A DNA stretch of 64,000 bases from Castor canadensis (Eukaryota; Chordata; Mammalia; Rodentia; Castoridae): assembly GCF_047511655.1 (NCBI RefSeq), contig NC_133401.1:42923570-42987569 (forward strand), read 5' to 3'. Position 1 is the stretch's first letter. Each line of letters begins with the position of its first letter. Positions 1 through 64,000 of this stretch are shown piece after piece. A program made the position numbers and the translations under genes. The notes beneath the pieces were generated by a model. It was not told where the DNA came from, ran no database searches, and saw nothing but the letters and a program-made list of their open reading frames with translations.

Positions 1-3000
1 GACATTTGTGATATTTTCTTCATATGTATCCTTTTTTTCTCTGTTGAGGTATGTCCCTTTTATTCCTAGCTTCTTTAATCATAAAGCGATGTTGAATTTT
101 GTCAAAAGCTTTTTCTGCATCTATTGAAGTAATCATGTGATTTTTGTCCTTGCTTCTGTTTATGTGCTGTAAAACATCCATTGATTTGCATGTGTTGGAC
201 TACTCTTGTATCTGTGAAATGAAAGCAACTTGATCATAATTTATGATCTTTTTAATGTGTTGTTGAATTTGGTTCTGAGTATTTTGTTGAGAATTTTTGT
301 GTCTGTGTTCATCAGGGAAATTGGTCTATAATTTTCATTTTTGTCCTGAGTTTATCTGCTTTTGTTATCATGGTACACTGATAGTATACCTTGATACCAT
401 TGGTAGTGTTCCTTCCCTTTCTATTTTATGGGATAGTTTAAGGGGCACTGATGTTATCAGATCCATCTGGATCTTGGCTTTTCTTTTTTGGGAGACTTTA
501 TTATTTAAGTCTCATTGCCTGTTATACTTCTAATTATGTGGTTTATATTCTTGTGGCTCAATTTTGGTAAGGCAAATGCATCTAGAAATTTATCCATTTC
601 TTCTAGATTTTCCAATCTATTAGAATATAGGTTTTCATAGTGTTCCCTAGTGATCCTCTGGATTTCTTTGGTGTTTGTTTTGATGTCCCCATCTCATTTC
701 TAATTCTATTAATTTGAGTCCTCTCTCTCTTCCTTTTGTTAGTTTGGTTAAAGATTTGTAAATCTCGTTTATTTTCTTAAGGAACCAACTTTTTGTTTCA
801 TTGATTATTTTGTTCTTTTAGTTTCTGTTTCATTAGTTTCTGCTCTGATCTTTGTTATTTCTTTTTATCTACTGCTTTTAGGTTTGGCTTGTTCTTTTTT
901 TTTCCCTAAGAGCTTGAGATACATTGTTAGGTTCTTTTAATGTAAGCATTCCTATCAGCTTTTCTCTTATCACTGCCTTTGTGTATCTCAAAATTCTCAT
1001 AAGTTGTGTTTTTGTTCTCGTTTGCTTCTAGGAATTTTTTATTCCCCATTTATTTCTTCAATGACTCACTGACTTTTCAAAAGCAAATTGTTCAGTCTCC
1101 TAGTATTAAAATACTTTTAAAACTTACCTTGTTATGGATTTCTAGTTTTATACCATTGTGATTTGCTAAAATATAGGAAGTGATTTCACTTTTCTTGTAT
1201 GTGTTAAAACTTGTTTTATGACCTAAGATATGATCTGTTTTGCCAAGAGTTCTGTGGACTGCTAAGCAGAATGTATATTGGGTGGAATATTCTGTAGATT
1301 TCTGTTATGCCCATTTGATCCATAGTGTCGACTAATTCTGAAGTTTTCTTGTTGATTTTTTTGTCTGGAATAGATATCTATTGATGAAAGTTACTATTAT
1401 TGTTGGGGTCTATCTAAGTTCTTATGTGTCATAGTGTTTCCTTTATAAAATTAGGTGTGCCAATATTCAGTGAGGACATGCTTATAATCATTAATTCCTT
1501 CTAATGAATTGTTTCCTTTATCCATATGAAGTGACCTTCTTTGTCTTTTCTAATTTTGGCTTGAAGTCTGCTTTGTCAGATATGAGTATAGCTACTCCTG
1601 CTTTCTTTGGGGCTGCATTTGCTTAGAAAATCTTTTCCCATTTTAAGCCCATGTTTGTCTTTGTCAGTGAGGTGCATTTCTTGTGGCAACAAATGGTTGA
1701 TTCTTGTTTTTTAACAATCCACCAATCTTCACATTTTGATTTGATAATAATTGAGACCATTAATATTCAGAGTTACTATAGAAAGATATGTAGCAATTCC
1801 TGAAGTTTTATTGTATTTGTGGTGTTTGATTCTTCCCACATTTGATTATCTATCCATTACTTTTTCCCATACTTTCATGGTTGCATTTATCTTCCTTTTC
1901 TGTGTATAGGATTCCTTTGAGTATCTTCTGCAGTGCTGGTTTAGTGGTCATAAATTGCTTTAATGTTTTTTTTTTTTATCATGGAAGTTTCTTATTTTCT
2001 TTCAATTATAAATGATAGCTTTGCTGGGTAGAGTAATCTAAGTCGGCAGTTATTTTCTTTCAGAGCTTGAAATACATTGTTCCAATGCCCTTCTTGCTTT
2101 TGAGATTTCTGTGGAAAAATTTGTTATTCTGATGGGTTTGCCTTTATAGGTGATTTGGCACCCCTCCCTTGCAGGTTTCAATATTCTTTCCTTGTTCTCT
2201 ATAATTAATATTTTAAGTATAATATGATGTGAAGAGATTCTGTTTTGTGCTTGACTGCTTGGAGTCCTAAAGGCCTCCTGTATTTGGATGGGCATCTCTT
2301 TCTCAAGATTTTAGATGTTTCCTTCTATTTATTGAATATGTTTCCTATGCCTTTAGCTTGCATCTCTTCTCCTACTATACCCATGATTTGTAGGTTTGAT
2401 CTTTTCATGGAATACCAGAGTTATTTCATATTCCATTTGTACTGTTTTTTCTTTATCGTCATCTGGTTTTTCTAGTACATCTATCTTGTCTTCAAACTCT
2501 GATATTCTGTCTTCCATTTGGTTCAGTTTCCTGGAGAGGTTCTTAACTGAACTTTTGACTTACAGAGCTTTTCATTTCCAGAACTTCACTTTGATTTTTT
2601 TCAGGATTTCCATATATTTATTGAGTTTCCCTTTTTGGACTTCCATTGTCCTCCTTGTTCAATTTGTATCCTCTTTAAATTCACTTAGCTGTTTATTTGT
2701 ATTATTTTTAAATTATTTAGCTGTTTATTTGTATTTGATGATTTTATTGAGGTGTTCATAAATCTTCTTATATCTGTTGATCATTTTTACCATTCTTCTT
2801 CTGAGATCAATATTTGAGATTTCATATACTTCACTATCATTCAGATCTTTTATGTGATTGATCACTTTTTCAGGTGTCATGTTGACTTGCTTTTCATATT
2901 CGTCATGCTTCTGCATTGATATTTGCTCATTTGAAGTCAAACTAAGGTTTGAGGCTTTAATCTCATAAATTCTTTCAGTTGAATTATTCTCTATGTTCTG

Positions 3001-3450
3001 GCAAAACTGGGTAGTGACACTGTTTATTTGCTATTTCTCACCTCTGTTCTAAGGGTATAACTAAGCAATAACAAATTTGGCAATTCAATACCAAACCAGA
3101 TATTTACATGAAATAAAAAACCATGGGTGCTATTATCTATACCACCAGTCATGTTATATATGAAAGGCACTAGTGTTCTTATATAGTGTAGTATGGGGTT
3201 AGGAAAAAATTATTTGTGTATGAGTTAAAAATTAAGCAGTAAAAATAAGGGGGTGAGGAAAGAAATAAGAAAGGATGATGGGGAGAAGGGAGTGAGGTGT
3301 GTGGGTTGAAAATAACAAAATAACAGTCTGCAGGAATACAGTTCAATTATTGTGTGGAAAGATGCTATAGTTAGGAATTGCAAAGAATAGAAAAGTTAAT
3401 AATAATTTTAAAAATGAGGTGGAATAAGTCACCAACAGAAAAAATTTGTG
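1..3450 (-). mobile_element. Older L1 retrotransposon, ORF2 (RT part) through ORF1 to 5' UTR, continues beyond the left edge
   Basis: Read on the minus strand, 1-1950 is L1 ORF2: the stretch near 60-330 aligns by eye with the reverse transcriptase region of the better preserved copy at 6480-6760 (same order of words, many substitutions). 1950-2950 corresponds to ORF1, and 2950-3450 is AT-rich 5' UTR-like sequence with A-rich runs resembling 9650-9960. It is clearly older than the L1 at 4146-11087, since frames are broken every few dozen codons. The 3' end lies outside the window. The exact 5' boundary near 3450 is uncertain because a SINE follows directly. Confidence 0.8.
2050..2940 (-). pseudogene. 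L1 ORF1 relic (RNA-binding protein of L1), multiply broken
   Basis: Two minus-strand fragments remain. One at 2050-2295 reads CQITYKGKPIRITNFSTEIS, the conserved C-terminal-domain word of L1 ORF1p (QVTYKGKPIRITADFS type), preceded by PIQIQEAFRTPS from the end of the RRM. The other, 2725-2940, is lysine-, glutamate- and asparagine-rich and fits the N-terminal coiled-coil part. ORF1p normally trimerises and coats L1 RNA. Here stops and frameshifts separate the pieces, so no protein is expected. The identification rests on the conserved word and on its order relative to ORF2. Confidence 0.75.
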
Positions 3451-3452
3451 AA

Positions 3453-3557
3453 GGGCTGGCAGAGTGGCTCAAGTGCCACTGCCTAGCAAACATGAAACTC
3501 TTGAGTTCAAGCCCTGCTACTGCCAAAAAACAAAAAACAAAAACAACAACAACAAAA
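3453..3557 (+). mobile_element. tRNA-derived SINE (ID/dID-type monomer)
   Basis: It starts GGGCTGGCAGAGTGGCTCAAG, carries a pol III A box (TGGCTCAAGTG) and B box (GAGTTCAAGCC) at tRNA-like spacing, and ends in an A-rich CAAAAAACAAAAAC-type tail. The same family recurs at 26236, 44812 and, on the minus strand, at 30934 and 44110. Confidence 0.85.
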
Positions 3558-3927
3558 TCTAGCAACATTCCTTTAAAATAAGTCTTTCTTCTACTGATTG
3601 GATTGCTTTGACTCTTACCAAAATTTTTGTATGTGTGAATCTATTTCTGGATTATCCATTCTATCCCACCTGGTTATATTTAATTATCTTTACACTAACA
3701 CTACACTGTATTAACAATGATAACTTTATAATAAATCTTAAAATCAGGTGGTGAAGTTCTCCAAATTTGTTCCCAAATTTATATTTTTATTGCAATAAAA
3801 ATGTACTTCAGGTAAACATATGAAGTTTTGATGCATAGTGAAATGGTTGGTATAGTTGTGCAAATTAACATCTATCATTTTATGTAAAATAATGCAATAT
3901 TTTCTGCATAAAAATAAGTGAGATCCT
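3558..3927 (-). mobile_element. Ancient L1 fragments (ORF2 piece and 3' UTR-like piece)
   Basis: 3590-3760 on the minus strand resembles old mammalian L1 ORF2, including the words around TTTATAATAAATCTTAAAATCAGG. 3770-3925 resembles an L1M-type 3' UTR (GTGAAATGGTTGGTATAG followed by AATTAACATCTATCA). Both are degenerate and no reading frame survives. Confidence 0.55.
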
Positions 3928-4145
3928 GCTTTTATCTTGTGATCAAAGTCCAATCCCCTTGTTGTGTTTGCCCTTGATCTAATGTCCACATATGAGGGAG
4001 AACAATGATTTTTGGTCTTTTGGGCCAGGATAACCTCACTCAGAATGATGTTCTCCAATTCCATCCATTTACCAGCGAATGATAACATTTTGTTCTACTT
4101 CATGGCTGCATAAAATTCCATTGTGTGTAGATACCACATTTTCTT
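3928..4145 (-). mobile_element. Displaced L1 segment: end of ORF2 and start of 3' UTR
   Basis: On the minus strand this 218-bp block encodes the last ~55 codons of L1 ORF2 (MLSFAGKWMELENIILSEV, then LAQKTKN) and the first bases of the 3' UTR. It matches the same region of the L1s at 27540-27760 and 25000-25200 closely. It is not followed by its own 3' UTR. The neighbouring full-length L1 (4146-11087) lacks precisely this segment at 4647/4648. The block overlaps both edges of that gap by short shared words (about 9 and 15 bases). See findings. Confidence 0.75.
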
Positions 4146-4568
4146 TTCTTTCTTTTTTTTTTCATCCTTAACTATTTTTTTTTGTGCTTTGGTTATTTTT
4201 TTTTCTTTTTTATTATTCATATGTGCATACAAGGTTTGGGCCATTTCTCCCCCCTGTTCACACCCCCTCCCTTACCACCCACTCCACCCCTCCCTCTCCC
4301 CCCCACCCCCTCAATACCCAGCAGAAACTATTTTGCCCTTATTTCTAATTTTGTTGAAGAGAGAGTATAAGCAATAATAGGAAGGAACAAGGGTTTTTGC
4401 TGGTTGAGGTAAGGATAGCTATACAGTGAGTTGACTCACATTAATTTCCTGTGCGTGTGTGTTACCTTCTAGGTTAATTCTTTTTGATCTCACCTTTTCT
4501 TTACTTCCTGGTCCCCTTTTCCTATTGGTCTCAGTTGCTTTTAAGGTATCTGCTTTAGCTTCTCTGTG

Positions 4569-7500
4569 TTAAGGGCAACAAATGCTAGCTAATTTTTTAG
4601 GTGTCTTACCTATCCTCATCCCTCCCTTGTGTGCTCTCGCTTTTATCAGATACCACATTTTGTTAATCCACTCATCAGTGTTGGGGCATCTTGGCTGTTT
4701 CCATAACTTGGCTATTGTGAATAGTGCTGCAATAAACATGGGTGTGCAGGTGCCTCTGGAGTAACCTGTGTCACAGTCTTTTGGGTATATCCTCAAGAGT
4801 GGTATTGCTGGATCAAATGGTAGATCAATGTTTAGCTTTTTAAGTAGCCTCCAAAGTTTTTTCCAGAGTGGTTGTACTAGTTTACATTCCCACCAACAGT
4901 GTAAAAGAGTTCCTTTTTCCCCCGCATCCTCGCTAACACCTGTTGTTGGTGGTGTTGCTAATGATGGCTATTCTAACAGGGGTGAGGTGGAATCTTAGCT
5001 TGGTTTTAATTTGCATTTCCTTTATTGCTAGAGATGGTGAGCATGTTTTCATGTGTTTTTTGACCATTTGAATTTCTTCTTTTGAGAAAGTTCTGTTTAG
5101 TTCACTTGCCCATTCCTTTATTGGCTCATTAGTTTTGGGAGAATTTAGTTTTTTAAGTTCCCTATATATTCTGGTTATCAGTCCTTTGTCTGATGTGTAG
5201 CTGGCAAATATTTTCTCCCACTCTGTGGGTGTTCTCTTCAGTTTAGAGACCATTTCTTTTGTTGAGCAGAAGCTTTTTAGTTTTGTGAAGTCCCATTTAT
5301 CTATGCTATCTCTTAGTTGCTGTGCTGCTGGGGTTTCATTGACAAAGTTCTTACCTATACCTACTAACTCCAGAGTAGTTCCTACTCTTTCCTGTATCAA
5401 CTTAAGAGTTTGGGGTCTGATATTAAGATCCTTGATCCATTTTGAGTTAATCTTGGTATAGGGTGATATACATGGATCTAGTTTCAGTTTTTTGCAGACT
5501 GCTAACCAGTTTTCCCAGCAGTTTTTGTTGAAGAGGCTGCTTTTTCTCTATCGTATATTTTTAGCTCCTTTGTCAAAGATAAGTTGGTTATAGTTGTGTG
5601 GCTTCATATCTGGGTCTTCTATTCTGTTCCACTGGTCTTCATGTCTGTTTTTGTGCCAGTACCATGCTGTTTTTATTGTTATTGCTTTGTAATATAGTTT
5701 GAAGTCAGGTATTGTGATACCTCCTGCATTGTTCTTTTGACTGAGTATTGCCTTGGCTATTCGTGGTCTCTTGTGTTTCCATACAAATTTCACAGTAGAT
5801 TTTTCAATCTCTTTAATGAATGTCATTGGAATTTTGATGGGAATTGCATTAAACATGTAGATTACTTTTGGGAGTATCGACATTTTTACTATGTTGATTC
5901 TACCAATCCATGAGCATGGGAGATCTCTCCACTTTCTATAGTCTTCCTCAATCTCTTTCTTCAGAAGTGTATAGTTTTCCTTGTAGAGGTCTTTCACATC
6001 TTTTGTTAGGTTTACACCTAGGTATTTGATTTTTTTGAGGCTATTGTAAATGGAATTGTTTTCATACATTCTTTTTCAGTTTGCTCATTGTTAGTGTATA
6101 GAAATGCTAATGATTTTTCTATGTTGATTTTATATCCTGCTACCTTGCTATAGCTATTGATGATGTCTAGAAGCTTCTGAGTAGAGTTTTTTGGGTCTTT
6201 AAGGTATAGGATCATGTCGTCTGCAAATAGGGATATTTTGACAGTTTCTTTACCTATTTGTATTCCTTTTATTCCTTCTTCTTGCCTAATTGCTCTGGCT
6301 AGGAATTCCAGTACTATGTTGAATAGGAGTGGAGATAGTGGGCATCCTTGTCTGGTTCCTGATTTTAGAGGGAATGGTTTCAGTTTTTCTCCGTTAAGTA
6401 TAATGCTGGCTGTAGGTTTGTCATATATAGCTTTTATAATGTTGAGGAACTTTCCTTCTATTCCTAGTTTTCTTAGAGCTTTTATCATGAAATGGTGTTG
6501 GATCTTATCAAAGGCTTTTTCTGCATCTATTGAGATGATCAAGTGGTTTTTGTGTTTGCTTCTGTTAATGTGGTTTATTACGTTTATTGATTTTCGTATA
6601 TTGAACCACCCCTGCATCCCTGGGATGAAGCCTACTTGGTCGTGGTGAATAATCTTTTTGATGTGTTGCTGAATTCGGTTTGCCATTATTTTGTTGAGGA
6701 TTTTTGCATCAATGTTCATTAAGGAGATTGGCCTATAGTTCTCCTTTTTGGAGGTGTCTTTTCCTGGTTTTGGGATAAGTGTAATACAGGCTTCATAAAA
6801 TGTGTTTGGCAGTTTTCCTTCCCTTTCTATTTCATGGAACAGTTTAAGGAGGGTTGGTATCAGTTCTTCTTTAAAGGTCTGATAGAATTCAGCAGAGACT
6901 CCATCAGGTCCTGGACTTTTCTTTTTGGGGAGACTCTTGATTGCTGCTTCAATTTGATTTTGTGTTATAGATCTATTCAGGTGATTAATTTCCTCTTGGT
7001 TCAGTTTTGGATGATCATATGTATCTAGAAATCTGTCCATTTCTTTAAGATTTTCAAATTTATTTGAATATAGGTTCCAAAGTAGTCTCTGATGATTTCC
7101 TGGACTTCCATGGTGTTTGTTGTTATCTCCCCTTTTGCATTCCTGATTCTACTAATTTGAGTTTTTTCTCTCCTCATTTTAGTCAGGTTTGCCAGGGGTC
7201 TATCGATCTTGTTTATTTTTTCAAAGAACCAACTTTTTGTTTCATTAATTCTTTGTATGGTTTTTTTGGTTTCTATTTCATTGATTTCAGCTCTTATTTT
7301 TATTATTTCTCGCCTTCTATTTGTTTTGGGATTTGCTTGTTCTTCTTTTTCTAGGAGTTTGAGATGTATCATTAGGTCATTGATTTGGGATCTTTCAGTC
7401 TTTTTAATATATGCACTCATGGCTATAAACTTTCCTCTCAGGACTGCCTTAGCTGTGTCCCACAGGTTCCGGTAGGTTGTGTTTTTATTTTCATTGACTT

Positions 7501-8322
7501 CCAGGAACTTTTTAATTTCCTCTTTTATTTCATCAATGATCCATTCTTCATTAAATAATGAGTTATTTAGTTTCCAGCTGTTTGCATGTTTTTGTCTTTA
7601 CTTTTGTTGTTGAGTTCTAGTTTTACTGCATTGTGATCAGATAGTATGCACTGTATAATTTCTATTTTCTTATATTTGCTGAGACTTGCTTTGTGCCCTA
7701 GGATATGATCTATTTTGGAGAAGGTTCCATGGGCTGCTGAGAAGACTGTATATTGTGTAGAAGTTGGATGAAATGTTCTGTAGATATCAAGTAAGTCCAT
7801 TTGATCTATTGTATATTTTAGATCTTGGATTTCTTTATTGATTTTTTGTTTGGATGACCTATCTATTGATGATAATGGGGTGTTTAAGTCTCCCACAACC
7901 ACTGCGTTGGTGTTAATATATGCTTTTAGGTCTTTCAGGGTATGTTTGATGAAATTGGGTGCGTTGACATTGGGTGCCTACAGGTTAATGATTATTATTT
8001 CCTTTTGGTCTATTTCCCCTTTTATTAGTATGGAATGTCCTTCTTTATCTCGTTTGATCAATGTAGGTTTGAAGTCTACTTTGTCAGAGATAAGTATTGC
8101 TACTTCTGCCTGTTTTCGGGGGCCATTGGCTTGGTAAGTCTTCTTCTAGCCTTTCATCCTAAGCCTATGCTTATTTCTGTCGGTGAGATGGGTCTCCTGT
8201 AAGCAACAAATTGTTGGATCTTCCTTTTTAATCCATTTCATCAGGCGGTGCCTTTTGATGGGTGAATTAAGTCCGTTAACATTAAGTGTTAGTACTGATA
8301 GGTATGTGGTGATTCCTGTCAT
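4569..8322 (-). pseudogene. L1 ORF2 pseudogene (endonuclease and reverse transcriptase)
   Basis: ORF2p nicks target DNA and reverse-transcribes L1 RNA. The start is the ATG at 8322, reading MTGITTYLSVLTLNVNGLNS, the family's usual N-terminus. Endonuclease words survive at 7567-7902 (GDLNTP; IDHILGHK; LSDHNAVKLE). The longest open stretch, 6018-7040 (340 codons), covers the reverse transcriptase: [28 protein letters not shown], the [13 protein letters not shown] box and the catalytic FADDM. The next stretch (5548-6069) holds the thumb/post-RT part. Frameshifts or stops separate at least six pieces. Near 4648 a deletion removes the last ~55 codons and fuses the frame to 3' UTR sequence (stop at 4569). 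Non-functional as a whole. Confidence 0.9.
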
Positions 8323-9565
8323 TTAGTTGTCAGTTGTTTCAAGGTTTGATTGTGTGTACCTAAGTTGAGGTTGCTCTCTACTGTCTTGCTTTTTCTTTTC
8401 CTGTGTTTGGTGCTGCCTGTCTTTTCATGGTTAAGTTGGGTTTCACTTTCTGTGTGCAGAATCCCTTGAAGAATTTTTTGTAGTGGTGGCTTTGTGGTCA
8501 CATATTGTTTTAGTTTCTGCTTATCATGGAAGACTTTTATTGCTCCATCTATTTTGAATGATAGTTTTGCTGGGTAGAGTATCCTGGGGTTGAAGTTATT
8601 TTCATTCAGTGCCCAGAAGATCTCACCCCATGCTCTTCTTGCTTTTAATGTTTCTGTTGAGAAGTCTGCTGTGATTTTGATGGGTTTACCTTTGTATGTT
8701 ACTTGTTTTTTCTCTCTTACAGCCTTCACTATTCTTTCCCTAGTTTCTGAACTTGTTGTTTTAATGTTGATATGTCATGGGGTAGTTCCATTTTGATCTG
8801 GTCTGTTTGGTGTCCTGGAGGCCTCTTGCATCTGTATGGGAATATCTTTCTCTAGATTTGGGAAATTTTCCATTATTATTTTGTTGAATATATTACGCAT
8901 TCCCTTTGCTTGCACCTCTTCTCCTTCTATGCCCATGATTCTCACGTTTGGTCTTTTGATGGAGTTGGTGAGTTCTTGCATTTTCTTTAACAGGTCTTGA
9001 GTTGTTTAATTAATAGCTCTTCAGTTTTTCCTTTAATTACCATTTCATCTTCAAGTTCTGAGATTCTGTCTTCTGTTTGTTCTATTCTGCTGGATTGGCC
9101 TTCTGTTTTGTTTTGCAGTTCTGTTTCGTTCTTTTTTCTGAGGTTTTCCATATCCTGGGTAGTTTTCTCTTTAATGTTGTCTATTTTTGTCCTGAGTTCA
9201 TTTATCTGTTTATTCATCGTGTTCTCTGTTTCACTTTGGTGTTTATACAGTGATTCTATGGTTTCCTTTATTTCTTCTTTTGCTTTTTCAAATTCTCTAT
9301 TTTTGTTGTCTTGGAATTTCTTGAGTGTCTCCTGTGCATTTTGGTTGACCCTATCCAGTATCATCTCTGTAAAATTCTCATTGAGTACCTGTAGTATGTC
9401 TTCTTTTAAATTATTCTTGTGGGCTTCATTGGGTCCTTTGGCATAGTTTATCTTCATTTTGTTGGAGTCTGGATCTGAGTATCTGTTTTCTTCATTTCCC
9501 TCTGGTTCCTGTACTAATTTTTTGCTGTGGGGAAACTGGTTTCCCTGTGTTTTCTGTCTTCCCAT
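8319..9565 (-). pseudogene. L1 ORF1 pseudogene (trimeric RNA-binding chaperone)
   Basis: I take the start at 9565 (MGRQKTQGNQFPHSKKL), which resembles the MGKKQ-type N-terminus of L1 ORF1p; the frame is open further upstream to 9637 but that part lies in the 5' UTR. 8987-9450 is a heptad-rich coiled coil (IEQTEDRISELEDEM). The RRM is at 8775-8981 (RPNVRIMGIEGEE) and the C-terminal domain at 8319-8729 (QVTYKGKPIKITADFSTETL, then KARRAW). Two frame breaks, near 8985 and 8750, separate the domains. The stop TGA (8321-8319) overlaps the ORF2 start ATG (8322-8320) as ATGA. Confidence 0.9.
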
Positions 9566-9830
9566 CATTGTCTTTGGTGTTGTTACTGTCCCTGTACTGT
9601 GTGCAATTAAGTATTTTCTAGCTTGTAATAATAACAATGGTAATATTTAGAATGGAAGGGTGAGTGGAGATGGAAAGCAAGCAGTTAAAGAAAAGGGAAA
9701 AACAAATAAATAGACAAGAAGGAGAAAACAGAACAAGGAATCAGACAAGAAAGTTTCAAAGGTATAAACTGGGAGTGTTAATGTACTAATTGACAGTAAG
9801 CTGAATAGGCATTAGAGAGACAGAGAGAGG

Positions 9831-9965
9831 ATTGAAAATAAAAAATAAAAATAAAGATAAGAATAAAAATAAGCAATAAGTAAATGAAAGAAATATATAT
9901 ATAAATAAAATAAAATAAAATGAAAAATAGAAAATTTAAAAAAACCCAAAAAACCAAAAAACCAA
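9831..9965. repeat. A-rich low-complexity tract (AAATA/AAAAT units)
   Basis: Plus-strand A-rich run with repeated ATAAAATAAAATAAAAT and CCAAAAAAC units, within the L1 5' UTR. Confidence 0.85.
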
Positions 9966-10104
9966 AAAACCTCCAAGTTCAAATGCAATGAAGTTTCAGT
10001 CTTAGTAATTTGGGTGTCTGTCTCAGTCTCTAATCCTGGAGATGGTGCCTCAGATGTTGTTCTGTAGTTGTCTCATCAATGGGGATGCATAAAGTAGAAC
10101 AAAA

Positions 10105-10105
<1 letters not shown>

Positions 10106-10147
<42 letters not shown>
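10106..10147. repeat. (CA)n microsatellite, about 21 units
   Basis: An uninterrupted CA run inside the L1 5' UTR, between two copies of a duplicated module. Confidence 0.95.
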
Positions 10148-10150
<3 letters not shown>

Positions 10151-11532
10151 CTCCACCAAGTGTCCCAAGTTCAAATGCAATACAGTTTCAGTAAGTTTTT
10201 CAGCATGCAGGTGTAATTTGGTTGTTCTCTCATCAAAGGTAGGGAGAAAAAGAAAAAAAAAAAAGAGTCTGGAGACAGTTCTGAGAATGGTATCTGCGGC
10301 TGTGGCTTGCCTGCCCGCTGCTGTCAGCCTGCTGTTGCTGGAGGCATTATTTATGCAGATCTCTGGGGTGAGCTTAGCACTCACCTGGCCCTGCAGGCTT
10401 TGTTTACTCAGAGTTCTCCTGTACGTGAGCCTCTGGTACAAGCTTTCCCCTTTCCAAGCACACTGGGGAAGGTGACACTGCACTCCCTTTCTCAGGCCTG
10501 TGTGTTTATTTACAGTTCATGTGGGAAGTGGGTCTTCCCCCTCTCCTGTGGAGTTTTCCCCCCTCCGCCACTCTCACAAGCTTTCCTGCTCCTGGTTGCT
10601 GGGTGCATGCTCCCGCTCCCGCCAGAGCCTCTCCTGCCCGCCTGGCTTGTTTATTTACAGTTCCGGGAAGGATTCCCTTCCCCCAGTCTTCGGCGCTCAG
10701 TGCGCCCCACCCTCTTTCCCATGTGTCTTCATTGTTCTTATTGTTTATTACTCAGTTTCTCTTTTTCCCCTGGGTGGAGGTTGGTCTGTCCAGGGGGCTA
10801 TGCTGCTCTGGCCCAGGGTTGTCTGTGGGAGTACCGCGGTACTGTGAAGCTCACCTTGTCTGTGTCTTCCCAAGCCATCTGGGTGTGGGCGACTGGCGGC
10901 CCGGGGGCCCTCCTTGTTTCTCTGTTTAGCATGAAGTAGAGATGCTCTGCACCGGCTGGAGGTGTGGAGGGGTCAAAGTTTTACCTCTTCTCGGTGATTT
11001 TGCCTGCAAAGTGTGTCTCCAGCATCTCTCCAAGATTTCACTATAGGAGGCTCGCTTTCTGCTTCCTCCCTCTAGCCACCATCTTGGAATCTTGGGAATT
11101 TTTTTCTTAAGATTTCTTCCATGAGTTTCATGGCTTTGGGTCTTTGTTTAGATCTTTTATTTATTTTGAGTGGATGTTTGCTTATAGTCTATGATAGGAG
11201 TCCAGTTTGATGTGGATATTCAGTTTCCCAACACTGTTCATGGAAGAGACAATACTTCCCCTACTGTGTCTTTCTTGCTGCCTTTGTCAAAAATTAGTTG
11301 AGCATGTATGGTTGGGTTTATTTCTGGTCTATTCCACTGATATATGTATCTGTTTTGTGCTGGTACCATGCTGTCTTGATTTACTACTTTTGAGATATAG
11401 CTTGAAATCAGGAAATGTGATGGTTTTAACTTTGCTTTTGTTTCTCAAAATTGCTTTTGTAAATTCAGGGTCTTTTATGGTTCTGAACAATTTTAGAATT
11501 GTTGTTTTGTTTCTGTAAAGAATACTAAAGAA

Positions 11533-11660
11533 GTTGGGCATAGTAGCACACACCTCTAATCCTAGTACTTGGGAAGCTGAAGCAAGAGGATTGTGAGTTT
11601 GAGACCAATCTGGGCTACATAGCAAGATCTTATTTCAAGACACCAAAAAAAAAAAAAAAA
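11533..11660 (+). mobile_element. B1 SINE (7SL RNA-derived)
   Basis: GTTGGGCATAGTAGCACACACC start, then CTAATCCTAGTACTTGGGAA, GAGTTTGAGACCAATCTGGG, and an 18-bp A tail. These are the ordered words of a rodent B1 monomer. Confidence 0.9.
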
Positions 11661-12861
11661 GATAGAGACTGTACTGAATCTGTATAATCTATATATTGCT
11701 TTAGGTGATATGGAAATTTAAACAATATTCTTCCTATCCATGAATAAATGATATCTTTCTGTTTATAAGTGAAATTATTAATTTTTTCATCAGAGTTTTA
11801 TAGTTTACAGAGTACAGCTTTTATGGCTCCTTGTTTAAATTTATTCCTAGGTTATTTTTTCTTTTTGATTCTATCATAAGTGATATTTCCCCCTTGATTT
11901 CCTTTTTGGATAGCTGGTTATGGTGTATAGAAATACAACATTTTTTTTATTATGAAACTATTGAATTAATTTGTTCTAACATTTTTCTGGAATCTTTGGG
12001 GTTGTCTACATATAGGATAATGTTGTCTATGAATAGAGATAATGCTACTTCTTTCTAATCTTTATGCCTTTCCTTTTTCTGATTGCTCTTGCTAGTACTC
12101 CCTGTATTAAGTTGACTATAAGAGGCAGCAGTGGCCATCCTTTTCCCGTGCTCTCTTAGAGTAAAAGTGCCCAGCTTTCTGGACACTTTGTTGGCAGTGA
12201 ATTTTTCATAAATTATTTTGAGGAAACTTTCTTCTGCCCTGAAATTGTTCACAGTTCTTAAACAAAGGATGTTGATCTTTGTCAGTTTATTTTTCTACAT
12301 AAATTGAAATGATCAATCTTTTTAAATCTTTCATTCTGTTAATGTGATGTATCACATTGTGAATTTAAAAACCTTCTTGATGTGTTGAATTTACTTTGCT
12401 AGTGTTTTGATGAGAATTTTTGCATTTATGTTCATCAGAGATATTGACCTCTAGTTTTCTTTTCTTTGTCTGGCTTTGGTAGCAAGGTGGTACTAGATAA
12501 AATGTGTTAAGAACTACTACCTCTATTTCTGTGCTTTAGAACAGTTTAAGAAATAGTGCTTTTAATTCTTTGTTTTGTAGAACTCAGCCATGAAGCCATG
12601 TGGTCCTGGGATTTTATTTGTTGGGAAGTCTTTAAATTCCTACTCCAATCTCTTTATGGGTTACTGGTGTGTTCAGGTTTTGTAGCTCTTCCTGATTCAA
12701 TCTTAATAGATTGTATTTCTCTAGTAATTTATTCCTTTAGGTTATTCAGTTTGTTGGAATGTAATTATTCACAATATTCCTTTTGTGTCCTAAATTCTGA
12801 AGTGGTTATTGTAATAGCTCCACTTTTCTGTTTTTATTTGGCCTCTCATTTTTTTTATTTT

Positions 12862-13025
12862 CAATAGTATATATTAATTGTGCAAAGGGCTTTCATTGTG
12901 ATATTTGCATATATGTATATAATGTACTAGGATCAAGTTTGCCCCCTCTACTTCTGTTTCTTATCCCCCACCCTCCTCTTCTTTCTTTGTCTCTTTCTGT
13001 TTCCTTCTCTGTTTATCTTAGTCTA
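12862..13025 (-). mobile_element. L1 3' UTR fragment
   Basis: Interrupts older L1 ORF2. On plus it reads ATTAATTGTGCAAAGGG, TTCATTGTGATATTTGC and a C-rich stretch, the same type of 3' UTR as at 13259-13550. No ORF. Confidence 0.6.
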
Positions 13026-13258
13026 GCTGAGCATTTGATGATTTCATTTTAAAAAGCCTTTTAGTTTTGTTGAGATTTTTCTATTCTCTATTTGATTTAT
13101 TTCTGTTTTGAGCTTTATTATTTCCTTCCTTCTGCTAACTTTGGGTGTATTTGCTTTTTCAGGCCATTTGTGTGAGGTCTGTCTTCTTTTTTAATGTAGG
13201 TGTTTATTGCTATTAACCTGCCTCTTAGAACTGCTTTTGCTGCATCCCGTAAGTTTTG

Positions 13259-16200
13259 GTATTTTTATTAGTGTGTATTAATTGTACAGAATGGTTTCAT
13301 TGTGATATGTCCATACAAACACATCATATGCTTTGGCCAAATTCACCCCCTGTATTACTTTCTGATGTCCCTCCCACCCCACTTAAAAAAACTTTTTATG
13401 GGTTTTATTACTCTATTTTCATACATACATATAAAATACTTGGCTTAGATTCACCTTCTATCACCCTCTCCTTTTTCCCTACTCACACCCAGTCCTTCTT
13501 TTACATCCATGTCATTTTAAAGGTGTATTTCCAAAAATGAGAGGAAACATGGTATTTGTCTTTATGAGTCTGGCTTACTTCACTTATCATGATGATCTCC
13601 AGGTCCACCTTTTTTCTTACAAATGACAAAATTTAATTTTTCTTTATGATTGAATAATACTCCATTGTGCTGCATATATACCAGATTTTTTAACCAATTC
13701 ATTTGGATAAGGCTGATTCCATAATTTTGCTATCATGAATAGTGCTGCTGTAAATATGGGTGTGCAGGTACCTCACCTATATGCAGACTTTCATTCCTTA
13801 GAATACTTGCCCAGGAGAGGTTTAACAGGATGATGTGTTTAGTTCTTGAGGAACTGCCACACCATTGTCAATAGTGGGCTGTACTAATTTACATTCCCAC
13901 CAACAATGTGTAAGGGTTCCTTCCCCCCCTTCCCCCCTGTACACTCCCCAGCATTGGTTGTTTGTATTCTGACAGGTGATGTGGAATCACAATGTCTATT
14001 TTATTTGCATTTCCTTAATGACTATGAATGTTGACCATTTTTCCATGTATATATTAGCCATTTGCATTTCTCTTTTTGTGAACTATCTGTTCATTTGCCC
14101 ATTAATTAACTGGATTATTTATTATTTTGATGTTTCTTTTTTTTTTAAGTGGGACTGGGTTTGAACTCAGAGCTTTGTGCTTGCAAAGCAGGTACTCTAC
14201 TACTTGAGCCACACCTCCAGTCCATTTTATTCTGGTTATTTTGGAGATGGGAGTCTCATACACTATTTGCCCAGGCTAGCCTCAAATCTTGATCCTATGA
14301 TTTCAGCCTCTCAGTTAGCTAAGTTTATAGGTGTGAGCCACTGGTGCCTAGCTTGGTATTTAATTTTTTGAGTTTTAATATATTGTGGTTATTCAGCCTT
14401 TTTCCAAATTGTAGGCTCTCGTTTCATCCTGGTAATTGTTTCTTCTGATGTACAGAAGTTTTTTTAATTTCATGAGCTCCCGTTACAATTTTCAGAACAA
14501 TTTCTATTCAGAAAATCACTGCCTATGGCTATATCTTTTAATGGTTTTCCCTATATATTTTTTTGTAGTAGTTTCAAAGTTTCAGGCCTTATCTCAAGAT
14601 ATTTGATCCATTTAGAATTCAGTTTTGTACAGAGATAGGGATCTAGTTTTAGCCTTCTACATGTGGATATTCAGCTTCCCAATGTTATTTATTGAAGAGG
14701 CTGTCTTTTCTCCAACATGTTTTTGGCACCTTTGTCGAGAATCAGATGTGTGTAGCTATGTGGGATTATTTCTGAGTCTTCTATTCTATTGGCCTAAGTG
14801 TCTGCTTTTTATGTCATTACAATGCTGTTTTTGTTACTGTGGCTCTATAGCATAATTTGAAGTCAGGTATTGTGATACCTCCAGGATTGTCCTTTTTGTT
14901 CAGAATTACTTTGGCTACTTAGGGTCTTTTATGCTTCCATATGAATTTTAGGAATGTTTTTCCTATTTCTGTGGAGAATGACATTGGAGTTTTAATGGGT
15001 ATTGCATAATAATTTTCTCAATATTAATTGTGCCATCCTTGAACATGGAAAGTCATTCTATATATTCTAGTGTCTTCTTCAATTTCTTTCTTCAATATTT
15101 TATAGCTTGCATTGTCTAGTGTTTCACCTCTGTAGTGGAGTATTTTTTAGGGTATTGTGAATGGGGTTATTTTCCTGACTTCTTTCTAAGCCTATTTGTT
15201 CTTGGTATATAGACAAAGTACTGATTTTTTATATGCTCAACTTGTGTCCTACTTTGCTGAAAGTGCTTATCAAATCTAAGAGTTTTTTGGTAGAGTCTTG
15301 AAGGTCTTTTAAGTTATAGGATCATATCATCTGGAAATAGAGATAATTTGAATACTTCTTTCTCTATTTTTATTCCTTTGTTTCTCTTATCTGATTCCTC
15401 TGACTGAGAATTCAAGTGCTATATTAAGTAAGAGTGGAGAGAGTAGACACCCTTGTCTTGTCCCTGAATTTAAAGGAAATGGTTTAAATTTCTCCAAATT
15501 AGGTATGATGTTGGCTGTAGATTTGTTGTATATAACCTTTATTACATTGAGGCATATTCCTTATATTCCAGGACTTTTATCATGAAAGGGTGTGAAATTT
15601 TGTCCAAGACTTTTTCTGCATCTAATGAGATGATCATGTAATTTTTGTGCATGATTCTGTCTATGTGCTGCATTATATTTATTGATTTATGCATGTTGAA
15701 CCATTCTTGTATCCCTTGGAGGATAGCAGCTTGATTATGTTATATGATATTTTTAATGTGTTCTTGAATGCAATTTGCCAGTATCTTATTGAGAAATTTT
15801 GCATCTCTGTTCCTCTAGGAAATTGGACTAAAATTGTCCTTTTTGGTTGTTGTGTCCTTATCCAGTTTTGGTAACAGGGTAATTCTGGTTTCATAGAATG
15901 AGTTTTGTAGTGTTCTCTTCCTTTATATCTTATGAAATAGTTTGAGGAAGCATTGGTGTTAGTTCTTCTTTAAAGGTCTGGTAGAATCCAGCAATGAATA
16001 TGTCTGGGTTTTTCTTTATTGGGAGACCATTACTACGTCAACTTTATTGCTTGTTATAGATCTGTTTAAGTTGTTTTTATCCCATTGATTCAATTTTGGT
16101 AAGTCATATGTGTCTAGAAATTTATTCATTTCTTCTAGATTTTTTCAGTTTATTAAATGTAAGTTTTCAAATTCCCTAATGGCCTTCTGAATTTCATTGG

Positions 16201-16860
16201 TATTTGTGACGATATCCCATTTTTCATCTCTAATTTTATTAATTTGGATCTTTTCCCTCTTTCTTGTGCTTAGTTTGGCTGAGGGTTTATATTGTTCTAT
16301 TACTCTCCATTTTGTTAAGTTTGCCCTGATCTTTATTATTTCTTTCCATCTACTGCATTTAGGTTTTACATGTTCTTAGTTTTCTAAGAGCTTGAGATGA
16401 ATGGTTAGGTTATTTGAGATTTTTCTGATTTTTAAATGTACACAGTCATGACTATAAATGTTCCTCTTAGCTCTGCCTTTTCTGTGTCCCAAAGGTTCTT
16501 GCAAATTGTGTTTTCATTCTCATTTGCTATAGGAAATGTTTTATTTCCTCCCTTATTTCTTCAATGACTTTCCAAAAGTGAATTTTTCAATCTCCATGTG
16601 TTATAATTCTTTTTGTAGTTTCTCTTGTTATTTATTTATAGTTTTATACCATTGTGGTTTGCTAAAATACAGGAAATTATTTCAATTTTCTTATATTTGT
16701 TGAGACTTACTTTATGTCCTAAAACATGATCTGTATTTGAGAGAGTTCCATGGACTGCTAAGAAGAATGTGTACTCTGTGGCTGTTAGGTGGAATATTCT
16801 GAGGATGTCTATTAAGTCCATTTGATCTACAGTGTCAATTAATTCTGAAGTGCATAACTA
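13259..16860 (-). mobile_element. Older L1: 3' UTR and most of ORF2
   Basis: 3' UTR-type sequence at 13259-13550 is followed (moving 3' to 5' on minus) by the ORF2 end (13560-13980), thumb region (14640-15160), RT (15230-16100) and the start of the endonuclease (16440-16855; the fragment at 16636-16821 includes VHGTLSNTDHVLGHK). A B1-dID SINE interrupts it at 14134-14354. No frame longer than about 70 codons survives. Confidence 0.8.
14134..14354 (-). mobile_element. Composite B1-dID SINE
   Basis: On minus: B1-like half (CACCAGTGGCTCACACCTAT, GGCTAGCCTGGGCAAATAG), then a tRNA-derived half (GGTGTGGCTCAAGTAGTAGA, CTGAGTTCAAACCCAGTCCC), then a poly(A) tail. Interrupts L1 ORF2. Confidence 0.9.
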
Positions 16861-16869
16861 GGTTGTTTA

Positions 16870-18660
16870 ATTGAGCTTTCTCTGATTTTTTAATTTAGGC
16901 ATTCATAGCTATAAACTTTCCTCATATCACTTATGGCCTTTTGTGTCTCAAAGGTTCGGGTAAGTTATGTTTTCATTTTCATTTTATTGCAGGAATCTTT
17001 TGGTTTCTTCTTACTTCTTTTCTGATCCACTGATCACTCAGAAGTATATTGTTTGGTCTCCATGAATATTTTCTGTAGTTTCTCTTGCTTTTGATTTCTA
17101 GGTTTATTCCATTGGGGTTTGATAAAATACAGAAGGTTATTGCAATTTTTGTGTATTTGTTAAGACTTGCTTTATGTTCTAAAATACCTACTTCTGAGAA
17201 ACTAGTGTGTACTGCTGAGATTGTATATTCTGTTACTGTTAGTTGGAATATTCTGTAGGTGTTTTTTAAGTCTATTTGATTGATAGTGTCATTTGATTCT
17301 GAAGTTTCTTTGCTTATTTCTCTAAAATACTTATCTTGGTGGGGATGAGGTATTAAAATCACCCACTGTTATTGTGTTGGGGTCTTTCTGTGTTTTATGT
17401 CCATTATTGTTTGTTTTATGAAATTGGGTGCATATATGTTTCCAATGGTTTTATCCCCTTGATGGAATGTTTCCTTTATCCATATGGAGTGACTTTCTTT
17501 GTCTCTTCTGACTAATTTTAAAGTCTGCTTTGTCAGTTATGATCACAGCTACTCCTGTTTGATTTTGGGGCTCTATTTGCTTAGAGTATCTTTGTCCATC
17601 CTTTTGCTTTAAGCCTGTGTTTGTCTTTGCCAGAGGGACATGTTTCTTCTAGACAGCAAATGAGTGGGTCTTGATCATTAATCCAATCTGCCACTCTGCG
17701 TGTTTTGATTAGAGAATTGAGACCATTAACATTTAGAGCGACTACTGACATGTATTCTTAGTGTTCATGAATTCCTTTAGTTTTTGTTTATCATAGAAGG
17801 TTTTTATTTCTTCTTCAACCATGAATGATAGCTTTGCTGAATACAGTAATCTAGGTTGGCAGTTATTTTTCTTTCAGAAAATACATCATTTCCTGCCTTC
17901 CTTGTTTTCTGAGTTTCTCTTGAGAAATCTGTTGTTTTTTTTATTTGTTTGCTTTATATGTGACTTGTCACATCTTTTTTGAAACTTTCAATATTCTTTC
18001 CTTCTGCATAATCAATCTGGTCTTGTCTGTTTGGTATCCTAAAAGCCTCTTGTCCCTGGATGACCATCTTTCTCAGATTTTCAAATTTTCTATTGTTGGT
18101 TTTTGGTGGTACTGGGGGCCTCACACTTCCTAGACAGGCACTCTACCACTTGAACTATTCTGCCAGCCCTCTGCTGTTTTATTAAATATGTTATCCACAC
18201 CTTTAGCTTGCACCTCTTCTCCATCTTCTATCCCCATGATTTGTAGGTTTGTTTTTTTGGTGGTGTTCCAGAGGTCTTGTATATTACATTCATATTTTCT
18301 TGTTTTTGAAAATGTTTACCTGAATGTTCTAATTCATTCTTCTTTTCTTCAAGCCCTGATACTCTGTTTTCAATTTGATTTAGACTATTGATGAGACTTT
18401 CAGCTGAGACTTAAAAAAAATTTCATTGAGCTTTTAATTTGCAGGATTTCAGTTTTTCCCCATTATTTCTATATCCTTATTGAATTCTTCTTTCATATCC
18501 TTCATTGTCTTCCCTATTACATTCAGCTGTTTATTTGTATTTTCTTTGAATTCATTCAGGTGTTCATACATGTGCTCTTAATTTTTGTTGATCATTCTTA
18601 TAATCATACTTTTGAATTCTTTGGGATTTCATCCATTTCACTTTCACTTAGAGTCCATTC
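16870..18660 (-). mobile_element. Older L1: start of ORF2 and ORF1 region
   Basis: 16979-17362 is the endonuclease region (NTYRIFQLTVTEYT; ILSNPNGINLE) and repeats the part of ORF2 already present at 16440-16855. 17750-18660 is ORF1: plus-strand words at 17820-18070 match 8540-8850 of the young copy. A SINE interrupts ORF1 at 18100-18170. No intact frame. Confidence 0.75.
18100..18170 (-). mobile_element. tRNA-derived SINE (dID type), 5'-complete
   Basis: On minus: AGGGCTGGCAGAATAGTTCA start, B-box region degraded, ending at TACCACCAAAAA. Inserted in L1 ORF1, flanked by similar T-rich words (CTATTGTTGG / CTGCTGTTTT), a weak TSD. Confidence 0.75.
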
Positions 18661-18800
18661 TTTTTATTATTATTATATTATTGTTTTACCTGGGGTACAT
18701 TGTGACATTTACAAAAAGTTCTTATGATATATCATAGTTGAATTTGCCCTCTCTATCATTCTCCTTTATCCCCTCTCCCCCCATTCCTGGATTAGCTGCC
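18661..18800 (-). mobile_element. L1 3' UTR fragment
   Basis: Plus strand GGGGTACATTGTGACATTTAC, ATATCATAGTTGAATT and a CCCCTCTCCCCCC run match the 3' UTR type at 23250-23360, 31590-31700 and 40830-40940. The boundary to the following 180 bases is unclear. Confidence 0.65.
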
Positions 18801-18984
18801 ATCTTTTGGAGGTGTTATGCTGTATTATTTTGTTCATATTTCTTATATGTCTGTATTAAGATTTGTGCATCCAAGGCTAAGATTCGTTGGGAATTTTCAC
18901 CACCTATAGTCTTTAAATTCCAGTATTCTCAATGTTCATACTGGAATATGTAGGGCAGGGTTGAGGTGAAGTTTCTCACCAGTG

Positions 18985-19065
18985 GCTTGGTGGGTATAGC
19001 TCAGTAGCCAAGCATTTGACTCATACTTAGGACACTGGGTCTGATCTCTAGCACCACATAGATGG
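18985..19065 (+). mobile_element. ID-like tRNA-derived SINE
   Basis: GGTGGGTATAGCTCAGTAGC (A box), CACTGGGTCTGATCTCTAGC (B box) and CACCACA end. Closer to the ID type than to the dID type. The A tail is short and degraded. Confidence 0.7.
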
Positions 19066-19079
19066 AGGAAAATTATCTA

Positions 19080-20008
19080 GGATCTCTTTTAGTTCCTAGT
19101 ATACAAATTGTTGGTATATGTGGGCTCAGGACTTTGCCAGTCAAGGGCCAATTATCCACTTCTGGGCTGCTTTCACTTTAGTAGCTCCCTTTCTTTGTGT
19201 ACTTGGACCTGTGACTGGCTTCAGGGAACCTTGCAACCTGTGGTCTGGGCAGGTTCTCACTTGCTCCACAAGACCTCCCCCAGTCCCCCATTCCTCCAGG
19301 GACAGCAAGTTTCCAAGCCTAGAGGTGTCCTCCAAATGTATCGGGTGGGGGGAAGCAAACAGCACTTAGTACTGCACTGACTGGGGAAGAACTGATGGAC
19401 TCAGGTATGCTTACTGCCAGACCAAGTGCTTTCAGATTTCACCCAGTAGATCACTACCCTGTGAGAGGTAAGAGATAGGGGAAATCACATGATCCATGGG
19501 TCCTGGGCTCAGAGCTCTCAGTCTCATCTGGCAGCAAATACATGCAACCAGGAGGCAGCTCCTAGAGATTGGTCTCAGTGCTTGCAGATTCCAGGCAGCA
19601 GTTCCCTACTCTGTGGGGGATGGCTAGGGGAAATCATGTAATTTTCTGGACCTGGGATCAGTGCTTTTAGTTTCACCTAGAGCAAACACATGTAGCTGGG
19701 AGGCAGTTTCTAGAGGCTAAGCACTCAATCAGCCATAGGACAGTGCTCTGTTTCCACAATGATACTCAAGCAGTGGGACTTGCTTCTTGCTATGGAGGGT
19801 GGAGCCACTGTCCACCATGCCCTTCACTACCTGAGCTCCTTACTGCATAAACTTCTCTGTGCTATTCAGATGTCCTTTCACCTCTTCTGTGATTCCTGAT
19901 GGTCTTCCTCTCTTAAGCTCTTCAGAACATAGTCTTTCCATTGCTACCTCAACTCTCTTCATTCATGGAGTCAAATGGAAGATGCTTGTACTCTACCATC
20001 TTGCCCCA
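19080..20008 (-). promoter_or_regulatory. Older L1 5' UTR with tandem units
   Basis: The region ends at 20008 with CTCTACCATCTTGCCCC (19991-20007), whose complement GGGGCAAGATGG is a typical L1 5' terminus with a YY1-like box. 19425-19575 and 19577-19730 are two tandem copies about 152 bp apart (AGTGCTTTCAGAT / AGTGCTTGCAGAT; AGGGGAAATCACATGAT / AGGGGAAATCATGTAAT), resembling the monomer arrangement of mouse L1 promoters. Beyond 20008 the sequence changes to a much older L1. Confidence 0.65.
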
Positions 20009-21265
20009 TCCTCTTTCATTTCTGTGTTGTGTTTTCATTGCCATTTGTTTTATGATATGTTTTAAATTTCCTTTTGACTTCTTCCCTGACTTATTGATTT
20101 TTTCCTTATCTTTTTGAATCTTCCCAGATTCCTCCTCTTATTGATTTCTAGTTTCAGAGTATTTTGGTTAGAAACAAATTGATGTTATTTAAATCTTCTT
20201 GAATTTGTTGAAAATTGTTTTTTTGCCTCCTATTCGATGTAGTCTGTGAATAGTGAGGAGAATGCATGCTTTCCTGCTGTTGGATGGGATGCTCTGTGTC
20301 TGCCTATTTGGCTCATTTAGTTTCCAAATTTGACTTTTGTCATAATTGCTTGGGCTATTTTAGGTCCAGTATGGAATTGAATGGAATAAGTGAGGGTGCA
20401 TGGGCTTTTGTAGTTCTCTATTTTAACGAGTAAGACTTTAAATATTTAACCATTAAATATAATGTCAGTACCACTAACTTTAGTTTTTCACATGTACTTT
20501 TGGTAGTAGGCAGTCTCTAAGATATTCCCTAAAGATCTCACCTGTTAATCACACTGCTATATTAGTTCCTTTCCTTGCATGTTGGCTGGACTTACTGACT
20601 TGCCTCAGTGAACAGAATACAGAAGAGGTGATGGGACTATCATATTCAAGTTTAAATTAGAAGACTGTGGCTTCCATTTCAGGTCTCATCATCTCTTGCT
20701 GGCTTGCTCTGGGGGAAGCCAGCTGTGTTGTTGTGAGCTGCCACATTGCAAAGAACTGAGGGAGGTCTTCTGTCAATAGTGAAGAATTAAGGTCCTCCAT
20801 TCAGTAGCTTTCAAGGAACTGAATCCTCCCAACAGTCATGTGGGTGACTTGGAGGTGTATCCTCTGCCAGTTGAATCTTCAAAGGAAGTGGACTACAGCC
20901 CCAGCTAACAGCCTGGTTGTAGTTTCGTGAGAAAACTTGAGCCTCAGACATCCATTTAAGCCAAACCTGGACTCCTGACCTGGGAAACTTTGAGATAATA
21001 AATGTTTGTTGCTCTTTTTCATTCCTAATGTTCTGATAGTTTTCCTCATGACTGGCACTGAATTTTGTCAATTTGGGTCCACCAAGATGATTATATGGTT
21101 TTTATCTTTTATTCTACTAATATGGTGAATGATATTGATTTTCAAATAAACCTCACATAGCTTTATTACCCTTTTAAAATATTGTTGGAGTCACCATGCT
21201 AATATTTTTAAAGGATTTTTGCATGTTTTTATGACAAGTATTGGCCTGTGGCTTTCATTTATTGA
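20009..21265 (-). mobile_element. Ancient L1 ORF2, split by an LTR
   Basis: 20009-20504 and 21021-21250 follow the order of L1 ORF2 (endonuclease to RT: TTGTGTTTTCATTGCC ... GAGGGTGCATGGGC ... ACTGAATTTTGTCAATTTGG) but are highly diverged. The MLT1-type LTR at 20505-21020 sits between them at matching positions. Confidence 0.65.
20505..21020 (+). mobile_element. Solo LTR of the MaLR class (MLT1-like)
   Basis: The 3' half carries the ordered words of MLT1 LTRs: AAGAACTGAGGGAGGTC, TCAAGGAACTGAATCCTCC, CCCCAGCTAACAGCCTGG, GAAACTTTGAGATAATAAATGTTTGTTG. The AATAAA is the LTR polyadenylation signal. It is an old non-coding relic of an endogenous retrovirus-like element. Confidence 0.8.
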
Positions 21266-21269
21266 TATA

Positions 21270-22600
21270 TAATTCACGTACCATAAATAGTACTATTTAA
21301 AAAGTATAAAAAAGTATTTAAATAGTACTATTTCAGTTGATTTGCAAAGTTGTGAAACCTTCAGTACTATTTAATTCCAGATCATCTTCATTACTCCAAA
21401 AAGAAACCCTATAGCCATTAGCAGCCATTTCCCATTCTTCCTTCCTCCAAGCCCCAGGCAACCACTAATCTACTTTATATTCCTGTGAACTTTCTTATTT
21501 TGAACATTTCAGGTAAGTGGAATCATACATTATGTGACCTTTTGTATCTGATTTCATGCACTCAGCATTCTATTTTAAGATTAATCCACGTGGCAAACAT
21601 GGAATAAAAGCACTGAAGCATGTAATAGTACTGTATTTCTTTTTATGCTGAATAATATTTCACGGGCTAGATAAGCCACATTTTGTTTATCTGTCTGTGA
21701 GTTGTGGACATTGACATTGTTTTCTTTTTGGACTATTAAGAACAATGCTTCTGTGAACATTCACATACAAATTGTGCAGACATATATTTTCAATTCCCCT
21801 AGGGATGTACTAGGAGATTGGTGTGGCCAGCTGGTAAGTCTATGCTTAACTATCTGAGAACCCACCAAATTGTTTTCCACAGATGCAACACCATTTTGCT
21901 TCCACCAGAAATGCAGAAGGGTCCCAATTTTCTGATACTTGTTATTATCTGTCTTTTTTGGTTATATCCATCCTCATGAGCTCAAAGAGGCACTCATTGT
22001 GCTCTGAGTTGTATTTCTCTGGTAGCTACATATGTTGGATATCTTTTCATGCATGTTGGTCACTTGTGTGTCTTCTCTGGAGAACTATTGATTTAGATCT
22101 GTTTTCTGTCTTAACAATTATGTTACTTATTATTTGATTATTGAGTTATAATAGTTCATTGTGTATTCTAGACACATTGCATATTCTAGATAGATTATTT
22201 GCACATATTTCATCCCAATCTGTGAGATATCTTTTTACTTTTTTTTAGTTTGTGTTTTGGTGGGACTTTTTTTGTTTTTAAAAAAAAAAACACAGGGCTT
22301 CATGCTTGCAAAGCAGGCCCTCTACCATTTGAGCCACACTTCCAGTCCATTTTTTTGCTTTGGCTATTTGAGAGATGGTTTCTCGCAAGCTACTTACCTG
22401 GACCAGCCTTGAACCATGATCCTCCTGATCTCAGCCTCCCCAAGTAGCTAGGATAAGAGGCATGAACCACTGGTACCCAGTTTCTTTTTACTTTCTCGAA
22501 GATATTATTTGAAGTAAAAAGATTTAAATTTGATAATGTCTAGTTTATCTTTCTTTTGTATCTGCTGGAAGTTTATCTAAGAAACCATTGCCTAATCTAA
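21270..22600 (-). mobile_element. Ancient L1 (L1M-type) 3' UTR and ORF2 end
   Basis: 21400-21800 carries the ordered words of old L1 3' parts: CCCCAGGCAACCACTAATCT, GGAATCATACATTATGTGAC, GCTGAATAATATTTCACGG, CCACATTTTGTTTATC, TGTGAACATTCACATAC. 21880-22240 continues into ORF2, which resumes after the SINE at 22490-22600. Heavily mutated. Confidence 0.75.
22291..22481 (-). mobile_element. Composite B1-dID SINE
   Basis: Minus strand: B1-like half (CTGGGTACCAGTGGTTCATG, GGAGGATCATGGTTCAAGGC), tRNA-derived half (GGAAGTGTGGCTCAAATGG), then a poly(A) tail seen as T/A runs near 22265-22290. Inserted in ancient L1. Confidence 0.85.
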
Positions 22601-23220
22601 GACTCCTTGTGATTTTAATTTTCATTTCACTAATGATTAATAATGCTGGGCAGTGCCCTATGACTCTGATGGCCACTACCCATATGACCTTTAAGATTTC
22701 TCGGGGGCTGCACATACTACAAATGATGCTAGTGGCTTTCCTGGAGGGGTATGTCATGTTGTTCATCGTTCTACTTTTATAGAGTCCCCTCTGCAGCTCC
22801 ATGAGGCATTACACCACTGGGTGTTCTCGCTAGGGGACCCAATCCTGTGGCAAAACTCTGCTTAGATTCCCAAGCTTTCCTTTGTAATTGTGGTGGTAGC
22901 TGCCATAACTGTATAATTCTTGCATCCTGTGCACCTGCAAAACCAGGATAGTATGGATACCATGCACACTGTGGTTTGCCACCTGCATAAGCTGCACTTG
23001 GGCAGCTTGAACCATGGCTGTAGTTACTGAATGCTTCACTGGCTGAATGCAGGGAAGTAAATTCTAAGGGAGTCATGAGCAATAAATCCACAGAGGGAGA
23101 GCACCCAGGGTTTTATGAAACAACTCTTCTCTGGGAGTTCTCTGGGCTTATGATGGGAAGAATGACTTTCAATTCTGAGATGTCCTGAACCCTTTTTCCA
23201 ATTGTCCTGATGCAAAGCAC
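22601..23220. other. Unassigned, possibly MaLR internal sequence
   Basis: About 620 bases without a recognisable gene. Two overlapping minus-strand frames (104 codons at 22777-23091; 69 codons at 22830-23039) show no family I know. The flank beyond the U6/L1 insertion (24077-24535) and the MaLR LTR at 25608 make a decayed MaLR internal region plausible, but I cannot prove it. Confidence 0.35.
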
Positions 23221-24076
23221 TGGTTTCTTTTTTAATTTTTTTATTGTTTTATTGGATGGGGGTATCTTGTGGCATTTACAAAAGTTCTTATAATGTATCA
23301 AATATATCATACTTGAATTCACCCCCTCCACCACTCTCTTCATCCCCCCTCTCCCATTCCTGGAACAGTTTCAACAGGTATCATTTTTCCATTTACATAC
23401 ATGTGTACACATTTTTTGCACCATATTCACCCTCCCACACCCTTTCCCTGCCACCTCATCCCTCCCACTGGTACCAACCTCCCTCCCTAGCAGGACCTGT
23501 TCCACCCTCCAGTTCTTTGATTTTGTAGAAGAAAAAAGGAAAAAAAAAGAAATTTTGGTTTTGCTTATTTGAGATAAAAGTAGTTACACAGGGAGTTTCC
23601 GTGTGATATTTCCATGTATATATGTATTATAGCCCTAATTTGTTCATCTTCTCTAATTTTTGTTGTTGTTGTTCTGCCTTGGTCCCTTTCTTATGGTGGT
23701 TTTAGCCACTTTAGGAATTCTATACCATTCTTGTGTAGAGAGTATATCAACCATATTCACCTTCTTAGTTTCCTTTTTTACCCTCCTTCTCATATATGAC
23801 CTCCCCTTAGCATGACCTGTTTTTCATAATATTGCTGTATTTGTGTTAGGTCTGTATTTCACATATGAGAGAAAACATGGAGCTTTTGGCCTTCTGAGCC
23901 TGGTTAACTTCACTTAAGATGTCTTCAGTTCCATCCATTTACCTGCAAATGAAAAAATATGAAACTTTTCATGAATTTGTGTGTCATTCTTGCCCAGGGG
24001 TCACACTAATCTTCCCTGTATCATTCCAGTTTTGGTGAATATGCTGCTGAAGTGAGCACACTTGGTTTCTTTTTTA
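23221..24076 (-). mobile_element. U6 snRNA / L1 3' end chimeric retrocopy with 14-bp perfect TSD
   Basis: Reading on minus: TSD (24063-24076), U6 pseudogene (24059-23953), directly joined to the last ~33 codons of L1 ORF2 and the L1 3' UTR (about 23951-23250), an A-rich tail (T-rich on plus, 23235-23255), and the second TSD (23221-23234). Both TSDs read TGGTTTCTTTTTTA on plus. The fused junction is the U6 terminal T run followed by CATTTGCAGGTAAATGG, where L1 ORF2 encodes SFAGKWMEL. A single TSD pair around both parts shows one insertion event. U6-L1 chimeras of this form are known in mammals and are explained by template switching of L1 reverse transcriptase. Confidence 0.9.
23953..24059 (-). 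pseudogene. U6 spliceosomal snRNA pseudogene, full length
   Basis: The 107 bases match U6 from its 5' end (GTGCTCACTTCAGCAGC) through TACAGGGAAGATTAGTGTGA and CACACAAATTCATGAAAAG to the terminal T run. By eye roughly four fifths of positions agree, and many differences are C to T or G to A changes at former CpG sites. No proximal sequence element or TATA box is expected, since the copy arrived by retrotransposition. Not a functional U6 gene. Confidence 0.92.
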
Positions 24077-24535
24077 TCCATGCTAATTAATCTCTTTAGC
24101 AAGTGGCTTGGCTGACCCATAGCCCCCTGAATGCTCATTTTTGCTCCTTTCCTGGCCAGGCTTCAAATTTTCCAAATGTATCCAGTCTGCCTCCCTTTGC
24201 TCCTTGATCTGTAAATATGACTAGAAGTGGTCAGTCATACCCATGCCACAGTCAGAACTCTTTGTTTGAGATCCCCTTCACCAAACAAAGTAGCTTATCA
24301 TTGGCCTTCCTTGAGTCTGAGGGCATAGGCACAATGCATCCAGGTTCTTTGCTGCACTGTAACAAGGGTGGCCTCAGGTCCAGTTTCCAATAGAATCCTC
24401 ATTTCCATCAGCATTCTGGTTATGACCGCTTATCCAGTCTCTAAGATGTTTCTCCCTTAGTTACCTTGTCTTCTGAGTACTTCTCAGAATCACTCCTAAT
24501 GCTCCAGTTAGAGCCTCTAGGCTATTCTTAGCTTG
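24077..24535. other. Probable MaLR internal sequence, non-coding relic
   Basis: No gene seen. The stretch (for example TGGCTTGGCTGACCCATAG, CTCCTTTCCTGGCCAGGC) resembles the internal, non-coding part of MaLR elements and leads, across the inserted L1, into 25512-25607 (CTTTTTAACCTCTTTGCATC) and the LTR at 25608. Assignment is from recalled family words only. Confidence 0.45.
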
Positions 24536-24545
24536 GTCCCAAACA

Positions 24546-25497
24546 CTTTTTTTTTAATTTTTATTTTTTTATTATTCATATGTGCATACAGTGCTTGGGT
24601 CATTTCTCCCCCCGACCCCACCCCCTCCCTTACCACCCACTCCGCCCCTTCCTTCTCCCCCCCCACCCCCTCAATACCCAGCAGAAACTATTTTGCCCTT
24701 ATCTCTAATTTTGTTGAAGAGAGAGTATAAGCAATAATAGGAAGGAACAAGGGTTTTTGCTGGTTGAGATAAGGATAGCTATACAGGGAGTTGACTCACA
24801 TTAATTTCCTGTGTGTGTGTGTGTTACCTTCTAGGTTAATTCTTCTTGATCTAACCTTTTCTCTAGTTCCTGGTCCCCTTCTCCTATTGGCCTCAGTTGC
24901 TTTTAAGGTATCTGCTTTAGTTTCTCTGCATTGAGGGCAACAAATGCTAGCTAATTTTTTACGTGTCTTACCTATCCTCACCCCTCCCTTGTGTGCTCTC
25001 GCTTTTATCTTGTGATCAAAGTCCAATCCCCTTGTTGTGTTTGCCCTTGATCTAATGTCCGCATATGAGGGAGAACATACGATTTTTGGTCTTTTGGGTC
25101 AGGCTAACCTCACTCAGAATGATGTTCTCCAATTCCATCCATTTACCAGCGAATGATAACATTTCGTTCTTCTTCATGGCTGCATAAAATTCCATTGTGT
25201 AACAAAATTAGAAATAAGGGCAAAATAGTTTCTGCTGGGTATTGTGGGGGGAGAGGGAGGGGGCGGAGTGGGTGGTAAGGGAGGGGGTGGGGGCAGGGGG
25301 GAGAAATGACCCAAGCCTTGTATGCACATATGAATAATAAAAGAAAAAGGAAAAAAAATTCCATTGTGTATAAATACAACATTTTCTTAATCCATTCGTC
25401 AGTAGTGGGGCATCTTGGCTGTTTCCATAACTTGGCTATTGTGAATAGTGTTGCAATAAACATGGGTATGCAGGTGCCTCTGGAGTAACCTGTGTCA
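24546..25497 (-). mobile_element. 5'-truncated young-lineage L1 (ORF2 end and 3' UTR)
   Basis: Plus-strand T-rich tail at 24546-24575, 3' UTR to about 25060, then the last ~150 codons of ORF2 up to 25497. Flanked by GTCCCAAAC copies at 24536-24544 and 25509-25517, which continue with a C/T-rich stretch and make a likely TSD. Carries the nested plus-strand L1 at 25202-25354. The 5' junction holds a short palindrome (see findings). Confidence 0.85.
25202..25354 (+). mobile_element. Tiny 5'-truncated L1 nested in the opposite orientation inside another L1
   Basis: 153 bases of L1 3' UTR end on the plus strand (ACAAAATTAGAAATAAGGGC, the G-rich block, then ACCCAAGCCTTGTATGCAC) plus an A-rich tail. 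It is flanked by perfect 16-bp copies of AAAATTCCATTGTGTA at 25186-25201 and 25355-25370. The duplicated target is itself the ORF2 region of the host L1, and the nick site reads TTTT/A on the complementary strand, the preferred L1 endonuclease site. Confidence 0.93.
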
Positions 25498-25607
25498 CTG
25501 TGACACAAGTCCCAAACTCTTTTTAACCTCTTTGCATCACCCAGTTCCAAACTGCCTCCAGATATTTAGGTATAGTTAATGACCCCATTCATCCTACCAA
25601 TTTTTTG

Positions 25608-25935
25608 TATTGGTCATTTTGTTGTTGTTGCTATAATGAATAACCCGAGGCAGGCCAAATTTGTATATAAAAGAGGCTTATTTAGCGCACAGTTTTGGAG
25701 TTTTTGGCGTGCTCTGGCTTAGCTCTCTTGGGTGCATCACATCAGGGTGGGAAGTATTGATCACATCACAAAACAGAAAGCCAGAGAGAGGAGTACTGCA
25801 ATCCCTTCAATTAACTAAAGGACTTTCCACTAGGTGCCACCTCTTAAGGGTCCCATCACCTCCCACATTGCCACATGGGGAATAACCCTCCAACACGTGA
25901 GTCTTTGAGGGATGCATTTAAATCCACCTAATCAT
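25608..25935 (+). mobile_element. MaLR-class LTR (MST/THE1-like)
   Basis: Starts TGTATTGGTCATTTTG, continues ATAATGAATAACCCGAGGC and AAAAGAGGCTTATTTAGC, and later has CCACCTCTTAAGGGTCCCAT and CACATGGGGAATAA. These follow the THE1/MST LTR order, with many substitutions. It is followed by microsatellites. Confidence 0.7.
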
Positions 25936-25953
25936 GGCTATATGGCAACATCC

Positions 25954-25984
<31 letters not shown>

Positions 25985-25992
25985 ATCTATGG
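25954..25992. repeat. (ATCT)n microsatellite
   Basis: About nine tandem ATCT units. Confidence 0.95.
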
Positions 25993-26002
25993 TTATATCT
26001 AG

Positions 26003-26004
<2 letters not shown>

Positions 26005-26044
<40 letters not shown>
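26005..26044. repeat. (AC)n microsatellite, about 19 units
   Basis: Uninterrupted AC run ending at ACGCG. Confidence 0.95.
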
Positions 26045-26150
26045 GTCAACTCAGTTCCATTGGCATTATCACATTATTTCTGATTATTGCAGAAAATAAG
26101 AATTTTTAGGGTGAATTCATTGATTAATTATAGAAAAATTTGACATTTGG

Positions 26151-26228
26151 AGGGGCTAGAAATGTAGCCTAGTGGTAGAGCACTTACCTAGCATATGTAA
26201 GGTCCTGGGTTCAATATCCAGCACTGTT
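26151..26228 (+). mobile_element. ID-type tRNA-derived SINE
   Basis: AGGGGCTAGAAATGTAGCCT start, AGTGGTAGAGCACTTACC (A box), CTGGGTTCAATATCCAGC (B box), CACTG end with almost no A tail. Directly followed by a second SINE type. Confidence 0.85.
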
Positions 26229-26235
26229 ACATTTT

Positions 26236-26328
26236 ACTGGTGGAGTGGCTCAAGTGGTAGAGTGACTGCCTAGCAAGTGTGAGGTCCTGAGTTCAAACCC
26301 CAGTGCCACCAAAAATTAAAAAAAAATG
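26236..26328 (+). mobile_element. tRNA-derived SINE (dID type)
   Basis: CTGGTGGAGTGGCTCAAGTGG, GCCTAGCAAGTGTGAGG, CTGAGTTCAAACCCCAGTG, then an A-rich tail. A clear A and B box. It lies 8 bases after the ID element. Confidence 0.9.
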
Positions 26329-26334
26329 TTTTGA

Positions 26335-27029
26335 AATTGTGTCAGTCTTCCAACTTTGTTTTCTTTTTTAAAGATTGTTTTAATTATGCTCAGTCTGTCA
26401 CATTTCCATATGAATTTTGGCATTGTTTTGTTAATTTCTGCAAAAGGGCAGCTGGAATTCTGACAGGGATAGCATTGAATCTATGTGTAATTCTGGGGAA
26501 TATTGCCTCAGAGACAATATTTTAAGTCTTCCAACTCATAAGCACAAGATGTCTTTCCACTTAGCTTTTCTGTAATTACTTTCAGCAATGTACTTGTAGT
26601 TTCTTTGTATTGTCTTCATCTGTTTTATTTTTGTACAAAGGTAATGCTGGCTTCAAAAAAATTAGTGGGGCTTGAAGTCAGGGTCTCATGCTTGCTAGAC
26701 ACGAGTGCTTTACTGCTGGAGCCACTCCACCAGCCCATTTTTGTGCTTGGTATTTTTGAGAGGGGGTCTTGAGAACTATTTGCCTGGGCTTGCACCCAGC
26801 AGTGTTGGGAATATTTTAAACTATGAACTTGATGTTTTTAAAGCTAGAACTGTCTAGTCCACCAAATGTCAATTTTACTGTATGTTAATTTTAAACAAAA
26901 TTAGAAAAAATGTAGGTCTTTTTGTATTTTTTATTTCTTTTTGAGTCAATTCTGATAATTAATATCTTTTAAGAAACTTTATTTTTAATTGGGAAAAATA
27001 TTAGTCCAAAGTTTGCAATGCTTCCTTTT
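26335..27029 (-). mobile_element. Ancient L1 ORF2 fragments flanking a SINE
   Basis: 26335-26660 carries old L1 ORF2 words on plus (GTCTTCCAACTTTGTTTTC, TTCCATATGAATTTTGGC, GATAGCATTGAATCTATG). 26800-27029 appears to continue toward the RT part but is very degraded. Confidence 0.6.
26665..26800 (-). mobile_element. tRNA-derived half and truncated B1 half of a B1-dID SINE
   Basis: Minus strand tRNA-like half (GGCTGGTGGAGTGGCTCCAG, CCTGACTTCAAGCCCCACTA) preceded by a shortened B1 portion (AGCCCAGGCAAATAGTTC). Confidence 0.75.
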
Positions 27030-27036
27030 TATCACT

Positions 27037-27060
27037 TTATTTATTTATTTATTTATTTTA
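27037..27060. repeat. (TTTA)n microsatellite
   Basis: Six TTTA units at the 3' edge of the L1/SINE-head tail. Confidence 0.9.
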
Positions 27061-29208
27061 TGACTTGAGCAACTCCAGCAGCCCTGTTTTTTTTTCCTTT
27101 TTCTTTTATTATTCATATGTGCATACAAGGCTTGGGTCATTTCTCCCCCCTGCCCCCACCCCCTCCCTTACCACCCACTCCACCCCCTCCCTCTCCCCCC
27201 CACCCCCTCAATACCCAGCAGAAACTATTTTGCCCTTATTTCTAATTTTGTTCTAGAGAGAGTATAAGTAATAACAGGAAGGGACAAGGGTTTTTGCTGG
27301 TTGAGATAAGGATAGCTATACAGGGTATTGACTCACATTGATTTCCTGGGCATGGGTGTTACCTTCTAGGTTAATTCTTTTTGATCTCACCTTTTCTCTA
27401 GTTCCTGGTCCCCTTTTTGTATTGGCCTCAGTTGCTTTTAAAGTATCTGCTTTAGTTTCTCTGCATTAAGGGCAACAAATGCTAGCTAGTTTTTTAGGTG
27501 TCTTACCTATCCTCACCCCTCCCTTGTGTGCTCTCGCTTTTATCATGTGCTCATAGTCTAATCCCATTGTTGTGTTTGCTCTTGATCTAATGTCCACATA
27601 TGAGGGAGAACATACGATTTTTGGTCTTTTGAGCCAGGCTAACCTCACTCAGAATGATGTTCTCCAATTCCATCCATTTACCCGCAAATGATAACATTTT
27701 GTTCTTCTTCATGGCTGCATAAAATTCCATTGTGTATAGATACCACATTTTCTTAATCCATTCGTCAGTGGTGGGGCATCTTGGCTGTTTCCATAACTTG
27801 GCTATTGTGAATAGTGCCGCAATAAACATGGGTGTGCAGGTACTTCTGGAGTAACCTGTGTCACAGTCTTTTGGGTATATCCCCATGAGTGGTATTGCTG
27901 GATCAAATGGTAGATCGATGTCTAGCTTTTTAAGTAGCCTCCAAATTTTTTTCCAGAGTGGTTGTACTAGTCTACATTCCTACCAACAGTGTAAGAGGTT
28001 TCCTTTTTCCCCTCATCCTCGCCAACACCTGTTGGTGGTGGTGTTGCTAATGATGGCTATTCTAACAGGGGTGAGGTGGAATCTTAGTGTGGTTTTAATT
28101 TGCATTTCTTTTATTGCTAGAGATGGTGAGCATTTTTTCATGTGTTTTTTGGCCATTTGAATTTCTTCTTTTGAGAAAGTTCTGTTTAGTTCACTTGCCC
28201 ATTCCTTTATTGGTTCATTAGTTTTGGGAGAATTTAGTTTTTTAAGTTCCCTATATATTCTGGTTATTAGTCCTTTGTCTGATGTATAGTTGGCAAATAT
28301 TTTCTCCCACTCTGTGGGTGTTCTCTTCAGTTTAGAGACCATTTCTTTTGATGAACAGAAGCTTTTTAGTTTTATGAGGTCCCATTTATCTATGCTATCT
28401 CTTAGTTGCTGTGCTGCTGGGGTTTCATTGACAAAGTTCTTACCTATACCTACTAACTCCACAGTATTTCCTACTCTTTCCTGTATCAACTTAAATTTGG
28501 GATCTGATATTAAGATCCTTGATCCATTTTGAGTTAATCTTGGTATAGGGTGATATACATGGATCTAGTTTCAGTTTTTTGCAGACTGCTAACCAGTTTT
28601 CCCAGCAGTTTTTGTTGAAGAGGCTGCTTTTTCTCCATCGTATATTTTTAGCTCCTTTGTCAAAGACAAGTTGGTTATAGTTGTGTGGCTTCATATCTGG
28701 GTCCTCTATTCTGTTCCACTGGTCTTCATGTCTGTTTTTGTGCCAGTACCATGCTGTTTTTATTGTTATTGCTTTGTAATATAGTTTGAAGTCAGGTATT
28801 GTGATACCTCCTGCATTGTTCTTTTGACTGAGTATTGCCTTGGCTATTCGTGGTCTCTTGTGTTTCCATATAAATTTCACAGTAGATTTTTCAATCTCTT
28901 TAATGAATGTCATTGGAATTTTGATGGGAATTGCATTAAACATGTAGATTACTTTTGGGAGTATTGACATTTTTACTATGTTGATTCTACCAATCCATGA
29001 GCATGGGAGATCTCTCCACTTTCTATAGTCTTCCTCAATCTCTTTCTTCAGAAGTGTATAGTTTTCCTTGTAGAGGTCTTTCACATCTTTTGTTAGGTTT
29101 ACACCTAGGTATTTGATTTTTTTGAGGCTATTGTAAATGGAATTGTTTTCATACATTCTTTTTCAGTTTGCTCATTGTTAGTGTATAGAAATGCTAATGA
29201 TTTTTCTA
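27040..29208 (-). mobile_element. 5'-truncated young-lineage L1 with SINE head in its tail
   Basis: From low to high coordinate: (TTTA)n (27037-27060), 25 bases of SINE head on minus (27061-27086), T-rich L1 tail, 3' UTR to 27586, then ORF2 from its stop up to the RT region at 29208. TSDs TATCACTTTA lie at 27030-27039 and 29209-29218. The ORF2 part is very similar to 4750-6130 of the near full-length L1. Truncation during insertion explains the missing 5' part. Confidence 0.9.
27587..29208 (-). pseudogene. 3' part of L1 ORF2, 5'-truncated
   Basis: 28491-29156 is open for 221 codons ([20 protein letters not shown] ... WAYW-like [16 protein letters not shown]), 28013-28489 for 158 codons, and 27587-27886 for 99 codons ending at the normal ORF2 C-terminus (NRMFSLICGH, stop). 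Frame breaks near 28490 and 28010 separate them. The RT catalytic part is missing, so it is a dead fragment. Confidence 0.88.
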
Positions 29209-29533
29209 TATCACTTTAATATCCATAGAATTTATAGTGATGCACTCTATGTTATTTCTGGTATTGGCAATTTGTGTCTTTTGTATTTTCCATGAAATGT
29301 CAAACCAGTCTCACATTAGGGTTTTTTTTTAGAAAAACAATATTATCTACTTTTGGTTTAATGATTTTCCTCTGTTCATTTTTTAGTTCATCGATCTCTG
29401 CTCTTTAATATTTTCTTCTTTTTAATTATTTTGAGCTAATTTTGCTTTTATCTAGCTTCCTAAAGTAGAGCCTTCAATCTTTATTTTAGACCAAATTTCT
29501 TTTCTAATACAAGCATTTAAAACTGTAAATTTC

Positions 29534-29632
29534 AGCCAGGCATGGTGACTTGGTGGATCAATGAGTTTGAAGCCAGCCTGGACTATGTAGTGAGATGCTC
29601 TCTCAAAAAATAAGAAGCAAAATAACAAGAAT
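29534..29632 (+). mobile_element. B1 SINE with internal deletion
   Basis: AGCCAGGCATGGTGACTTGG followed directly by GAGTTTGAAGCCAGCCTGG and CATG-less TAGTGAGATGCTCTCTC, then an A-rich tail. The middle of the B1 unit is missing. Confidence 0.8.
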
Positions 29633-29754
29633 AAACTACAAATTTCCCTTTAAACACAAGTTTAGCACTTATTTTTGTTACATTCAAAATATTTTCTAAC
29701 TTTGTGTATTTTGAAATTCTGTTATTCAGGGCATACATATTTAGGATTATGTAT

Positions 29755-29883
29755 TTGTTTTGTTTTGAGATGGGGGGTCTCACCGTGTTGCCCAGGCTGG
29801 TCTTGAACTTCTGGGATTAAGTGATCCTCTTGCTTCAGCCTCCTGAGTAGGTGGAACTATAGGCATGTATCACTGCTCCCAGC
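29755..29883 (-). mobile_element. 7SL-derived monomer SINE (B1/PB1-like)
   Basis: Plus-strand reading GAGATGGGGGGTCTCACC, TTGCCCAGGCTGGTCTTGAA, CAGCCTCCTGAGTAGGTGG and GCATGTATCACTGCTCCC is the complement of a 7SL-derived unit. It is closer to an early monomer than to the composite SINEs elsewhere in the window. Confidence 0.85.
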
Positions 29884-30834
29884 AAATTAAGTTTTTACAA
29901 AAAGCAAATGAACCTATTTATTATTCTGAAGCACCCCCTCCCTTTGTCTGATATTGTTCCTCACCCTATAGTTTACTTTGTCTTTTATTAACAAAGCTGT
30001 TCAGCTCTCATGTGATTTGAGTTTTTATGTATTTTAATGTATATCTACTTTTAATGTCTTAAAGTAACTTTCTTATAGAGAACATATGTTTTGGTTTGTT
30101 ATTTTGTTTACATTTATTGGATGTTATTGGACTGTTTAAAATTACATTTAATTTAATTATCACTATGGTTGAGTTGGGTAATTCAACCATCTTGACCATT
30201 TCTTCTTCCATTTGGTTTTGCTGGTTTGGGCCACTTTAAAAGAACTCTTGCTGCCCTTTTGGAGTGATTGAAAGTTTAAGTTATTTCATCTCTACCCATG
30301 GCTTTTCATTTGCATCTTCATTTTCGTGCATTTTCTCTTGTTTTAGTGGTTGCTTTCAATTATAAAATACATATCTTTAGCTTTTCACAGTCTGATTTCA
30401 AAAATTTCATGCCATTTAATTTATAATGAAAGAATCTCACTGTGGTACAGCTCCATTTACTTCCTCCTCTCCCTTGTGTTATTTTAAATTGCATTTTATT
30501 TTGATACATGTCATCATATATAAATTATAAAATCTCTTTTAAATGAAATTTTAAGACTTTTAAAAGTAACTTAGACTTACAAGAAGATTGTAAAATTACT
30601 TCAATGAGTTTCTGTATACCTTCACTTCCTCTAATGTTAACTAGCTTCTTGCAGAACCCTAGTACAAGTCTTAAGACTAAGAAATTAACATAGATACATT
30701 TCTGTTAACTGACAGCCTTTATTCAGATTGCTTCATTTTCCCACTAACTTTGTAGGACAGTTAGTGGGAAACTTCTAACTTTTGTCCTTTTCCTGTTCCA
30801 GGGACCAACCCAGCTTCTACATTGCCTTTGCATG

Positions 30835-30875
30835 TGTGCGCGCCCGCGTGTGTGTGTGTAAGTGTGTGTGTGTGT

Positions 30876-30926
<51 letters not shown>

Positions 30927-30942
30927 TGTGTGTTTTTTATTG
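30835..30942. repeat. (GT)n microsatellite, compound
   Basis: GT runs broken by AAGT units and starting GTGCGCGCCCGCGTGTG. It adjoins the A-tail side of a minus-strand SINE, a common birthplace of microsatellites. Confidence 0.92.
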
Positions 30943-31018
30943 GGGTTCCTGGGGATTGAACCCAGGGCCTCATGCTTACTAGGCAAATGTTCTACCACTT
31001 GAGCCACACCCCCATCCC
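30940..31018 (-). mobile_element. ID-type tRNA-derived SINE
   Basis: Minus strand: GATGGGGGTGTGGCTCAAGTG (A box), CTAGTAAGCATGAGGCC, CTGGGTTCAATCCCCAGGA (B box), short A tail leading into the GT/CA microsatellite. Confidence 0.9.
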
Positions 31019-32330
31019 TGTGATCTTGACACCTTTGAAAAATTATTTTATAGACTGTCTCTTAAGTCGGACCTATTCTTTTCTCATAATTGGAAGGACG
31101 TTTGCACATTTTGGGTAAAGATACTCTGAAAGTGCAGGTCCCTTCTCAGCTTGTCCCATCAGGGACAAGCACGTGATATCAGTCTTATTAGTATTAGTAA
31201 GTATTATTCGTATTAATGTGAATCACCTAGTTCAGGTGTTGTCTGTCATAATAATCTTCTGAAATGCACTGTCTTTCCATTTGTAATTAATAAATATCTT
31301 GGAAGAGAGATTTTGAGACTGAGTAAACATGCTGCTTCTCAAAACGTCTCTTGCTAATTTTAGAACCATTATTAGTCTTGTCTGCCCTTCACTGCAGTGT
31401 GCTGATGGTGACTTTCTCTCCCTGTGTTCCTTCTGTTTGTGCTAACTGGAATTACTCTGTAAGAAGAGCTTCCCTTCTCGCTATGTAGTTATTTAGTTAC
31501 TCGTTTATTTGCATCAGTATTGACCCTCCTATGTTTATTCTGATATGTAGGATTTTTTTGTTAATTTTGTTTTTATTAGCAAATTATTTTGTACTGGGGA
31601 TACATTGTGGCATTTACAAAGATGCTCAGAATATATCTTAATTAAATTCACTCCCTCCATCATTCTCCTTTACTCCCCATCACCCTCTTCTTAGAAGTTT
31701 CAGCAGGTCTCATTTTTCCATTTTCATACATAATAATTCAATCATATTCATCCTCCCACACCCTTTCCTTCCCACTTGTGCCTACCCCCAAATAGGACCT
31801 TCATTTTTGAAAAAGACATTTTTGTTTGTTTAAGAGGGCTATACAATGTGTTTCAGTATGACATTTCCATGTATATATGTGTTACATGCTGAATTGGTTC
31901 ATGCCCCCCATGTTTTCTCCCTTCTACCTTAATCTCCTTCTTATGGTGATTTCAACAGGTTTAAAAATTCTAAATTCATTCTTGTATAGAAAGTACATCA
32001 GCCACATTTACTTTCTTTTACCCTCCCAGGATATTCTTTTGCTGTGTGTTTTCTCACTCGCGTATTTTCACTCTAGACAATGGCCATTCTTTGAGGTTGG
32101 CTCCCGTGTTCTTCCCATATGTCCTCATCCTTTCTGAGCACTTCTTTACTTTCTGGTATTAACTATTTGTCCAAGGAACAAGGATTCTGGTTTGTTTGTT
32201 TTAAAGTGCAGAATGGTATTTAGAAGCTAAGATCTGAGCAGCAAATGTCCTCATTGTTACGGGGATGTCATTGGTTCTAGATTCTATCAATGTACAGAAC
32301 TTGGAAATATTTGTTCAGTGCAGTAGCTTA
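31019..32330 (-). mobile_element. Ancient L1 (L1M-type, 5' region), interrupted
   Basis: 31440-31550 and 32045-32170 are the two sides of one old L1 segment (GAGCTTCCCTTCTCGC, TTATTTGCATCAGTATTGAC; then GACAATGGCCATTCTTTGAG, CTGAGCACTTCTTTAC). The inserted L1 3' UTR at 31553-32040 lies exactly between them. 31020-31440 shows no gene and is probably the same old element. Confidence 0.6.
31553..32040 (-). mobile_element. L1 3' UTR, 5'-truncated insertion
   Basis: Plus strand GGGGATACATTGTGGCATTT, CATTTTTCCATTTTCATAC, CATATTCATCCTCCCACACC, TATGACATTTCCATGTATAT follow the same order as 23260-23800 (the L1 part of the U6 chimera). It is inserted in ancient L1; TSD is unclear (GGATTTTTTTG / GGATATTCTTTTG). 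Confidence 0.75.
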
Positions 32331-34832
32331 CACATGCACTGATTTATATTTATTTCCATGCCTAAGTGAGTATGTTTCAAAATTATTAGCTTACATTGAT
32401 ACTTTTAATTCTAGCTCCATGTCACAGAGTTTACTTTAGCCTTCCTCATTTATCTGTAATTGCATTCTTAGATGATAAGAAACACAGATTTTAATGTTTG
32501 TAATTGTATCAACTCATTTGTTCAACTCAAGTGTACATATAAAGTTGCTTCAAAATTGCCCACCTTACATCTGGTGTAAACAAATTTACTAAATTATAAC
32601 ATAGGATTTGAGTACAGTTCTTTTTTCTTTTGTTTTACAGAATCTAGCCAAAATGTATTTTTTTGTTACATAAGTTCCCCATCTCTTTCATTGTGCTCAG
32701 TCATTTGTAATGCACTTATATTCTTCTGTTATGATTTGTATTCCTCATTGGGTTCTCTCCACATCCTGGTTAACTTTATTTTATATAAATTTGCACACAG
32801 GAAAATTTACTCTTTGTAGAAAGTTCTAAGAGTTTTGGCAAATGCTTACAGTCATGAATTCACCACTGTAGTCATGATGCAGAACCCTTCTAATACTCGC
32901 TCAGTTCTCTTACACTATGTCTTAGGGTGGGCCCCTTCTCCATCTTCTGAGACTATTTTTCTCATTTGCCTTTTTCAACATGTCACAAAAGTTGAGTCAT
33001 ATAATAAGTAGATTTTTAGGCTTGTCTTTTTTTTTCATAAAGCATAATGCATTTACTATTCATTCTGTGTTTGAGTCAATGGTTGTTCCTGATTAGTCTT
33101 CCATTTTGTGTCATACCATTGGGATGGAGTTATCGATGCACTGGACAAAAGGCATCTGGATTGTGTTCATGATTTTGAATAAAGATGTTATATAAACATT
33201 CACTCACGGGTTTTTGCATGTCATATTTTTATTTATCTTGGATAAATACCTAAGACTAGGATTGCTTGATCTGATGACAGCTGTATGTTTAATTTTACTT
33301 TTAAAAATAGACAAACCATTTTCCACAGTGTCCATACCATTTTATGTTTCTACCATCAATGTATGATTTCCAGTTATTTTTCTCCCTGGCCAGCAGTTGA
33401 GATTGTCATTTAAAAAAAGAAAGTTGTAGGCATTCTAATAAGTGTGGTGTGATGACTAACGATAGGGAGCATTTTCATAAGATAATTTGGTATCTGTATG
33501 TCTTTGGTTAAAGTTTTTGTCATTTTAACTGTGTTGTTTGTTTTCTTACTGTTGAGTTTTTGAAGGTACTTTCTATGTTCTGTAAACAAGTCCTTTATCA
33601 GAAGTAATGATTTGGAATATTTTCTTCCAGGCCATGATTTATCTTTTCATTCTCTTTACTGTATTTCTCAGAGAAAAACTTTTTAACTATGAAAAATTCT
33701 GACTCACCCATTTTTCTTTTCTTTTGCTTTTGGTGTCCCTGGAACAGTTTGTGAATTAACATTTGAATAATATTGAGTCTTCCACTGCATATAAAGATGG
33801 CATATCTCTCCACTTATTTACATCTTTGACTTCTTTCATCACCAATTTATAATTTCACCTACAGATCCTGAAGATATTCTGCCACATTTACACTTAAGTA
33901 TTTTGTTGGAAGTAATGCTAACTTCATAATGTTGAATTCCAGTTGCTCATTGTCAATACAGAGAAATACGATTGCTTTTTATATATTGACCTTCTATCTC
34001 ACGATCTTGTTAAACCTTCTAGTTCTAGAAGGCTTTTTGTAGTTTTTTTGTGCATAATTTTCTTTGCAGACATCTGTGCCATCTGATAATAAAGTTTTCT
34101 TACTTTACAATTGCCTGCCTTGTACCTCTTTTCTTGACTAATTGCACTGGCTAGGACTTCTAGTGATAACTGTGTGGAAGTGGTTAGAAAGGACATCCTT
34201 GCCTGTTTCAAGTCTTACATGGGAAGGCACTCAGCCTTTCACCATTAAATAGCTTATGAATGGTCTCTTCTGGTGGATGCCCCCTTTTCAGCTAATTCCT
34301 TAATTGTCCTTCTTTATTTTCTGGATGAAATCATGTGGAATAAATTGCCATGAGTTCTTCCTTCAATGTTTCTTTGCTATGATTTTTTTCTGTTCAGTCT
34401 GCTAATACAATGATTTGTATTAGTTGAATTTCAAATATTAATCCGGTCTTCTTTCTTAGGTCACCATTATTCTTTTTATATATCGCTGGATTTGACTGTG
34501 TAGTGTGTATTGAGGATTTTGTATCTGTGCTCATGAGCACTGTTGATGTGCAATTGCTTCCCAACCCTGGGATGTGCATCCCTGCTTTGGGCATTAGGCT
34601 GTACCAGTCCAATAAAACAAGACGCTAAGTATTCTGTCCTTTTCTATTTTTTTGAATGAGGTTGTGTGGAATTGTGGTTAGTTCTCACTTAAATGTTTGG
34701 TATAAATGACCAATGAAGCCATCTGGGTTTGAAGTTGTATTTGTTGGAAGGCTTTTAAATATGAATTCAATTTCTTTAACAGACAAGGAATGTTCAGATT
34801 ATCTACTTTGCCTTGGGTGAATTTCTTTCAAG
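32331..34832 (-). mobile_element. Ancient L1 ORF2, long relic
   Basis: 33000-34800 follows the L1 ORF2 order on minus: C-terminal region (33110-33260), CCATTTTCCACAGTGTCCAT at 33320, CTCCCTGGCCAGCAGTTG near 33390, thumb region (33560-33860), RT region (33900-34790). 32331-33000 is less clear; it includes 3' UTR-like AT-rich sequence. Everything is strongly mutated, with no frame above about 75 codons. Confidence 0.7.
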
Positions 34833-35245
34833 GTTTTTGTGGTACTTGGGATTGGACTCAGGACTTTACACTTGCTAGGCAGGTGCTTTATTGCTTGAGC
34901 CATGACTCTAGTCCTTTTTGTTCTGGCTATTTGGTGGCTGGGAGAGAGTGTTCTCACTTTTTGCTCAGGCTAGCCTGGAGCATGGTCCTCCTATTTGAGG
35001 CTTCCTGCCATCACTGGGATGACAGTCACATACTGCATGCCCAGCTTTTTTCCCATTGAGGTGGGGGGTCCCATAAACTTTTTTTTTTGTCTAGATGGGA
35101 CTGGAAGTGCAATCCTCCCAATCTCAGCCTCCCATGTAATTTGGGATGACAGGCACACACTACCATGCCCAGCTATTGGTTGAGATGGGAGTCTCATGAA
35201 TTATTCACCCAGGTTGGCCTAGAACCATGATCCTCCTATCATGTC
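34833..35245 (-). mobile_element. Multimeric SINE: partial B1 + B1 + B1 + dID unit
   Basis: On minus, from high to low coordinate: a B1 3' half (35245-35175), a second B1 unit (about 35174-35050, GCTGGGCATGGTAGTGTGTG), a third (35049-34915, GCTGGGCATGCAGTATGTGA), then a tRNA-derived unit (34914-34836, GTCATGGCTCAAGCAATAAA, CCTGAGTCCAATCCCAAGTA) and a short A tail. Could be one trimer or stacked insertions; see findings. Confidence 0.75.
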
Positions 35246-35287
35246 TTTTTGCCTATGCATGTCTTTAACCTATGTATGTCTTTATTT

Positions 35288-35372
35288 TGTTTTTTGAGAC
35301 CACACCTCTCTATCTAGCCCTGATGGGCCTCGAACTCACAATGTTCCCGCCTCAGCTTCCCATGTGTTGTAT
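35288..35372 (-). mobile_element. B1 SINE fragment
   Basis: Plus reading TTTTTTGAGACCACACC, AGCCCTGATGGGCCTCGAAC, CCTCAGCTTCCCATGTG is the complement of a B1 3' half. Confidence 0.75.
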
Positions 35373-35707
35373 TTGTCTTTATATTTAAAATAGGTTTCTC
35401 ATATTACAGCGCGTGTGTGTATGTAACTGTTTCTTTAAATCCAATCTGATGATCTCTACTTTTTAGTTGGTATATTGAGACCCATTGCATTTAATATAAT
35501 TACTAATATGAATGGATTAAGTCAACCATTTTATTGCCTTTCTTCTTTGTGTTTCGTTCCTCTGCACACATCTCATGCCACCTTTGGGATTACTTGAATT
35601 TTTTTTGCATTCCCTTTTCATTGATCTGTTGGCTTTTAAAAAATAGAATCTTTTGTATCTTTTTTAGTGGTTGCTCTAGAGATTGTTATACAAACTTAAC
35701 TTTTCAA

Positions 35708-35782
35708 GGCAGAGGCAAGAGGATTTAAGTTCAAAGCCCACCAGAGCTACATCCCAAAACCCTACCTCAAACAAACAAAATT
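35708..35782 (+). mobile_element. B1 SINE 3' fragment
   Basis: GGCAGAGGCAAGAGGATTTA, GTTCAAAGCCCACCAGAGCT, then CTCAAACAAACAAAA tail. Confidence 0.7.
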
Positions 35783-35980
35783 GTATCAAAAGGCCTAATT
35801 TTTCAATGCATTTAGAATTAGCATTTTGCTATTTCAAGTAAAATATAGAAGCTTTACTTTAGCAAACCCAAACCTCCCTTGCTTGAGTTATAGTTTTCAT
35901 GGGTAGTGTATGCACTTATATTGGATCCTTTTCTCAATGTCATAATTTTTTTTTCTTTCTGTTTTTAAAACTTAAGAAGA

Positions 35981-36168
35981 GGACTGTGCACCAGTGGCTC
36001 ATGACTATCATCCTAGCTACTCGGGAGGCAGAGATCAGGAGTATTGTGGTTCAAAGCCATGTCTGCGCAAATAGTTCATGAAACCCTATCTCAAGAAAAC
36101 CCATCACAAAAAAGGGCTGGTGAAGTGGCTCAAGGCGAAGGCCCCAGTACCATCAAAAGAGAAAAATA
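35981..36168 (+). mobile_element. Composite B1-dID SINE
   Basis: B1-like unit (CACCAGTGGCTCATGACTAT, TAGCTACTCGGGAGGCAGAG, CAAATAGTTCATGAAACCC), linker CATCACAAAAAAGG, then a shortened dID unit (GGCTGGTGAAGTGGCTCAAG, GGCCCCAGTACCATC) and an A-rich tail. This is the clearest plus-strand example of the 5'-B1 / 3'-dID order. Confidence 0.92.
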
Positions 36169-36290
36169 GTCTATTTATCCATCATCCTTCATTTCTTAGG
36201 ACCCCACTTTCCCTTTGGGATAATTTTTCTTTAGCCTGGAAACTTCCTTTAGTATTTATTTTAGAATAGTTCTGATAGTGACATATGCTC

Positions 36291-37800
36291 TCAGCTTCCT
36301 TCATTTGAAAATATTATTTTGTTTTCATTTCTGGAATACATTTTCATTGGATACAGAACTCTGGGTTGAAGTTTTTTTCTGTCAGCACTAAAAGGATGCT
36401 GTTTCATTGTCTTCTGACCTCCATAGTTTCTGATATAAAATCAACACTTTCTTTTAAAAAAATAGTAACATTATTTTTGACATAATAATTATATACACTG
36501 ATGGTATGTTATCCTTTAATATGGGCATATATGTGGAATGATTAAGTCAAGCTAATTAATGTCTCCATCACCTTGCTTACATACCATTTTTATGGTGAGA
36601 CATTTGAAATATATATATAGTACGTTATTATAGACTATTGTCACTCTGCAATGCAATAGATCTCAACATCTGTTCTCTTATTTATCTGAAACTTTGTACT
36701 GTTTGATTACTCACTCCCCACTCCCTCCTTCTCCAACCCCAAGCCTCTGGTAAGCATCATTCTTCTTTCTACTTGTAAGAGTTTTCCCCTTTTTAAGATT
36801 CCACATGTGAGACTGTGCGGTATTTGCCTGTCTGTGTCTGGCTTATTTCATTTCACATAATGTCCTCTAAGTTCACTTGAGTTGTCACAAATGACAGAAA
36901 GTCTCACCCCTTTTAAGACTGAATAGTTTTCACCCATGGACACTTTAGTTGACTCCTTATCTTGACTATTGTAAATAAGGCTGCACTGAACATAGGAGTG
37001 TGGCTATGATTCAACAAATTGATGTAGTTCCTTTGACTGTATAGCTAGGAGTGGGATTACTGGATCCCAGGGTAGTTGTATGAGAAAATTCCATCTTTCT
37101 TTTTTTTAAAATGGCTGTACTAATTTACCTTCCACCAAGTGTGCAAAGGTTATCTTTTCTCCACATCCTCATTAACACTTATCTTTTTTATTTTTGGCAA
37201 TAACCATTCTAACACGACTTATTGTGGTTTTAATTGTATTTCCCAAAGATTAGTGATACTGAGCAGTTTCTCATGTACCTGTTGGTGGTTTGTATATCTT
37301 CTTTTGAGAACTACCTGTTCAGTTCTTTGTCCAGTTTAATTTAAAAAAATCAAGTTCTTGTTGAGTTCCTTTTTTTGGATATGAACCCCTCATCAGAAGT
37401 ATAGATTGTAATTAAGTTTTCCCCAGTCTGTGGCTTGTCTTCACTTTGTTAATTGTTTCCTTTGCTGTGTAGAAGCTTTTTAGTTTGATGTCATCCCCTT
37501 CATCTATTTTTGCTTTTGTTGTTTATGCTTTTTGAAATCATACCCAAAATCTGTTGTCCAGACGAGTGTTATGAATTTTCTGCTCTATATTTTATTCTAG
37601 TAGTTTTGTAGTTTTAGGTCTTAAATCTCACCCATTTTGAGTTGATTTTTACATGTGCATATGGACATCCAACTTTTCCAACACCACTTACTGGAGAGAC
37701 AGTTCTTTCCCCATTATGTGTTCTTTGTACCTTAGTAAACAATTCATTGACTGTAAATGCATGGATCTACAATAGTGTTTCAAATAATTGTCCTCTTTTT
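36291..37800 (-). mobile_element. Ancient L1: ORF1-side piece, then L1M 3' UTR and ORF2 end
   Basis: 36291-36440 (GGGTTGAAGTTTTTTTCTGTC) is like the ORF1 C-terminal part. 36450-36780 is a L1M 3' UTR (TAAGTCAAGCTAATTAATG, CTCTGGTAAGCATCATTC), and 36800-37800 is the ORF2 C-terminal to thumb region (GCTTATTTCATTTCACATAA, ACCTTCCACCAAGTGTGC, TTTGCTGTGTAGAAGC). At least two old copies abut. Confidence 0.7.
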
Positions 37801-38620
37801 CTAATGTTTTGTTGTTCTTCTGGCTGCTTTCAGGTTTTTCCCTGTTATCTTGAGTGTTTGGCAGTTTGATTTTTATGTGTCTGGGCGTACTGTTTAAGTT
37901 TACTCAATCTGGCACCTTTATTCTGTAAACTTGTGTTTTTCACCAAATTTGCTAAATTTGACAATTACTTTTTACCCCGCTTTTCTACTCATATATTTTC
38001 TCTCAGGGGCTCCCAAAAATGTGGATACTAGACTTTTTGGAATTTGCTTACCCATTCCTAATGTCTGTTCTCTTTTTTTTGTCTTAATCCTTTTCCCTCT
38101 GTTTTTTAGTTTAGATAATTTTTATATAGATTGAGGTATGCAAATTCTTCTGGCATCTCCATACTACTGAACCTGTCCTGTGATTCTTAAATTTCAGATT
38201 CTATATTTACCAACTCTACAATTTATATTAGCTTCTTTTTTCATAACATCTGTTTCTTTGCTTAGATGTCTATATTCCAATCATCACAAGACTGTTTATC
38301 TTTACTTCATGGAAGATAATTAGGTAGCTACCTCCAGATCTTGGTTTGATAATTCTAACATCTGAGTCATCCTGGGGCTGACATCTATTCATTGTCCTTT
38401 CCCTTGTTCATTGGTCAGATTTTCCTGGTGATTCCTTTGCTGAATCACCTGGGCACTCTGTGTATTAAGTTTTGAAAGTGGGGGTTTTGTCAAAATATTC
38501 TGGATACTATTGATTGTTTTGCTCAGCAGGTAATCACCTGCTTAGATTTGAACTATAAGTTCTGTCTCACTTTTCTGGACGATGCTTCCTGTGCTATTCC
38601 TATGCACACATGCAGCATGA
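37801..38620 (-). mobile_element. HAL1/L1M-type ORF1 relic
   Basis: Plus words TATGTGTCTGGGCGTACT, TTCACCAAATTTGC, GATAATTCTAACATCTGAGTC, CATCCTGGGGCTGACATC and CAGATTTTCCTGGTGATTCC follow the order of the old L1M/HAL1 ORF1 region. No frame survives. Confidence 0.65.
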
Positions 38621-39419
38621 ACACAAACTCACAGGAGCTTGGGATTTTATTGGCTTCTACATGGAATTAGGGGCCACATTTCCTAATCTTCCCTTAATAT
38701 GATTTCCCCTGCTCCAGCTACCAGCATCCCCTTGAAAGATAGTATTTTCTCAGTGTTTTACTTATTGCCGTTGGTGCACAGCTTTGCACGACAGGGTCCA
38801 TCCAGTCACCATAGGAAAGCAAAACAAAACAGAGTGGTACCCCATTCCCACAGGAACAGGTTCCTTTCAGGTTCATTAAAGCCACTGCTGGACTAGTCAG
38901 TGTTCCAATTGCTCCTTCCTTAGACACGGGGCATCCAGTGGCACATCCCTCAGGCACAAGGGCAGTCAGCATCACTGAAGGTCAGTGGTAAGAAATAAAA
39001 TGTGCCCCAGTTAGAGCTGACTCACAACAAGTCTTGGTTCAATTCTCTGACCATTCCAGTTATGCACGTCTCCTGTGTGCATCCAGGAATGGAAATGCTC
39101 CTGTGCTAGACAGACCAACCAGCAGTACTGTCAGGTTGTCGATCCCGGGCAGAGCACTTATTTGAGAAATGAGGCTTTGGTTAGAAAGATGGGAGTGGAC
39201 TAAAAGCCAGATCACAGGGAATGGGGAGTACTTTTATTTTTTTAATGTCAAGACTGGTTTCCTAACTTCATTCTTGTGGCCACTACAGCTGACATTGTTC
39301 ACCAATTCCTTGGTGGACAGTGGCCAAAGTTACAGTAAATTCTAATAAGTCATTTGCCATGTGTGCCATGGTTGTGAAGCCACTTCTCTCTCCATTATCT
39401 CTATGCTTACAATATTCAT

Positions 39420-39560
39420 AGAAGAGGGAAGAGAGGAGGAAGAGGAGGAAGAAGAGGAAAAGGAGGCAGAATAAGGAAGAGAAGGGGACAGCAGGGAATG
39501 GGGAGGAGTAAGAAATGACAGGGAGGAGGAGGAAGGGGAGGATGATGGTGATGATGATTC
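39420..39560. repeat. Purine-rich (GGA/GAA)n low-complexity tract
   Basis: Nearly all A and G on plus, with AGGAGGAAGAGGAGG-type units. Confidence 0.9.
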
Positions 39561-40036
39561 TAACATCCAGTGTTGATGTCCAATGCACTTTACCAGTACT
39601 TTCTCATTTAACATTCACTAGCATGCAGGTTACTATCCTAGGTGTATTTCAGAGAAGGTTGATGCCAGGCAGTTAGTGGCAGGGTAGGTCTAAACCCCAG
39701 GCCCACTCTGGTCCTCTCTCCACTGTCTCCTTGGACCCTGCCCTGAGTACAGTGAGAGTCAGGGTCCTGTTAGTGGTCTGACTCCAACCACCTCTTAGAG
39801 CACCAGCCAGCAAGGTGCTAAGCCCTCTTCCTTACTTCCCACCCCACTTCCCACCTCCCCCCATCTTAGGCACAGACAGGTTCCCAGCAAAGACCCCTCT
39901 GATGCCCAGCTTTCCTGTGCTGTGACCTTGGTCCTGTCTGGGAACATGGTCTGTGGATTAGTGTGGCCCTCATGCTAGCTGGGGAGCACTCCTGAGGTGT
40001 TCCACTGGGCACTTTGACATAGCTGGTTAATGGTGC

Positions 40037-40082
40037 CATTCAGAAGCATGACATGTTGTCATTCAGAAGCATGACATGTTGT
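40037..40082. repeat. Perfect tandem duplication, 2 x 23 bp
   Basis: The unit starting CATTCAGAAGCATGACATG occurs at 40037-40059 and again at 40060-40082 without a mismatch. Confidence 0.97.
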
Positions 40083-40168
40083 TGAGTTGGCTGTTTTGAC
40101 ACTGGGACATTTTGACATGGTCTAAAATTATATGCTGAGGTTGCTAAAACCTATAATATAGTAACACA

Positions 40169-40258
40169 TTTTGAGAGAAAGGGAAGGAGGGAGAGAGAGT
40201 GAGAGATGGACAGGCAGGGAGAAAGAGAGAGAGGGGGAGAGGGAGAGAAAGAGAAAGG
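40169..40258. repeat. GA-rich tract
   Basis: Runs of GAGAGAG, GGGAGAGGG and GAAAGAG on plus, imperfect. Confidence 0.9.
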
Positions 40259-40357
40259 TCTTGGAACATATCTGTCACAGAATGGAGAAACTTCTGTCTT
40301 TTTCCCAACCCACTGTTTCTTTTTCTATTCTGGTAACAGTTTCTGTTAACCGTATCT

Positions 40358-40558
40358 TTTTTCGTTTTTGCAGTACTGGGATTTGAACTCAGGGTCTACA
40401 CCTTGAGCCACTCCACCAGACCTTTTTTGTGATGGGGTTTTTTTCTTGAGATAGGGGTTTATGAACTGTTTGCCCAGGCTGGCTTCGAACCTCAATCCTC
40501 CTGATCTCTGCCTCCCAAGTAGCTGGGATTACAGACATAAGCCACTGGTGCCTGGCTG
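40358..40558 (-). mobile_element. Composite B1-dID SINE
   Basis: On minus: AGCCAGGCACCAGTGGCTTA, TACTTGGGAGGCAGAGATC, GAGGTTCGAAGCCAGCCTGG, then dID unit (GGTCTGGTGGAGTGGCTCAA, CTGAGTTCAAATCCCAGTAC), A-rich tail. Well preserved, so relatively young. Confidence 0.92.
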
Positions 40559-40569
40559 TTAAAAGTATT

Positions 40570-41183
40570 TTTTGCAGAACAGTGGAGCCTCTAAGAGGTG
40601 TGGCCTAGTTGGAGAAAGTTAGGTTGCTGTGGATGTGCCCTTGAAGAAGATATTGGGACACTGGTCCTTTTCTGTCTTTTTGATTACTGGCTACCATGTA
40701 CTCCCACCATGTGCACGGCCAGAGGCCCAAAGGCCGTGGGACCAAGCAACCATTGGACTAGAACCTCTGAAACCATGAGCCAAAGTAAAGCTTTCCTTTT
40801 TTCAAAAGAAAAAAATATTTTTTATTGTGCTGGGGGTACATTTTGGCAATTACAGAAGTTCTTACAATGTATCAGGTATATCATACTTGAATTCACCCCC
40901 TCCACCATTTCTCCTTTATCCGCCCTACCCCCCTATTCCTGGAATAGTTTCATCAGACATAATTTTTCCATTAACATGCATGTGCACACAGTATTTGCAC
41001 CATATTCACCCTCCTTCACTATTTCTTTACCTCCTCCCCCCTCCTACTGGTACCAACCCTCCCAGGCAGAACCTATTCCGCCCTCCTGTTCTCTGATTTT
41101 ATAAAAGAAAAAAAAAACAAAACCCTTTTTTTAAAGTTGATTTTTTTCTGGTAATTGTTATAGTAATGCAAAGCTGACTAATT
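40570..41183 (-). mobile_element. MaLR-class LTR, split by an L1 3' UTR insertion
   Basis: 40570-40802 (GAGGTGTGGCCTAGTTGG, GAACCTCTGAAACCATGAGC, CAAAGTAAAGCTTTCC) and 41136-41183 (GGTAATTGTTATAGTAATGC, AAAGCTGACTAA) are the two sides of one repeat whose complement has the THE1/MST-like order. The related copy at 42186-42612 is uninterrupted and has the same end (GTCACAGTGATGAAAAGTC, TGACTGACTG). Confidence 0.6.
40803..41135 (-). mobile_element. L1 3' UTR, 5'-truncated insertion
   Basis: Plus GGGGGTACATTTTGGCAATT, TACAATGTATCAGGTATATC, GGAATAGTTTCATCAGAC, CACCATATTCACCCTCC follow the same 3' UTR as in the U6 chimera. The T/A-rich edge at 40803-40825 is its tail. It splits an LTR. Confidence 0.8.
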
Positions 41184-41268
41184 ATACAATTGTGAAGTTG
41201 GAAAATGATTAAATCAAGCCATTGTAAGTCAGAGATGGTTTGTAATTGAGTATGTTATCACACACTTC

Positions 41269-41295
41269 TTTTTTTTTTTATTCATTTATTCACAT
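41269..41295 (-). mobile_element. 27-bp retro-micro-insertion with 16-bp TSD
   Basis: TGTTATCACACACTTC occurs at 41253-41268 and 41296-41311. The 27 bases between are a T run followed by ATTCATTTATTCACAT. On minus this reads as a short piece ending GAATAAA and then poly(A), similar to the last bases of the local L1 3' UTR (CATATGAATAATAAAA). I infer an extremely truncated L1-driven insertion. Confidence 0.7.
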
Positions 41296-42185
41296 TGTTA
41301 TCACACACTTCCGCTTAAAGAAAACTCCAGGCCCAGGTGGTTTCACTGCTGAATTCTATCAAGCATGCAGGAACAAATACTAGGAATCTTTAACTCACTC
41401 AGAAAATAAAGAAGAAATACTTCTTATTTCTGAGAACAGCATTGCCTTGAAACCAAAACCTGACAAAGATACAAGAAAACATATAGATGATATAGACCAA
41501 CACTGTATGTCTAATTAGCAGACACAAAAATCGTTAATATACCTTTATCAACTCAAATCTAGCAATATACAAAATAGATAATATACCATGATCAAACAGT
41601 GTTTATTCAATGAATGTGAGGTTGGTTTAATATTTCAAAATCAATATAATTCATGTTAATGAAATAAAGGACAAAAAAGCCATGTGATTCTCTCAAAGAC
41701 AGAAAAACATTTGCCAAAAGTTGACACCCTCATCATAATAAAACTTCTCAGAAAATTAGCATCTAAAGGAACTTTTTCAGCCACTAAAAGGGTATGTTCA
41801 GAAAACCTATGGTTTACCACACAGCTGAGGGTGAAATATAAACACCTTTCCCTAAGGTTAAGGTTTTCTCCTCTGATCATTTCTCTTTAATATGGAACTA
41901 CAGGTTCTAGCCAGTAAAATAACTCACATAAAAATGAGGTATACACAGATAGGAATGGAAGTATTAAAACTTCTTCATTCATGGACTGTGACTGTGTCTG
42001 TAGAAAATCTTAAATCAATGAAAAAGCAAATAGAACTAACAAGGTGACTTTTGCAAATTCAGAGAGTAGAAGTTGTTACAAAAATCAGATTTCCTACAAG
42101 CTAGCAACAATTCGAAAATAAAATTCAGTGTAAAGTTCTCCTTATAATATCTTAAAAGCTATAAACTAACCACATAAGGGATATG

Positions 42186-42612
42186 TTATGGTTTGAATCT
42201 GATATGTCCCGCACAGGCTCATGTATTGGGGGCTTAGTTGCCAGCTAATGGGCTTTTGGAAAGTGATTGGACCTTAAAGGCTCTGATCAAACTAACAGAT
42301 TAATCCCTAGATGGAGTCATAGTGTGACGGCATTTTTGGAAGGTGGTAACAAGTAGGAAGTGGGTCTCTGGGGGTATGACCTGGAAAGATGTATCTTGTC
42401 CCCTGCCCCTTCTTGTTCTGCCTCCTGTCCATCATGAGGTGAGTTTCTTTGCACCATGCTTCTCACCGTGATATTCTGCCTCACCATGGGCCAGAAACAA
42501 CAGAGCCAGCTGGCCACAGACTGAATCCTCTCAAACTCTGAGCCAAAATAAATCTTTGCTCCTGAGTTGTGTCTCTGAGGTATTTGTCACAGTGATGAAA
42601 AGTCTGACTGAC
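42186..42612 (-). mobile_element. MaLR-class LTR
   Basis: On plus it begins TGTTATGGTTTGAATCTGAT and ends GAAAAGTCTGACTGACTG, with GAGCCAAAATAAATCTTTGC near the end; its complement follows the THE1/MST/MLT order (T-rich TGTATTAGTC-type start). It splits the plus-strand L1. The family-level name is from memory. Confidence 0.6.
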
Positions 42613-44109
42613 TGAGGAAAAGTTTAACAGAATATGTGTAAGAACTCTTTGCTGAAAACGACAAAGCAGTATTGAGGAAAAGAAAAGATAAGTAAGAGGT
42701 ACAGTGCAGTGCACGCCGTGTTTGTGAACTGGAATGCTCAACATGACTACAACACCAGTTCTCCTAGGCTGACCTGTGCAGTCAGTGCAACCCAAATCTG
42801 TCATACAAGCTAATTTGTTTTGTAGATGTGGAAACACAGAGGTCATCAAATATCAAAGGCAACCTTGAAAAAGAAGAACAAAGTTGGAAAACTTAAGCTA
42901 CTTGATTTTAAAACTTACTGTAAGTGTACAGCAATCTCTAGTGCAATGTTGCTGTATTAACAGATCTGATCAAAAGAATGGGATAGAAGGACCACCTATC
43001 CAGTGAACTGAGTTTCAACACAGATTACAAAAGAATGGATATTTCTTCAAAAGCTCTGTGGAACAACTGATGATCTTCATGTCACATACAAAAATTAACT
43101 TAAAATGGATCATGGAGTTCAATGTAAAGACTAAAATTTAAAACTTCTTGAAGGTAGTCTATCCTAATGTTGCAAAGATTTCTTTGGACACACTCATCAT
43201 AAAATTTTATAAATTGTATTTAATAAAAATTAAAACTTCTTGCTCATCAAAAGACAATAAAATGAAAAGGCAAGTTACAAACTGAAAGAAAATGGTGATG
43301 TTACATATATCTGATGAAGAACTTTTAGCCAAAATATGTAAAGAACTCATAAAATAAGGTAAGACCAAAAAAAAAAAAAAAAGCCTAGTATTGAAATAGG
43401 CAAGGTATTTGGATAGACATGAGAACTTGTACGGATGAATGGTAAGCACGTAACTAGAAGTTTTCATTGCAGGGGAGTGAAATGAGGTTACAATAGCCAC
43501 TAGCATGGCTGCATTTTTAATAACTGAAAATGCCAAGTGTTGACAAAAAGCACAGAACAACTGTTATGCTCACGCCATACCGATGTATGCATTGTGTGTG
43601 GGAATCCAAAATTTTATCACCACTTTGGAAGAGAGTTTGAGTTATTTTTTGGGCTTTATTTTTGTTGGCTGTGTTTTATAAAGTTAAGCATGCTTTCAAT
43701 ACATTCAGCCACTAAGCTTGTTATTTACCCAAGAATAATGAAAACCATGGCCATAAAAGGCTCGCACATGAGTATTCTTAGAAGCATTACTCATAATATC
43801 CCAAGCTGGAAACAATCCAAAGACCATCAACCCATGAATGAATAAATTGTCGCTATCTACACTGTGGAATACTAGTTGGTAATAAAAAGGATTAAAATAT
43901 TCACATGCAACAAAATATGTGAATCTCAGAAGTATTAAGTGAAACAGATCACGCATTGCGTGATTCTGTTAACGTGACTGTCTGGGAAAGGTAACATGAG
44001 AACAGATCAGTGGAGGCTGGGGGTCCAGGATTGGGGAGAGGATCAACTGCAGAGAGGCTTGGAGGAACATTTTGGGGTGATAGAGAAGTGTTAATTACAG
44101 ATCTATATC

Positions 44110-44201
44110 TTTTTTTTTTGGTGGGAGTAGCACTGGGGTTTGAACTCAGGGCTTCATACTTGCTAGGCAGGTGCTTTTACTGCTTGAGTCACTCCACCAG
44201 T
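44110..44201 (-). mobile_element. tRNA-derived SINE (dID type) with TSD
   Basis: Minus: GACTGGTGGAGTGACTCAAG, CTAGCAAGTATGAAGCCC, CTGAGTTCAAACCCCAGTGC, A tail. Flanked by ATCTATATCT at 44101-44110 and 44205-44214. Confidence 0.92.
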
Positions 44202-44364
44202 CGTATCTATATCTCGATTGTGATTATGGTTACAAAACCATATACAATTACCAAAGTTGATTAAACTGTGTCCTTAAAACAGGCAAATTTTATTGCCTGT
44301 AATTTATACCTCAATAAATCGGTGGAATAAAAATATATTTCAAATGTAAAAAAAAAAACTGAAA

Positions 44365-44805
44365 CAAAACAAGAAACTAGCAATTCCAAGTGCTAGTGAG
44401 GAGAAGAAGTAACTGGAAGTGTCGTATGCTGTTTGCTGAAGTGTAAAATTGGGCAGCCCCGCTGGGAAAAGAGCTGGCAGTTTCTTTCAAAGTGAAATGC
44501 ACACTTAACCATATTCCATTCCCAGGTATTTATTCAAGAGAAATGGAAACACATGTTCACCAAAAGAGTTTTATATAAATATTAATAGCAGCTTTATTCA
44601 TCAGAGCCCAAAACTAGAAAGCACAGAAACAGTCATCAGCAAGTGAACATTCATCCAATCAATTACTACTTAGGAATAAAAAACAATGAACTACTGATAT
44701 ACTTGACATCTCAAAAACATGCTGAATTTAAAAAAGAACATGTCGTACAATTCCATAGAGCAAGCAAAACTTGTCTGGGGTGACTGAAAGAGGCACGAAG
44801 AAACA
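44365..44805 (+). mobile_element. Ancient L1, ORF2 C-terminal part (second copy)
   Basis: CCAAGTGCTAGTGAGGAGAA, GCACACTTAACCATATTCC, TCAAGAGAAATGGAAACAC, CAGAAACAGTCATCAGCAAG follow the L1M ORF2 end order, which had already been covered by the preceding element. A separate old copy in the same orientation. Confidence 0.75.
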
Positions 44806-44811
44806 GGTGGA

Positions 44812-44902
44812 GATAGAAGTATGGCTCAAGTGGTAGAGCACCTGCCTACCAACTGTGAAACCCTGAGTTCAAATCCCAGTACCACCAAAAAAAAAAAAAG
44901 AG
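44812..44902 (+). mobile_element. tRNA-derived SINE (dID type)
   Basis: GTATGGCTCAAGTGGTAGAG (A box), CCTACCAACTGTGAAACCC, TGAGTTCAAATCCCAGTACC (B box), CACC and a 13-bp A tail. Confidence 0.92.
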
Positions 44903-45599
44903 AAATGTTCTTGCCCTTGTCATTCATCCAGAAAAATGTATACATTTGTCAAAATGCCACAAGCTGTACACTCAGTAGGTGCATTTTAGTTTACCTTGAA
45001 AGATCAAAGATGTCAACTAAGATTTGTTGACAGAAAATTTCACTGTATTATCAGAATGAGTACATAATTTGGAATTATGATTTTAAATACTCTGGGTTAA
45101 AAACTAAAACCAAAAATTAATTTGGAAAGCCTCTTTCTTTCAAGGTGAAGTTGAAAGATAAAGTCACATTCATGGAGAGTTTTAGTTCCTACCATCTTAA
45201 CATGAATTTCATACCTTCTGGCAGATTCTCTTTAACTTGATTCTCTGTCTGGAGCAAGTTACCATGAGATGGGAAACTGGGTTTGTCTCCCACTTTCTGC
45301 AAAGGCAAGGGCATCCTTCCATCTTTAGGAAATATGACCAGGGTTCAGCTTTTCAACCAGGGCTACTAGGCCCCCTGCTTATCAGTCTGTGCACACACAG
45401 GAAACTTGAAGCTTACTTAGATAATTTCTATGGAGTAGAAAATCCCATGTTATTTCAATTATCTAGCGATAGTCATTTAAAAAATTATTTTGCTTTATCT
45501 GGATAATTGATCACCTGGCCTACTTTGGGGATGAGGGTGATACAGATATCCTGTATTTTGAAATGAACTCTCGTTGAGGGAAGGGGACAGATGTTTCTG

Positions 45600-45780
45600 C
45601 AGAGCCAGTGATGTGCCAGGCCCAGGGCTCAGTTCCTCACAAGCATCGTGTTTAATTTCACTGTCATCGTAGGCCTCTTGGGCAGCTCACAGCATCTCCA
45701 GCTTTCGCCTGTAGCTGAGGCTCAGATAGAATAAGTCATGGCGGTCAAGTAGGACTTAAACTGGGATCTTATTGACCGCC
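45600..45780 (+). repeat. MIR-type ancient SINE
   Basis: TGATGTGCCAGGCCCAGGGC, CTGAGGCTCAGATAGAATAA, TAGGACTTAAACTGGGATC in MIR order. Confidence 0.65.
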
Positions 45781-46634
45781 TAAGCCAGTGACACCTGCTA
45801 TATCTCACCGCAGAGACTACATTACAATTCTAAGAGGAACAGTTCCATTTTCCTAAGATCTGAAGTGACATCTTGCCTACATGTCCCCTGGCATATGAAC
45901 AACTGAGGACCACACCAGAGAGCAAGCCACCACCACCCCTCCATCCGACAAGCAACCAGTGGGATTTTTCTCTGAAGTCCCCCAAAGTGTGACCTGATCT
46001 GTTTCCCCCCATAATTTTGCAGAATATGTGCCTCCCAACCTCTCAGCCCACCTGAATGATCCTGTAATTTTCTTGTGAAAAGACCAACAAAAAGTTCTCA
46101 GGGTTTTAAGAGGTTGTGTTACCCCCTCTTCTCCCGAGCACATTTTACACTGGATTGAATTTCCCTCTTTACACAGGAACTCAGTACTGAGCGCAAAAAT
46201 ACTACCAGAGTCAAGCATATGAATATCACATTTTTCTTCTGCACCCTAGTGTGGGACACAGGTAGCCCCGCCAGGCAGGTGTGTGGTTCTGCATGGATCT
46301 GCCTGGGTCCCTGGGCTCCCCAATGGGGACAAGGGATGCTGGGCTGCATGGTACACATTGCTGAGGCAGAGAAATGCTTTTGTGCATGCTTGAGGCTGGA
46401 GGAAGGTTCACGGCCAGGTCACTGCGCCAGCATTCTTTCCTTGGCCACAGCAGCACGGCAGGCCCCCAGCCGGAGCAGCCCCAGTGGGGTGTGGGGCTTT
46501 GGAGGGAGAGCTGCAGCTGCTGTGTTTGGTTTCCCTTTGGTCCTGGGGATTTAGATAAAAGAGCTGCTTTTATTGATTGGGGGAATCGGTGGAGAGGGGT
46601 TCTCTAGAAGTCAGCCTTTGCCTTTTTGTTTTTC

Positions 46635-46815
46635 TAAGCAAACATTTATTGAGCATTTACTGTGTGCCAGACGCCCAGCCGAACGCTTTTCATGCGTTGT
46701 CGGGTTTAACCCTCATGACAGCCCTGCTGTTATGGTCTCTTTTTAACCCAGGAGACTAAAGCTCAGAAAGGTTAAGTAATCCACCCAAGGTCACACCACT
46801 TATAAATGGTAAAGA
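46635..46815 (+). repeat. MIR-type ancient SINE, well preserved
   Basis: TTATTGAGCATTTACTGTGT, GCCAGACGCCCAGCC, TAACCCTCATGACAGCCCTG, AAAGGTTAAGTAATCCACCC, AAGGTCACACCACTTATAAA are the ordered MIR words. Confidence 0.85.
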
Positions 46816-48214
46816 GAGTGGGCCTGGGAGTGCTCTCTTACCTGGATGGTTGCAACAGCCCCTCACTGCTCTCTCCTCTTTCTTCCTGCTCCCCCATCTG
46901 CCTGCTCCTCTGCCATAGAAGTGGCTTGAGAACTCAGCCCTGTGGCTTCTGTGAGTCCCCCTCTCACAAGGTGCACAGTCTATCTGGTGAGCTGAATCCA
47001 GCATTTTTCCCTCAGTCAACCCACCAAGCTGTGTTCTTTCTCCCTGGACTTCCCTCCTGTACCTCACCTGCCCCTGGAGAACTCAGACTCCTTCACCACC
47101 CGCCCCCCATCACAGCTCACCTGCCAGCTCCTCTGGACCCTGCATGCTCAGCTGCAGGGGTGGGGTGCCAGAGGCCGGCTTACACAAGAGCTGGCTGTCC
47201 ATCGGCTTACATAGAATCATTTGTCATCTTGTCCCTAGTGCCCAAGGAACCTCATGGCTGTTGCCTGCCCTTCCCAATATCATGTTGGGTCAGGACTATC
47301 CCAGACCCTCCCCAGTTGGCTTGGGCCCTATGCCTAATGAAAGGATAAGTTTAGTGGTTGTTCCCTGCCCAGTGATAAAGTCATAAAGAAACTGGCCAGT
47401 GGTCATAGAGGAAGGCATTGCCCTTGTGGGCAGACTTCTAAGTTGGGTGTGCTGGCGGGCTGAAGCCATTGGCAAAAAAAGGACTCAAAAGGTTACAGTG
47501 GTGGTAGTACAGGGCTAGGTCATGGGCTGAGGCGCTGGCTGGCTCTGGGTGGACTTCGGAGGTGCTGGGGTAACATTTGAAGAAGCTGAGAAGGGAAGTC
47601 AAACCCACACAAGGCACAAAGCATTATCCAATTTGAGATCACAGAGACAAAAATGCATTGGATGCCACTTGCTGAAATGAATTAAGACCCCAGCTGGGTG
47701 TTCAGGTTGCAAAAAATAAAATCTCAAAGTGGTATTGGCGGGGGGGGGGGGTGTTAGTGTTACACACTCTAGATAATAAGATGCACTTTTATGGGAACAC
47801 TTAGCTATGCCTCATTTCCTTCATGAACCCTTCTGGAGCCTCAGTTTCCTCATCTGTAACTTGAGGGCGTGGTATCCTAGTGCCAGACAGGTGGTAGGGT
47901 CCAGATGGAGAGACTCCCCAGCCCTGTGCTGAGGGCAGGGGGAAGGGGCCGCCTGGATGTGACCTTTCTTGGATCATGACTCACAGTCCATCATCAGTTC
48001 CTCCAAGGATAGGATAGTGTATGACCAACCCTTCACTCTGCAGTGGTTACGTTAAATTGGTAAGTCACATCGATTCTGAGTTCCAGTAAAGCTGTGGACT
48101 TCACTGTTAGGTAGCCAAGTCTCTTGCCATTGGAGGAAGGTGATCTGCACTTAGGACATAGGTTGATCAACATAATTCCCAGCTGCCCTCAGACAGCAGG
48201 GCAGGGAGGAGGAT

Positions 48215-48310
48215 CTGGTATTTTCATTAGTAAAGTGGAGCTGTTGTCACCCAGATAGGGCAGATGACCAACCCAAGGCACACAGACCAGTGACAAGAGA
48301 CAGGTGGAAG
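48215..48310 (+). repeat. MIR fragment
   Basis: TTTTCATTAGTAAAGTGGAG and CAACCCAAGGCACACAGACC fit the MIR 3' half. Confidence 0.45.
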
Positions 48311-49619
48311 TAGGTGTGGCCCACCTGAGTGCTGTGACATAGATTGCTCTCTGTTTTGTCAGTCTCTTCCCTCCCCTCTGACTGTGGCAATGGACAGGCC
48401 TCACCTGTACTTGGTCTGGACCAGACTGATTCACTTATCCATCTTTTCCTTGGCCCTTCCAGAGCGCACAGATGACAATGTATCGATCATACTTCCCTGC
48501 TCCCAGCCCTAGGATTATCTGGCGTATTGTAGTCAGGGTAGCCCTTGTGTTCCTGACCTGAGCTCCCTATGTGTGACCAACAACTCTGCTCTGTCTTTGG
48601 ATATCACACTCACTCCTGATGGAAGCGGCTGGGGGAAGCCTTGCTTTGTTTACTATTAGTTCCCAAGTTTGATGATTCAGATAACAAGAGAATGACACTC
48701 TTTGATAATACTGACAGCAGATGGAGGAGGCTGACAGAACACTTCCACACCAGTAGTGAGGGGAGGATGGCTTTGCTGATGGATGTCAGGTCGTCATTTG
48801 TAACGATTGGTGCCTATAGCTTGCTAACCACAGCAGTGTGGACACCAGGAGCAAGGCAGGAGTGTGGGTAAGAGCCCAGGCCTCTGTCAAACAGATGGAG
48901 CTGGCTCCAGATTCTTTGTAGCAAGTTGCTTGGCCTGCCTTTTTGTGTAATGGGGTGATGGTGATGATGGGGCTCCCAGTGTGGTGCATGTGAGCCAAGC
49001 AAGGCGCTCAGGTGTGATGGGGGAACAGAACATGTCAGGCTACTGATAACATCCTGGGTGAAGTGGGTCTTTCCTAACCTCACCCTGCAGCAGCCTGGGA
49101 GGCCGCAGGGCAGATGCTGACCCTGAAGGACAGGTTCCTCCACTCGTTGGGTACTGTGCCTGCCCAGAGCCTCTTTTGCACAGGCGACACATGGAGATCG
49201 TGTTAAGGCCTCAGCGTCCATTGTTCAATCAATCAGGCTAATCTGCCTGCCCCTCGATAAGGGGAGTGATCAGGTTTCAGGGAGATTTTCCCTGGATTAC
49301 TTCTAGTAGCCGCTCAGTCTAGACAGGCCTCTCAGTTACAGGGGTGCAGACAAAGGCAAGGATCGGGAATGCCTGGCCGTGAGGCTGGCCCAGATCCCTT
49401 CGGACGCCTCCTCCCTCCTCCCTGCTCCTCCATCTTCCTCCTCTCTAACTGGGGGGGTCAAAGCAGGGAAGAAACTGGCCCATTGGCCTGAGGGTCCTGG
49501 TGCCCAGGGGGCCCAGGGAGTCCAGGCTGGGAACCAAGGAGCACTACAACATGAGTGATGGGTATCTCTAGAGCATGCCCCATGAAGGGTGTGGGGAGAA
49601 GACAGTGCGTGCATTGGCC

Positions 49620-49760
49620 TGTGTGTTCTCTGGAGTGCTCTTGGTGAGGTGGCCGCACATCTTACAGATGAGGATAGCTAGTCACAGGATGGTGTGGTTC
49701 CACACCTGCAAAGAGGAGGAACTGGGACTTGAATGGATACCTGTCATTGAGGCTACCCTG
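49620..49760 (+). repeat. MIR fragment
   Basis: CTTACAGATGAGGATAGCTA and GAACTGGGACTTGAATGG fit the MIR 3' half. Confidence 0.45.
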
Positions 49761-49889
49761 GAAACATGGAGCAGGCTGGGTTGTCCCAGTGCTGAGAGGT
49801 CAGGCAAGAAGAAGCATGTTGACCCCATCTTTGAACTCTGGAGTTATATGCGTGTGAAACGTTTCTGAATGTTTGTTTGGATTTTTGTT

Positions 49890-49988
49890 TGTATTTTGAG
49901 AAAGGATTTTTCTTTGTAGCCCAGGCTGTCCTTGAACTCATGAGCCTCGTACTTCAGCCTCCTGAGTTCTAGGAGTACAGGTGTGCAT
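49890..49988 (-). mobile_element. B1 SINE with recognisable TSD
   Basis: Plus TTTTGAGAAAGGATTTTTC, TAGCCCAGGCTGTCCTTGAA, CTTCAGCCTCCTGAGTTCT, TACAGGTGTGCATG is the complement of B1. Flanks TGTGAAACGTTTCTGA (49853-49868) and TGTGAAATATTTCTGA (49992-50007) form a TSD with two differences. Confidence 0.9.
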
Positions 49989-50089
49989 GTATGTGAAATA
50001 TTTCTGATGCATTTCTCTGTAGCACACTTTTCCTGTCACAAGTGAACCTAGAAGACTCCAAAGGTAGGCTGTGTGTCACACCTAGATGC

Positions 50090-50235
50090 CTCCATTCTGC
50101 ATTCCAGCCTGGGTTAGCCAGGTCCTGGCTTTGTGCCCTAGACAAGTCACTCTTGGACATTAGTGTGCTTGTCTGTGAAATGGGCAAGAATGTCAACCTT
50201 GTCTGGCAGGAGGTTGTCGTGTGAGTCTCCAGAGA
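50090..50235 (-). repeat. MIR-type ancient SINE
   Basis: Plus CTTTGTGCCCTAGACAAGTC, CTTGTCTGTGAAATGGGC and GAGGTTGTCGTGTGAG are the complement of MIR in order. Confidence 0.75.
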
Positions 50236-52299
50236 GGGTGAAACTGAAGTGCTGTGCCAATGCCAGTTATTAGTTCCCAGCATAAAGTTGGCCATGAATA
50301 AGTGAGTGAAAGAGAATGATCCTCCTCCTAAAATAGGATTGGTGAGTCTTGTCTACTCCTTTCCTCAATCTTCCTAACTCACTGGCCCTGAAAAAGTGGA
50401 GAGCAATCCTGCAGGCCAAGTGACCTCAGAGGTCTCACCCCAAGACCACAGGAAGAGGCAGCTTGATTCATTTACTCTTGTCTGGTTTTCCTGAAGGGTA
50501 AGAGACAGACCCAGACTCTTCCTGGTGTCCTGGAGACATGCAGGTGTGCCCCTCCTTCTGAGGTACTGCTGTGTGAGTGTGGGAGGGAACCGAGTACATG
50601 ATCTGCCCTTCCCAGGTCATTGCAACAGAGCCTGGACAGGGGGCCTTGAGGACACTTTGACTGGAAGCTTGCGTGTAATTTTGGCCATGTACATGTGTAC
50701 ATGAGAGAGAACGAAACAAATGAGGAGACAGACATCGAGCTTCCTTTTATGACTCATCTATCTTGAATTTGAAACAGGTTCTGATCTAATTTTACATTGC
50801 TTTCTTATTCTCTACCTCTTTCCCTTGTACACTCTGACAGACTTAAAAACTTAGCCCAAGAGAATAAGTGATCACTCATTTAATGGATTGACTTCTCCCA
50901 GAGCAACAAAACCAACAGCAAAACCTACAAGTCCAGGGAGCCCCCAAGCCATTGCTCTCCTACAGAAATGTCTTTGACCTCTAAGTCAGCTTTGTTTTGA
51001 GGACCTCAAATCAGAAGTTGACCTTGTACATGAACCTGGAAGGGAAGAGGCTTCATGGCTCTGCACACCTCTTCGCCTAAATGATACAGGATACACCTTA
51101 GGCACTGTGCCCTCAGGTTGGGAGACAACCTGAGAGGGGCTAGGCCAGAGGAGGGATTTATGTGGCAAGAGACACTGGGGTGAGGTATGAGGCACACAGT
51201 AAAGTCTCAATGACTTAAGTTTGAGGCCCAAATTAACTTAGGAAAAGTCAATCAACCACTCTGAGTCTCTGCTTCCTCATCCAGGAAATGGGGAGAGTGA
51301 TGGGAGTGCCATGAGATCCTTGTGGAGGTTTTTCAGAAGTAGTGGGTGCAATTGGGATGTGGGCGGATGACAGCCCCCTTGGAGGGTGCTGTCCTGGTGA
51401 GCCTGAGCTTGTCAACTGTTGGGAGGGCAATGAATCCACTACTGAGGCCTTCGTTGTGCACTCTAGGGGTGTGTGTGTGTGTGTGTGTGTGTGCTGGTGC
51501 GTGTGGGGAGGGAGGACTTGATTTACTCTGTGTAATTGGCCTTGGGTGCCTTGATTCATTTACATTTTTACGAAAGCATTAAAAATGCCACTGGGCTCTA
51601 AACAAATGCCAATTTAACCAAAGCATGGCTTCCTCTCTGCACTGGAGAGTCTTGAATCTCCACTAAGCCATGCATGGCTGCTCCCAGCAAGATGAGTGAA
51701 TGATAATGAACTCAGCATGTGCTCATGGACGTTGACTGTGTTATTAGCATCTCTGGATTGGATGAACCTTAATCTTTTCCATGGTCAGTGAGTGAACAGT
51801 GTCAGTGAAAGAGAAGTGGGAACCATGCCTATGGGTGGGAACCAGCGATATCCATGGAAAGAGAGGAAATGGTGACAGCTCTGTTACCTCCTGTCTGTAT
51901 AGCTTTCAGTGAACCACTTGGTAGTCACAGGCCTCAGTTTTCTTGGTCTGCCAAATGGAAGATTTGGTCCATCTTTCCACTGGGCTGATTTGAAAGTTAT
52001 GTTGACAAGATATTAGAAAGAATAAAGTATTGTATTCTTACATAGAGTTGTTACTGATGAAGAACATGGTGGTATATGGATACCCACTGGCAAGATACAA
52101 TTTGTGAAAATCTATGAAGTTTAGGTTTTTGAAACTTATGAGGACTTGGAAAATGTGTCAAATAAGACAACAGCTTACATTGCTAAGCACATATGCTCAG
52201 GTTTTTCTACTTAACTACATTTCCTTTTAACCTCTTCCATAGAGCAGAGCAGACAAGGACAGCCTAATCTTGTTCACCTGACCATTAGGAATATTGTCA
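50236..52299. other. Unassigned; MIR traces and one microsatellite
   Basis: No gene recognised. Complementary MIR words occur at 51215-51300 (CTGCTTCCTCATCCAGGAAA) and 51900-51970 (GGCCTCAGTTTTCTTGGTC). Short overlapping frames of 60-100 codons lack any family signature. Confidence 0.6.
51469..51493. repeat. (GT)n microsatellite
   Basis: About twelve GT units. Confidence 0.95.
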
Positions 52300-52470
52300 A
52301 CGATCACATGTGTTACCTATATTATCTTATTTAATCCTCATCACAAACCTAGTAGGCAAATCCTAGGACAATTAATATTTTATAGTGAATAAACTAAGAC
52401 TCAGAAAAGTGGGACAACTCGGCATAAATCACACAGCTAGTAAGAAGTGCCTATATGACAACAGGCATCC
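52300..52470 (+). repeat. MIR-type ancient SINE
   Basis: TTATTTAATCCTCATCACAA, CCTAGTAGGCAAATCC, CTAAGACTCAGAAAAGTGGG, ATCACACAGCTAGTAAGAAG are ordered MIR words. Confidence 0.85.
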
Positions 52471-52854
52471 AGCCTACGTGTCAGAAATCTGCTGTCCAGA
52501 AATCTGAGCAGGGAATGCCCTCCAATATGTTTAGTAAGTCAGTAGCAAATAGTTGGCCTTTCCTCCTTTCCTTTTGCTTCCCTTTCCTTTCCCTTCCCTT
52601 CTTCCATAATTCAGTCAAAAATCCACTGCATTCTGCTTTGGCATAGTAAGAAGCTTGGCAAAACTGCTCTCCAAAAAACAATGATGAAACTGGACAAAAA
52701 AATAAAAAACAAATTTTTAAGGCTCTAGAAACTGACCAAGCATACATTTCTGGAAAGAATGTAAAATGGTACAACCACTTAAAAAGTATATTTCTTAAAA
52801 TTTAACCATAAACCTACCGTTCAACCTAATATCCACTTTCAGGTATCTACCTGT
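52471..52854. other. Unassigned AT-rich spacer
   Basis: No gene. Contains a C/T-rich tract at 52555-52605 and, at 52740-52850, words like those of old L1 ORF2 ends (ATGGTACAACCACTT). Confidence 0.5.
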
Positions 52855-53412
52855 ATTGGTTTTCTATCATCACTGTAACAAATTATCACCAATTTAGTGG
52901 CTTAAGACAATAAAAATTTTATCATCTTACATTGTGAAGGTTGAAGGTCCAGTGGAGTCTCCATGGCCTAGCGTCAAGGTGTGGGCAGCCTTTTGGAAGT
53001 TTCCAGGGGGAAACTTTTCCCCCTGGCCTTTTATACTTCTAGAGGCTGCCCATAATTCCTTTCCTCTTGGCCATCCTTTCCATCTTGAAAACCAGTAACA
53101 GTGGGTTACATCCTCCATACATCACACCACTCTGACTTCCTACTCTGCTCTTCCACTTTAAAGCATCTTGTGATCACCCTGGGCCTCCCAGATAATCCAG
53201 GATAATCTCATTTTCTTAACAGGCAGCAGATTAGCAACCTTCATTACATCCTCAATCTTAATTCTTCTTTGCTATGTAATACAACATTCACAGGTTCTGG
53301 AGATTAAGGCGATATAATATAAAAATAATCCAGGAAATCTTGCTTGCTTAAAGTCAGCCAATTAGCAACCTGCCTTTCTCTGGGATTCATTATTCTGTCT
53401 ACCATGCTACCA
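52855..53412 (+). mobile_element. Solo LTR, ERVL/MaLR class
   Basis: Starts TGTATTGGTTTTCTATCATC and ends near ATTATTCTGTCTACCA. Inside: GTAACAAATTATCACCAATT, TAGTGGCTTAAGACAATAAA, CTTCTAGAGGCTGCCCATAA, CAGATAATCCAGGATAATCT. This order matches a common mammalian LTR relic that I place in the MaLR/ERVL group. Non-coding. Confidence 0.7.
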
Positions 53413-53920
53413 ACAATAATGAAAATAAATACGTACATATCTACTTGTACATGATTGCTCATGGCAGTACACATTATAGCCCCCAAATGGCAATAATCCA
53501 AATGTCCATCCATCAACTGGCTCATGGATGACAGAGCGTGACATCCATTAGGTGCAACGGATATAACAATAAAAATGAAGGAACTACTGGTACGTGTCAC
53601 AACACGGATGAACTTCACAAACATTTTACTGAGTAAATTAATACAGATATAAAAAAGACATTATTCTCCTTTATGTGAACTTTCCAGCAGAGGCAGATCT
53701 ACAGAGGAGGCAAGAAGATTCATAGTTGCCAGGTGTGGGGATGGCTGCAGAAGGATGCTTGACAGTTTATTGGTGATGGAACTGTTTTAAAACTGGCCTG
53801 TGGGGAAGGTTGTACAACTCAATGAATATATTTAAAATCAATGAATCAGACACTTAAAGTAGGTTAATTTCATGGTAAGTAATTTATAATTCATTAAAGC
53901 TTTTTTTAAAAAAAGTGTTT
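53413..53920 (+). mobile_element. Ancient L1, ORF2 end and 3' UTR
   Basis: GGCAATAATCCAAATGTCC, CATCAACTGGCTCATGGATG, AACTACTGGTACGTGTC, CAGAGGCAGATCTACAG, ATGGAACTGTTTTAAAACTG follow the old L1 3' part in plus orientation. Confidence 0.75.
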
Positions 53921-54713
53921 AAGTAAGCCCAACAGGGAATTTGGCTGGACAGAGGTTGAAAGCCATGTGTGGAAGGTGATTGAGTGGGGTGGCAGCCTAG
54001 TGGGTTTGGGGATTTAGTTATGCAGAAGGGGGTGAAGATACTGGAGGCTGGTTTTCTCACTGTTGGAGAAGGGAGTTACAGATACAGAAAGGGGAAGGTA
54101 GAACAAACAAGTGTTATGGGAAGTGTTGGTGTAAATTCACAATTTCTAATATAGATCAGTATAGAAACAAGCATAAGTGCAGCACACAGATATTTCTGAG
54201 CTCTTCCCAGTACAAGGACCTAGAAACATAATGACACCTGTTTAGCAAATAGCATAGCTACTTGTTCAGATAATGGTTTCTACTAAATTTTTTACTAAAG
54301 GGACCAGGATTCCTTAGAAAAATGGCTGATGTTCAGGACTGTGCAGAAGCAGTGCAAGGTGAGTCTAAAGCATCTCATCGTGCCAGAAATTAAGGAAGGA
54401 CTCAGAGAGGGGTGCAGACATGTTAACAGGAGAGGGAAGCAACTTGAAGTGCTCCCACTGGCTCAGTCTGGGACATGTGTGTGTGTGTGTGTGTGTGAAA
54501 GGGAATAGATTAAAAGCTGTCAACCAGCAATCCCTGAGCTCAAGCTTGTATAAATAAGTAGGTGTGGAGAAAGACCTAATGTATTCTCCCCATAGAATGC
54601 CAACTGGTCAGTGGGAAAGGAGTGATGCCACTAGACAAGTACCTGTCTAGCAGCCCATGTAATAATAACTAATTTTACCTGAATTAATTGCAATTATCAC
54701 ACATTTAAAAATT
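53921..54713. other. Unassigned
   Basis: No gene or repeat recognised apart from a GT run at 54476-54497. Confidence 0.6.
54476..54497. repeat. (GT)n microsatellite
   Basis: Eleven GT units. Confidence 0.95.
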
Positions 54714-54728
54714 AAAAATATATGTTTG

Positions 54729-55578
54729 CCAATGAAACCCCAGCAGCACAGCTCTTAGTTAAGAGATAGCATAGATAAATGGGACCTCATAAAGCTAAAA
54801 AGCTTCTGTTCATCAAAAGAAATGGTCTCTAAACTGAAGAGAACACCCACAGAGTGGGAGAAAATATTTGCCAGCTATACATCAGACAAAGGACTGATAA
54901 CCAGAATATATAGGGAACTTAAAAAACTAAATTCTCCCAAAACTAATGAACCAATAAAGGAATGGGCAAGTGAACTAAACCGAACTTTCTCAAAAGAAGA
55001 AATTCAAATGGCCAAAAAACACATGAAAAAATGCTCACCATCTCTAGCAATAAAGGAAATGCAAATTAAAACCACACTAAGATTCCACCTCACCCCTGTT
55101 AGAATAGCCATCATTAGCAACACCACCACCAACAGGTGTTGGCAAGGATGTGGGGGAAAAAGGAACCCTCTTACACTGTTGGTGGGAATGTAAACTAGTA
55201 CAACCACTCTGGAAAAAAATTTTGAGGCTACTTAAAAAGCTAAACATTGATCTACCATTTGATCCAGCAATACCACTCTTGGGAATATACCCAAAAGACT
55301 GTGACACAGGTTACTCCAGAGGCATCTGCACACCCATGTTTATTGTAGCACTATTCACAATAGCCAAGTTATGGAAACAGCCAAGATGCCCCAGCACTGA
55401 CGAATGGATTAAGAAAATGTGGTATCTATACACAATGGAATTTTATGCAGCCATGAAGAAGAATGAAATGTTATCATTCGCTGGTAAATGGATGGAATTG
55501 GAGAACATCATTCTGAGTGAGGTTAGCCTGGCCCAAAAGACCAAAAATCGTATGTTCTCCCTCATATGTGGACATTAG
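54729..55578 (+). pseudogene. C-terminal part of L1 ORF2, one frameshift
   Basis: 54822-55193 is open for 123 codons ([20 protein letters not shown]), then the frame shifts in the overlap 55150-55193 into a second frame, which stays open to the natural stop at 55578 (NRMFSLICGH). The C-terminal cysteine-rich word (CWQGCG ... HCWWECK) straddles the frameshift. One base change in frame separates it from an otherwise uninterrupted 280-codon tail, so the copy is young. Confidence 0.9.
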
Positions 55579-56055
55579 GTCAAGGGCAAACACAACAATG
55601 GGATTGGACTTTGAGCACATGATAAAAGCTTTAGCACCCAAGGGAGGGGTGAGGATAGGTAAGACACCTAAAAAATTAGCTAGCGTTTGTTGCCTTTAAC
55701 GCAGAGAAACTAAAGCAGATACCTTAAAAGCAACTGAGGCCAATAGGAAAAGGGGCTCAGGAACTAGAGAAAAGGTGAGATCAAAAAGAATTAACCTAGA
55801 AGGTAACACCCACGCACAGGAAATCAATGTGAGTCAACTCCCTGTATAGCTATCCTTATCTCAACCAGCAAAAACCCTTGTTCTTTCCTATTATTGCTTG
55901 TACTCTCTCTTCAACAAAATTAGAAATAAGGGCAAAATAGTTTCTGCTGGGTATTGAGGGGGTGGGGGGGAGAGGGAGGGGGCGTAGTGGGTGGTAAGGG
56001 AGGGGGTGGGGGCAGGGGGGAGAAATGACCCAAGCCTTGCATGCACATATGAATA
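54729..56055 (+). mobile_element. 5'-truncated young-lineage L1 on the plus strand
   Basis: Begins CAATGAAACCCCAGCAGCAC within ORF2, runs to the ORF2 stop at 55578 and through the 3' UTR with its G-rich block (55955-56030) to the AATAAAAATA tail. The left flank TATATGTTTGCC (54719-54730) and right flank GTGTTTGCATGCC suggest a TSD containing ATGTTTGC; the right copy is obscured by a dinucleotide expansion. It is the inverted counterpart of the L1 at 27090-28430. Confidence 0.88.
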
Positions 56056-56087
56056 AAAATATATATATATATGTGTGTGTGTGTGTT
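56056..56087. repeat. (AT)n(GT)n compound microsatellite at an L1 tail
   Basis: AAAATATATATATATATGTG and further GT units directly follow the L1 3' end. Confidence 0.95.
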
Positions 56088-56090
56088 TGC

Positions 56091-59000
56091 ATGCCAAGTT
56101 CTGTTTTCTGGTATAATTCAAAACCTACAAAGATACATGACAGTTGGTCCTGTCTTATGGTCTTAGACACGATTCCTTGACTCATGACCATCTTTTCTAT
56201 CTTTCTGTGTGTATGTATGGTTCTGCATTCTCTCAGTGAGTAGCCATCACCTTTTTGCCATCACCAATGTTGTACTATCAGGTGGCCCTGCCTCATTTGA
56301 TCTGCTATTCTTGTCTGGGATGACTAGGATGGCCTAGGAACAAGCTTTTGGGGACAGTACTCCTGACTCTGAGATAGTTTTTCTGTCTGGAGGAGGAATG
56401 AGCTTCCTATGCATGAAAGTTGTAATAGCTCTTGGCTGTTCGAAGACCTGGTGACCTATTCCTTGGCTTCTGGAACATTCTGAAGAAGGAACATTGCCTA
56501 AGAGTTGGATTCCACATTATAAGTTGTGACCACATTTGGTCTAGGGGAACATCCAATTTCTTTTCCTGGAGCAGTTTTTTCTGCACTGTAGTCAGCAGGT
56601 TATGTGAGAATTAGCACCTTGGGACCCACCAGAGAGCCCAGAGGTTGCTGAGTATTCAGCTGGCTGTGGAGGGGACTCCACGAGTACCATCCAGGAAAAC
56701 ACCAGCCAGAAGATTCCTAGAATGAAAATAAGCAAAACTCCAGGCCCAACCACTCAGCTCAGAGACCAGAGGTGCCAGAGCCTCTTTATTTGCATGTTGG
56801 CTGGGCCATTGTCAGACCTGCAGCTGTGCCTGTCCTTCCCTCTCAGGGCCTGGGAAGAAAGTGTTTGTGGAGACAGATCCCTGGGACAAATGTTGCCTGT
56901 GGAGACCACATTTCCAGTGACACTTCTGGGCTTGGGACCTGTGGTGCAAGACAGATGGCCCTGAGCTCTAGGAAGCTGTCCCAGGAAGTTTGGTCTGCCA
57001 CCCACAAATAGATGCTCATCATTCCAGAGCTGGAAATTTGGTTTCTGGACTCATTTTTATGTGCCATTTGTGTTAGTCACTTTCTTCCAAACAACTTTGG
57101 CCAACCACAGAAAAAGAGGGAGATCACGCTCTGTCTACCTTGGAAGGTCATTCCAAGAAGGATGAGTGACTAGTGTATGGGTTTTCTGATAGAGTCAGGC
57201 GTGCCACTTCTTAGAGTGGCCTGGTTTGGGGTTGGGTTAGGGCTGTCTTGGGAATGGTAGTAGGGATGTACAGCACCAGGGACCCCCAGAAGCAGTTTCT
57301 TCCAAAGCACAGCCATTGTCAGCCAAAGAGACTCTGCTGTGTGGCCCAAGCATCTAGGCATTTGAAGGCTCTCCTTGTCTTCCTCTTCCCTTATCACATA
57401 CCCGCTTTCAGTATGCCCACCTTCTCTAGGCCCTGTGCTAGAAAACCAGGTTGGGGGTGGGTGATCTGGTCTCAAATCTGATGTCTGCCAAGAGAATAAG
57501 AATGTGTATAGAGTTCTCTGCTCCCTTTTTGAACCCTGGACCAGATTAGAAGCCCTCCAACATTTCTTCCAGATAGCATAATACCCATACAGCCCCCTGC
57601 CAGGAATTTCTCCCCAATAAATGGTGTATCTGTTCCCACATGTAGCCCCATAGGCAGGGAGCCATGCAAGACAGGCTAATCATATCACATCTTTCCCGGC
57701 AACTTTTAAGATCTACTCTTTGTCTTCAGAGTTATATACTTTCCCTACCATGTCTATGTGTAGATTGCTTTTTATTTATCCTACTTGAGATTTCTTGGGC
57801 CTCCAAAATCTGAGTATTAGCAATTTTTGCCAATTCTGGAGAAGTACCTGCTATTGTCTATTTCTTCTTCCCCATTCTGTTATCCATAGGAAATCTGATG
57901 AGATACATACTAATAAACTTTCTCAGTCAAGCTTCTACTAAATTTTTGAGAGAGGTACTTACAACAAAAACACTTCCATTTCCCTCAAAGATTTGTGGGC
58001 TGTCTGTGGTGGCTATGTGCTTCAGGTCTCAGCAGTCCTTAGGTGAGTTCTCTTGCATTGGAGGGCCACGCAAAATCTTAACAGTACCATGCATCATGGC
58101 CACTCAAATTCCACTGGTCAAAGGAAGCCACATGGCAAAGCCCAAAATATGTGGAGTAGGAAGTTTAGTGGACCCATGGAAAGGGTTAGAGAAGATGATT
58201 ATTTGCTGAAATTAATAAAATCTACCTCAAGGAAAAGGAAAATGCAGCAACATTTTTGCTACCACAGTCCAAAGCTCTCATCCAATCACTGCATCAGGTT
58301 GAGTCTGGTTATCCATTTCAGTTCCTACTGACCCAGAGGCCTGTAAACCAGACAGACAAGAATCTGTCCCCACCCAAAAAACACAATGTGCAATTCAGTG
58401 TTGGGACAAAGTAATCACAACTATCGCTCCCCTTTGAAAGAGAAAGAATGGGAGGCACAAAGCAGTGGTCTGTAGGAGTTCCCCTTCTGGGAAAATATTG
58501 TAAGATCCTCTCTTGCCCTGAGGTCAGGGAATCTTCTTTGATTAGGTCCTGTTGTGTCCTCTGGGAGCAGCTACCAGATCCACTGCTCTACAGGGCTTCT
58601 AGTTTCTCCCTCTGGGAGCTCCTTCCTTTCCACTAACTTCCTTGCCTTTTCCCATGAAAGCATTAGGAAACAGGCCCTCCTGATAGTGGCTAAGTCACTT
58701 TCTCAGTCTTCTCACTGCCTGTAAAAAGCACAGCTCCAGGGATTCCTTGTGTGAGTCAGTTGTAACTAGCTGCATCCATGAGGTGCCACAAAAAAAGAAA
58801 TGGGCTCAGTAAAGATCTGGCCCATTTGCACACAGAGTCCTGAAGTCCTTGGAATTTTGGAGTGGCCAAATGGGATTGTTTCCTCATCAAGTTAAGGGTG
58901 TGGCCATAGAGCAATAGGCCAAAGACCAAATTAAGGCTCAGTCTTTGAGACATTGTCTTAGAATAAAAATCAAATAATAGATGTGGGCATCATAGGACAT

Positions 59001-59093
59001 TTCTTAAAACCTTAAAAGGTCATCCTTGGTAGATTATTCAACAGGACAAAACAGCTCCCCTGGAAGCTTAATAAACTCAGCATACCTATAATT

Positions 59094-59098
<5 letters not shown>
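56091..59098. other. Unassigned region; one L1M piece, no gene seen
   Basis: 57690-57890 resembles L1M/HAL1 ORF1 on minus (GTGTAGATTGCTTTTTATTT, CCTACTTGAGATTTCTTGGG). The rest matches nothing I can name. Frames of 60-103 codons on both strands overlap each other and have no domain words. Possibly very old ERV or DNA-transposon relics. Confidence 0.55.

Positions 59099-59147
<49 letters not shown>
59099..59147. repeat. (AG)n microsatellite, about 24 units
   Basis: Uninterrupted AG run. Confidence 0.96.
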
Positions 59148-59149
<2 letters not shown>

Positions 59150-59599
59150 GAGCCAGTGTATGCTGTCTCAAAAGAATTATGGGTGTGCCTTTGGCACCCA
59201 TGGCACTGGGTTTGGCAGGTCTTGGGGCTGGGCAGCTCTTGGCTTCAGAGTCACATGGCGCAACCTCAGCTAGCACTTTCAGCACTGGATTTCCATACCC
59301 CTTCCTTTTGCTTGCTTGTTTCTTTTCCTTTTTTTCTTTTTTTTTTTTAAGCTGAGTCTTATGTTTATCATGTCTTGCCCAGTACTTCTGGATGTGATGG
59401 AGGGAGGGTGGCCTGTCCTGTTCACAGGAGCAGACCTCCTCTTCCAGTTTCCTAATCCCATTCATCCCTAGCCCTCAGCAAATCTCAAGAACTCAGCTCT
59501 GGACTGGGCCAGAGGGAGGAGGGAAGAGATCCAAGTTTTCCTTATGAGTTTTCTATCAGGGAGAGATCAGGATATACAGAGACAGGAGATGGGAGAGGA
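59148..59599. other. Unassigned
   Basis: No gene seen. A C/T-rich tract with a T run at 59310-59349 is low-complexity. Confidence 0.55.
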
Positions 59600-59653
59600 A
59601 GTAATGTCCATGTATTTATTAGAAACCTACTATGTGCAAGATTTTGTCTATCC

Positions 59654-59733
<80 letters not shown>

Positions 59734-59800
59734 TTCTCATTACAAACTTTGAAGTGTGTTTAAATGAAGAAACCAAGTCTCAGAAATGACCAGGATGTCA
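59600..59800 (+). repeat. MIR relic split by a (TA)n expansion
   Basis: Before the TA run: TTATTAGAAACCTACTATGT; after it: AATTCTCATTACAAACTTTG and AAACCAAGTCTCAGAAATGA. These are the 5' and 3' parts of MIR in the right order. Confidence 0.65.
59657..59728. repeat. (TA)n microsatellite with GTATGTGTG interruption
   Basis: Two long TA runs at 59657-59678 and 59690-59728. Confidence 0.96.
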
Positions 59801-60152
59801 TGTATGGCGCACTCCAGTAGAAGACTGAGTTGAGAAGACAGGGTTTCTGGATCTGAATTCTACCTCCTTTTCTCTGTCATATGCTTCCTCAGAGACCAAC
59901 AGTGGATGGGTGTGACTGAAGGGGAAAGGCCATATGGGAGGCAGCCTGGATCAAGTGCCCCCTCAGTGCACGTGGTTCACATGGACAGAGGGCCTTGTGG
60001 TGTGGGTAGGGAAGAGGGGTGACTGAGACTTGGTGTCTTAGAGGTTAGTTTCTGAAGCTGCAGGTGACTGGAGCATGGCTGCTAAGATTGCCAGGCCAGA
60101 ATGTGTGATGGAGTTTGGCTGTGATGCTGTGCTCAGGACGTTTGGAGAGGTG
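59801..60152. other. Unassigned
   Basis: No gene or repeat recognised in this 350-base stretch upstream of an L1 tail. Confidence 0.55.
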
Positions 60153-60689
60153 GCAGCTACCATTTTTTTCATTTTTATTAATATATATTCATTAAATGGG
60201 GGGGGGGTTATTGTGACAATTCTGAATAGCCTTGCTTTGTACATTGGTTAGATTGCCACCTCCTCCCCATCCCATTAAAAGCGATTACAGGAGGTTTCAT
60301 CATTCTATTGCCTTTGTGTATAGGAAGCCCATGACCCCGTTCCTTCATCTTCATCTTGTCCATTCATTCCCCCACTCCACACACTCCACCTATTTTACAG
60401 TCTTGTCTTTCATTATTGATTCCAAAGTCAATGTTCAAAGGGATTTCTCAATGTATCCCTGCTGTGAATATGCTTTACTTTGGCTTTTGTTACTCTCCCT
60501 TACCTCTCCCCTCCCACCCCCATTATTCAGCAGCTTTTAGTCCATATCATTACATCCTCTACCTGTGCAGATATGAAGTATTTTTATATTGCTGACTATC
60601 ATTCTCTTTTCTTTTCCCTCCTCCCCGAGCTCCATAGTATAGTTCCACTCTTGCCAACATATTCTACCTGTAGATGTTTATATAATGTT

Positions 60690-61890
60690 TGTTTCTTGTG
60701 CATATGATTATCTTTTGGATCTGTCCTCCACATATGAGAGAAATCGTGACCTTCGTCTTTCTGAGCCTGGCTTATTTCACCTAACATCATGTCCTCCAAT
60801 TGCATCCACTTACCTCCAAACCATGTAGTTTCCTTCTTTCTTATGGCTGTATAAAATTCCATTATTTTATATATATATATACATAATATAAATATATATA
60901 TGACAGTTTCTTAATCCATTCATCAGTTGTAGGGTATCTCGGTTGTTTCCAGTTTGGCTATTGTGAACAGTGCTGCAATAAACATGGGTGTGCAAGTGTC
61001 TCTATTGTATCCTGACTTATATTCCTTTGGGTATATGCCCAGAAGTGATATCACTGGCTCATATGGCAGTTCTACTTTTAGTTTTTTAAGGAATCTCCAC
61101 AGCGCTTTCCATAATGGTTGTATGAATTTACATTCCCACCAACAGTGTATAAATGTTCCTATTTTGCCGCATTCTCGCCAACATTTGTTGTTGTTTGTGT
61201 TCTTGATGATAGCCATTCTAACTGGGGTGAGGTGATATCTTAGTGTAGTTTGATTTGCATTATGTTAATAGCCAGAGAAGTTAAACACTTCCTCGTGTAT
61301 TTATGGACCATTTGTACCTCTTCCTTTAAGAATTCACTGTTCAACTCATGTGTCCATTTCTTCATTGGGCTGTTGATTCTTTGGGGGTTGGGTTTTTTGT
61401 GTTCCCTATAAATTCTGCATATTAATCTTTTATAGGATGAATAACTAGCAAAAACTTCCTCCCATTCTGTGGGCTGTCTCTTGAGTCTAGTGACTGTTTG
61501 TCTTGCTACAGAAGCTTTTTAGTTTAATGCTGTGCCATTTGTTCATTCTTTCTCTTAATTGCTGAGCCATTGAAGTTCTATTTAGGAAGTCGTTGCCTAT
61601 GCCTATCTGTTCCACTGTTTCTTGTAGTTGTTTCAAAGTTTCAGGCCTTATATTAAGGTCTTTGATCTACTTTAAGTTGATATTTGTTCAGGGTGAACAA
61701 CAGGGGTCTACTTTCAGTCTTCTACACGTGGATATCCAATTCTCCTAGCAACATTTGTTAAAGAGGTCGTCTTTTCTCTATCATGTGTTTTGGGCTCCTT
61801 TGTCAAAAATCAATTGGCTGTAGCTGTGTGTATTTATGTCTGGATCTTCTACTCTGTTCCATTGGTCATCATGTCTGTTTTTGTGCCAAT
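60690..61890 (-). pseudogene. C-terminal part of L1 ORF2, broken
   Basis: 60923-61216 carries the C-terminal cysteine/histidine-rich word ([20 protein letters not shown]) and [20 protein letters not shown]. 60599-60862 continues in another frame (MEFYTAIRKKETTWFGGKWM, MRLGEI-like LGEISQAQKDEGHDFSHMW). An AT microsatellite at 60868-60902 lies between the two and breaks the frame. Upstream (61220-61890) only nucleotide-level similarity to the thumb region remains. Confidence 0.85.
60868..60902. repeat. (TA)n microsatellite inside L1 ORF2
   Basis: TATATATATATACATAATAT and further TATATA within the coding region of the L1 relic. Confidence 0.9.
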
Positions 61891-61906
61891 ACCCTGACAG
61901 CTGCCA

Positions 61907-64000
61907 AAAAACTTGAAGTTTTTTGAAGTCACTCCCAAAGTGCTGTCCAGCAAGGCCTTGCTGGGTCCTGGGCTCTTTGGGTGTGATTCACAGCAGGATC
62001 ACAGCAGCTTTGTCACATGGCTTTGTTTTTTTGTCTTTTCCCCTGCTGCTATCCCCTGCAATGTATGCCACTGTTCAGTCACTTCTGTTAATGCAGATGT
62101 GTGTCACAGAGAGGTAGATGTGAGCAGGTGTTACCTGCAAGAGGGGAAAAGGATGCTATTCAGAGCATTGTGATAAATGACTGCCCTCCAGTCTCAGGTA
62201 GCAGAGGGTCCAACACTGCTCTGGGCCTTAGATGCCCCAGGCTGGTGGGGCAGGACCCTCTGCCTCAGTGGATGGTCTGGGCTGGTTCTGCAGCTGGCTC
62301 TGGGACCTTGAGCTACAAAACAAGTTTCTGAGGGTAGCAGCCTCAGAGCTGGGACCTTATAGTGGAATTCTGTTTTGGGAAGGTAAACACAAGGGCAGGG
62401 AAGGGGCACAGTGATGAAGAAAGTCAGAGTCAGGCAGAGCTGGGTTTAAGTCCTGGCTCTGTCACTTGCCTGGGTGGCCTTGGGCAAGTTCCTTCAATTC
62501 TCAAAGCTCCAGCCTTCGGTGAGGGTGAGGATGGTTCCTGCCTCTGTGGTGTTGTAGGCCCTTTAGCGGCACCTGGCACATGGAGGCAGCTAATAAGTGC
62601 CATCTGAAGCTATTGGCTCCTGGAATCCAAGGGGTTGGGCTCTGTTGGTTCTGGGATGAGTGACAGAAAGGCCCAGGTGAAACAGCCCAACAACTCAGAG
62701 TCAGTACTGAGTGTGAGTTAATGTCTTGACCAGGCAATGGCCTTCGGCTCTAGGAGCTGGGCTGAGAGGCAGGGCCCTCACACAGCTTCCTCATGGACCC
62801 TGCTGGTGAGTGAGGCTCTGCTCCACGCTCAGTGAGACTGGGCTACACTGAGCTGCCCATGTCCAGGTGCTCCTAGGAGGCTGGAGCCTGAGGTTTGTAC
62901 CAGCACCTAAACATGAATTGTTGCCAGGGCCTTTCCTAATGAGGGCTATGGAGAAGCTTGGGTAGCTTGGGATGAGTATGAGGAGAGAGAGCAGGCATTC
63001 CAGGACCCCAGGGGGAATTAGGACCAAACCCACAAGTCTAGTATTTGGCAAAGGATAGGTATTTATCTTTGGGCTGCATTGTGCCTATGATTCTGGTTGT
63101 GTTGCAAGCTCAGCCAGGGAGGAGTATGTTTGAACACACAAAGAGCAAGAAGAGAACAGCAGGGAAACTGTCTGGGAGAGGAGTCCCGAGGTGCAGGTGG
63201 GGACAGGGACACCCTAAGCCCCCCAAGCAGTCTGTCTAAGTAGGATGCACTGTGCCTTCAGTGCAGACAGTAGGGCAGCTATGAGTACCTGGGAGTGAGG
63301 GGCTGAGGAAGGCCCGACCTGCCTTCTCAAGAAGGAGCCTCTTAGGTGCCAGCAGTCTCTCCCACCCACCGCTGCTTTCCAGAAGGTATGCCTCCTGCAT
63401 CACCCACACCACTGCTCTTTTGGGACATGGTACCACAAAATGAAAACAACAAATGCTTCCAATGAAAGTAGGAGATGAGTATGCGCTGTGTGGCAGGTCC
63501 TGTGACCAAATCTCATTATTTAAAACCAAACCAAGAAGTACCACCTCTCACCACATGGAGACCTGTGTCCACTGCTCTGCTTGGCCATCCTCCTGCTCAG
63601 AGTCCTCACCTCAATCCTACAGGAGGGGACCATGAACACTGCCGTATCTTAGCCAGGAAACCTGCATCCCAGAAAGCTCAAATCTGCCCAAAGCCACAGT
63701 GAAATATCCACAGAAGCAGGAATCAAACCCTACCATGTGGCTTCTGAGGCCTGTTATCAGTCTGCTGCTGGTGAGCGTGTGCCCTGTGTCTCTGGGGGAC
63801 TGTAGCATACAACACTGATGCCAGGGCTGCCCTTGCCACTACAAGTGAGATGCCAGAGCTGCTCTCTGGGCCACGTGTGTTTTTCACCTTGCTGTGAGTT
63901 TGCAGTACTAATTGCTGTGGCCTAGAGTCCACAGTTCAGTTTGTCAGCTTGGGGCTTCTACTGGTGGGGTGCTGAGGTAGGCTGGGTCCTGATCCCTACA
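61907..64000. other. Unassigned GC-richer DNA with MIR; no gene seen
   Basis: Besides the MIR at 62440-62600 and a likely MIR piece at 63640-63720 (CAGGAATCAAACCCTACC), I recognise nothing. Open stretches of 60-102 codons occur on both strands and overlap; none shows a domain or a splice frame I can support. Confidence 0.6.
62440..62600 (-). repeat. MIR-type ancient SINE, well preserved
   Basis: Plus GGTTTAAGTCCTGGCTCTGT, CACTTGCCTGGGTGGCC, TTGGGCAAGTTCCTTCAATT, CACCTGGCACATGGAGGC are the complement of MIR in order. Confidence 0.85.

Follow-up and report, generated by a model that had tools for sequence, protein, structure and literature searches.

A full-length U6 snRNA copy joined to a 5′-truncated L1 within one 14-bp TSD in Castor canadensis

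Within the window analysed here (the whole stretch of 64,000 nucleotides of the Castor canadensis genome, in which all coordinates are given), a U6 snRNA copy and the 3′ part of an L1 element lie end to end on the minus strand between the two copies of a short perfect repeat. Read along the minus strand, i.e. in the sense of the element, the order is a TSD copy at the U6 5′ end (24076-24063), three bases reading AGT (24062-24060), the U6 copy (24059-23953), a 5′-truncated L1 made up of an ORF2 remnant, a 3′ UTR and an A-rich tail containing AATAAA (23952-23235), and then, at the L1 3′ end, the other TSD copy (23234-23221). Both parts share one orientation, with U6 on the 5′ side of the L1, and the TSD copies, to which no strand is assigned, are the same 14-mer.

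The U6 copy was identified through Rfam, in which positions 23953-24059 on the minus strand matched RF00026 over the full model (1-105 of 105; 82.4 bits, E = 2e-19), and was aligned with a human U6 reference sequence, to which 88 of its 107 bases are identical with no internal gaps. The copy is full-length with a T run at its 3′ end, and the claim of a full-length minus-strand U6 made in an earlier reading of the letters without database searches (the sequence-only reading) was borne out by both comparisons. Relative to the human sequence the copy carries 19 substitutions over 107 bases, of which 16 are transitions and seven are located in CpGs, one in each of its seven; taken together, these changes look like the decay expected of an old pseudogene. 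A second copy was not found within the 64-kb window with U6 as the query. A U6 retrocopy would be without the upstream promoter of the U6 gene, and the whole U6/L1 insertion is apparently an old, inert genomic scar.

The L1 part was recognized by blastn against the L1 copies of the window, by alignment across its junction with U6 and by mapping a relative to the end of human ORF2p. The stretch immediately adjoining U6 (23860-23952) resembles six further sites in the window, with 73-77% identity, although the query ended at 23952 and blastn alone was therefore blind to where homology stops. The junction was compared base by base with four of these six copies, two being omitted. At the junction (23952..23953), the four other copies read TTATCATT[T/C]GC and the element reads TTTTTTCATTTGC. 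In ungapped comparison, every bin downstream of the junction agrees with the four copies at 8-10 of 10 positions. Upstream, the first bin gives 6 of 10, both sides being T-rich there, and the bins beyond it give 0-5 of 10. All four comparisons show L1 likeness dropping at the junction, and on the evidence of these four of the six the L1 is 5′-truncated and joined directly to U6, with neither an A tail nor any other bases between them. Six Ts make up the run at the junction, and one of them may derive from either RNA, L1 included.

One of the other L1 copies could be aligned to the C-terminus of human ORF2p, the match reaching residue 1274 of 1275. By this alignment the junction falls inside the codon corresponding to residue 1242 of 1275, so that 33-34 ORF2 codons are left; this agrees with the roughly 33 codons plus 3′ UTR, joined without a spacer, that had been proposed before. 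Against the six other copies in its alignment the remnant is four bases short, and it is therefore not an open frame. Relatives of the 3′ UTR lie at 40816-41122, at about 31570-32026 and, as a third, at 18672-18791. The first differs from the element by 18%, 14% or 18-20% and the second by 27-29%, 19% or 29-35%, depending in each case on the alignment. It had been suggested that the L1 belongs to a subfamily that also left pieces at 31553 and 40803; related 3′ UTRs are indeed present there, but their membership of one subfamily was not upheld.

Several further elements were observed in the window. A nearly full-length L1 occupies 3744-9646 on the minus strand, with ORF1-like and ORF2-like frames in several pieces (by eye, from the list of open reading frames); the end of its ORF2 matched the U6/L1 element and its 3′ UTR did not. 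Positions 27587-29162 (minus) and 54759-55578 (plus) hold 3′ parts of L1 ORF2 whose last frames reach the ORF2 stop, the former matched to human ORF2p, and both look younger, by eye, than the U6-linked L1. Rfam returned 13 matches at E up to 0.5, comprising the U6, five tRNA, two 7SL, four microRNA and one SCARNA7 (E 0.41), of which the U6 and four tRNA matches reached the cut-off, with the 7SL, microRNA and SCARNA7 matches all below it. SINEs derived from tRNA (GTGGCTCAAGTGGTAGAG.. type) lie at 14147-14218, 26158-26311, 30941-31013 and 44815-44887; the second of these intervals contains two such SINEs side by side, the first of them below the Rfam cut-off, and a long CA repeat follows the SINE at 30941. 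The weak 7SL RNA matches, at 35095-35173 and 40464-40556 on the minus strand, are presumably B1-like SINEs. These tRNA- and 7SL-like SINE types would fit a rodent genome.

The repeat enclosing the unit is perfect over 14 bp (23221-23234 and 24063-24076), and neither strand of the window has a further copy of its 14-mer, which confirms the TSD that had been described around the whole unit. Shared runs of at least 14 bases were found in none of 4000 random pairs of 40-base windows taken at about the same spacing, and in 17 of 3958 (0.43%) pairs of windows containing T runs, which were drawn from anywhere in the window. For the latter comparison 4000 pairs were drawn and 42 dropped as lying less than 60 bases apart, with related repeats kept; at 17 of 3958, a TSD arising by chance in a T-rich setting was rejected. 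When the U6/L1 junction was compared with either outer flank in 40-base windows, the longest common repeat was 6 bp, and thus a TSD was found for neither part alone: a single TSD encloses the whole.

In the strict sense the TSD may be 13 bp, starting at the A run (element sense), with the outer T matching by chance. A similar convention, in which the T is counted in the longest identical repeat, appears in the excerpted text of PMC4476161 for 3′-truncated snRNA copies. In element sense GGA precedes the TSD copy at 24063-24076, which places the bottom-strand nick at 5′-TTTTTT/ATCC-3′. Written in element sense as AT/AAAAAA, this site is L1 endonuclease-like (TT/AAAA type), being a near match and not the exact consensus.

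The unit is best read as a U6/L1 chimera inserted in a single retrotransposition event, and to this reading, which holds for either route of joining the RNAs, we assign a probability of about 0.93. The sequence-only reading had arrived at such an event with template switching as its specific mechanism; the single event stands, with one TSD around both parts and an L1 endonuclease-like site, and template switching as the specific route is one of two published possibilities, RNA ligation before insertion being the other. Insertion would have begun with a nick of the bottom strand by ORF2p at TTTTTT/A, followed by priming at the L1 RNA's A tail and by copying of about 0.7 kb of L1 and then of all of U6 to its 5′ end. 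The target before insertion would, under a single event, read GGATAAAAAAGAAACCAGTGCTTTGC. Neither a 20-mer across the junction nor a 26-mer of this empty site had a match in a collection of viral contigs, which, being viral, carries no weight for this locus.

As to how the RNAs were joined, we lean towards ligation of U6 by RtcB to a 5′-OH L1 RNA fragment before insertion, rather than a jump by the reverse transcriptase, and we do so because of reported experiments, not because of this locus. Ligation of U6 to L1 RNA was reportedly observed by Moldovan in 2019. Excerpts of PMC13247085 describe U6 ligation to L1 RNA before insertion, and those of PMC13174262 name both template switching and RNA ligation for U6/L1 chimeras; the Moldovan study is cited in both papers. 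A single event through template switching, in which the L1 reverse transcriptase halted in the terminal part of ORF2 and moved over to a U6 RNA at its 3′ end, is possible though in our view doubtful. It is the model given for U6/L1 chimeras in the excerpted text of PMC4476161, where the switch takes place during target-primed synthesis, and is one of the two named in PMC13174262; further, one T is common to the U6 end and to the L1 base before the junction. However, this shared T is the entire overlap, chance would give a one-base overlap at about one junction in four (our own estimate), and a single locus cannot reveal an excess over chance. The locus itself decides nothing in this respect, and U6 has elsewhere been reported to be ligated to L1 RNA. 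Junctions collected in full from this lineage could help to choose between template switching and RNA ligation, and could also test for matches between U6 and the target at 5′ junctions.

Such a match is present here. The target just past the TSD (23211-23220) is GTGCTTTGC, in which GTGCT (element sense) matches the first five bases of U6, whose start is GTGCTC. The chance of a five-base match at that place is about 0.001 (the frequency of GTGCT in the window is 0.00088), for a match noticed after the fact. Given this match, the TSD may instead measure about 19 bp, one of its copies having gained AGT. The three bases at 24060-24062 had been read as possible non-templated additions, which is one possible reading of them, but not the sole one, as the GTGCT past the TSD allows for the longer TSD and small insertion. 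It is conceivable, if unlikely, that the end of the U6 cDNA was resolved by pairing with the target. The 5′ junction would then have been set by the U6 5′ end, and the real TSD would span about 19 bp, one copy of it carrying a three-base insertion. If this pairing were both true and general, U6/L1 insertions would favour sites matching the U6 5′ end.

Two independent insertions, i.e. a U6 pseudogene beside an older or younger truncated L1, are highly improbable and were rejected, for although nearby insertions do occur and the U6 looks somewhat more diverged than the L1 branch, one 14-bp TSD encloses both parts, none was found around either part in 40-base windows, and no A tail or other bases separate the two. 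The divergence concerned is a JC distance of U6 from the human sequence of 0.142 at non-CpG sites (12/93) and 0.203 at all sites (19/107), whereas the branch proper to the L1 part measures 0.092 (three copies, 274 columns, 17 sites unique to the L1 part). Had the parts of the chimera arrived jointly, the L1 branch should match or exceed the U6 distance, and the apparently greater divergence of U6 would thus argue weakly against joint arrival. The weight is weak because the samples are small, the aligned 3′ UTRs are rich in G and full of gaps, and the U6 source was maybe not canonical; relative dating of the two parts, being slightly adverse and too weak to use, was set aside.

In the excerpted text of PMC13174262, human U6/L1 chimeras number 180 loci, of which 98.3% are in sense orientation and in which U6 is typically full-length, and they are usually without further propagation. 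Since human chimeras usually do not propagate further, the locus described here is likely to be an independent example. Across placental mammals, retrotransposon-associated U6 copies were recorded in 38 of 39 genomes, the megabat having 0, with counts of 109 in mouse, 50 in rat, 29 in guinea pig, 12 in kangaroo rat and 6 in squirrel (Table 2 of PMC4476161, as excerpted, in which the 'Repeat' group of U6 copies is defined by any retrotransposon and not by L1 alone). Like the U6 processed pseudogenes with poly(A) or 3′ truncation described in the same excerpts, the present U6 would have been moved by L1 machinery, but unlike them it is fused to L1 and is not itself polyadenylated or truncated.

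The locus differs from the catalogued human U6/L1 chimeras in its lineage, in its L1 3′ UTR and in the three bases between TSD and U6. It resembles the catalogued chimeras in having a sense, full-length U6 at the 5′ end of a 5′-truncated L1, joined at the U6 3′ end, with one TSD and an L1 endonuclease-like site, and it has no trait beyond those in the descriptions excerpted from PMC13174262 and PMC4476161. It is an ordinary, added example of an already well catalogued type of mammalian U6/L1 fusion, which by itself matters little other than in adding one member to a known class.
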